35,775 bases of DNA. Origin: Synechococcus sp. SB0662_bin_14 (GTDB lineage: Bacteria; Cyanobacteriota; Cyanobacteriia; PCC-6307; Cyanobiaceae). The translations under genes were made by a program, and so were the position numbers. Location of the stretch: positions 1-35,775 of the forward strand of contig VXNS01000036.1 of NCBI GenBank assembly GCA_009840445.1, read 5' to 3'. Below the pieces are notes generated by a model that was not told where the DNA came from, did not search any database, and worked only from the letters and a program-made list of their open reading frames with translations. Shown piece after piece: positions 1 to 35,775 of the stretch (position 1 is its first letter; each line of letters begins with the position of its first letter).

Positions 1-612
1 ATCGGTTGGGGGGGTAACTTCCGGTAAAAACGCCAACGGGTTTGGTGTGTCCCTAAACCCACCCATCCCCTTCGCCAAACGTTAAAAATTTTTAAAAAAC
101 CCCCCCCCCCCCCCGAAAACCAAAGAAAGCGGGTTTTTAGCACTTCGGCGGCAGGGCTGAGCCTGCCTCCTGCCAGTGTACCAAGTGGCACAGGACCGCT
201 ACGAGCGACCCATGGCGCTCAATCACGGCTGGCATTAGCCGGTAGACGTTCAGATCTCCACAGGCAGGCATTGCCGCCCTTACCTGCCCAGCCAGGTCTT
301 CACGGGCCTGGACGGGCGTGCTCTTGTCTGGCGATGGGTGGGCGTGCTCTGTACTCCCCGACCGAGAACAGTCAGAGCCCTTTGTGTGCTTTGCCCTGGG
401 TTTGGGCCAAAGCAAAATTTGGCGATTTCAAAGCCAACCTGACCCATCAGGAAACGATTACTGACTGCCCAACGGGCATCTCGAAAGGATTGGATTTTTC
501 CTCGCTTGGAAAAGTCTGGGTAGCTGCGGCTACACATCCCCCTCCACTATCCATAGCACCTTATGGCTTACACATTCCAACCTCTGACCCGCTTTTATTC
601 CTCTTCATTCCC
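1..612. other. Gene-poor edge with poly-C tract
   Basis: No gene can be supported here. Positions 81-114 are low complexity: an A/T-rich stretch followed by a run of 15 C (100-114). This could be a true homopolymer or an assembly-edge artefact. From about 140 to 540 both strands stay open for up to 90 codons, but the translations have no recognisable domain, and the plus-strand reading frame simply runs into the downstream DUF1036-like gene. The block may be a fragment of a dispersed repeat or a decayed gene. Confidence 0.4.
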
Positions 613-1167
613 ATGAAAGATTTACCTCTGTCTCACTGGTGTTCTATCCAATTTTTGCCGCTCTTTGTCGCTTTGCTGGGCTACGTCCTGATTCTTGGAT
701 TCGCTAAGCCTGCAGAAGCGAGAATGAGGTTCTGCAATCATTCTGGCCAAAAGTTAGCTGTATCTTGGGCGTGGAAAGATACTGATAACGACTGGAAATC
801 CGAGAGTAGTTATATATACGATCCAGGAGAATGTAGTAATGTTTATTCTTCTCCTCTAAGATCAAGAATTTATTATTACTATGCAAAAGCTGTCAGTGGC
901 GGAACAACTCATGGTGCATCAACAGGAGCTAATAGAAGCTTCTGCGTTAGCAATCGTTCATTTGACATTGTATATGATGGTACTAATGTGCCTTATTATG
1001 ATCTAAATCACAAGGCCGCTGGTTGGAAAAGTACTTGTTCAGCACTCGGAGAAGGAACTGATTATGTATATCAGCTAAGAGATTTTCGCCAGATCAATAC
1101 AGGACGATTTGGTTTTCGTTGTACAGTTTATTTGGAGCAAAATGGAAGATCTAGTTATGACTGCTAA
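613..1167 (+). CDS. Secreted DUF1036-like protein (copy A)
   Basis: This 184-residue protein probably acts outside the cytoplasm. I chose the ATG at 613 because it places a hydrophobic signal segment (about residues 13-31) at the N-terminus, ending in an AEA cleavage-type site near residue 36. The frame is open further upstream (from a TTG at 271) but that stretch has no domain. The mature part starts with F-C-N-H-S-G (40-45) and contains a W/D-rich strand, a D-P-G-E-C motif, a run of Tyr residues and a later S-F-C. This is the arrangement expected of DUF1036 (PF06282), a secreted family of unknown function. The protein is Cys- and Tyr-rich. The gene is AT-rich (hand count 22 of 60 G+C at 781-840) against GC-rich neighbours, which suggests acquisition. 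A relative lies at 4072-4722. The family name rests on pattern only. Confidence 0.7.
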   Translation: MKDLPLSHWCSIQFLPLFVALLGYVLILGFAKPAEARMRFCNHSGQKLAVSWAWKDTDNDWKSESSYIYDPGECSNVYSSPLRSRIYYYYAKAVSGGTTHGASTGANRSFCVSNRSFDIVYDGTNVPYYDLNHKAAGWKSTCSALGEGTDYVYQLRDFRQINTGRFGFRCTVYLEQNGRSSYDC

Positions 1168-1179
1168 AGAAATCTCTTC

Positions 1180-1311
1180 GGGCACCTCGAGAAATTGCCG
1201 TCCCCCCGCATGGAAAGGCTTACTGGCCTACGAGAAATCCCTCTACAACTGACTTTCTCATGGTGAGACGGCAGCCCTCCAGGAGGCTTTACCCGATTTT
1301 TTGAGGTGCCC
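1180..1311. mobile_element. MITE-like element with terminal inverted repeats
   Basis: A 132-bp segment is bounded by imperfect inverted repeats. The left end begins GGGCACCTCGAGAAATTG (1180-1197) and the right end, read in reverse complement, begins GGGCACCTCAAAAAATCG; 15 of 18 positions match, with the outer 9 identical. The trinucleotide TTC occurs directly outside both ends (1177-1179 and 1312-1314), a possible 3-bp target duplication. The interior has no open frame of note. The structure fits a miniature or internally deleted insertion sequence. It lies between the first DUF1036-like gene and the small membrane protein. Confidence 0.5.
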
Positions 1312-1352
1312 TTCATCACCGCTCCCTCAACAATTTTTCATCCACCAGAATT

Positions 1353-1562
1353 ATGATCCAAGACCCAACTCAACACGAAGCCTCATCTGTCGCCTCTGAA
1401 TCGAATCAAGCCACCGTCAGTCAGCCTGATTCTACTCAGAAATCTTGTTACAGAGCGGCACTATGGCCAGCATGGGTGCAAGCGATAGCAACGGTATTTG
1501 TTGCTGTACTTGGACTTGTTGCATTTATCCATGTGGATCATAGGTATTGGAAAAGGGAGTGA
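1353..1562 (+). CDS. Small single-pass membrane protein, unknown
   Basis: A 69-residue product from ATG 1353. The first 36 residues are polar, rich in Ser, Gln and Thr. A hydrophobic segment follows (about residues 42-62), and the protein ends in a short basic tail (HRYWKRE). I recognise no family. No Shine-Dalgarno sequence is visible, so the gene call is weak. It sits between the MITE-like element and the subtilase, on the same strand as all genes of the envelope island. It could be a chance open frame. Confidence 0.35.
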   Translation: MIQDPTQHEASSVASESNQATVSQPDSTQKSCYRAALWPAWVQAIATVFVAVLGLVAFIHVDHRYWKRE

Positions 1563-1782
1563 CGAACCGGCAAAATCAGATGCCAGGCAGACGTCAGGAG
1601 CTTCCCTGGGAGGTGAGGAAGCGGGGGAGGTGGAAAAGAGAGAATAATTTGTCCCAAAAGAGCATTACAAAAGCCTTTTCAAGAGATGTTTATTCGCTTA
1701 CTCGATTTTCCACAGCAGCTCCTTAGCTCCTTTCCCCAGCCAACCCCACCCCCACTCCCAAACTCCAACCCCCACTCTACTC
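1563..1782 (+). promoter_or_regulatory. Leader region of the subtilase gene
   Basis: This 220-bp gap contains no gene. Its last 50 or so bases (about 1735-1782) are almost purely C, A and T on the plus strand, with repeated CCCCA/CTCC words right up to the ATG. There is therefore no Shine-Dalgarno sequence and probably an unstructured leader. No promoter boxes can be assigned with confidence. Confidence 0.25.
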
Positions 1783-3990
1783 ATGACCCTCTCCCCTCTC
1801 CAGAAATTCTCCCGCACCGCTCTGGTCCTCCCTCTCATTCTGCTGGCTTCCTGCGGCGGGAGCGATGACTCTGATTCCGCCACTGCTCGTTGCCTCAAAA
1901 CCCACAGTGGAGACTGCTTGACTGAGCCTGAATTGGCTAATCGAGCAAGGCAGCTAACCACCGCAATCCGCAAGAATCTTCGGAGCAGTCCGGGTGGCGC
2001 TCAAAATTGGGCCAGAGACGCGGTGAACGCCTATGAAGGCTATGCTCATGTTCATCTCATGAGAGGAGGAACAGCAGGGGCGTCACCTGGAGCAGGGATT
2101 CACATTGGCATCCTGGACACCGGGATTGACCTGAAACACCCTGACTTCGCTGGAATGGGGACCGGATCACGACAGCTTCAGGAAGGAGCTAAAAGGGAAC
2201 CACTCTTTTCGGAATCCCATGGTACTGCCGTGGCCAGCACAGCGGTGGGTTTTAACAGCGGTATTGCTTGGGGGGCAGACATGACGATGTTCTCGGCAAA
2301 GAATCCGGATCCTGGCCGCGGCGACTACGTGCCGCTGACGGCAGATCTTTACCAAGCAGCTCTCAATGAGAACCTGGATATCTTGAATATGAGTCTTGGT
2401 TATGGCCCCGGCCAGATTGACCGCAGGTCCTTTTCTGGCAACGTAGGAGCGATTAGCTCAACTTGGACTGAGGCTCAAGTACGTGATTTCTACGGATCCA
2501 ATATACTCAATGTGTGGGAACAACCAGATGCCTCTGAGAAAACGATCCTGGTCTGGGCTGCGGGAAATAATCACGGCAGGAATCGTTTCAATGCACATTC
2601 CCCCAGTCTTGACGCCGGCGCGGTGCGTTTCATACCAGAACTACAGGGCCACTGGGTAACAGTTGTTGCGACTGACAGGAGTGGAAATATCGCGGGTTTC
2701 TCAAACCGTTGTGGCATTGCTGCACAATGGTGCATCGCTGCTCCTGGTGAAAGGGTTCGAGTTGCTGCTTATGAGCCTTCTGGACTAAACACAAATGCTT
2801 ACCAAGAGCAAAACGGCACGTCTTTTGCGGCGCCCATGGTTAGTGGCGGCCTGGCTGTAATGAAGCAGTTGTTCCGTGGTCAACTCTCCAACACACAACT
2901 GGTGAGCCGGCTGTTTGCCACGGCCAAGAAGTCGGGCGTCCACGGCAATTCGGCCGTCTACGGCCAGGGCCTCATGGATTTGGGGGCCGCCACCAATCCC
3001 TGGGGAACCCCCGCCTTCATGGGCGCCGGCTCCTCCCTGGGGAACTCCGACGGGGCCGGCATGGCCACCTCCTTTGTCTCCCTGGGCAGCGCCCTTGGGG
3101 ACAGTTTGCCCCAATCCCTCCATCAACAGGAAATCGCCGCCTTTGACGGGCTGGGCGCTCCTTTCTGGCTCGAGGCCAGCAACTTCACCGTCCCCTCGGA
3201 CGGCGCTTCCGTCGCCACCCGCCTCAACCGCTTCCTGGCGCCGCCCCAGCGACCCGCCATCCCCGAAAACTGGCAGTTCGACTTCCAGGAGAAGGCTACT
3301 GCCACGGAGACCGGTCACCTGGCCCTCACCCATGGCGCTTCTCGTTTCACCGTGGCCGGTCCCCAGGGGACGGCCGCAACGCTCTTCCACAAACCCCAGG
3401 ACCTGGAAGGTCTGACCCTCTCCTGGACTCCCACCTCCCTGCCGGCCTTCACCATGGAAGCCGGCTACCTCAACGAGAACCAATCCCTGCTGGGCAGCCG
3501 AGGCAGCGGCGCCTTCGGCCAATTCTCCGGCCAAACCCTCTTCCTCGGCGCCGGGCTGGACGCCGCGTTCGGGGATTGGCAACTGGCGGCAGAGGGAGAA
3601 ATCGGCCAGGTGAATCCCTCCCTCTCCCACAGCCAGTTCATCGATGCCATCTCTCCCCTGTCCACCAGCGCCTTCCGCCTGGCCGCCAGCCGCCCCTTTG
3701 TCAAGGGCAGCACCCTGCGCTTCTCCCTTTCGGCGCCCCTGCGGGTCCACAGCGGCGCCGCCAGCCTTTCCCTCCCCACCGGCCGCACCCAGGGGGGCAC
3801 GGTGGTGGGCACAACCCTCTCCGCCCCCCTGGTTCCCAGCGGCCGGCAACTGGATCTCTCCGCCCAACTGGACCTGCCCCTGGCTGGCGGGGATCTCTCC
3901 CTGGGCGCCACCCGCAGCACACAGCCCCGCCATCAGCAAAGCGCTGCACCGGAGTGGACCTTCTTCACCGGCTATCGCGCCACCTGGTGA
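1783..3990 (+). CDS. S8 subtilase, NalP/SphB1-like lipoprotein autotransporter
   Basis: A 735-residue serine protease predicted to be exported and outer-membrane bound. The N-terminus is a lipoprotein signal with lipobox LASC, Cys24. The subtilisin triad is complete: Asp112 (ILDTGID), His146 (ESHGTAVAS) and Ser347 (NGTSFAAPM), with the oxyanion Asn at 262-263 (WAAGNN). After a linker, roughly residues 455-735 show alternating polar/hydrophobic strands and the chain ends in a terminal aromatic (YRATW), as in autotransporter beta-barrels. Subtilase plus lipobox plus barrel is the architecture of Neisseria NalP and Bordetella SphB1, which cleave other surface proteins. The barrel assignment is inferred from composition. 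G+C jumps near 2900, between protease and C-terminal part (28/60 at 2761-2820, 40/60 at 2941-3000), so the gene may be a mosaic. DUF1036-like genes flank it. Confidence 0.85.
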   Translation: MTLSPLQKFSRTALVLPLILLASCGGSDDSDSATARCLKTHSGDCLTEPELANRARQLTTAIRKNLRSSPGGAQNWARDAVNAYEGYAHVHLMRGGTAGASPGAGIHIGILDTGIDLKHPDFAGMGTGSRQLQEGAKREPLFSESHGTAVASTAVGFNSGIAWGADMTMFSAKNPDPGRGDYVPLTADLYQAALNENLDILNMSLGYGPGQIDRRSFSGNVGAISSTWTEAQVRDFYGSNILNVWEQPDASEKTILVWAAGNNHGRNRFNAHSPSLDAGAVRFIPELQGHWVTVVATDRSGNIAGFSNRCGIAAQWCIAAPGERVRVAAYEPSGLNTNAYQEQNGTSFAAPMVSGGLAVMKQLFRGQLSNTQLVSRLFATAKKSGVHGNSAVYGQGLMDLGAATNPWGTPAFMGAGSSLGNSDGAGMATSFVSLGSALGDSLPQSLHQQEIAAFDGLGAPFWLEASNFTVPSDGASVATRLNRFLAPPQRPAIPENWQFDFQEKATATETGHLALTHGASRFTVAGPQGTAATLFHKPQDLEGLTLSWTPTSLPAFTMEAGYLNENQSLLGSRGSGAFGQFSGQTLFLGAGLDAAFGDWQLAAEGEIGQVNPSLSHSQFIDAISPLSTSAFRLAASRPFVKGSTLRFSLSAPLRVHSGAASLSLPTGRTQGGTVVGTTLSAPLVPSGRQLDLSAQLDLPLAGGDLSLGATRSTQPRHQQSAAPEWTFFTGYRATW

Positions 3991-4071
3991 GCAATCTCTC
4001 CTGAGGGCCTGCAAGGGCTCTGCCCAACAAACAGCTTGTGTCACCTATCCCACTCAAGCCTTTCTTTTGCC

Positions 4072-4722
4072 ATGATCCCCGTTCGCCAATCGGTATCTGC
4101 CCAGCAAGACCAAGCGGATCAAAAGCCCGATCTCACGCTTTTCACGGAACTCTCAATTCCTGCTTCCCGTTACCCATCAACAACGAACAAGGCGGTGTTC
4201 GGACTCCCTGCTGTTTTCTTTGGCCTTGCGCTTTCACTCGGTCTTATCGGCAATGCAGCGCTAGCCTCCTGTACCTGTGATGAGCAGATACTAGGGAGGG
4301 AGTACTGTGATTCATACCTTGCACAGTGTCGTAGATATGTGACCAGACTAGAGGAGGTGCGCAAGCAAGCTAATAATTATGGCTGGGATGTATGTAACGA
4401 ATCTTCAGGGAGTGTTTATGCAGCCTATGCCTCTGCTTACCCAGGATACGGCTACACAAGGAAAGGCTGGACTACAGTTAGTCCAGGAGGTTGCAGAAGG
4501 ATACTGACTGAATCCATGACAGATAAAAATTATTATATTCGCATTGAAAGATCCGATGGAAGTAGTGTTACGAGAACAGAAAAGTCATTCTGTATGTGGC
4601 CGCCACAAAGCAACGGACAAACATATGAAGCTTCCTCGTCCACGTGTCGTAGTTGGAATGTGGGCAGTAAGTCTTTTCAAGAATTGCCAAAGGGCAATGG
4701 CTTTATTACTACAGTCCGCTAG
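4072..4722 (+). CDS. Secreted DUF1036-like protein (copy B)
   Basis: A 216-residue protein. I used the ATG at 4072; the frame opens slightly earlier (4036) without a better start. Residues 1-40 are polar, then a hydrophobic signal or anchor segment (about 41-63) leads to an ALA cleavage-type site near residue 65. A short helix with several Cys (67, 69, 79, 86) precedes the DUF1036-like core. The core has V-C-N-E-S-S (107-112), a GW followed by V-S-P-G-G-C (136-141), an NYY strand (153-155) and S-F-C (172-174). The spacing of these motifs matches copy A at 613-1167, although overall identity looks low. The unusually long N-terminal region before the signal is odd; a later start is possible. 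Function is unknown; a periplasmic or surface role is inferred. Confidence 0.7.
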   Translation: MIPVRQSVSAQQDQADQKPDLTLFTELSIPASRYPSTTNKAVFGLPAVFFGLALSLGLIGNAALASCTCDEQILGREYCDSYLAQCRRYVTRLEEVRKQANNYGWDVCNESSGSVYAAYASAYPGYGYTRKGWTTVSPGGCRRILTESMTDKNYYIRIERSDGSSVTRTEKSFCMWPPQSNGQTYEASSSTCRSWNVGSKSFQELPKGNGFITTVR

Positions 4723-4784
4723 TTTTCTGCTACTGACCTCCCTCCACAAGCTCTTCCAGATTGCGGTCAATCGACACGCATCAT

Positions 4785-6044
4785 ATGATGACCATGGCAT
4801 TCCTGGCTCCACCACCATCAGCGCCACCAACATGGTCCTGGCGCTTTCAGCGGGTAGGTCGCCGGGCCGGCGTTCTGGCCCTCAGCCTAGCCCTCGGCGT
4901 GCTGTCTTGTGCAGCCACGGGCGTTGCCCGGGGTGAACCCGGCAGGTCCCGTCTCTTTACGCCTCGCAGCCTGCGGCGTGTCGGTCCTGCCGTGGTGCGC
5001 ATCGACGGCGTAACCATTGAGCCCATTGGCGGACGCCCTTTCCCTTCCACTTCCATCACCCTGGAGCGGCAGAAATCTGATCCGTTTTTTCCTGATCCCT
5101 TCTTCCAGCAATTTTTCAACCCGCAACCCCACCAGAAGCAACTGGGGGCCGGGGTCGTCTTTACCGAGGAGGGGTTGATTCTCACCACCGCCCGGACGGT
5201 GGAAAGGATGGACTACCATCTGGACCTGCATTTCAGCGACGGCCGCACCCTGCCCGGCAAACTCGCGGGCGTGGATTTCGTGGCGGACCTGGCCGTGGCG
5301 AGGGTGGTGGCGGCGGCGCCTTTTGCCACGGCCCCCTTGGGGGATTCCGATAGGCTGAAGGTGGGAGATTGGATCGTGGCCGTCGGCAAGCACCCTTCAG
5401 GAACGGATAACACGGTTGCCACAGGCGTGATCAGCCGCCTTAACCATCACCAGGGCGCCCCTGATCAACAGTTGGAGACGATCCGGACGGACGCAGCCGT
5501 TGATCACAACAATGCTGGCGGACCTTTGGTCAATGTTGCGGGTAGAGTGGTCGGCATCAATACCCTGGCCCGCAGTGGCGAACCAGCGGATCATCAGGGG
5601 TTTGCCGTTCCCATCAACACGGCTCGCGCCGTGGCCGAGGAGTTGATCCGCACGGGATTGCGTCATCCCACTGTGGGCGTCAGGTTGTGGTCCCTCACCC
5701 CTGCCCTGGCGCGGGAATTCAACCAAAGCCCTGACAACACCGGCTTCCAGTTGCCGGAGCGCCAGGGAGTGTTGATTGTTGATGTCCGCTCCCGGAGCCC
5801 CGCCGAGCACGCAGGATTGCGGGCTGGAGACGTGGTGCTCACGGCCGCAGGCAGCAAAGTCGCCAGCCCGGTTGAACTGTTCCGGGCGGTGGCGTCCACA
5901 GGCGCAGGCGGGCGGCTGCAACTGGGCATCTGGCGGCAGAATCGGGTGCAGAAGGTCACGGTTGTGCCTGAGGAGATGGCGGAGCAGATGCGCCGAGCCA
6001 TGCGGGCCACCGTCACGCCCCTTCCTTCTCCTTCTCTCCCCTGA
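4785..6044 (+). CDS. HtrA/Deg-family pseudoprotease with one PDZ domain
   Basis: A 419-residue HtrA-type protein with an N-terminal hydrophobic export segment, a trypsin-like domain (about 110-285) and one PDZ domain (about 315-405). The fold landmarks of cyanobacterial HhoA/HhoB/HtrA are clear: GLILT, DLAVARV, LKVGDWIVAVG, RTDAAV and GGPLVN. The catalytic residues are not. The usual LTNAHVV reads LTTARTV, with Arg137 in place of His, and the usual GNSGG reads NNAGG, with Ala244 in place of Ser. Only Asp168 of the triad remains. It should therefore be a binding or chaperone-type protein, not a protease. ATG 4785 was chosen over an upstream TTG (4761); ATG 4788 and 4794 are also possible. Its stop lies 10 bp before the ankyrin lipoprotein, suggesting co-expression. 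Confidence 0.88.
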   Translation: MMTMAFLAPPPSAPPTWSWRFQRVGRRAGVLALSLALGVLSCAATGVARGEPGRSRLFTPRSLRRVGPAVVRIDGVTIEPIGGRPFPSTSITLERQKSDPFFPDPFFQQFFNPQPHQKQLGAGVVFTEEGLILTTARTVERMDYHLDLHFSDGRTLPGKLAGVDFVADLAVARVVAAAPFATAPLGDSDRLKVGDWIVAVGKHPSGTDNTVATGVISRLNHHQGAPDQQLETIRTDAAVDHNNAGGPLVNVAGRVVGINTLARSGEPADHQGFAVPINTARAVAEELIRTGLRHPTVGVRLWSLTPALAREFNQSPDNTGFQLPERQGVLIVDVRSRSPAEHAGLRAGDVVLTAAGSKVASPVELFRAVASTGAGGRLQLGIWRQNRVQKVTVVPEEMAEQMRRAMRATVTPLPSPSLP

Positions 6045-6054
6045 CCTTTTAGCA

Positions 6055-8178
6055 ATGTTGAATCTCCCCCAAAAAATCAGGTCGGTTCCCGTGACCCTGC
6101 CCCTGGTCATGGTGTTTTCCCTGGCGCTGCCTCTGGTTGCTTGCAGCCGTCCGACTTCTTCCCGGCCGTCTTCTTCGCCAGAACAGGTGACGGAAACGCC
6201 GCGGCAGGAATCCGTGCAAGCACCGGGCTTGGCAGCCCGCAACCGTACGGCGTTGCACGTTGCGGCGGCAGCAGGGGACGTGGAACAGGTGAAGCGGCTG
6301 ATCAACGCAGGACATCCGATCAACGCGCAACACCCGTCTGGTAGCCTCACTCCACTGCACAAGGCGGCCGGGGAGGGGCGCGCAGACGTGGTTCAGGTGC
6401 TCGTTGAGGCCGGGGCTCATCTCAATTACAAGACGGATAACGGCCAAACGCCTCTGCACCTTGCCGCTAAAATCGGTTCGGTAGAGATCTGTAAGCTGCT
6501 CATTGAAGCCGGAGCCAATCCCACGCTGATCGATAAAGACAACACAACTCCAAGGGGTATTGCAGCACAAGAAGGGCATACAGAAGTGGCTGAACTTTTC
6601 CCGGAGGACAGATTCTCTCGGAAGACAGAAAACGACTCTGTTGTTGATTCTGACTTGTACAATGCAGTATCGAATGGCCACACGGAAGTTGTGAAGACTC
6701 TCATTGCAGAAATGAGAAAGGGGAAACACTTTGATGGCTATTATGGATGGGATATGAATACAGTTGGCAGAGAAGACGGGAACGACAATACCTTACTTCA
6801 TGTAGCTGCCGCCAACGGTGATGCACAAATCGCCAACCTCCTGCTTGAAGCCGGGGCCTCTGTGACGGCTAAAAATAACCACAATAAAACCCCCGTTGAT
6901 CTTGCCCACGAGCACGGGCATGAAAGCCTGGCACAGCGGCTGGAGCGCGTTCCCCAATTGCTGGACGCGGCCGCGGCTGGTGACGTGGAGCAGGTGGAGA
7001 CCTTGCTGGCGGCCGGCGTCTACGTCAATGCCCACCAGTTTCCTGGGCGTCCTGTGGGCCCAACGCCGCTGCATCATGCAGCCGAGAAAGGATACGCCCC
7101 CATGGCCAGACTTCTCGTTGAGGCTGGGGCCAACGTCAATGCCCGCGTCCCGGAGCATTTTTACAACACTCCCTTGCATTTGGCCGCTTTTAACAACAAC
7201 CACACTGCCGTGGTTCAACTCCTCGTCGCGGCCGGGGCAAGCCTCGATAAACGGGCTAAGGACGGTAGCACCCCCCTGCTCCTGGCCACAGGAAACAAGA
7301 GCGGGAATCCGCAACCGGCCAGGCTGCTGATCCAGGCTGGCGCTGACCCCAACATCTCCAATCGCTACGGCAGAACGCCGCTGTTCCGGGTGGTTCAGAA
7401 CGGGGAGGCGGAGCTTGCCGATCTCCTGATTCAGGCCGGGGCAGACGTGAATGCTGCTGATCGTTTTGGCGCCACCCCATTGACATTTGCGGCAGAAAGC
7501 GGTTCAGTCGAAGTTGCTGAAGCGCTCATCAGCGCTGGCGCCACCGTCAATCCTGACCCCAGCAGCTTGCCCACACTGTATGACGGCAATACACCGCTCC
7601 ATGCGGCAGTAGGCGGAAGGAATCCCGCCGCAATGGTGGAGCTTCTGATTCAGCACGGGGTCAACGTCGATGTCATGGATAACCATGGCACTGCGCCGTT
7701 GCACACGGCAATTCGTTCCGGTGACGTGGCCGTGGCCAAGGCTCTGATAGAGGCGGGGGCGGACGTGAACGCTAAAAATGTTAACCATCAAGGGGATTCC
7801 GATAACTCCCCCTTGCACCTGGCCATCCATGAAGGCCATGGCGATCTGGCCAGGCTGCTCATCGAAGCGGGAGCCGATGTTCAGGCCAGAAACCATGCGG
7901 GCAACCCCCCTGTGCAGGTGGCGGCCTTTGCCGGCCTGCCGGAGGTGATCAAGTTGCTCGTTGAGGCCGGCTCGCCCGTCAACCTTCAGGATCAGGTGGG
8001 GGACACCCCGTTACACGATGCAGCCTTGAAAGGCCAAGTCGAAGCGGCCCGGGTTCTCCTTGAGGCTGGCGCGGACGTACACGCCAAAAACAACGCAGGC
8101 AAAACACCCCTGGACCTTGCCCGGCAACACGGCCACGAAAGCGTGGCCGCAGTGCTTCAGGCCGCCGGTGGTTCCTAG
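6055..8178 (+). CDS. Ankyrin-repeat lipoprotein
   Basis: A 707-residue protein made almost wholly of ankyrin repeats (about 18, many ending in variants of LLIEAGADVNA). The ATG at 6055 gives a lipoprotein signal with lipobox LVAC, Cys30, then a Ser/Pro/Glu-rich linker, so the repeats should be exposed in the periplasm or at the surface. The repeats form two blocks. Both begin with AAAAGDVEQV (residues 70-79 and 305-314) and both end with a capping repeat of the form KTPxDLAxxHGHES (from 278 and from 683). This points to duplication or fusion of two complete ankyrin units. A degenerate, lower-GC stretch (about 6540-6800) lies late in block 1. Ankyrin proteins mediate protein binding; secreted ones in symbionts can act on host cells, but no host target can be inferred here. 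Spacing suggests co-transcription with the pseudo-HtrA gene. Confidence 0.93.
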   Translation: MLNLPQKIRSVPVTLPLVMVFSLALPLVACSRPTSSRPSSSPEQVTETPRQESVQAPGLAARNRTALHVAAAAGDVEQVKRLINAGHPINAQHPSGSLTPLHKAAGEGRADVVQVLVEAGAHLNYKTDNGQTPLHLAAKIGSVEICKLLIEAGANPTLIDKDNTTPRGIAAQEGHTEVAELFPEDRFSRKTENDSVVDSDLYNAVSNGHTEVVKTLIAEMRKGKHFDGYYGWDMNTVGREDGNDNTLLHVAAANGDAQIANLLLEAGASVTAKNNHNKTPVDLAHEHGHESLAQRLERVPQLLDAAAAGDVEQVETLLAAGVYVNAHQFPGRPVGPTPLHHAAEKGYAPMARLLVEAGANVNARVPEHFYNTPLHLAAFNNNHTAVVQLLVAAGASLDKRAKDGSTPLLLATGNKSGNPQPARLLIQAGADPNISNRYGRTPLFRVVQNGEAELADLLIQAGADVNAADRFGATPLTFAAESGSVEVAEALISAGATVNPDPSSLPTLYDGNTPLHAAVGGRNPAAMVELLIQHGVNVDVMDNHGTAPLHTAIRSGDVAVAKALIEAGADVNAKNVNHQGDSDNSPLHLAIHEGHGDLARLLIEAGADVQARNHAGNPPVQVAAFAGLPEVIKLLVEAGSPVNLQDQVGDTPLHDAALKGQVEAARVLLEAGADVHAKNNAGKTPLDLARQHGHESVAAVLQAAGGS

Positions 8179-8270
8179 CCGGCCGCCCCGTGCCAGGGCA
8201 AGGTGGTTTTCCTTCGTTCTTCTTGGTCAGGGTTCGGGTTTAACATGGGAGCAGTGCCTGGGCTTGGAGC

Positions 8271-8984
8271 TTGTTCACCCACTTCCTGGATAAGCTTGCC
8301 GATGACGTCCGGGCGCGCTCCGGTGTTCCCCTGCCCGTGCCCAAGGAGTTGGCGGAATGCCGTTCTACCCGAACCGAAGGGGTGATTCGCAGTTGGGCCT
8401 GGTCCCTGCCGGGGATTCGCCGTCTGCGGGCCACCCGGCTGGATGCGGGCAACGTGCTCCAGGTGTTCAATGCGGTGGCCTTCCCGGAAACGGATCGTCA
8501 GCAGCCCTTATTGGGCATTGACCTCTTGCAATTCGGGTTGCGGGACAAGCTGGTGGCGGTGATGGATTTCCAGCCCCTGCGCCAGGATCCCGACTACCTG
8601 GAGCGCTACATGGGGGGTCTCAAGGTCCTGCAACAACGTTTCCCGGCTTTTGCCCGGGGGGAAGAAATGCGCAGCTACGACGCCAACCGCTACTTTTCCC
8701 CATGGCTGCTTTTCGCCCGCGGCCCGGCGACTGAGCTGAAGGATAGCCTCCAGAACGCCTTTGAGCTACTGCTGAGTGCTTACTGGACACTCCACGATGC
8801 CGAGCAGCCCGACCCCCGCCAGCGGGGGAAGGTGGAAGCGCTGCAGCGGGACTATGCCCGCTACAGCGTCCAGAAGGATCCGGCCCACGGGCTCTTTGCC
8901 AGTTATTTCGGGAAAAGCTGGGCGGATCGCTTCCTCCACGAGTTCCTCTTCCCTGAACCCATCCCCACCAAGACCACCCCATGA
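8271..8984 (+). CDS. pebA: 15,16-dihydrobiliverdin:ferredoxin oxidoreductase
   Basis: PebA (237 aa) carries out the first two-electron reduction of biliverdin IXalpha to 15,16-dihydrobiliverdin, using ferredoxin, in phycoerythrobilin synthesis. The sequence shows the family pattern: ECRSTR near residue 30, RATRLDAG, the [10 protein letters not shown] strand bearing a conserved Asp, [16 protein letters not shown], and a C-terminal [15 protein letters not shown]. The start is TTG at 8271, supported by alignment to known PebA N-termini (M-F-x-x-F-L); no in-frame ATG lies nearby, and the GGAG at 8266-8269 is too close to act as a normal Shine-Dalgarno. The stop overlaps the pebB start by 4 bp, so translation is probably coupled. 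It implies the organism makes phycoerythrin. Confidence 0.93.
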
Positions 8985-9736
8985 CCTGGCTCTGGCAGCC
9001 CTATCTGGACCACGCCCGGCAGCGCCTGCAAGCGCGGCTCCCGGACCTGCGGCCCTATCCCATCCCGGAAGGCTTCCGGGAGCGACGGGCGGAGACGGGA
9101 TCAAAAGCGCGACCCGTCCAGGTGGTGACCCGCAGTTGGGCGGTGCAGGCCCGGGGCATCCGCCAGGCCCGGGCCGCCTGTGTGGCCGCCGACCCCGTGC
9201 CCCAGGTGCTCAACTTTGTCATCAATCCCGACCACCACTACGAGCTGCCCTTTTTCGGAGCGGATCTGGTGACCCTGCCGGGTGGTCACTTGCTGGCCCT
9301 TGATCTCCAGCCTGTACTCAAGCAGGACGAACGCCATACGGGTCCGGTTTGGGAGCGGCTTGCGCCTATTTTCCAGCGCTGGCGTTCCCTGCTGCCGGAT
9401 GGGGGACCCATCCCCACGGAGGCGCAACCCTACTTCTCGGAAGGTTTCCTCTGGACCCGCCTTCCCCTCAGTGAAACCACCCTGCTGAAGGAGGCGGTCT
9501 TCCCGGCGTTTCAGGAGTATCTGGAGTTGTATCTGGATCTGGCGGTCGCGGCGGAGCCGGTGCAGAACGAGCGGGCTCGGCAACTCCTGGCAGGACAGCG
9601 GCGCTACACCGACTACCGGGCCGAGAAGGACCCGGCTCGAGGGATGCTCAGCCGCTTCTATGGCGCCGAGTGGACCGAGGCCTACATCCACGACTTTCTT
9701 TTTGACCTGCCCCGATCACTTGATGTTTTAAGCTGA
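8981..9736 (+). CDS. pebB: Phycoerythrobilin:ferredoxin oxidoreductase
   Basis: PebB (251 aa) reduces 15,16-dihydrobiliverdin to 3(Z)-phycoerythrobilin with ferredoxin and is thought to receive its substrate directly from PebA. Family landmarks are visible: VVTRSWAV near residue 47, [37 protein letters not shown] with a conserved Asp, a central YFSEGFLW and a C-terminal [16 protein letters not shown]. The ATG at 8981 overlaps the pebA stop (ATGA), the common pebAB arrangement. The product is the chromophore for phycoerythrins; their structural genes are not in this window. Confidence 0.94.
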
Positions 9737-9760
9737 GCGGTTGTCTGCAATCGTCCTTGA

Positions 9761-10060
9761 ATGTCGGAACAGCAGATTCCTGCCTTTTTAGAGCGCGTCA
9801 AGACAGACGAAACCCTTGCGGCGGCCCTGTTGGACGCCAAAACACCCGCAGAGGTCATCAGGCTCGCCGCCACTGCCGGCCTGGACTGCACCGCGGCCGA
9901 GATCAGCCAGTGGCAGGCCACCCGGGCCGTCTCCAAGCTGGTGGACAGCGGCATCTGCGCCAACGGCTTGCGCTGGCGCAGTCTCCATGGCCCGGGTGGG
10001 CTCCACGTGCAGATTGTGGGGGCCAGCACCAGCTTCGGGCTGTGGTGTCCCAGTTGCTGA
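9761..10060 (+). CDS. Nif11-type small protein, possible peptide precursor
   Basis: A 99-residue protein from ATG 9761. Residues 1-60 match the Nif11 leader pattern: an amphipathic N-terminus, FLERVKTDETLAAALLDAKT, then a second helix with EVIRLAATAGLDCTAAEI. Nif11 domains occur both in nitrogen-fixation-linked proteins and as leaders of ribosomal peptides in cyanobacteria. After the domain, a Gly-Gly at 79-80 is followed by a 19-residue tail containing Ser89, Thr90, Ser91, Cys96, Ser98 and Cys99, the composition of a lanthipeptide-like core. No modifying enzyme or transporter lies in this window, so the peptide role is only a possibility. The gene starts 24 bp after pebB and could instead be a pigment-related accessory protein. 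Confidence 0.7.
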   Translation: MSEQQIPAFLERVKTDETLAAALLDAKTPAEVIRLAATAGLDCTAAEISQWQATRAVSKLVDSGICANGLRWRSLHGPGGLHVQIVGASTSFGLWCPSC

Positions 10061-10105
10061 GGAGTTGCCGAGGGATGAAGCCCAAGGATGAAACCGGGCC
10101 TTCAA

Positions 10106-10825
10106 TCAGTGGCCTGCGGTTGAGCCAACGGCCACCACCACGGTGAGAAACACCCGCACCAATTCAAAGCTCCCCACAACAGACAGGGCAAACCCGAACT
10201 TTCGGGCCACAGGGGGCACGCCGTTGGCCCAGGCGGCAGAAACCCGTCCCCCGGCAGACCACTTGGTCACGGCCGCATCCCGCCAGTAGGCGCCGTAGCG
10301 GGGCAGGCTGATGTTGAAGGGCACGTTGCCCATGGGGCGTCCGGACAACAGCCGCCGCCGCTGGTAGGGAACGGTATCCACCCCAAAGGTGTTCACGTAC
10401 TCGGGGGAATTGAGCAGGGCATCCACCAGACCGGCCAACCCCTCTTGGCAAAGAACGATGGACCAGGCAATTTTCTCCTGCTCCCCGTTCACTTCCCGAC
10501 CGAGAAGGCGCTGCACCAACTGGGCGGCCACGTCGTAGTTGGAGTTGCATTGGTACACCCAGCGCTGGAAACGCTCCGAGAGACACAGGCCGCGCATGAG
10601 TTGTTGCACGTTGATCTGGCCGTTCCTGAACTGGGATTCCAGGAAAGGGTCCCGATCCGCCGCCATGGTGTGGAAAAACAGTTGGCGATAGGCTGCATCA
10701 ATTAGGATATCGGCGTCACTGACGCTATCCATGCGATGGCCGCGAGGTGCCAGATCTTCCTGGGCAAACCCGGCAACATGGGCATTCATGGATGTTGCCG
10801 GATAGGGCAAGAGGCCAAGGGTCAT
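10106..10825 (-). CDS. CpcG/CpcL-like phycobilisome rod linker with hydrophobic tail
   Basis: A 239-residue phycobilisome linker. The ATG at 10825 was chosen because the next residues (LGLLPYP, HVAGF) align with CpcG N-termini; the frame is open 30 codons further upstream. The linker domain (about residues 20-160) shows LIDAAYRQLFFH, DPFLESQFRNGQI, the SNYDVAAQLVQRLLGRE helix, EKIAWSIV, LLNSPEYVNTFG and VPYQRRR, then NVPFNISLPRY. Ordinary CpcG links phycocyanin rods to the core. Here the C-terminus lacks a long core-binding region and has a hydrophobic stretch (about 212-236), resembling CpcL (CpcG2), which anchors core-less rods to the thylakoid membrane near photosystem I. It converges with the Nif11-type gene. 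The membrane-anchor reading is inference. Confidence 0.85.
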   Translation of the reverse strand: MTLGLLPYPATSMNAHVAGFAQEDLAPRGHRMDSVSDADILIDAAYRQLFFHTMAADRDPFLESQFRNGQINVQQLMRGLCLSERFQRWVYQCNSNYDVAAQLVQRLLGREVNGEQEKIAWSIVLCQEGLAGLVDALLNSPEYVNTFGVDTVPYQRRRLLSGRPMGNVPFNISLPRYGAYWRDAAVTKWSAGGRVSAAWANGVPPVARKFGFALSVVGSFELVRVFLTVVVAVGSTAGH

Positions 10826-11142
10826 GGAACGTGAGGCCGCAGTGGGCAAATAAGAAGCAAAAGCAGTGTAGACCGCAGGAACCTGGGGCACAGGCTCTGC
10901 CGTAGATATGCACAAGCAACTTCAAAGCGCTGAAAGAGGGGCATGGCGGCGTTCACCCCGTACGGCTGAGTCAAGAGACACAGGCCACCCATCAACATGG
11001 AGACCACCGATGACTTCAAAAATGTTCAGAAAGCGCAGCAACCGCTACACATCATCAAGGGTTATGTTCATTTTTGTAATTCTAGCTTCAAACTCCGTCT
11101 TACGTGGTAGAGAAAATTTTGGCACTCCCTACAGGAGCTGCC
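10826..11142. promoter_or_regulatory. Divergent intergenic region, linker gene and small Cys protein
   Basis: About 317 bp without a convincing gene separates the minus-strand linker start from the plus-strand small Cys protein. Short open frames exist on both strands but have no recognisable features. The segment near 11020-11110 is relatively AT-rich and is the likeliest location of promoters for both directions; no boxes can be assigned reliably. Confidence 0.25.
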
Positions 11143-11385
11143 ATGTCCTCGTCTTCAATTCGTCGCTGCCAAGTGTGCCAGGCCTGCTGGATTGGTCCCC
11201 ATCTCTTCTGGGCCACAGGCGCCCGGGGCGACAATCTTGACCTGGCCGGTCTGGTGTGCAATACGGAGTACGGCGGCGGCGGGCACTGCGCCAATCCCGC
11301 CAGAGGCCGGGTGGGTGGAGACACCTGGGAGCAGCGGGAAGCCTGGATCCGGGGGGTCGCCCTCCCGGGAGAGGTGGCGGCCTGA
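11143..11385 (+). CDS. Small Cys-containing conserved-type protein, unknown
   Basis: An 80-residue product from ATG 11143 (an in-frame ATG/other start lies up to 13 codons earlier). It begins with a short Ser run, then RRCQVCQAC with three closely spaced Cys, followed by WIGPHLFWATGARGDNLDLAGLVCN and further on CANPARGRVGGDTWE. The paired C-x2-C motifs and later single Cys could bind a metal, but I cannot name a family. The Gly/Asp-rich conserved-looking middle argues for a real gene. It converges with bioA, whose stop lies 18 bp downstream. Confidence 0.5.
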   Translation: MSSSSIRRCQVCQACWIGPHLFWATGARGDNLDLAGLVCNTEYGGGGHCANPARGRVGGDTWEQREAWIRGVALPGEVAA

Positions 11386-11403
11386 GCGCCACGTCCCCAC
11401 CGC

Positions 11404-12741
11404 TTAGCCAACGAGCCCCTGCACGGCTCTCCCCAGGGTGTCGTAGCACTGCTCCAGTTGCTCGTCGTTCATGGACAGCGGCGGCAGCAGGTACAGCACG
11501 TGACCCAAGGGTCTCAAAAAGACCCCTGCCTCCAGGCAGGCGCGCTGAATCTGCAGCCCTGCCTGGTGGAGGTAGCCGGGCTGGTCTACCCGCAGATCAA
11601 TGGCGGCGATGGTTCCACAGAGGCGTGGATGCTCCAGGCTTGCCAGCCGCGCCAGCGCCTCCAGATGGGGGCGGTGCCGCTCCGCAAAACCCTGATAGCG
11701 CTCCGGCTGGGCATTCAGCAGGGTCAGGCTGGCGTTGGCGGCTGCACAGCCCAGGGGATTGGCCGTGAAGCTGTGGCCATGGAAGAAGGTGTGCCGTGGA
11801 TCGTCCGCCACGAAGGCCTGGTAGACGACCTCCCGCGCCAAGCTCACGGCCATGGGCAAAAAGCCCCCGGTCAATCCCTTGGAGAGGGCCACCAGATCCG
11901 GCTGAATGCCTGAGCGGTGGCTGGCGAACAGTGCTCCGGTGCGACCAAAACCCGTCATCACCTCATCGGCGACGAGCAGGGCGCCTGCGGCCTGCACCCG
12001 CTGTGCCACCTGTTGCAGAAAGGCGGGGCGCACCATGGCCATGCCCCCGGCTCCTTGCACCAGGGGTTCAACGATCACCGCCGCAGTGGGGGTCTCCAGC
12101 AACTGGTCCAGGTGCTGTAATGCGGCCTGCTCCCGGTCTTCCACCGTGTCGTCACCCCACCACGTGGCTGGGCGCCGGCAGCGGGCCACGGCGAAAAGCA
12201 GGGGATCGAAGGGGGTGGTGAACAAAGAGCGGGTCCCCAGAGCCATGGCGCCAAAGGTGTCGCCGTGGTAGGCCCCGTCAAAGGCGATCAACTGCTGGCG
12301 CGGCTCCCCCCGGTTGTGCCAATACTGGAGCGCCATCTTGAGGCACACTTCCACGGCGGTGGAGCCGTTATCGGAGAAAAACAACCGATCCAGACCGGGC
12401 CAGGCCCGGCAGAGCCGTTGAGCCAGAGTGGCCGCAGGCTGATGGCTGAAATTGGCAAAGATCACCTGCTCCAGCTTTTGGGCCTGGTCGGCGATGGCCG
12501 CAGCAATGGTGGGCTCCCCATGGCCGTGGAGGGTCACCCACCAACTGCTGATGCCGTCCAGCACACGGCGACCGTCTGCCAGTTCCAGCCAGGGGCCGTG
12601 GCCGGCGCGCACCATCCGGGGCGGATCGTGGAGGGCCTCCTGGGCAAAGGGATGCCACAGGTGGGGATGCCAGTGGGTGTGGGGAAGCTGCTCAGGTTGC
12701 TGGGGAGCGCCTCCCACGGGGTGAGGAGAGCCGAGGGCCAC
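11404..12741 (-). CDS. bioA: Adenosylmethionine-8-amino-7-oxononanoate aminotransferase
   Basis: BioA (about 445 aa), a PLP enzyme of biotin synthesis, transfers the amino group of S-adenosylmethionine to 7-keto-8-aminopelargonate to give 7,8-diaminopelargonate. Class III aminotransferase features are clear: HLWHPF near the N-terminus, DGISSWWVTLHGHG, FSDNGSTAVEVCLKMALQYW, FDGAYHGDTFGAM, VIVEPLVQGAGGM, LLVADEVMTGFGRTG, and the PLP lysine in LSKGLTGG. The GTG at 12741 is preferred: it starts right after the msrA stop and has GGGGAAG a short way upstream. A GTG at 12777 would add 12 residues and overlap msrA. It is the last gene of the purC-to-bioA run; no other bio synthesis gene is present here, but a biotin ligase is at 30023. 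Confidence 0.93.
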   Translation of the reverse strand: MALGSPHPVGGAPQQPEQLPHTHWHPHLWHPFAQEALHDPPRMVRAGHGPWLELADGRRVLDGISSWWVTLHGHGEPTIAAAIADQAQKLEQVIFANFSHQPAATLAQRLCRAWPGLDRLFFSDNGSTAVEVCLKMALQYWHNRGEPRQQLIAFDGAYHGDTFGAMALGTRSLFTTPFDPLLFAVARCRRPATWWGDDTVEDREQAALQHLDQLLETPTAAVIVEPLVQGAGGMAMVRPAFLQQVAQRVQAAGALLVADEVMTGFGRTGALFASHRSGIQPDLVALSKGLTGGFLPMAVSLAREVVYQAFVADDPRHTFFHGHSFTANPLGCAAANASLTLLNAQPERYQGFAERHRPHLEALARLASLEHPRLCGTIAAIDLRVDQPGYLHQAGLQIQRACLEAGVFLRPLGHVLYLLPPLSMNDEQLEQCYDTLGRAVQGLVG

Positions 12742-12742
12742 C

Positions 12743-13408
12743 TTATGCTTCTTCCCCTGATCCCGACGTGGCGTCACCCCAGAGTTGCTTCAGGCGTCGA
12801 TCACGACCACAGCTCCAGCGGTAATACCTGTAGCGAACGGGATGGTTTTTGGCGTAATTCTGATGATAATCCTCGGCGGGATAAAAGGTGGCGGCGGGAA
12901 GAACAGGTGTGGCAACGGGCTGATCGGTCAACCGGGCTTGCACCTCGTCCAGGGATGTCTCGGCCACGTCCCGCTGTTGAGCTGTGCCCACGAAGATGGC
13001 GCTGGTGTATTGCTCACCCCGGTCACAAAACTGACCGCCGTTATCGAGGGGATCAATGTTGCGCCAAAACGCCTGTAGAAGATCCTCCAGGGGAAGAACC
13101 TGGCTGTCAAAGGTCACCTCCACCACCTCCCGATGGCCGGTGTTGCCGGAGGAGACCTGGCGATAGCTGGGACTGGGCACGTGACCTCCGCTGTAGCCGC
13201 TGACCGCCTCCACCACCCCCGGCAGCTTCTCCAGGTCGCTTTCCAGACACCAGAAGCATCCACCCGCCAGCACGATTGTTTCCGTGCTGGCGGGGGTCGG
13301 CTGTTCAGAGGGTGTGGCGCCCTCCTGCGCCAGGGCGGCGCCACCCGGCAGGAGCAACAGGAAGAGGCTGGCGCCAAGGAACCAGGTGAAGGAACGGTGC
13401 AGGGTCAT
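12743..13408 (-). CDS. msrA: Periplasmic peptide-methionine (S)-S-oxide reductase
   Basis: MsrA (221 aa) reduces methionine-S-sulfoxide in proteins. A clear N-terminal signal peptide (hydrophobic residues about 8-25, cleavage near ALAQ) marks it as exported, unlike the usual cytoplasmic MsrA. The catalytic motif GCFWC is present (Cys51 nucleophile), followed by VSGYSGG, HREVVEVTFD and a C-terminal FYPAEDYHQNY. An additional Cys (WSCG) near the C-terminus may act as a resolving Cys. The start ATG overlaps the lpxB stop by 4 bp. Its place after the lipid A genes fits repair of oxidised envelope proteins in a photosynthetic cell. Confidence 0.93.
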   Translation of the reverse strand: MTLHRSFTWFLGASLFLLLLPGGAALAQEGATPSEQPTPASTETIVLAGGCFWCLESDLEKLPGVVEAVSGYSGGHVPSPSYRQVSSGNTGHREVVEVTFDSQVLPLEDLLQAFWRNIDPLDNGGQFCDRGEQYTSAIFVGTAQQRDVAETSLDEVQARLTDQPVATPVLPAATFYPAEDYHQNYAKNHPVRYRYYRWSCGRDRRLKQLWGDATSGSGEEA

Positions 13409-14682
13409 GGACTGGAGGAGGATGGTGCTGCGCCCCGGCTCAGGGGAAGGATATCCAGAACGGCCCGCGCTGCCCGCCGGGCCACACCAGGCTCCCCCAA
13501 CGCGCTGCGCAGGCGCCCATAGCCGTCCAACATGCGCTGGCGGGTCGTGTCACCGGTGAGCAAGGCATCGCCATGGTCGGCAACGGCAGAGGAGGTCAAT
13601 GCATTCTGAAGCAGTTCGGGGACAAGCGGCTCGTTCAGCACCAGATTGACGGGGGAAATGAAAGGAACCTGGAAGTTCAGCACGTGATTGGCCAGCCAGG
13701 CCGTGGGTCGGCTGAGGCGATAACCCACCACCTGGGGCACGCCATGGAGGGCCAACTCCAGGTTCACGGTCCCGGATTTGGCGAAGGCCAGGTCGGCCGC
13801 GGCAAACAGTTGCGCCTTGCGCTGGCGAGCCTCCCCGGCATCCAGCACCGTTGCCATAAGTCCCGTGGTCCGCACCTGCCGGCGCATGGCGGGGACAAAG
13901 CTCTGCCGGGCGGCCGGGATGACCACCTGCAGTGTGGGGTGGCGTCGTTGGAGCCGCGCTGCCCCCTCCAGCAGGGGCGGCAGGAGGTAGCGAATCTCCT
14001 GGCTCCGTGAGGCGGGCAGCACCAGCAGCAGCTTGCTGTCCTCCCCCAGGTTCAGCCCTGCCCGAGCGGCAGCGCGGTCGGGTCGATGATGGATGCCGTC
14101 CATCAGGGGATGGCCCACCCAATGCACCGCCGCTCCACGCTCCTGGTAAAACCTGGCCTCCTCGGGGAAGGCCGCCAGGATCTGACTGCTGAATCCGATC
14201 AGTCGGGTGGTCCCCCCTTCCCCCACCCGAAAGGCCCACTCCTGGGGGGCGATGTAGTAGCTGATGGGCAGGTGCGGATTCATCCGTCGCAGCTTGAGGC
14301 CCAAGTTGACGTTTGGACCCATGTAGTCAATGAGCACCACGCCGTCCAGGGGCGCCGTCCTGATCCATTGGTGGAGTCGAGCCTGGAGCCGCAGGGTGGG
14401 CACCACGAAGGGGAGAGCTTCCCACAAGCCAATGGCGCTCAAGGACGTGGTGTTGGCCAGTAAGTGGGCGCCGGCCTGCTCCATTTGCGGTCCTCCGAGG
14501 GCATGGATGCGGAGGGGCAGGCGGCGGTCGGCAGCTTCTTCCCGCAACGCCTTCACCAGCCAACCGCCTTGCAGGTCCCCCGAGACCTCGCCCGTGCTGA
14601 TCAGCAACTGCACGGGGACTACGGCAGGGGTTTCAGCCACGGGCGGCGGGGAGGGGACCACGGCGTCCCGCAGCAAGGGCAT
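13405..14682 (-). CDS. lpxB: Lipid-A-disaccharide synthase
   Basis: LpxB (425 aa from ATG 14682) joins UDP-2,3-diacylglucosamine and lipid X to make the lipid A disaccharide at the inner membrane. Family landmarks are LLISTGEVSGDLQG near the N-terminus, ALGGPQMEQAG, LSAIGLWEAL, VVLIDYMGPNVNLGLKLR, YYIAPQEWAFR, VGHPLMDG, LPASRSQEI, and FAKSGTVNLELALHGVPQVVGYR. The N-terminus is uncertain: ATG 14718 or 14682, both inside lpxA, or a GTG near 14613 that would give a typical short LpxB N-terminus. The gene overlaps lpxA upstream and msrA downstream (ATGA), so it is surely part of one transcript. Confidence 0.94.
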   Translation of the reverse strand: MPLLRDAVVPSPPPVAETPAVVPVQLLISTGEVSGDLQGGWLVKALREEAADRRLPLRIHALGGPQMEQAGAHLLANTTSLSAIGLWEALPFVVPTLRLQARLHQWIRTAPLDGVVLIDYMGPNVNLGLKLRRMNPHLPISYYIAPQEWAFRVGEGGTTRLIGFSSQILAAFPEEARFYQERGAAVHWVGHPLMDGIHHRPDRAAARAGLNLGEDSKLLLVLPASRSQEIRYLLPPLLEGAARLQRRHPTLQVVIPAARQSFVPAMRRQVRTTGLMATVLDAGEARQRKAQLFAAADLAFAKSGTVNLELALHGVPQVVGYRLSRPTAWLANHVLNFQVPFISPVNLVLNEPLVPELLQNALTSSAVADHGDALLTGDTTRQRMLDGYGRLRSALGEPGVARRAARAVLDILPLSRGAAPSSSSP

Positions 14683-15460
14683 GCTCGATGAAGTGCAAAA
14701 AGGTGGCGGCAGGACCATGCCATGACCGGTTGCGACAGTGCTGCAAGGCCTGGGCCATGGTCATCTCGCTGCGATAAAAAATCTTCCAGACACTCTGGAG
14801 ATCCTGCAGGTAGGCCGGACCGTGGATGGCGGCAAGACCACTGCGCTGCAGTCCCACTTTGTTGAGCCCCCGCACCCGGGCCGGGTGGCCTTCCACCATG
14901 CAGTAGGGGGGGATATCCCGGTCCACCCGGCTCATGCCCCCCACCATGGCCAGGGAGCCAATCTGCACGAACTGGTGAATGCCCAGGGCGCCGCCGATCA
15001 CGGCGCTGTCGTGGATGCTCACGTGACCAGCCACCTGCACCGCGTTGGACATGACGATGCCGTTGCCCAGGGTGCAGTTATGGGCCACGTGACAGTAGGC
15101 CATCAACAGGTTGCCGTCCCCCAACCGAGTCGTCTGACCCTGCTGCGTTGCACGGTTCACCGTGACGTATTCCCGGAAGGTGTTGCCATCGCCAATGCGC
15201 ACCTCCGTGTCGCAGCCCTGATATTTGAGGTCCTGGGGAGCCAGTCCCAGACAGGCGCCGGGGAACACCCGGTTGTCCCGCCCCATGGTGAGGCGCCCCT
15301 CGAGAACGGCATGGGGGCCAATCCAGCAGTTGGGACCAACGGTTACCCCGGCGCCAACGACGGCATAGGGACCAACCATGACCCCGGCGGCCAGGGAGGC
15401 TTCCGGATCCACGACGGCGGTGGGGTGGATTTTGGTTTCGAGGAGGTCCGTCGTCGGCAT
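14633..15460 (-). CDS. lpxA: UDP-N-acetylglucosamine acyltransferase
   Basis: LpxA (275 aa) starts lipid A synthesis by acylating UDP-GlcNAc at O-3. The N-terminal 190 residues are hexapeptide repeats forming a left-handed beta-helix (IHPTAVV, ASLAAGVMVGPYAVVG, GDGNTFREYVTVNRAT). The catalytic histidine region reads AYCHVAHNC, with His127 in the position of the family's general base. The C-terminal part (RSGLAAIHGPAYLQDLQSVWKIFYR) is the usual helical domain. Length is normal (E. coli 262). It starts 1 bp after the fabZ stop and overlaps lpxB. Confidence 0.95.
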   Translation of the reverse strand: MPTTDLLETKIHPTAVVDPEASLAAGVMVGPYAVVGAGVTVGPNCWIGPHAVLEGRLTMGRDNRVFPGACLGLAPQDLKYQGCDTEVRIGDGNTFREYVTVNRATQQGQTTRLGDGNLLMAYCHVAHNCTLGNGIVMSNAVQVAGHVSIHDSAVIGGALGIHQFVQIGSLAMVGGMSRVDRDIPPYCMVEGHPARVRGLNKVGLQRSGLAAIHGPAYLQDLQSVWKIFYRSEMTMAQALQHCRNRSWHGPAATFLHFIEHALAAGRRGPLPAARG

Positions 15461-15461
15461 C

Positions 15462-15962
15462 TCAATCCAGAAGAGAAAACATCAGTTCGCCCTCACAGAC
15501 CAGCTCGCCGTCCACTGTCGCCCTGCCCCGCACCTTACTGAAGCGCTGGCGCCGGATGCTGACCAGTTCGCAGCTGATGCGAAGCTGGTCGCCCGGCACC
15601 ACGGGCCGGCGAAAGCGCACTCCGTCAATGCCGGCAAAGACGAACAACCCTTTGGGGAGGTTGGGCATCTGCATCACGATCAGCCCCCCCACCTGGGCCA
15701 TGGCTTCCACAATCAATACGCCGGGCATCAGGGGTCGGCCAGGGAAGTGGCCTTGAAACTGGGGCTCGTTGATGGTGACGTTCTTGACGGCAACGGCCCG
15801 CTTGCCCGGCACCTGCTCCACCACCCGATCCACCAGAGCAAAGGGGTAGCGGTGGGGCAGCAGGTTGAGGATCTGCTCACTGCGCAACTCCTGGTTCAGG
15901 GCGTCCACCTGGGTTGCATCGATCCGGGTTGCGTCGGGAGTCGTGGTGGGGGATGGGGTCAT
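15462..15962 (-). CDS. fabZ: 3-hydroxyacyl-ACP dehydratase FabZ
   Basis: FabZ (166 aa) removes water from 3-hydroxyacyl-ACP in fatty acid elongation, in competition with LpxA for hydroxyacyl chains. The hot-dog fold motifs are [13 protein letters not shown] and [20 protein letters not shown], giving catalytic His72 and Glu86. The ATG at 15962 overlaps the lpxC stop (ATGA) and is preferred over an open extension to 16073 that would lie within lpxC. About 25 N-terminal residues precede the fold, longer than in E. coli. Cytoplasmic; position between lpxC and lpxA is common in cyanobacteria. Confidence 0.95.
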
Positions 15963-16819
15963 CGGTTGGGTGCGGTGGGGGATGCGGAGCAGGGCACGGC
16001 CAGCCGTGCGGCCAATTGGGTGTGGAGGGCATGGCCGGCGCGATAGGCGCTGACGTGCCCCTGGGGAAAGCATCCGGCCAAGGCCAGATCCCCGATCAAG
16101 TCCAGCAACTTGTGGCGTACGGGCTCGTTGGCGAAACGCAGGGGGGGATTGAGCCAGCGGCGGTCATCACACACCAGGGCATTGTGTAAACTCCCTCCTT
16201 TGATCAGACCAGCAGAGCGTAGGGCGTCCAACTGGTTCCGGAATCCGAAGGTGCGGGCTGGGGCCACCTGCTCCACGAACTGCTCCGGGGTCAGCTCCAC
16301 TTCGTAAAACTGCTGGCCAACGGCTTGCGAAGGGTAGTTGACCGCCACGCTGAACCGCAGGCCTTCATAGGGGAACGCCAGCACATGGCTGTCACCGGCC
16401 CGGATACAGATCGTCTCCCGCACGACGGACCGGGACCGTTGGCCCTCCAGGGGCTGGAGACCCACAGCAGCCACTGCCTCCACCCAGGGCAGGGCCGAAC
16501 CATCCAGCAGGGGAATTTCCTGTCCCTCCACGTGAATCTGCACGTCGCTGATGCCTACGCCTGTCAGGGCTGCCAGCAGGTGTTCCACGGTGCGCACCAG
16601 ACCCGTCGGCAGTTCCACTGCGGTGCAAAGAGGCTGCTCCCGCACCAAGTGGTGGTGGAGGGGTACGGGGGAAGCATTGGTGAGGCCCATGCTCAGCCCC
16701 CCTGACGTGCTGGGCGCCAGGGTGACGCGGCTGGTGAGACCACTGTGGAGGCCCTTGCCGGCGAGGGAGACCTCGTCGGCAAGGGTCCAACGGCTGTGGT
16801 AATCGGCAGGCCAGAGCAT
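15959..16819 (-). CDS. lpxC: UDP-3-O-acyl-N-acetylglucosamine deacetylase
   Basis: LpxC (286 aa) is the zinc-dependent deacetylase and committed step of lipid A synthesis. Visible landmarks are GKGLHSG (residues 21-27), [10 protein letters not shown] with His80, [23 protein letters not shown], and [17 protein letters not shown] with zinc ligands His236 and Asp240; the catalytic His265 follows in HALHTQL. Length is slightly under the E. coli enzyme (305). Start ATG 16819 lies 14 bp after the bamA stop; its stop overlaps fabZ. Lipid A synthesis therefore appears complete at this locus (lpxA, B, C). Confidence 0.95.
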
Positions 16820-16833
16820 GGTGCCGGGGCCTC

Positions 16834-19221
16834 CTAGAACTTCCAGCCCACGCCGAAGTTGAAGCCCCAGTCGTCCTTGTGGTTGCCTTTGGCCGCCTCC
16901 AGGCGCAGTGGCCCCAACGGTGTGTTGAGGACCGCACCGGCGCCATAGCTAAAACCACTGTCCGGCTTGTCCAGCAGGGCTCCGGGATTGCCCGTCACGT
17001 TCGACTGGGATCCCAGCACACTGCCGGCATCGGTGAACAGTGCGCCGCTGACGATCCCGAAGATGGGGAAGCGATACTCGATGGATGCTTCCCCGAAGGT
17101 GGTGCCAGGGCCGATGGCACATTCCGAGAAGCCGCGGATGGAGGTGGAGCCACCGAGGCAGAAGGATTCATAGGGTGGCGCATTGCCTAGAAGGGCGCCA
17201 CCTGTCACCTGAAACGCCAGCGTCTGAGGGCAGTCTTCCTCTTCCCCGTCCCCCGGACGGCAACCCCGATAGATTTTGAGCAGGTTTACGGGAATAAAAT
17301 GGGCAAAGCTCACCTGGGATCGATTAAACGTTGGCGACCCTTTTCCGATGGAAATATACTGCTCTGTGGAGAAGCTGGCAAAGTTCCCGCTCGTGGGATT
17401 AACCTTGTCATTCAAGGTATTATAGAGAATGCCGAGACGCAAACCCGCCAAAATATTTTTCGACTCACAGTCGTGACCCACACAAAAGAAGTTATCGGTT
17501 GTTTCCTGATCCTTGGCGGGTCCCTTTGCGTAAGCCTTGGCATCGCCGTCCGCATTCTGAATGGTGACTTCCTGGAGGGCCAGACCGGCGGAAGCCGTCC
17601 ATCTGGTGTCGTCAGCATGGGGATTCCCTCCATTGAGAGGTCGGACAAACTGGAAGTTTGCTCCATTCCGCTGTAGGCGGACCGAGTCGTCATCTGTCTG
17701 GTAAAGATTATGGATTTCACGGTCGGGTCGCCTGCCAAGCTCGGTAGAGACTTCAGGATTATTGACATCGTTCGTCAAGAATACCCGATTTGTCGTGGAG
17801 GCTGGAGCCCGATGATAATGCTCAACTACTGCGATATCGTCTCCCTCATCACTCCGAAACTGCAGAGGGATTTCCCGGCTGAGAAAAACGTTCATCCGAA
17901 ATGCCGTGCGATAGGGATCGCCTTTGATCCAGGGATCGTGGAAGGCAAGGTCCAGCAGCACGCCATACTGGCCATAGGTAATCTGTGACGTTGTTCTCCA
18001 GGCCCGGCCAAGCAGGTTGTCTTCGCTAAAGGAAATCTGGCCGAAGATTCCCTGAACATCGCTATAACCAAGCCCACCGGAGAGGGAGCCTGTTTTGGCT
18101 TCCTGGACTTTCAAGACCAGATCCACGAGGCCGGGATCACTGGGAATTGGCCGCAGGGAGACGTTGATGTCGGAAAAGAGACCTGTGCCGTAGAGACGCT
18201 CCAGGTCCTGCTGCAGGGTTCGGCGGTTAAACCGATCTCCCGACGTGGTGGACAACTCGCGGGTGATGACCCAGTTCTTGGTGCCTCCGCGGATAGGCTC
18301 CCCATCCTCGTCGGTGGTTTCGCCACTGTCATCGGTGAAGGCAATCTCGATGTCCGCCACCCTGCCTTCACGAACCGTGAGGACAATCACCCCCTCCGGG
18401 GTGATGCGCGTTGGCCCCAACACCCTGGCCAGGGAGTAGCCCTGCTCGGCATACCACTCCTCCAGCCTGGTCAGGCGGTCCTGCAAGGCCACCAGATTGA
18501 TGGTCTGGCCCTGGTCCTCCGCGAAGGTGTTCTGCAACACCTCCTCCGGCAGCAGCACGTTCTGCTCCTCCAACTCCACGGCGCTCAGCACCGGGTTGGG
18601 GGTGACCGTCACCTCCAGGCGCACCCCCAGGGGGCTGTCGGTGGGACTGACCCGCACGTCACTGAACCAGCCCGTGGCATAGATGGCGGTCAGGTCTCTC
18701 TCCAGTTGGGAGCGAGTTGTGCTGCCACCGGGCCGCACCTCCATGGCGTCGTAGGCCACGGTCTCAAGGCGGTCCCGTTCCGGGTGGTCCTCCAGGCCCA
18801 CGATGACCACTTCGGCGATGAGCACCTGCTGCTCGGGGGCAATGTCCTGAACGGCTCCGGAAGGAGCCTCCTGGGGGAGAATTTGCTCCCGGCCAGGATC
18901 GTTCCGGCTCTCCTCCTGGGTCGCAACCGACGGGTCCGTGGCCTCCCCCTCTTCCGGCACACTCTGGGCGAGGTTCAGGTTATCCGGGACCTGGACCGGC
19001 TGGCCGCTGACGGCGGCGTCGCCCAAGGCCGGGGGCCGCAACTGGGCAGGCCAACGGGCTTGAGCGAAGGACGGCGTGGGCAGTGCCATGCCGAAGAGTC
19101 CCGTGGCGGAAAGGGTGGCCAGCAGGATGGGGGCACGGCGAGGCAGGGAGCAACTCATCACGGAAGACCACAGAACCATGGGATTGAACATGCTTGACGG
19201 ACATGGTGTGACCCGAGTCAT
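16834..19221 (-). CDS. bamA: Outer membrane assembly factor BamA (Omp85)
   Basis: BamA (795 aa) inserts beta-barrel proteins into the outer membrane. A signal peptide ends near residue 53 (SFA). An acidic linker to about residue 130 is followed by three POTRA domains (about 135-385) and a 16-strand barrel. Loop 6 carries the conserved IRGF (695-698) and the chain ends in the aromatic WKF. Three POTRAs are normal for cyanobacteria. Within the barrel the segment encoded by about 17280-17990 is AT-rich (23/60 G+C at 17401-17460; 41/60 at 16861-16920). It contains long insertions and closely spaced Cys pairs (FFCVGHDC; later CRPGDGEEEDC; CLGGSTSIRGFSEC), likely surface loops with disulfides. The ATG overlaps the purC stop (ATGA). 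Confidence 0.94.
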   Translation of the reverse strand: MTRVTPCPSSMFNPMVLWSSVMSCSLPRRAPILLATLSATGLFGMALPTPSFAQARWPAQLRPPALGDAAVSGQPVQVPDNLNLAQSVPEEGEATDPSVATQEESRNDPGREQILPQEAPSGAVQDIAPEQQVLIAEVVIVGLEDHPERDRLETVAYDAMEVRPGGSTTRSQLERDLTAIYATGWFSDVRVSPTDSPLGVRLEVTVTPNPVLSAVELEEQNVLLPEEVLQNTFAEDQGQTINLVALQDRLTRLEEWYAEQGYSLARVLGPTRITPEGVIVLTVREGRVADIEIAFTDDSGETTDEDGEPIRGGTKNWVITRELSTTSGDRFNRRTLQQDLERLYGTGLFSDINVSLRPIPSDPGLVDLVLKVQEAKTGSLSGGLGYSDVQGIFGQISFSEDNLLGRAWRTTSQITYGQYGVLLDLAFHDPWIKGDPYRTAFRMNVFLSREIPLQFRSDEGDDIAVVEHYHRAPASTTNRVFLTNDVNNPEVSTELGRRPDREIHNLYQTDDDSVRLQRNGANFQFVRPLNGGNPHADDTRWTASAGLALQEVTIQNADGDAKAYAKGPAKDQETTDNFFCVGHDCESKNILAGLRLGILYNTLNDKVNPTSGNFASFSTEQYISIGKGSPTFNRSQVSFAHFIPVNLLKIYRGCRPGDGEEEDCPQTLAFQVTGGALLGNAPPYESFCLGGSTSIRGFSECAIGPGTTFGEASIEYRFPIFGIVSGALFTDAGSVLGSQSNVTGNPGALLDKPDSGFSYGAGAVLNTPLGPLRLEAAKGNHKDDWGFNFGVGWKF

Positions 19222-19997
19222 AACCTGACCCTGGAGTCAGAGTGCCGGGGTTTGAGACCAAGCGCCTGGAGGCGTTGATTGACGGTCCCGTAGGCATCAA
19301 CCAGTCCACCAAGGCCCTGACGAAATCTGTCTTTATCCAGAATACGCTCCGGGCTGTCGGGGCTCTGCCGCTGATCCCAGAGACGGCAATTGTCCGGGCT
19401 GAGCTCATCGGCCAACAGCAGTTGACCCGAGTGGTCCCGGCCAAACTCCAGCTTCAGGTCCACCAGATCCAGGTCAACACGGCCCAAGGCCTGATGCAAG
19501 GCGCTGTTCACTTGACGGGCCATGGTCTCCAATTGCATCCGCTCCTGTGGGGTGACGATGTTCAAGACAGCCAGTCTGGCCTCACTGAGGAAGGGATCCC
19601 CCAAGGCGTCGTCCTTAAAATAAAGGTCCAACAGGGGCGGCGCCAGTGGCTGCCCCGCAACGGTGGGAAGCTGCCGCAACAGAGAGCCCGCCGCACGGTT
19701 CCGCAGGACCACCTCCAGAGGGATCATGCGCAGGGACCGGACCAGCATCCACCCATCCCCCAGCAGTCCCTGGAAATGGGTGGGCAGCCCCCCCTGCTCC
19801 AGCAGGGTGAAGAGTTGGGAGGAAATCCGGCAATTGAGTTGACCCTTACCCGGCACGTGAACCTGATGCCGACCGTTGGCTGCGGTGGCCGTGTCCTTGA
19901 ACTCCACAGCGCAAAGCCGGGGATCGGCCGTGGCATACAATCTCTTGGCCTTCCCTTCATGGAGCAGGGGGCCAAGGACAGGGGTTGGGGTATCCAT
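19218..19997 (-). CDS. purC: Phosphoribosylaminoimidazole-succinocarboxamide synthase
   Basis: PurC (259 aa) condenses CAIR with aspartate to SAICAR in purine synthesis, using ATP. The fold landmarks are present: a Lys-rich N-terminal EGKAKRLY, FKDTATAANG, VLRNRAAGSLLRQLP, DLVDLKLEFGRD, LADELSPDNCRLWD and ILDKDRFRQGLGG. Length is normal for bacterial PurC. It is the first gene of the minus-strand run into bamA-lpx, with which it overlaps by 4 bp, and is divergent from purD across about 80 bp. Confidence 0.96.
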   Translation of the reverse strand: MDTPTPVLGPLLHEGKAKRLYATADPRLCAVEFKDTATAANGRHQVHVPGKGQLNCRISSQLFTLLEQGGLPTHFQGLLGDGWMLVRSLRMIPLEVVLRNRAAGSLLRQLPTVAGQPLAPPLLDLYFKDDALGDPFLSEARLAVLNIVTPQERMQLETMARQVNSALHQALGRVDLDLVDLKLEFGRDHSGQLLLADELSPDNCRLWDQRQSPDSPERILDKDRFRQGLGGLVDAYGTVNQRLQALGLKPRHSDSRVRL

Positions 19998-20077
19998 GGT
20001 CAGTACATGCAGCGTCAGGTCGGGCAGACCACGCTAAGAGGCAACATCATCTATTCACCGGCGAAGACTCCAAATCC
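19998..20077. promoter_or_regulatory. Divergent purC/purD promoter region
   Basis: Eighty bases separate the divergent starts of purC and purD. Promoters for both the purC-bamA-lpx run and purD must lie here or within the gene starts. I see no clear minus-10/minus-35 pair and no recognisable PurR-type operator. Confidence 0.35.
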
Positions 20078-21376
20078 ATGACAGCAAACATCCTGGTGAT
20101 TGGCTCGGGGGGGCGTGAACATTCTCTGGCCTGGGCTTTGGCCAGAAGTCCAGGGGTCCGGAAGGTTTGGGTGGCCCCAGGCAACGGGGGCATGGTCAGT
20201 GCCCCCACAGGGGCGGCGGCGGCCATTGCCGTGGCCTCGGTGGCCGCAGAAGACAGGACGGCGATCCTCGGCCTGTGTCGAGACAAGGCCATCACGCTGG
20301 TGGTCATTGGCCCCGAGGCGCCTCTGGCGGCAGGGCTGGCGGACGATCTGCGGATCCACGGCCTGGCGGTGTTCGGCCCTGGCGCGGACGGGGCCAGGCT
20401 GGAGGCCAGCAAAGCCTGGGCCAAGCAACTCATGACCCAAGCCGGTGTGCCCACCGCCCCCAGTTGGGTGGTGACCAACCGGACGGAAGCATTGGATCTG
20501 CTCCACCGTCGGGGACGTCCTCTGGTGGTAAAGGCCGATGGGCTGGCAGCAGGGAAAGGGGTGACGGTGGCCAACACCATGGCTGAGGCCGAAGCCGCTG
20601 TAGATCGGGCCTTCGCCGGGGCTTTTGGCCGCGCCGGGGAGCAGCTTGTGCTGGAGGAGCGCCTGGAAGGCCCGGAGGTGTCGGTGCTTGCCCTCTGTGA
20701 CGGACGGGATCTGGTGCTGCTCCCCCCTGCTCAGGACCACAAGCGCATCGGCGAAGGGGACACCGGACCCAACACCGGCGGCATGGGGGCCTACGCACCG
20801 GTCCCGTTCCTGGATCAGCAGGACCTGGAGCACATGCGCAGCACCGTTTTCCTGCCGGTGTTGGCGGCGCTTCAGGCTCGGGGCATCGACTACCGCGGCG
20901 TCATCTATGCGGGCATGATGCTCACAGCCACGGGACCCATGGTGATTGAGTTCAACTGCCGCTTTGGCGATCCGGAGTGTCAGTGCCTTTTGCCCCTGCT
21001 GGAGGGCAATCTGGCTGCCGTGCTTCAGGCTTGTGCCCTGGGTCAACTGGGGGAGGCTCCGCCTCTGACCACCCGGAGTTCCGCAGCCTGTGCCTGTGTG
21101 GTGGCTGCCGCCGAAGGTTATCCGGGCTCCGTTCGCCGTGGCGACCCCATCACGGACACCGGCCGCCCAGGCTCACGGAGCATGGTGTTTTACGCTGGCG
21201 TGACCCGTGGGGAAACGGGACAACTCCAGACCGCCGGAGGGCGCGTTTTGGCCGGTGTGGGTCTTGGTAACGACTTTGACCAGGCTTTTGACCAGGCCTA
21301 CACCCGCTTGGGCCAAATTGACTACGCTGGCAAAACGGTCCGGTTCGATATTGGTCACCAGGTGCGTCGACGTTGA
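20078..21376 (+). CDS. purD: Phosphoribosylamine-glycine ligase
   Basis: PurD (432 aa) makes glycinamide ribonucleotide from phosphoribosylamine, glycine and ATP. It begins with the Rossmann-like ILVIGSGGREHSLAWAL. An ATP-grasp domain follows with VVKADGLAAGKGV, LVLEERLEGPEVSVLALCDG, DHKRIGEGDTGPNTGGMGAY and VIEFNCRFGDPECQ. The ATG at 20078 is chosen because it starts the fold; the frame is open 31 codons earlier into the divergent promoter region. Followed after 31 bp by the histidine kinase gene, an arrangement I recall from marine Synechococcus and Prochlorococcus. Confidence 0.96.
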   Translation: MTANILVIGSGGREHSLAWALARSPGVRKVWVAPGNGGMVSAPTGAAAAIAVASVAAEDRTAILGLCRDKAITLVVIGPEAPLAAGLADDLRIHGLAVFGPGADGARLEASKAWAKQLMTQAGVPTAPSWVVTNRTEALDLLHRRGRPLVVKADGLAAGKGVTVANTMAEAEAAVDRAFAGAFGRAGEQLVLEERLEGPEVSVLALCDGRDLVLLPPAQDHKRIGEGDTGPNTGGMGAYAPVPFLDQQDLEHMRSTVFLPVLAALQARGIDYRGVIYAGMMLTATGPMVIEFNCRFGDPECQCLLPLLEGNLAAVLQACALGQLGEAPPLTTRSSAACACVVAAAEGYPGSVRRGDPITDTGRPGSRSMVFYAGVTRGETGQLQTAGGRVLAGVGLGNDFDQAFDQAYTRLGQIDYAGKTVRFDIGHQVRRR

Positions 21377-21407
21377 GAAGCACCGCAGTTAAAGAAAGCA
21401 CCACGTC

Positions 21408-23435
21408 ATGGACACTCTGAAAGCGCTTCTGGCTGCGTTGCGGCAGTGGTGGTCGGAGTTCACGCTTCAAGCCAAGCTGCTGGCCCTGTCCACCCTCGTG
21501 GTGAGCCTCATCATGACGGGTCTCACGTTCTTCTCCCTGTCCTCCATTCAGGCGGATGCCCGCCTCAGCGACACCCGCTATGCCCGGGACGTGGGCCTGC
21601 TGCTGGCTGCCAACGTGACGTCCCTGGTGGCGGAAGGGCAAGACCGTCAGTTGGTTACCGTGGCCAACCGCTTCTGGCGGCAAAGCAACAGCATCCGCTA
21701 CATCCTGTTTGCCGACCCCGAGGGGGTGATCTATCTGAAACTGCCCCTCGACAACACGGATGAGGACAGCGCCCTGCTTTTGAGGCGCCGCCTGGAATTG
21801 CCGGACAGCGTCTACGACCACGGAGGGGATCCCCTGGTGCGTCAGCACCTGTCCCCCGATGGGCAAGTCACGGACGTGTTCGTACCTTTGACCGCCAACG
21901 GGCAACGTCTTGGCGTCGTGGCGCTGGGCCTCAACCCCAATGAAGTGGTGCTCAATACAACGGCCTTGACCCGCAAGGTCACCATCTCCGTATTTATTGC
22001 TATCTGGGTGCTGGTGATTTTGGGGGCTGTGTTCAATGCCCTCACCATCACCCATCCCATCAAGGCATTACTCCACGGGGTGCGCAAAATCACCGCCGGC
22101 CAGTTTTCCACCCGCATTGCCTTGCCCATGGGCGGTGAACTGGTGGAGCTGCTGGAGGGATTTAACGCCATGGCCAGCCAGCTTGAGGTGTACAAGGCGG
22201 CCAACATCGAGGAGCTGAAGGTGGCCAACAAAGAACTGAAGGTGGCCCAGGCCCAGCAGCAGTCCCTCATCGCCACCATGGCGGATGGGGCCATGCTGCT
22301 TGACGACCGGGGTTGCGTGGTGCTGGCCAACCCCACCTCCCAGCGGTTGTTCCGTTGGGAGGCCCGCAAGCTGGTGGGGGAGCCGCTGGTGAATCTGCTG
22401 CCCGAGTCCTTGTTGATGGACGTGGGGGAAGCCCTGCAGCAGGTGTTGGCGGGTGAACATGCCACCCGGGACATCCGTTGCAGTTTTGGGTCCCCCACCC
22501 GCACCCTGCGCATTGTGCTGGTGGCGGTCACGGACACGGATGCCAGCAGCAGGGTCCTCAAGGGGGTCACCGTCACCCTGCAGGACCTGAGCCGGGAGGT
22601 GGAGCTCAATGCGGCCAAGAGCCGCTTCATCAGCAACGTGTCCCATGAGTTGCGGACACCGCTGTTCAACATCAAGACCTACGTGGAAACCCTCCATGAT
22701 TTGTGGACGCAAATCAGCGACGAGGAGCGCAGCGAATTCCTGGCCACAGCCAATGCGGAAACGGATCGCCTGACCCGATTGGTCAACGACGTGCTGGATC
22801 TTTCCCGCCTGGAGTCGGGTCAGGAGTTTCGTTTTGAACCCATGGAGTTGCGACCGGCCCTGGAGCAGACCCTGCGCAACTACCGCCTCAACGCCTCCGA
22901 CAAGGGGGTGCGGCTGCTCTGTGAAGTGGAGCCAGGCCTGCCCCGGGTTCAGGCCAACTTCGATCTTTTGCTGCAGGTGCTGGACAACCTGGTGGGCAAC
23001 GCTCTGAAATTCACGCCGGACGGCGGCGCCGTTTGCCTGCGGGCCTACCTGTGGCCCGACTCCTGCCCGGTCCCCGAGCTGAGCACTGTCGTCACCGTTA
23101 ACGACCTCACCTCCCGGCTGCCACGGTTGCGGGTGGAGGTGTCCGATACGGGATGCGGGATGAACGAATCGGATCAGGCCCAGATTTTCGAGCGGTTCTA
23201 CCGGGCGGAGAACACGGTCCACACGGAACAGGGGACCGGTCTTGGCCTGGCCATTGTGCGCAACATCATGGAGAAGCAGGGCAGTATCCCCAAGCTGGTG
23301 AGTGAGCCCGGCGTGGGAACCACCTTCTGGTTTGAACTGCCCCTGGAGGGCAGCGACGACGAAGAATTGGCCCTGCTGGCGGAGCGGGTCCAGGCGGACA
23401 CCACCACAATCACTCCGCGGCGTCGCTCAGGTTGA
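21408..23435 (+). CDS. nblS: NblS/DspA-type sensor histidine kinase
   Basis: A 675-residue membrane sensor kinase. It has a first transmembrane helix at about 24-45, a periplasmic sensor region to about 190, a second helix (191-211), then HAMP, a coiled region, a PAS domain (about 285-390), HisKA with phosphoacceptor His413 (NVSHELRTPLFNIKTY), and an ATPase domain with DNLVGNALKFTPDG, SDTGCGM and GTGLGLAIVRNIME. This is the NblS/Hik33 architecture, the conserved cyanobacterial regulator of high-light, nutrient-stress and phycobilisome responses. The symbol is assigned from architecture and from its position between purD and kaiC. Its 3' end overlaps the convergent kaiC gene by 26 bp. Its partner regulator is not in the window. 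Confidence 0.88.
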   Translation: MDTLKALLAALRQWWSEFTLQAKLLALSTLVVSLIMTGLTFFSLSSIQADARLSDTRYARDVGLLLAANVTSLVAEGQDRQLVTVANRFWRQSNSIRYILFADPEGVIYLKLPLDNTDEDSALLLRRRLELPDSVYDHGGDPLVRQHLSPDGQVTDVFVPLTANGQRLGVVALGLNPNEVVLNTTALTRKVTISVFIAIWVLVILGAVFNALTITHPIKALLHGVRKITAGQFSTRIALPMGGELVELLEGFNAMASQLEVYKAANIEELKVANKELKVAQAQQQSLIATMADGAMLLDDRGCVVLANPTSQRLFRWEARKLVGEPLVNLLPESLLMDVGEALQQVLAGEHATRDIRCSFGSPTRTLRIVLVAVTDTDASSRVLKGVTVTLQDLSREVELNAAKSRFISNVSHELRTPLFNIKTYVETLHDLWTQISDEERSEFLATANAETDRLTRLVNDVLDLSRLESGQEFRFEPMELRPALEQTLRNYRLNASDKGVRLLCEVEPGLPRVQANFDLLLQVLDNLVGNALKFTPDGGAVCLRAYLWPDSCPVPELSTVVTVNDLTSRLPRLRVEVSDTGCGMNESDQAQIFERFYRAENTVHTEQGTGLGLAIVRNIMEKQGSIPKLVSEPGVGTTFWFELPLEGSDDEELALLAERVQADTTTITPRRRSG

Positions 23436-24963
23436 CAATGCGGCCAAGGCTTTTGCGCTCATCGTCGCTGATGCGGCTGGGGATCCCGCTGATGATCCGC
23501 TCAAAGTCCTTGAAGGAGTCCTTGATCTCGGCCCCCGTGCTGCTAATGAGGAACTCACGGATGCCCTTGTCATGCCAGGAACCGCGCATCTTGAACACGT
23601 TGATGGCCCGGGACATTTCACCGCGGATCTCCACGTACTGCAGCAGCAGGATTGAATCGGTGATGGTGGAGATGTGGGAGTCGGTGATGGAATGGCTACC
23701 CATGAACTCTTCGGAGGTGTTGGTGAACAGTCCGGTGATTTCTTCCTGCTTCACGTAGCCGGTGACCCCGATGACGAACTGGCGAAAGGCGTTTTGACTC
23801 ACGCCCCGGGCCAGGGCCGAGAGGGAGTCGATGGCGATCCGGGTGGGCTTGAACTGCCCAATGGCGGTCTTGATGATCTGAAGGTGGTCCTCCAGGCCCG
23901 TGGATTCGGGATAGGCGCAGATGATCTTGATGAGCCCGTTCTGCTCCATCTGCTCGAAATCCATGCCCCAGCTTGTGGCGTTGCGCATCAACTGGGCGCG
24001 GGACTCCTCGTAGGCAAAGAGGATGGCCCGCTCTTTCATCCGATAGGCATCTTCCAGGAACTTGCTCACCAGCAGGGTTTTGCCGGTGCCTGTGGGCCCG
24101 GTGGCCAGGATGATGGAGTCTTTGAAGAAACCGCCACCGCACATCTGGTCCAGGCGGGGGATCCCCGAACTGATGCGGGTGTTGGAGGAGCGGGACGTGA
24201 GCCGCATGGCCCCCAGGGCAAAGACGTTGACCCCCTGCACCCCGATGGTGAAGGGGAACTCCCCTTTCATGTGGCTGGTACCCCGCAGCTTGAGGATTTC
24301 ACAGGTGCGCCGGCGCCGCTCCCCCTCCAGCACGTTCCGCAGGATGACCACGTTGTCGGAGACAAATTCCTCAACCCCGTAACGGGCGATGGGACCGTAC
24401 TCGTCAATGCGTTCCGTGGTCATCACCGTGGTCACCCCGATTTCCTTGAGCCGGGCGATCATGCGGAACACCTCAAGGCGCACCACCGAGACGGCGTCGT
24501 ATTGCTGAAAAACCGCCGTCACGGAATCAATGGCCACCCGCTTGGCCTTGTACTTGCGGATGGCGTAGTTGATGCGCTCAATCAGGCCGGACAGGTCGAA
24601 GCTGCCCGCCATATCCTGGCCTTCCGGATTGGGAGAGGCGTCCAGTACAAAGAGCTTGTCCTGCTGCACCAACTCCTGGAGCGACCAGCCGAAGCTGCTG
24701 GCGTTGCGCAGGATGTCAATGGGGGACTCCTCGAAGGTGACAAAGATTCCCGGCTCCCCGAACTGCTTGATGCCGTTGTAGAGAAAGTGGAGGGAGAACA
24801 CGGTCTTACCCGTGCCGGAGGTGCCGCTAATGAGGGTGGCGCGACCCGTGGGCAGCCCCCCATGGCAGATGTCGTCAAAGCCCTCGATGCCGGTGGGCAC
24901 CTTCTGAACATGGCCGAACCCCTGACTGCGGGGATCCGGTGGGGAGGGAAGCTGACTGGTCAT
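23410..24963 (-). CDS. kaiC: Circadian clock ATPase/kinase KaiC
   Basis: KaiC (517 aa) is the central oscillator protein: a double RecA-like ATPase whose CII half autophosphorylates and dephosphorylates in a daily cycle. Walker A motifs are GTSGTGKT (47-54, CI) and GPTGTGKT (289-296, CII), each followed by a catalytic Glu pair (78-79 and 319-320). The phosphosites Ser431/Thr432 of S. elongatus are conserved as Ser432/Thr433 in SITDSHISTITD, with the helper Thr427. The A-loop and tail that bind KaiA are retained (ERIISG at 488-493, then about 24 residues). All key residues are intact. It follows kaiB by 4 bp and overlaps the nblS end. Confidence 0.98.
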   Translation of the reverse strand: MTSQLPSPPDPRSQGFGHVQKVPTGIEGFDDICHGGLPTGRATLISGTSGTGKTVFSLHFLYNGIKQFGEPGIFVTFEESPIDILRNASSFGWSLQELVQQDKLFVLDASPNPEGQDMAGSFDLSGLIERINYAIRKYKAKRVAIDSVTAVFQQYDAVSVVRLEVFRMIARLKEIGVTTVMTTERIDEYGPIARYGVEEFVSDNVVILRNVLEGERRRRTCEILKLRGTSHMKGEFPFTIGVQGVNVFALGAMRLTSRSSNTRISSGIPRLDQMCGGGFFKDSIILATGPTGTGKTLLVSKFLEDAYRMKERAILFAYEESRAQLMRNATSWGMDFEQMEQNGLIKIICAYPESTGLEDHLQIIKTAIGQFKPTRIAIDSLSALARGVSQNAFRQFVIGVTGYVKQEEITGLFTNTSEEFMGSHSITDSHISTITDSILLLQYVEIRGEMSRAINVFKMRGSWHDKGIREFLISSTGAEIKDSFKDFERIISGIPSRISDDERKSLGRIVNLSDAAE

Positions 24964-24967
24964 GACC

Positions 24968-25300
24968 TCAGATTGCCTCTTCCGAGTCAGAATTCAACAC
25001 ATCCTCCGTGGTCAACTCCTCGAAGAGGAGATCCAGACCGATGAGGACGCGCTGGCGGTCCGAGAGATCACCGATGATGCGTCGCACCGGGGGCGGCAAA
25101 ATTTTTGACAACGTTGGTGTGGCCAGGATTTTGTCCTCTTCGGCAAGCTGGGGGTTTTTCAGCACGTCAATCACCTTGAGGGCATAGACGCCTTTGAACT
25201 CTGTTTCCAGGATACCTCGCAGGGTTTTGAGCGCTCGCATGGAGTTGGGTGTGTTGCCCGCCACGTAAAGCTTGAGAATGTAGGTTTTGCGAGGACTCAT
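24968..25300 (-). CDS. kaiB: Circadian clock protein KaiB
   Basis: KaiB (110 aa) binds phosphorylated KaiC at night, switches fold to a thioredoxin-like form and sequesters KaiA. The sequence shows [63 protein letters not shown] and the acidic C-terminus typical of cyanobacterial KaiB. Length is normal (S. elongatus 102). The ATG overlaps the kaiA stop by 4 bp and the stop lies 4 bp before kaiC, so all three clock genes are probably on one transcript with coupled translation. Confidence 0.98.
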
Positions 25301-25683
25301 CGAGCGGTTTCGGGTGATCTGGTCGGCTGGGGGCTGGGGGGACCCAGGGTCATGGCATGGCGGTACCGCTCGGTCAAGCGTGCCATGACTTCAATGAGAG
25401 CCAGGCGGTAATCCTTCAGGAACGCGGTGCTGTGCCCTTCCATTCTGAGTTGGGTGGCCAACTGGTCCATGACCTGAATGTGGATCTTTACCAGCAGTTG
25501 GGCCGGCACGTCCGCAGAGAATGCAGTGGAGACCACCTGCTCCAGCGTCTCGTCCACGGCCTCCGCCTGGCCAAAGTAGACCCTCAGCAACGCCCGATAG
25601 CGCTGCCTGAGGCCCTGTAACACCGTCTGCTGATCCGGCTCCGACAGGTTGCACAGAAAATCGCGACGATTCCGTTCCACCAT
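25297..25683 (-). CDS. kaiA: Short KaiA, C-terminal KaiC-activating domain only
   Basis: KaiA stimulates KaiC autophosphorylation by binding its C-terminal tail. This copy encodes only 128 residues (ATG 25683) or 146 with a TTG at 25737, against about 284-300 in Synechococcus. What remains is the four-helix dimerisation and KaiC-binding domain: [75 protein letters not shown]. The N-terminal pseudo-receiver domain, which in S. elongatus senses oxidised quinone, is absent; an in-frame stop lies at 25744-25746 and rplU starts at 25838, leaving no room. A GGAG lies 10 bases before ATG 25683. Short KaiA of this type is known from filamentous cyanobacteria (about 100 aa in Anabaena), and Prochlorococcus has lost kaiA altogether. 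Confidence 0.92.
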
Positions 25684-25837
25684 TGCCTCAACGCTCCACT
25701 GGCCAGGACAAGGCAACACCAACTGTGGACGGGTCAATTCATTCTAGGGTGTAGACTATTCCTTTACCGGTCAGCACGTTTGGCTTGCAATAGGGCTTGT
25801 TCGCGAGCCCAGCCAAGCTGCGCCTTCATTTTCGTCC
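25684..25837. promoter_or_regulatory. Divergent kaiA / rplU promoter region
   Basis: This 154-bp gap must drive kaiABC leftward and rplU-rpmA rightward. A TTGCAA at 25785-25790 (palindromic, so usable in either direction) could be a minus-35 for kaiA, and TAGACT at 25752-25757 a minus-10 for rplU, but spacing for complete promoters is not convincing. No trace of the missing kaiA 5' half was recognised. Confidence 0.35.
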
Positions 25838-26248
25838 ATGTCTTCCTCTTCCTCCTCAACGTCCCCCTCAGGCAAGGCCACCGCTACAGACTCCTCCCCA
25901 GCCCCCGACCCCGTTGGCGCCTACGCCATCGTCGAGGCCTGTGGCAAGCAGTTTTGGCTCCAGCCTGGGCGCTACTACGACCTGGACCGCCTTGATGCCG
26001 CCGTGGACGACACCTTGCAACTGGATCAGGTGCTCATGGTGCGTTCCGGCGCCGGGGTCACCGTGGGGACTCCCTACGTGGAAGGGGGGCGGATCAACCT
26101 GACGGTTCTGGCCCATCGCCGCGGCCCCAAGCTCATTGTCTACAAGATGCGCCCCAAGAAGAAAACCCGCAGCAAGCGGGGGCATCGCCAGGCCCTCACC
26201 CGGGTGCGGGTGGACTCCATCACCGTGGCGGGTCAGCCCCTCGCCTGA
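25838..26248 (+). CDS. rplU: 50S ribosomal protein L21
   Basis: L21 (136 aa), a 23S rRNA-binding protein of the large subunit. After a Ser/Thr/Pro-rich N-terminal extension of about 28 residues come AYAIVEACGKQFWLQPG, YYDLDRL, VLMVRSG, VTVGTPYV and the basic RRGPKLIVYKMRPKKKTRSKRGHRQ, all typical of L21. The extension makes it longer than the E. coli protein (103 aa); ATG 25838 is the only obvious start. Divergent from kaiA and 42 bp upstream of rpmA, with which it forms an operon. Confidence 0.96.
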   Translation: MSSSSSSTSPSGKATATDSSPAPDPVGAYAIVEACGKQFWLQPGRYYDLDRLDAAVDDTLQLDQVLMVRSGAGVTVGTPYVEGGRINLTVLAHRRGPKLIVYKMRPKKKTRSKRGHRQALTRVRVDSITVAGQPLA

Positions 26249-26290
26249 AGACTGCCCCCCAACCTTCCTTTCCTTCCTTTTTGCAGTTCC

Positions 26291-26557
26291 ATGGCCCATA
26301 AGAAAGGCACCGGCTCCACCCGCAACGGCCGGGATTCCAACGCCAAGCGGCTTGGCGTCAAGCGTTACGGCGGTGAGCGGGTCCAGGCGGGATCCATCCT
26401 GATCCGCCAACGGGGCACCGCCATCCTCCCCGGCGAGAACGTGGGCCGCGGACGGGACGACACCCTCTTTGCCCTGGTGGACGGTGTTGTCGGCTTCCAA
26501 ACCATTCGCCGCAAAGGCACCTGCCGCAAGCGGGTTCAGGTGGTGGCTGCTGCTTAG
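26291..26557 (+). CDS. rpmA: 50S ribosomal protein L27
   Basis: L27 (88 aa) lies near the peptidyl-transferase centre. It begins [17 protein letters not shown], without the cleavable N-terminal extension seen in Firmicutes, followed by [39 protein letters not shown] and a basic C-terminus ([12 protein letters not shown]). Normal length and normal partner of rplU. Confidence 0.97.
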
Positions 26558-26564
26558 GGGCTGG

Positions 26565-26590
26565 TTGCCTGCACCTGTTGGTGCCAGCAA
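26565..26590. terminator. Hairpin between convergent rpmA and transporter genes
   Basis: The 33-bp gap between the rpmA stop and the convergent transporter stop holds an inverted repeat: TTGCCTGCACC, loop TGTT, GGTGCCAGCAA, pairing in 9 of 11 positions. There is no T-run on either side, so it would be a weak or factor-assisted bidirectional terminator. Confidence 0.4.
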
Positions 26591-27382
26591 TCAGGCACCG
26601 GAGCCAAGGGACTCTTCAGCGGCGCTGATCTCCACCAACTCCTGACCTTGCCCCGGGATGTTCAAATAGCGTCGCAGCCAGCCCACCAGCCAATAGAACG
26701 GCAAGGTGTCCGCCAGGGCGCAGAGGAATTTGAAGAGGTAGCCGCTGAGGATGAGCCCACCCAGTTGGGGCAGGACGGGCCGGCCGGGCTCCAGGGGCAG
26801 CACGTCGCTGCTCAGGTGGGTGACGATGATTACGGCGCTGGTGTCCACCAGTTGGCTCACCATGGTGGAGCCATTGTTGCGGAGCCACAGGTAGCGGCCA
26901 CGGGTGAGGCGTTTCCAGGCGTGGAAGAGGCGCACGTCCGTGAATTGGGCCGCCAGATAGGCCACCATGGACGCCATGATGATGCCCAGCGTAAGCCGCT
27001 GCAACTCAAAAAACAGGGGTTGGCGGCCTGCCGCATCCACGGCAGGCAGGCCCGTGGCGGGGTCCATCTGCTCAAATCCCGGCAGCAGGCCCCCAAGCCA
27101 GACAATCAGCAGAATCCAGATGTTCACCAACAAGCCCACCCACACAAGCTGGGAGGCGCGCCGTTCTCCCCAGATCTCGCTGATGACGTCCGTGCAGAGG
27201 AAGGTGACGGGATAGGAGAGAACCCCCACTGACACCACAATGGGGAACGGCCCCAATGTGCCCAGGTTGATGAAACGGCTCAGCCCCAGGACGTTGAGCA
27301 ATCCCATGCTGCCCAGAAACAAGCCCGACAACACCAGAAAGGCAAATTCGCGGCGGGCCTGTAGCTGATGGAGGGAAGGCAT
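26591..27382 (-). CDS. Queuosine-precursor transporter family (YhhQ/VUT) protein
   Basis: A 263-residue integral membrane protein from ATG 27382 (a TTG at 27412 would add 10 residues). It has about six hydrophobic helices and family landmarks VSVGVLSYPVTFLCTDVISEIWG near residue 50, LFHAWKRLTRGRYLWLRNNGSTMVSQLVDT and a late KFLCALADTLPFYWL. These match the VUT/YhhQ family (formerly DUF165), whose E. coli member imports preQ0/preQ1 for queuosine tRNA modification. The substrate here is inferred. It is divergent from truB, another tRNA-modification gene, across 59 bp. Confidence 0.85.
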   Translation of the reverse strand: MPSLHQLQARREFAFLVLSGLFLGSMGLLNVLGLSRFINLGTLGPFPIVVSVGVLSYPVTFLCTDVISEIWGERRASQLVWVGLLVNIWILLIVWLGGLLPGFEQMDPATGLPAVDAAGRQPLFFELQRLTLGIIMASMVAYLAAQFTDVRLFHAWKRLTRGRYLWLRNNGSTMVSQLVDTSAVIIVTHLSSDVLPLEPGRPVLPQLGGLILSGYLFKFLCALADTLPFYWLVGWLRRYLNIPGQGQELVEISAAEESLGSGA

Positions 27383-27441
27383 ACAGTGGCGATGAAGCAG
27401 TTTTTCAGCCAAATATAGGCACTGATGAAATTGAAGTCGCC
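27383..27441. promoter_or_regulatory. Divergent promoter region, transporter / truB
   Basis: Only 59 bases separate the two divergent ATGs. The segment is more AT-rich than its surroundings (for example AAATATAGG near 27411), consistent with promoter DNA, but boxes cannot be assigned securely. Confidence 0.3.
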
Positions 27442-28329
27442 ATGACGGGGCTGAGGGGTTTTCTCGTTCTTGACAAGCCTGCAGGGTGTACCTCCCATGA
27501 CTGCGTGGCCCTGGTGCGGCGCTGTCTGGGGCTGCGGCGCATTGGCCATGGGGGCACCCTGGATCCGGACGTAACCGGTGTACTGCCCATGGCCGTGGGC
27601 AGCGCCACCCGCCTCCTGCCCCACCTCAACGGCGACAAGGCCTATGAAGGAACCATTGTCCTGGGTCTATGCACCAGCACCGACGATCTCTCCGGTGCTG
27701 TCTTGCAGCGGCGGCCTGTCCCTGCCCTGAACGGGGCGCACCTGGAGCAGGCTCTGGCCCGCTTCCGTGGCGCCATTCGCCAACGGCCACCGGCGGTCTC
27801 CGCTGTCCGTGTGCAGGGTGAGCGCCTCTACGCCAAAGCCAGGCGGGGCGAGGTGGTGGTGGCCCCGGAGCGTCAGGTGATGATCCATGCCTTGGCGCTG
27901 CGGAGCTGGGAGCCTCCCCAACTCACCATCCAGGTGCGCTGCAGTGCCGGCACCTACATCCGCTCCATTGCCCGTGATCTGGGGGAAGTGCTGGGCTGTG
28001 GCGGCGCCCTGGCCAGCCTGCGGCGCACGGAAGCCCTGGGATTCGGCTTGGAGCAGGCCGTCACCATCCCCCGGTTGCAGGCCCATCCGGCCCCCGCAAC
28101 CCTGGTGCAGGATCCCAGGCAGCCTCTGCTCCGCTTTTATCCCCAGCATCAACTCAGCCCAACCGACCACAGCCGCTGGCGCTGTGGTCAGGCGCTCCCG
28201 GTCTCCACAGCCCTGCCGGTGGGGCAAGTGGTGGTGGCGCTCAACCCGACCGGCGCCCTGGCCGGTATGGCAGTCGTCCGCTCATCAGGACAATTGCAGC
28301 CCAAGCTGGTGTTGGAGCCCCAGGGTTGA
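27442..28329 (+). CDS. truB: tRNA pseudouridine(55) synthase
   Basis: TruB (295 aa) isomerises U55 in the T-loop of tRNAs. N-terminal GFLVLDKPAGCTSHDCVALVRR is followed by IGHGGTLDPDVTGVLPMAVGSATRLLP, with catalytic Asp41, then KAYEGTIVLG, RQRPPAVSAVRVQGERLYAKARRGE and GTYIRSIARDLGEVLGCGGALASLRRTE. A C-terminal extension resembles a reduced PUA region. Cytoplasmic, normal length. The YciI-like gene follows 38 bp downstream on the same strand. Confidence 0.96.
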   Translation: MTGLRGFLVLDKPAGCTSHDCVALVRRCLGLRRIGHGGTLDPDVTGVLPMAVGSATRLLPHLNGDKAYEGTIVLGLCTSTDDLSGAVLQRRPVPALNGAHLEQALARFRGAIRQRPPAVSAVRVQGERLYAKARRGEVVVAPERQVMIHALALRSWEPPQLTIQVRCSAGTYIRSIARDLGEVLGCGGALASLRRTEALGFGLEQAVTIPRLQAHPAPATLVQDPRQPLLRFYPQHQLSPTDHSRWRCGQALPVSTALPVGQVVVALNPTGALAGMAVVRSSGQLQPKLVLEPQG

Positions 28330-28367
28330 AGGCGGCAAGCTGGGAACAACCTGCCGCCGCAAACGCC

Positions 28368-28679
28368 ATGCCCTGGTACATCAAGACCGAACGGTTCCGT
28401 GCTCCTGCTGAAACCATGGGACCGCACCTGGCTGCCCATCGCCGCTGGGTGGGGCAGCAACAGCAGCAGGGCCAGGCCATGGTAAGTGGCTATCTGGTGG
28501 ATGACCATGGTCATCCAGGGGGCGGTGGGCTGCTGGTTCTGGAAGCGGAGACCCATGACGCGGCCATGGCCTTGATCCGGCAAGATCCCATGATCCGCTC
28601 CGGCTGTGTGGACTGGCAGTTGCAGGGATGGATTCCCGTGGTGGGGGATCTGGGTTTGCGGCCTGCACGGGATGGGTGA
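28368..28679 (+). CDS. YciI-like small protein
   Basis: A 103-residue protein from ATG 28368, starting MPWYIKTERF. The pattern WYIKTERF, then ETMGPHLAAHRRWVGQQQQQG, a SGYL strand, GGGLLVLEAETHDAAMALIRQDPMIRSG matches the YCII ferredoxin-like fold family: a small beta-alpha-beta protein with a His-containing cavity. No substrate is known for most members. It follows truB and converges with a small membrane protein gene, whose stop lies 5 bp after its own. Confidence 0.8.
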   Translation: MPWYIKTERFRAPAETMGPHLAAHRRWVGQQQQQGQAMVSGYLVDDHGHPGGGGLLVLEAETHDAAMALIRQDPMIRSGCVDWQLQGWIPVVGDLGLRPARDG

Positions 28680-28684
28680 AGCGC

Positions 28685-28924
28685 TTAACCGGCAGCAGCG
28701 GATTTCTGCTGGTGCTTCAGCGCCAGCGCCGCCACCAGTGCCGCCACCACCAGCAGATTCACCAACGCCACCAGTCCCCCCAGGGCGGAAAATACCCCCA
28801 GCCGCACCTTGGCCTTGAGAAGGAGGCCCAACAGCAAGACAATGGTGAGCTTCAGCTTCAACAGCAGAGCCTTATTGAGTAGGCAGAACAAGGGAGCCAT
28901 GGCGCCAAATGGACGTAAGTTCAT
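28685..28924 (-). CDS. Small membrane protein, unknown
   Basis: A 79-residue hydrophobic protein from ATG 28924. Two membrane segments are likely: about residues 25-43 (Leu-rich LKLTIVLLLGLLLKAKV) and 47-69. Lys residues lie on both sides of the first segment. No family recognised. It follows the coiled-coil membrane protein on the same strand (46 bp gap), so the two may be co-expressed. Confidence 0.55.
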   Translation of the reverse strand: MNLRPFGAMAPLFCLLNKALLLKLKLTIVLLLGLLLKAKVRLGVFSALGGLVALVNLLVVAALVAALALKHQQKSAAAG

Positions 28925-28970
28925 TCTGGCAAGGCGGGCCTGGGGCTGGGGGCCTGCTTGGGATTGCCCA

Positions 28971-29315
28971 TCAAGACCTGGCCGCCAGCAGGCTCTCCAG
29001 CACCCGATCCAGCTTATCGCTCAAGGCCCGCAAGTCTTCCCGTTGCCTGGCCTCGCTAGCCTTGATCTCCTCCCTAAGCCTGACCTCGGTGTCCCTGATC
29101 TCTTCGGTGAGCCTGGCTTCGGTGTCCCTGATGTCACCTTTCAAGGACTGAAACCCCACCACGCCAACACTCACCAAGGCAATCACCAAGGCGGTGATGA
29201 TGGGGCTCGCAATCGCAGGCTCCCTCCATGGCCGCCGCCATGGGTCCCGGGCTGGAGGAACCGCTGCTGGAGGGGCCTGGACCTGGGGTTCGGTGGTTGT
29301 TGTGCTGGAGGCCAT
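28971..29315 (-). CDS. Membrane-anchored hendecad coiled-coil protein
   Basis: A 114-residue protein from ATG 29315. A Pro/Ala-rich N-terminus leads to one transmembrane helix (about residues 36-56). The C-terminal half is a coiled coil built from four 11-residue units: IRDTEARLTEE, IRDTEVRLREE, IKASEARQRED, LRALSDKLDRV. An 11-residue period predicts a near-straight or right-handed coiled coil. At DNA level the first units are a 33-bp direct repeat (see 29064-29129). Function unknown; similar short membrane coiled-coil proteins are common and poorly studied. Confidence 0.65.
   Translation of the reverse strand: MASSTTTTEPQVQAPPAAVPPARDPWRRPWREPAIASPIITALVIALVSVGVVGFQSLKGDIRDTEARLTEEIRDTEVRLREEIKASEARQREDLRALSDKLDRVLESLLAARS
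29064..29129. repeat. 33-bp tandem repeat, two copies
   Basis: Units 29064-29096 and 29097-29129 match at 27 of 33 positions. They encode consecutive 11-residue coiled-coil units of the membrane protein on the minus strand, so the coiled coil has grown by whole-unit duplication. Confidence 0.85.
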
Positions 29316-29398
29316 GGCGCCACGGCTCAGGGGGTGACCTGTTCAGCTTAGGGTCATGGGAGCGTCCGTCTGGCCATGGGTTCTGCCAAACTGCCCTG

Positions 29399-30055
29399 AT
29401 GCCCCTCCAGCTTCCGGACTTCACCCCCTTACCGGCGCCGCCCCGCGCCTCGGCGTTGTTGGAGGTGCCGGTGGCCCGGTTGCGGCCCACCCAGATGTGT
29501 GTGGGCCTGGCCGAGGTGCGGCACCGCATTCAAGAGTTCAAGGAGGAGCCCTTGAAGGAGCGGCGCGCCTATCTCAAGCGCAAGCCTGTCCCCCTGGTGC
29601 GCAACGGCGCCGGTCGTCTGTGGATGGTGGATCGCCACCATCGTCTTCGCGCCCTGTTGCAGGTGGATCCGGAGGCCACGGCCTTTGGCTACGTGGTGTT
29701 GGAGGTGGCCACACCAGAGAACCGCCCCACCCTGCAGGCGCTGCAAGAGCGGGGCTGGCTCTATCTCTACAACCGCCGCGGCCACGGTCCCTGGCCGCCG
29801 GAGTACCTGCCGGAACACTTGAGCAAGTTGCAGGACGACGCCTACCGCAGCCTGGTGTGGCGCCTCAAACGGGAGGGCGCCATTGCTGCGGCCCCGTTGG
29901 CGCCCTTCCATGAATTTCGCTGGGGGGCCTGGTTGCGCCGTTGTTCCCTGCCGGCGTTTCATTCCCTTTATCTGGAGCCCGCCCTGCCCACGGCGCGCCA
30001 TTTGGTGTGCTCCCCGGCGGCCTCAGTCCTGGCGGGGTGGCAGGGGCGCCGCTGA
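29399..30055 (+). CDS. ParB-like (ParBc_2 type) protein
   Basis: A 218-residue protein from ATG 29399. After a Pro-rich start it reads VARLRPTQMCVGLAEVRHRIQEF, KRKPVPLVRNGAGRLWMVDRHHRLRALLQ, YVVLEVA and a C-terminal helical part. This matches the ParBc_2 (putative ParB-like nuclease, PF08857) pattern of RPTQ-x2-VG and a D-x-HH loop, not chromosome-segregation ParB, so no parS or parA link is expected. Its biochemical activity is unproven; some ParB-fold proteins bind CTP or act as nucleases. Its 3' end overlaps the convergent biotin ligase gene by 33 bp. Confidence 0.75.
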   Translation: MPLQLPDFTPLPAPPRASALLEVPVARLRPTQMCVGLAEVRHRIQEFKEEPLKERRAYLKRKPVPLVRNGAGRLWMVDRHHRLRALLQVDPEATAFGYVVLEVATPENRPTLQALQERGWLYLYNRRGHGPWPPEYLPEHLSKLQDDAYRSLVWRLKREGAIAAAPLAPFHEFRWGAWLRRCSLPAFHSLYLEPALPTARHLVCSPAASVLAGWQGRR

Positions 30056-30880
30056 AGATGAAGACCGGGCATGGCCCAGGCTCGGTGCCGGCAGCCGCCA
30101 TCCGCCTTTATGCACCACCGCAGTGCTCCCGTCCCGCTGCCGCAACCGCAGGCCACCGGCCGGGGTGAGACCCACCACGTGAACGGGAGCGCCGCTGGGG
30201 CCTGATAGTGGTTGTCGGGGGAGCCAAAGCCGGGTCTGGCAGGCTTGCACCAGGGCGTCCGGCTGCTCCAACAACACCATGGCCCGCTCACAGGCCAGCA
30301 GCGCCGCAGCCTGGGCCTGGGGCAGAGAGGGGGTGCGCGTCCCCAGCCGTTGCCGCAGGGCCACGGCGCCGGCTGGAACGGGATTGGCCACGTTCAATCC
30401 CAGCCCCAGACCCAACTGCCGGGGCACCCCTCCCCGTAGTTGACGATGGGTCAGCAACCCGGCCAGCTTGCGTTGCTCCAGCAGGATGTCGTTGGGCCAC
30501 TTGAAGGCAACGGTCAACCCCAGCTCCTCCAGCCACTCCATCACCGCCACCGCCACCGCCAGCCCCAACCCCTCCGTCTGCAACCGTGTTGCCGCCACCG
30601 AATCGGGGAGGGGCCATGCGGCGCTCAACCACACCCCTCCCGGCGGCGCCCACCAGGAGCGACCCCACTGCCCCCGACCATGGCGCTGCTGGCGGGCCAC
30701 CACAGCACAGGGGCCATGGCGCCCCCCCTGCCCCCAGCGTTGCAGCAGGGGCTCGGTGCTGGCACAAGTGCTCACCACCCGCAACCGCCATGGCCAGGTT
30801 GCCCCTTGGGCCCGCAGGGCCGCCGCGAGGGGGCCGCAGCCCAAGGGGGGATAGCGACGCGCCATGGCCTGTGTCGCCAT
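30023..30880 (-). CDS. birA: Biotin-[acetyl-CoA-carboxylase] ligase
   Basis: A 285-residue biotin protein ligase that adenylates biotin and attaches it to AccB. Landmarks: STEPLLQRWGQ, the biotinyl-AMP loop GRGQWGRSWWAPPGGVWLS, FKWPNDILLEQRKLAGLL and LGLGLNVANP. There is no N-terminal helix-turn-helix, so it is a group I ligase and not a bio operon repressor. The C-terminal small domain is present (VVGLTPAGGLRLRQRDG) followed by a short Ser/Pro tail that overlaps the convergent ParB-like gene. It starts 5 bp after the aminotransferase stop. Confidence 0.92.
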   Translation of the reverse strand: MATQAMARRYPPLGCGPLAAALRAQGATWPWRLRVVSTCASTEPLLQRWGQGGRHGPCAVVARQQRHGRGQWGRSWWAPPGGVWLSAAWPLPDSVAATRLQTEGLGLAVAVAVMEWLEELGLTVAFKWPNDILLEQRKLAGLLTHRQLRGGVPRQLGLGLGLNVANPVPAGAVALRQRLGTRTPSLPQAQAAALLACERAMVLLEQPDALVQACQTRLWLPRQPLSGPSGAPVHVVGLTPAGGLRLRQRDGSTAVVHKGGWRLPAPSLGHARSSSSAAPLPPRQD

Positions 30881-30885
30881 GGTCT

Positions 30886-32118
30886 TCAGAGGGTCTTGAG
30901 CCAGGCCCCCACCCGCTGGGCCGCCTCCGTCAGGTGGGGTTCTTCGGCCACCAGGGCCATGCGCACATGGCGCCGGCCCGCTGCGCCAAAGCCACTGCCG
31001 GGGGTGAGGGCCACGCCCGTGTCCTGCACCAGCTTGAGGCAGAAGGACAGACTATCCATGGCGCCCGCAGCCCTGGGCAGGCGATCCCAGAGATAGAGGG
31101 CCATGGGGCGGGGGGTCACGGGCCAGCCCGCGGTCGCCAGGGCCTGCACCATGTGGTCGCGGCGGCGGCGGTAGAGGCTGCGGAGACGGGCAGGCCAATC
31201 CTCAAGCTGGTCCAACGCCACCATGGCCCCCGCCTGAACGGCCAGGGACTGGTTGAAGTCAATCCAGCCCTTCACCTGTTGCAGGGCCTGGATCAAGGGG
31301 GTTGCCCCCACGGCAAAGGCAATGCGGAACCCACCCATGCACCAACTCTTGGAGAAGGAGAAAAACTCGATCCCCCGCTCCTGCCAGCCCGGCGAACGCA
31401 ACAGACAGGGAGCCTCCCCATCCAGGGCCAGGTCCACGTAGGGATTGTCGTGGGCCACCAGAATGTCGTGGCGGCGGGCCATGGCCATGGCCTCGTCCAG
31501 CCAGTCCTGTTCCCCCACCGTGGCGGTAGGATTATGGGGGAAGCCGAACACCATCAGCCGCAAGGATTCCCGCTCCCCGTGGCTGAGGGAGGCAAAGGGG
31601 GGCCGCCAACCGTCTTCCGGGTCCAGGGCCAGCCGTTGAATGCGGGCGGAGGCCAGTTGCAGGCCACCCAGGTGAGAAGGATAGCCGGGATCCAGGATGA
31701 GCCCATGTTCACCGGGCTCCAACACCGCCAGGGGGAAGTGGGCCGTGCCTTCCTGGGAACCCACCAGCAGCAGCACCTGGGTGTCCGGGTCCACGGCCAC
31801 GGCGAAGCGGCGCTGGATCCAGGCGGCCACCCTGACCCGCAATGGACGGGTGGCGGCATGGAGACAATAGGCGGCGCTGGAGCGCTGCTCCAGCGTCCGG
31901 GCAATGGCGGCCGTCACCTGGAGTGGGGGCGGCTGATCGGTACAGCCGAGGGAGAGATCAATCAGTCGTTGGCCATGGTGGCGGCGGGCCGCTGCCTTGG
32001 CCCGGTCCATGGCGCTGAACACGTCGCTGCGCCCACCAAAGCGGCGTGCCAGGGCAGAGGGCGGTTGGGTCGCTGCGGGAGGAGACTGGCCGGGAGAGTG
32101 GGACTCAGAGATGGGCAT
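30886..32118 (-). CDS. Class I/II PLP aminotransferase, DapL/AspC-like
   Basis: A 410-residue fold-type I aminotransferase, cytoplasmic. Start ATG 32118 overlaps the thioredoxin stop by 14 bp. Conserved elements are LIDLSLGCTDQPPP, LLVGSQEGTAHF, LDPGYPSHLGGLQLA, FGFPHNPTATV (Asn196), HDNPYVDL (Asp224, Tyr227), and the PLP lysine Lys257 in FSFSKSWCMGGFRIAF. The C-terminal ALTPGSGFGAAGRRHVRMALV supplies the substrate-carboxylate Arg. Relatives include LL-diaminopimelate and aspartate aminotransferases; which amino acid it uses cannot be told from sequence alone. It sits in a thioredoxin-aminotransferase-birA operon. Confidence 0.85.
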   Translation of the reverse strand: MPISESHSPGQSPPAATQPPSALARRFGGRSDVFSAMDRAKAAARRHHGQRLIDLSLGCTDQPPPLQVTAAIARTLEQRSSAAYCLHAATRPLRVRVAAWIQRRFAVAVDPDTQVLLLVGSQEGTAHFPLAVLEPGEHGLILDPGYPSHLGGLQLASARIQRLALDPEDGWRPPFASLSHGERESLRLMVFGFPHNPTATVGEQDWLDEAMAMARRHDILVAHDNPYVDLALDGEAPCLLRSPGWQERGIEFFSFSKSWCMGGFRIAFAVGATPLIQALQQVKGWIDFNQSLAVQAGAMVALDQLEDWPARLRSLYRRRRDHMVQALATAGWPVTPRPMALYLWDRLPRAAGAMDSLSFCLKLVQDTGVALTPGSGFGAAGRRHVRMALVAEEPHLTEAAQRVGAWLKTL

Positions 32119-32425
32119 CCAGAAAGGTCTGTAGCTGCTGTTGAGAGAGGGCGCCCTCATGGCGAGCAATCACCTCCCCCCCACGAAACACCAGGAGGGA
32201 AGGAATCCCCTGAACCTTGTATTGATCTCGGGTCACGGGATTGGGATCCACCTCCATCTTCATCACCATCAACCTGTCGCCATAGGTGCTGACAGCCCAG
32301 TCCATCAGGGGCGCCACCAGGCGGCAAGGCCCACACCACGGGGCCCAGAAGTCCACCAGCACCGGCGGATCGGCACGGAGGACAGCGGCTTCAAAGTCCG
32401 CATCGGTGACATCCTTGACGGCCAC
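32105..32425 (-). CDS. Thioredoxin-family protein
   Basis: A 106-residue thioredoxin with VLVDFWAPWCGPCRLVAP (redox Cys31 and Cys34), a following MEVDPNP and the cis-proline region VQGIPSLLVFRGGEVIARHEGAL. Start is GTG 32425; no ATG lies upstream in frame. It is cytoplasmic and should reduce disulfides with thioredoxin reductase, though the partner is unknown. First gene of the minus-strand operon; the region upstream carries two tandem TATGCACA repeats. Confidence 0.92.
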   Translation of the reverse strand: MAVKDVTDADFEAAVLRADPPVLVDFWAPWCGPCRLVAPLMDWAVSTYGDRLMVMKMEVDPNPVTRDQYKVQGIPSLLVFRGGEVIARHEGALSQQQLQTFLDAHL

Positions 32426-32596
32426 GGAACATTGGCAGGTTTTAGGATTGTATGCACACTATGCACAGTGATTCCTCCTGTCGTCCACCCCGGTACACAC
32501 CGGCTGACGGGTTCTGCCGGGGGTGCGCCGTTGCCCGGCACGGGATTCAAGCCCGCTGCACTGGGGGAATCCTGGGTGTGTTTGCACCATTGCGCC
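32426..32596. promoter_or_regulatory. Divergent region with tandem 9-bp repeats
   Basis: This 171-bp gap lies between the divergent thioredoxin and small hypothetical genes. At 32451-32468 the 9-mers TATGCACAC and TATGCACAG stand in tandem, 26 bp from the thioredoxin start, the position of an operator or promoter element. No complete promoter could be assigned. Confidence 0.4.
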
Positions 32597-32905
32597 ATGC
32601 TGAGTCAGGAGCAACTGGCCCGGGCCCAGGGCCGCGCCTCTGTCAGCGCAGAACTTCACGCCCTTTGCCTGCAAGGCCGTCGCCTGGATGAAGCCCTTCT
32701 GGACCACCATGAGCAGCGGTGTCGCCAGGATCACGGAGAACGGCTGGAGATTCTCCACAGCCTGGGGCGCCAGCCGGATCCCCACTTGCATCACTACTTG
32801 CAGGGTCAGTTGGAACGCCTGAAACTGGTGCGGTCTGCACTGCAACGGGGGCGTGATCCCGGCCTGAGCGCCGGTGTGCGGGAGGGTGATGCCCATGCCT
32901 CCTGA
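32597..32905 (+). CDS. Small hypothetical protein
   Basis: A 102-residue, mostly helical, charged protein from ATG 32597. It begins SQEQLARAQGRAS and contains several His/Gln/Arg-rich helices (LLDHHEQRCRQDHGERLEILHSLGRQ). No signal peptide or membrane segment, and no family recognised. It ends 40 bp before the chosen start of the phospholipase D gene on the same strand, and longer starts of that gene would overlap it, so they may be co-transcribed. Confidence 0.55.
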   Translation: MLSQEQLARAQGRASVSAELHALCLQGRRLDEALLDHHEQRCRQDHGERLEILHSLGRQPDPHLHHYLQGQLERLKLVRSALQRGRDPGLSAGVREGDAHAS

Positions 32906-32945
32906 AGACCTGGCCAATGCTCGGCATCGACCCATCCATCAGCCA

Positions 32946-34385
32946 ATGCCCTGGGCCAACCTCCTGGAGCGACTGTCCGTTGCTGTTCCCTTGCTGCTGT
33001 TCCTGGCAGCCTGCGCGGCATCCTCCACGTTTGTGGGGCAGCAACAGGCGGCGGGACCCGCCGCCGCTGCCGACGGCATCAGCGTCTACTTCAATCAACG
33101 GCGCCAGGCCCGCTACCGTAGCCCACTTACGGGAACCATGCGCCAGGGGGACGACCTGGAGCAGGTGGTGGTGGACGCCATTGCCGGGGCCCATCGCAGC
33201 ATCAGCCTGGCGGTGCAGGAGTTGACCCTGCCCCGCATCGCCCAGGCCCTGGTGGAGCGTCACCGCGCCGGGGTGCAGGTGCGGGTGGTGCTGGAGAACA
33301 GCTACTCCACCCCCTGGAGCCGTCAGCACCCGTCCGAGCTGGACGACCATGCCCGCCACCGCTGGCAACGGCTCCATGATTTGGCGGACGGCGATCAGGA
33401 CGGCGCCGTCACCCAGGCTGAGCGACGGGCGGGGGATGCGGTGGCCCTGCTGCTGGATGACGGTGTGCCCCTCCTGGACGATACAGCGGACGGGAGTGCC
33501 GGCAGTGGACTGATGCACCACAAATTCCTGGTGGTGGACAGCCGGGAGGTGGTCACCGGCTCCGCCAACTTCACCAGCTCCGGCATCCACGGGGATGCTG
33601 GCGCCCCCAGCTCCCGCGGCAACGCCAACCACGTGGTGAGAATTCACTCCACCGCCCTGGCCGGTCTGTTTGAAGAAGAATTTGCCCGCCTCTGGGGAGA
33701 CGGCCCCGGTGGCTTGGAGGACGGCCGCTTCGGCTTGGGGAAGGCTGGTGGCGGCAGCGTTCGGCTGCGGCAGGGGGAGGGCCGGTTGGAGGTGCTCTTT
33801 GCCCCTCACTCCCGGCGCGACGGCAACAACGGTCTCGCCTTCATTGAACGGGTGCTGGCCACGGCCCGCAAGCAGGTGGACATGGCCCTGTTCGTGTTCA
33901 GCGATCAAGGCATTGCCAACCGCCTGGAGACCATGGCCCGGCGGGGCGTCAAGGTGCGCCTCATGGTGGATCCGGGCTTTGCCACCCGCAACTACAGCGA
34001 ACTGCTGGATCTGGCGGGGGTGGTGCGCCCCGACCGCCGCTGCCGCATTGAGGACGGCAACAAGCCCTGGCCACCGGGTTTGGCGGAAGTGGGTGTTCCC
34101 CAGCTTGCGCGGGGGGACAAGCTCCACCACAAGTTTGCGGTGGTGGACAACACCACGGTGATCACCGGCAGCTTCAACTGGAGCCCCTCGGCGGCCCATC
34201 AAAACGACGAGACGTTGCTGGTGATCAAACATCCCAAGCTGGCGGCCGCCTTTCAGCGTGAGTTCGGCCGGCTTTGGCAAAACGCGGAGTTGGGCGTCAC
34301 GCCCCGCCTGCAAAGGCTGCTGGAGCGGGATCGGTTGCGCTGCCCGGAAACCGTGAACCTCTCGCCCCCCTCAGCCCTCCCGTAG
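32946..34385 (+). CDS. Lipoprotein phospholipase D-like protein with EF-hand insert
   Basis: A 479-residue PLD-superfamily protein. ATG 32946 gives a compact lipoprotein signal (lipobox LAAC, Cys23); the frame is open to 32874. Two HKD motifs are complete: His191-Lys193-Asp198 (HHKFLVVD, then GSANFTSSG) and His394-Lys396-Asp401 (HHKFAVVD, then GSFNWSPSA). These form one active site that cleaves phosphodiester bonds; substrates in the superfamily include phospholipids and nucleic acids. Between the first strands and the first HKD, residues 148-159 read DGDQDGAVTQAE, a perfect EF-hand calcium loop (Asp at 1, 3, 5; Gly at 6; Glu at 12). This suggests calcium binding outside the cytoplasm. Its 3' end overlaps convergent hemB by 15 bp. 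Confidence 0.88.
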   Translation: MPWANLLERLSVAVPLLLFLAACAASSTFVGQQQAAGPAAAADGISVYFNQRRQARYRSPLTGTMRQGDDLEQVVVDAIAGAHRSISLAVQELTLPRIAQALVERHRAGVQVRVVLENSYSTPWSRQHPSELDDHARHRWQRLHDLADGDQDGAVTQAERRAGDAVALLLDDGVPLLDDTADGSAGSGLMHHKFLVVDSREVVTGSANFTSSGIHGDAGAPSSRGNANHVVRIHSTALAGLFEEEFARLWGDGPGGLEDGRFGLGKAGGGSVRLRQGEGRLEVLFAPHSRRDGNNGLAFIERVLATARKQVDMALFVFSDQGIANRLETMARRGVKVRLMVDPGFATRNYSELLDLAGVVRPDRRCRIEDGNKPWPPGLAEVGVPQLARGDKLHHKFAVVDNTTVITGSFNWSPSAAHQNDETLLVIKHPKLAAAFQREFGRLWQNAELGVTPRLQRLLERDRLRCPETVNLSPPSALP

Positions 34386-35375
34386 CCAACGGGCCGCATC
34401 AAGGGCATGGTAGGTGAGAATCAAGTCCGCCCCGGCGCGACGGAAGCAGAGCAGGGTTTCCAGCACCACGGGGCGCTCCTCAATCCAGCCCCGCTCCGCC
34501 GCGGCTTTCACCATGGCATACTCGCCGCTCACGTTGTAGGCGGCAATGGGCAAGGTGCTGTCGTCCCGCAGCTTGGCCACAATGTCCAGATAGGCCAGGC
34601 CGGGTTTGACCATGAGAATATCGGCCCCCTCCCCCTCGTCCAGGTCCGCCTCGATGAGGGCCTCCCTGCTGTTGGCCGGGTCCATCTGGTAGGTGTCCTT
34701 GCTGGTGGGGATGGGTTTATCGCCGCCGGCGCGAGGGGCGGAATCCAGGGCGTCCCGGAAGGGGCCGTAGTAGGCGGAGGAGTACTTGGCAGTGTAGGAG
34801 ATGATGCCCACGTCCGTGAAGCCGTGGTCGTCCAGGGTGGTGCGGATGGCTTCCACCCGGCCGTCCATCATGTCGCTGGGGCCAATGAGATCCGCGCCGG
34901 AGCGGGCCTGGGCCAGGGCCTGCTGGCAGAGAATCTCCACCGTCTCGTCGTTGAGAACCACCCCGTGGGGGCTGACGATGCCGTCGTGGCCGTCGCTGGA
35001 GTAGGGATCCAGGGCCACGTCGGTCATGATCACCATGTGCGGGTGTTCCGCCTTGAGCCGGCGGATGGCGCGGGGGATCAGGCCGCCTTCGTTGAAGCAC
35101 TCGGCCCCGTCCTCGCTTTTGAGGCCGTCGGCCACTTTGGGAAACAGCACCACACAGCGGATTCCCAAATCCCAGGCGCGGCCCACCTCGTCCCCCAGGG
35201 CGTCCAGACACCAGCGCTGGCAGCCGGGCATGGAGCCAATGGTCTCGTTCCTGGCCCCCTCATGGACAAAGAGGGGGTAGATCAGATCCGTGGCCTGCAG
35301 AGAGGTCTGGCGCACCAGGGACCGCAGAGCAGGCGTGCGCCGCAGGCGGCGGGGGCGGTGCAGCAGGTCCAGCAT
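34371..35375 (-). CDS. hemB: Delta-aminolevulinic acid dehydratase
   Basis: HemB (334 aa), porphobilinogen synthase, joins two 5-aminolevulinate molecules in tetrapyrrole synthesis, feeding haem, chlorophyll and the bilins reduced by PebA/PebB. Schiff-base lysines are Lys197 (SYTAKYSSAYYGPFRD) and Lys257 (LMVKPGLAYLD). The metal region reads TDVALDPYSSDGHDG, with Asp residues in place of the zinc-binding Cys triad, so this is the Mg-type enzyme expected in cyanobacteria. ATG 35375 gives the normal length. Confidence 0.96.
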   Translation of the reverse strand: MLDLLHRPRRLRRTPALRSLVRQTSLQATDLIYPLFVHEGARNETIGSMPGCQRWCLDALGDEVGRAWDLGIRCVVLFPKVADGLKSEDGAECFNEGGLIPRAIRRLKAEHPHMVIMTDVALDPYSSDGHDGIVSPHGVVLNDETVEILCQQALAQARSGADLIGPSDMMDGRVEAIRTTLDDHGFTDVGIISYTAKYSSAYYGPFRDALDSAPRAGGDKPIPTSKDTYQMDPANSREALIEADLDEGEGADILMVKPGLAYLDIVAKLRDDSTLPIAAYNVSGEYAMVKAAAERGWIEERPVVLETLLCFRRAGADLILTYHALDAARWLREG

Positions 35376-35775
35376 ATGGAGGCAAAAGCTTTGGTGATTC
35401 TACGGAATCCCCGGCAATCCCCAATCTCCCGCCTTGGACCTTGCTACAAAACCCCAGTTTTGGATCAGGGGACTCCAGTGGAGCCCCACTTGCCCTGCCA
35501 ATCTGGCGGTCTGTCACAACGACCGCATCAGCCGTAACTGGATCTTCCCAGGTCTGGCCCATGGTGGTTGCACAACCACGGTGATGATGTTCGGCTTCAA
35601 GCGCCATGTGCTCATCAACACACAAGGGCTAGCCCATGGCCTTCAAGATCACAAATGGCAGCAGGGATGATTGCCGGGACGGGGGAATGGCGTGTGGCGT
35701 GAGGAATATGCGCCGTGAGAAATAAAGTGTAAATAATCCCTAAGGGTTTGCAAGGAGTTATCTTGGTGTTGCTAG
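35376..35775. promoter_or_regulatory. hemB upstream region and window edge
   Basis: Four hundred bases without an intact gene. The first part must hold the hemB promoter (minus strand). The stretch 35560-35670 resembles an IS transposase relic (separate entry). From about 35700 the DNA becomes AT-rich (GAGAAATAAAGTGTAAATAAT), which could be a promoter for a gene beyond the window. Confidence 0.3.
35434..35670 (+). pseudogene. Probable IS transposase relic (IS5/IS4-like)
   Basis: A 78-residue open frame whose middle reads FGFKRHVLINTQGLAHGL. DDE transposases of the IS5/IS4 group carry a GRKRHxLVDTxGL motif in the RNase H-like core, and this stretch matches its order and spacing. The residues before and after have no further match, and the frame closes soon after, so at most a decayed fragment remains. 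No inverted repeats were found around it. The short match could be chance. Confidence 0.4.

What the first reader, a model, noticed from the sequence alone, without database searches (positions are those of the whole stretch)
613..8178. Envelope island: two DUF1036-like proteins, NalP-like protease, pseudo-HtrA, ankyrin lipoprotein
Six consecutive plus-strand genes are all predicted to be exported or membrane-bound: DUF1036-like A, small membrane protein, lipid-anchored S8 autotransporter, DUF1036-like B, catalytically dead HtrA, ankyrin lipoprotein. The S8 architecture matches NalP/SphB1, which trim other surface proteins (established). A working hypothesis is that the protease processes neighbouring or host-contact proteins, the pseudo-HtrA acts as a periplasmic carrier for the ankyrin lipoprotein or barrel, and the ankyrin array binds a partner. 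The functional link is inference from co-location.
Basis: partly seen in the sequence, partly recalled or inferred. Interest (0 to 1): 0.8.

Follow-up and report, generated by a model that had tools for sequence, protein, structure and literature searches.

The report
Sponge cyanobacterium's modular cell-surface protein island
A cyanobacterium that lives in marine sponges carries a recurring, mix-and-match set of exported proteins (a surface protease, small cysteine-rich DUF1036 proteins, a protease-like protein that has lost its active site, and a large lipid-anchored ankyrin protein) that was not found in its free-living relatives, which makes it a concrete candidate for how the symbiont meets its host or its neighbours.

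Summary
Window 613-8178 (contig C6 of a 'Ca. Synechococcus spongiarum'-type genome) encodes two DUF1036 proteins over Pfam's cut-off, a lipobox S8 protein with an intact D112/H146/S347 triad and a barrel-like C-terminus, an HtrA whose catalytic His and Ser are replaced (R137/D168/A244), and an 18-repeat ankyrin lipoprotein. The 69-aa ORF between them has no relative in the genus. S8-DUF1036-pseudo-HtrA is syntenic in two further species and in one continues into ankyrin genes. DUF1036 followed by a large ankyrin gene recurs at four more loci; ankyrin ORFs without the shared leader have no DUF1036 neighbour (0/34). Pseudo-HtrA lost His in 4/4 orthologues yet stays under purifying selection, strongest in its PDZ domain. 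The S8 lipoprotein belongs to a family seen only in this genus, with constant anchor and barrel and swapped passengers. Unexpectedly, all seven Slam (type 11 secretion) genes of the genus lie directly upstream of a DUF1036 gene, and Slam is absent from 389 other cyanobacterial genomes sampled. I read this as a host-interface surface-protein module whose DUF1036-ankyrin pair is the recurrent unit. The molecular roles (carrier, processing, binding) are inference.

The parts
613..1167 (+). DUF1036 protein A: signal peptide plus cysteine-rich beta-sandwich domain
   Evidence: PF06282 52 bits; four of its Cys invariant in 21 genus DUF1036 proteins; beta-sandwich model, pLDDT 75.6; GC3 30% against 77% for neighbouring peb genes
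1353..1562 (+). 69-aa ORF with one hydrophobic segment; doubtful as a gene, probably not part of the module
   Evidence: no family; no relative in nine other genus genomes
1783..2997 (+). S8 lipoprotein: leader with lipobox and subtilase passenger (residues 1-405), triad D112/H146/S347
   Evidence: PF00082 145 bits; triad; passenger GC3 54%; matches to S8 autotransporter passengers
2998..3990 (+). C-terminal barrel-like domain of the S8 lipoprotein (residues 406-735, ends in GYRATW)
   Evidence: about 12-14 strands; outer-membrane barrel matches Z 10-12 over about 480-735; 42-85% identical among genus paralogues; GC3 83%
4072..4722 (+). DUF1036 protein B with exported leader
   Evidence: PF06282 43.8 bits; orthologues at the same place in G008 and G006, 62-64% identical
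4785..6044 (+). pseudo-HtrA: exported trypsin-like domain with R137/D168/A244 plus one PDZ domain
   Evidence: dN/dS 0.28-0.48 between the four pseudo-HtrAs, PDZ 0.11-0.19
6055..8178 (+). ankyrin lipoprotein, 18 repeats, lipobox LVAC-S, start 10 bp after the HtrA stop
   Evidence: PF00023 359 bits; leader and repeats; shared leader family found at DUF1036 loci

Best explanation
The region is a genus-specific, fast-evolving surface-protein module of sponge-symbiotic Synechococcus. Its repeating unit is a small exported DUF1036 protein followed by a large ankyrin lipoprotein; here a pseudo-HtrA lies between them and a lipid-anchored S8 autotransporter lies upstream. Most likely working: (1) all products but the small ORF pass the inner membrane by Sec (judged from leader sequences). 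(2) S8 is lipidated, its C-terminal barrel inserts in the outer membrane and the subtilase passenger is displayed outside (fold evidence weak; inferred). (3) DUF1036, a cysteine-rich beta-sandwich, is exported to the periplasm or surface and is the binding partner of the ankyrin lipoprotein encoded next to it (inferred from recurrent pairing). (4) Pseudo-HtrA, no longer able to cleave, keeps its PDZ domain and acts as a holding or escort factor for the ankyrin lipoprotein or the barrel in the periplasm (inferred). (5) DUF1036 genes and the protease passenger are exchanged between strains, as expected of surface proteins facing host or competitors (composition and synonymous divergence support exchange; the selective agent is inferred).
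For: Synteny S8-B-pseudo-HtrA in G006 and G008, with ankyrin genes following in G008. DUF1036 with an ankyrin gene next or next but one at six loci in four genomes; 0 of 200,000 simulations reach six. Ankyrin ORFs with the leader have a DUF1036 neighbour in 6 of 8 cases against 0 of 34 without it; the DUF1036 copies at those loci fall in several branches of the tree. Catalytic His lost in 4/4 pseudo-HtrAs (R/W/Q/Q), Ser in 3/4, while the genus-wide paralogue keeps H/D/S; PDZ dN/dS 0.11-0.19. S8 barrel constant, passengers swapped, dead or doubled. S8 passenger dS 0.92 against 0.28 for its C-terminus between G000 and G006; GC3 30-54% for DUF1036 and passenger against 83% for the barrel. Among sampled genomes of the window's family, only its own had a DUF1036 hit.
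Against: No localisation, expression or binding data. The S8 model has mean pLDDT 48, and Pfam's autotransporter model does not match the C-terminus. Pseudo-HtrA also occurs without S8 or DUF1036 on a 7.8-kb contig of G003, and three of the six DUF1036-ankyrin pairs, all in one genome, show neither HtrA nor S8 nearby, so the whole island is not obligatory. The ankyrin pairs could descend from one duplicated unit, which makes the simulated chance too low. Spacings of 185-220 bp argue against one operon for the first three ORFs.
Confidence: 0.45

Rival explanations
1. A chance neighbourhood: a recombination-prone spot next to the phycobilisome genes collects accessory surface genes that have no functional link.
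For: Strong compositional mosaic; a structural variant in G006, where contigs C101 and C151 share stretches at both sides at about 94-99% but one lacks S8 and B; A is unlike its positional counterpart in G006 (35% identity); the 69-aa ORF is an orphan.
Against: The same DUF1036-then-ankyrin order, same strand, at separate loci; S8-B-HtrA retained in three species at 62-83% protein identity.
Confidence: 0.3
2. A contact-dependent competition system: DUF1036 is a secreted, variable effector and the adjacent ankyrin lipoprotein is its periplasmic immunity or receptor partner.
For: Polyphyletic DUF1036 partners beside one ankyrin lipoprotein family; export leaders and cysteines; gene order effector then partner; variable passengers on a constant anchor.
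Against: No toxin motif or catalytic residue set in DUF1036; fold matches weak; DUF1036 also sits in Slam loci with no ankyrin gene.
Confidence: 0.15
3. An outer-membrane quality-control and scavenging set: S8 clears surface proteins, pseudo-HtrA modulates the active HtrA paralogue as MamO does MamE, and the ankyrin and DUF1036 proteins bind host matter.
For: An active HtrA paralogue in most genus genomes; MamO is a precedent for a dead HtrA that activates its active partner (PMC4794232); a His-His pair at 221-222 in all four pseudo-HtrAs and in none of six active ones.
Against: Does not explain why ankyrin and DUF1036 travel together; four genomes (G004, G005, G007, G009) have the active paralogue and DUF1036 but no pseudo-HtrA.
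Confidence: 0.1

Closest known systems
NalP/SphB1-type S8 lipoprotein autotransporters
   Same: lipobox leader, subtilase passenger with intact triad, C-terminal barrel-like domain ending in an aromatic residue; passenger matches S8 autotransporter passengers fusolisin (Z 12.3) and Ssp (Z 11.2)
   Different: in a cyanobacterium; C-terminus not matched by Pfam's autotransporter model; multi-copy family with dead, missing or tandem S8 passengers on the same anchor and barrel
HhoA/HhoB/HtrA proteases of cyanobacteria
   Same: trypsin-like domain plus one PDZ, best solved match HhoA, NCBIfam NF041521 261 bits
   Different: catalytic His and Ser replaced, GNSGG motif altered, below the family cut-off of 450 bits
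MamO, a repurposed HtrA pseudoprotease
   Same: HtrA fold with degenerate active site beside an active relative (PMC4794232)
   Different: different gene setting and lineage; no metal binding or activation tested here
Type 11 secretion (Slam/DUF560) loci
   Same: DUF1036 genes of the genus lie directly downstream of Slam in seven genomes
   Different: the window's island has no Slam; its own genome's Slam-DUF1036 pair is on contig C47. The two T11SS survey papers searched describe Proteobacteria and have no hit for cyanobacteria; the 2025 cargo survey has none for DUF1036
Ankyrin-repeat proteins of sponge symbionts
   Same: many ankyrin genes per genome; ankyrin proteins are a recurrent theme in sponge-symbiont papers (PMC6506613, PMC4850255)
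   Different: this is a distinct leader-bearing subset tied to DUF1036; most other ankyrin ORFs in the genus lack that leader

Membership tests
S8 lipoprotein autotransporter (NalP/SphB1 type) | lipoprotein signal peptide | tested here: met
   LLASC-GG after a hydrophobic stretch, similar in paralogues with a complete start; by eye and pattern, no LipoP
S8 lipoprotein autotransporter (NalP/SphB1 type) | subtilase passenger with Asp/His/Ser triad | tested here: met
   PF00082 145 bits, D112/H146/S347
S8 lipoprotein autotransporter (NalP/SphB1 type) | C-terminal outer-membrane beta-barrel translocator | tested here: inconclusive
   strand pattern and OM-barrel matches Z 10-12 but low-confidence model and no Pfam Autotransporter match
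S8 lipoprotein autotransporter (NalP/SphB1 type) | cleaves other surface proteins | not testable with these tools
   needs an assay
HtrA/Deg serine protease | trypsin-like domain followed by PDZ | tested here: met
   PF13365 83 bits, PF13180 50.6 bits
HtrA/Deg serine protease | catalytic His-Asp-Ser triad | tested here: not met
   R137/D168/A244 in the window; W/D/A, Q/D/S and Q/N/A in orthologues
DUF1036 (PF06282) | score over the curated cut-off | tested here: met
   A 52 bits, B 43.8 bits, cut-off 23
Type 11 secretion locus | Slam (PF04575) outer-membrane protein in the locus | tested here: not met
   the only Slam found in the window's genome is at C47:60385-61047, not in C6
Ankyrin lipoprotein | lipobox leader plus ankyrin repeats | tested here: met
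   LVAC-SR; 18 repeats
Polymorphic effector-immunity pair | toxic activity neutralised by the partner | not testable with these tools
   no assay; no toxin motif seen

The most novel reading that the evidence does not exclude
DUF1036 proteins are a new class of variable exported ligands or effectors in sponge-symbiotic Synechococcus, delivered in some loci by a type 11 (Slam) system otherwise unseen in the cyanobacteria sampled, and paired in others with a dedicated ankyrin lipoprotein partner, a protease-autotransporter scaffold with exchangeable passengers and a dead HtrA escort.
Probability: 0.2. Interest if true: 0.8.

Novelty: new variant of a known kind. Interest (0 to 1): 0.55.

Why it matters
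Ankyrin proteins are often proposed as tools by which sponge symbionts avoid being eaten, but how they would reach the host is unclear. Here a defined subset is lipid-anchored and tied to a small exported partner of unknown function, which gives concrete protein pairs to test. It also links DUF1036 to type 11 secretion loci, found in the sponge-symbiont genus and in none of 389 other cyanobacterial genomes sampled, and it offers an HtrA pseudoprotease lineage next to its active relative for studying how a protease is repurposed.

Tried and rejected
The idea that the S8 C-terminus is a TbpB-type Slam handle: no Pfam support in any of 11 paralogues; kept as an autotransporter-like barrel. DUF1036 fold search: best Z 8.1 to PUD-1 and about 8 to the C-terminal domain of cholesterol-dependent cytolysins, at the level the tool calls typical of unmatched models, so no function is drawn from it; no convincing solved relative by sequence. 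Relatives of the Slam-linked DUF1036 outside the genus: the scan of genome contigs returned seven loci, all from this lineage; the scan is limited to short patterns, so more distant ones are not excluded. Slam in other cyanobacteria: 1 of 390, the window's own genome. Promoter and terminator scan: no more than in shuffles. Papers: DUF1036 is named in one paper of the library only, as a hub protein of Liberibacter in a yeast two-hybrid map.

Full report
WHAT IS THERE. Six plus-strand ORFs precede the bilin reductase genes pebA and pebB. Five are well supported; the 69-aa ORF at 1353-1562 has no family and no relative in the genus.

PROTEINS. A and B are DUF1036 (52 and 43.8 bits; cut-off 23). 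Across 21 genus DUF1036 proteins four cysteines are invariant, and the model of A is a beta-sandwich with mean pLDDT 75.6. The S8 protein has a lipobox, an intact triad and a barrel-like C-terminus; the model is poor (pLDDT 48), but passenger residues match S8 autotransporter passengers and residues about 480-735 match outer-membrane barrels. The HtrA aligns over its length to HhoA but has R137/D168/A244. The ankyrin protein is a lipoprotein by sequence with 18 repeats.

PSEUDO-HTRA. Four orthologues exist (window, G006, G008, G003). His is R, W, Q and Q; Ser is A, A, S and A; Asp is lost in G003. The paralogue present in most genus genomes (C75 type, about 55% identical) keeps H, D and S. dN/dS is 0.28-0.48 for the pseudo clade and 0.12-0.16 for the active one; the window's PDZ domain against the other three gives 0.11-0.19. 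So it is a retained pseudoprotease with a constrained PDZ, not a decaying gene. All four carry His-His at 221-222 where active ones have Arg-Asn; meaning unknown.

CO-OCCURRENCE. S8-B-pseudo-HtrA is syntenic in G006:C101 and G008:C22; in G008 ankyrin ORFs follow, while the G006 contig ends inside HtrA. DUF1036 precedes a large ankyrin gene on the same strand at G009:C15, C53 and C64 and at G003:C8, where a catalytically dead S8 lipoprotein lies upstream. Eight ankyrin ORFs match the leader pattern (one, in L216, is a fragment that probably matches by accident); six of the eight have a DUF1036 neighbour on the same strand within 4 kb, against 0 of 34 others with at least 2 kb of upstream sequence (Fisher p = 5e-6). 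The leader pattern was written after seeing the sequences, orthology and duplication make the counts less independent than the test assumes, and the ankyrin list was cut at the weak end; the p-value is therefore a guide only.

SLAM. Seven of ten genus genomes carry one Slam (PF04575) gene, each directly upstream of a DUF1036 gene; in G009 it is split in two frames and preceded by a lipoprotein with a weak TbpB-barrel match (24.8 bits, cut-off 26). Of 390 cyanobacterial genomes only the window's own has Slam. DUF1036 itself is found in 44 of the 390. The seven Slam-linked DUF1036 proteins form one clade with the second DUF1036 of G003:C8 (support 0.99). These loci are outside the window but show that DUF1036 in this lineage keeps company with outer-membrane export.

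MOSAICISM. GC3 is 30% for A, 43% for B, 54% for the S8 passenger, 83% for the S8 C-terminus, 71% for HtrA, 64% for the ankyrin gene and 77% for pebA and pebB. Between G000 and G006, S8 passenger dS is 0.92 but C-terminal dS 0.28. Other members of the family join the same C-terminal domain to dead or degenerate S8 (G003:C8, G004:C90), to passengers with no Pfam match (G009:C19, G009:C20, G004:C159, G004:C152) or to two S8 domains (G003:C33). In G006, contigs C101 and C151 are 94-99% identical at shared parts, yet C151 lacks S8, B and the first 160 or so residues of HtrA while C101 has a truncated A: a strain variant or an assembly chimera.

HOW IT MOST LIKELY WORKS. Shown: gene content, dead triad, purifying selection, synteny, recurrent pairing, mosaic composition. 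Inferred: surface display of S8, binding between DUF1036 and its ankyrin neighbour, an escort role for pseudo-HtrA, and exchange driven by host or competitors. I put 0.45 on this reading as a whole and 0.3 on loose accretion in a recombination-prone spot.

NOVELTY. Each family is known. The association, and Slam-DUF1036 loci in a cyanobacterial sponge symbiont, were not found in the open papers searched. I rate it a new variant of a known kind.

Noticed in passing
G000:C47:59918-61047 (L074:7754-9771) and loci L140, L142, L143, L144, L146, L148: Slam (PF04575, type 11 secretion) gene directly followed by DUF1036 in seven of ten genus genomes; Slam found in no other of 390 cyanobacterial genomes sampled.
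   Followed up: partly
L072:3068-6571, L077:6132-8450, L237:3550-5706, L073:1-2106, L235:3076-4767, L236:2050-4560, L238:3139-5277: Lipoprotein-barrel family with exchangeable passengers: S8, dead S8, two S8 in tandem, or passengers with no Pfam match.
   Followed up: partly
L064 and L138 (G006:C101 and C151): Two contigs 94-99% identical at shared parts differ by presence of S8 and DUF1036-B and by truncation of HtrA or DUF1036-A; strain variant or assembly chimera.
   Followed up: partly
window HtrA residues 221-222 (about 5445-5450): His-His pair near the sensor-loop region, conserved in four pseudo-HtrAs and absent from six active paralogues.
   Followed up: no
window 1-130: Contig start with long C and A runs, possibly a low-quality assembly end.
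   Followed up: no
window 9761-10060: Nif11-domain ORF (46.7 bits) just after pebB.
   Followed up: no
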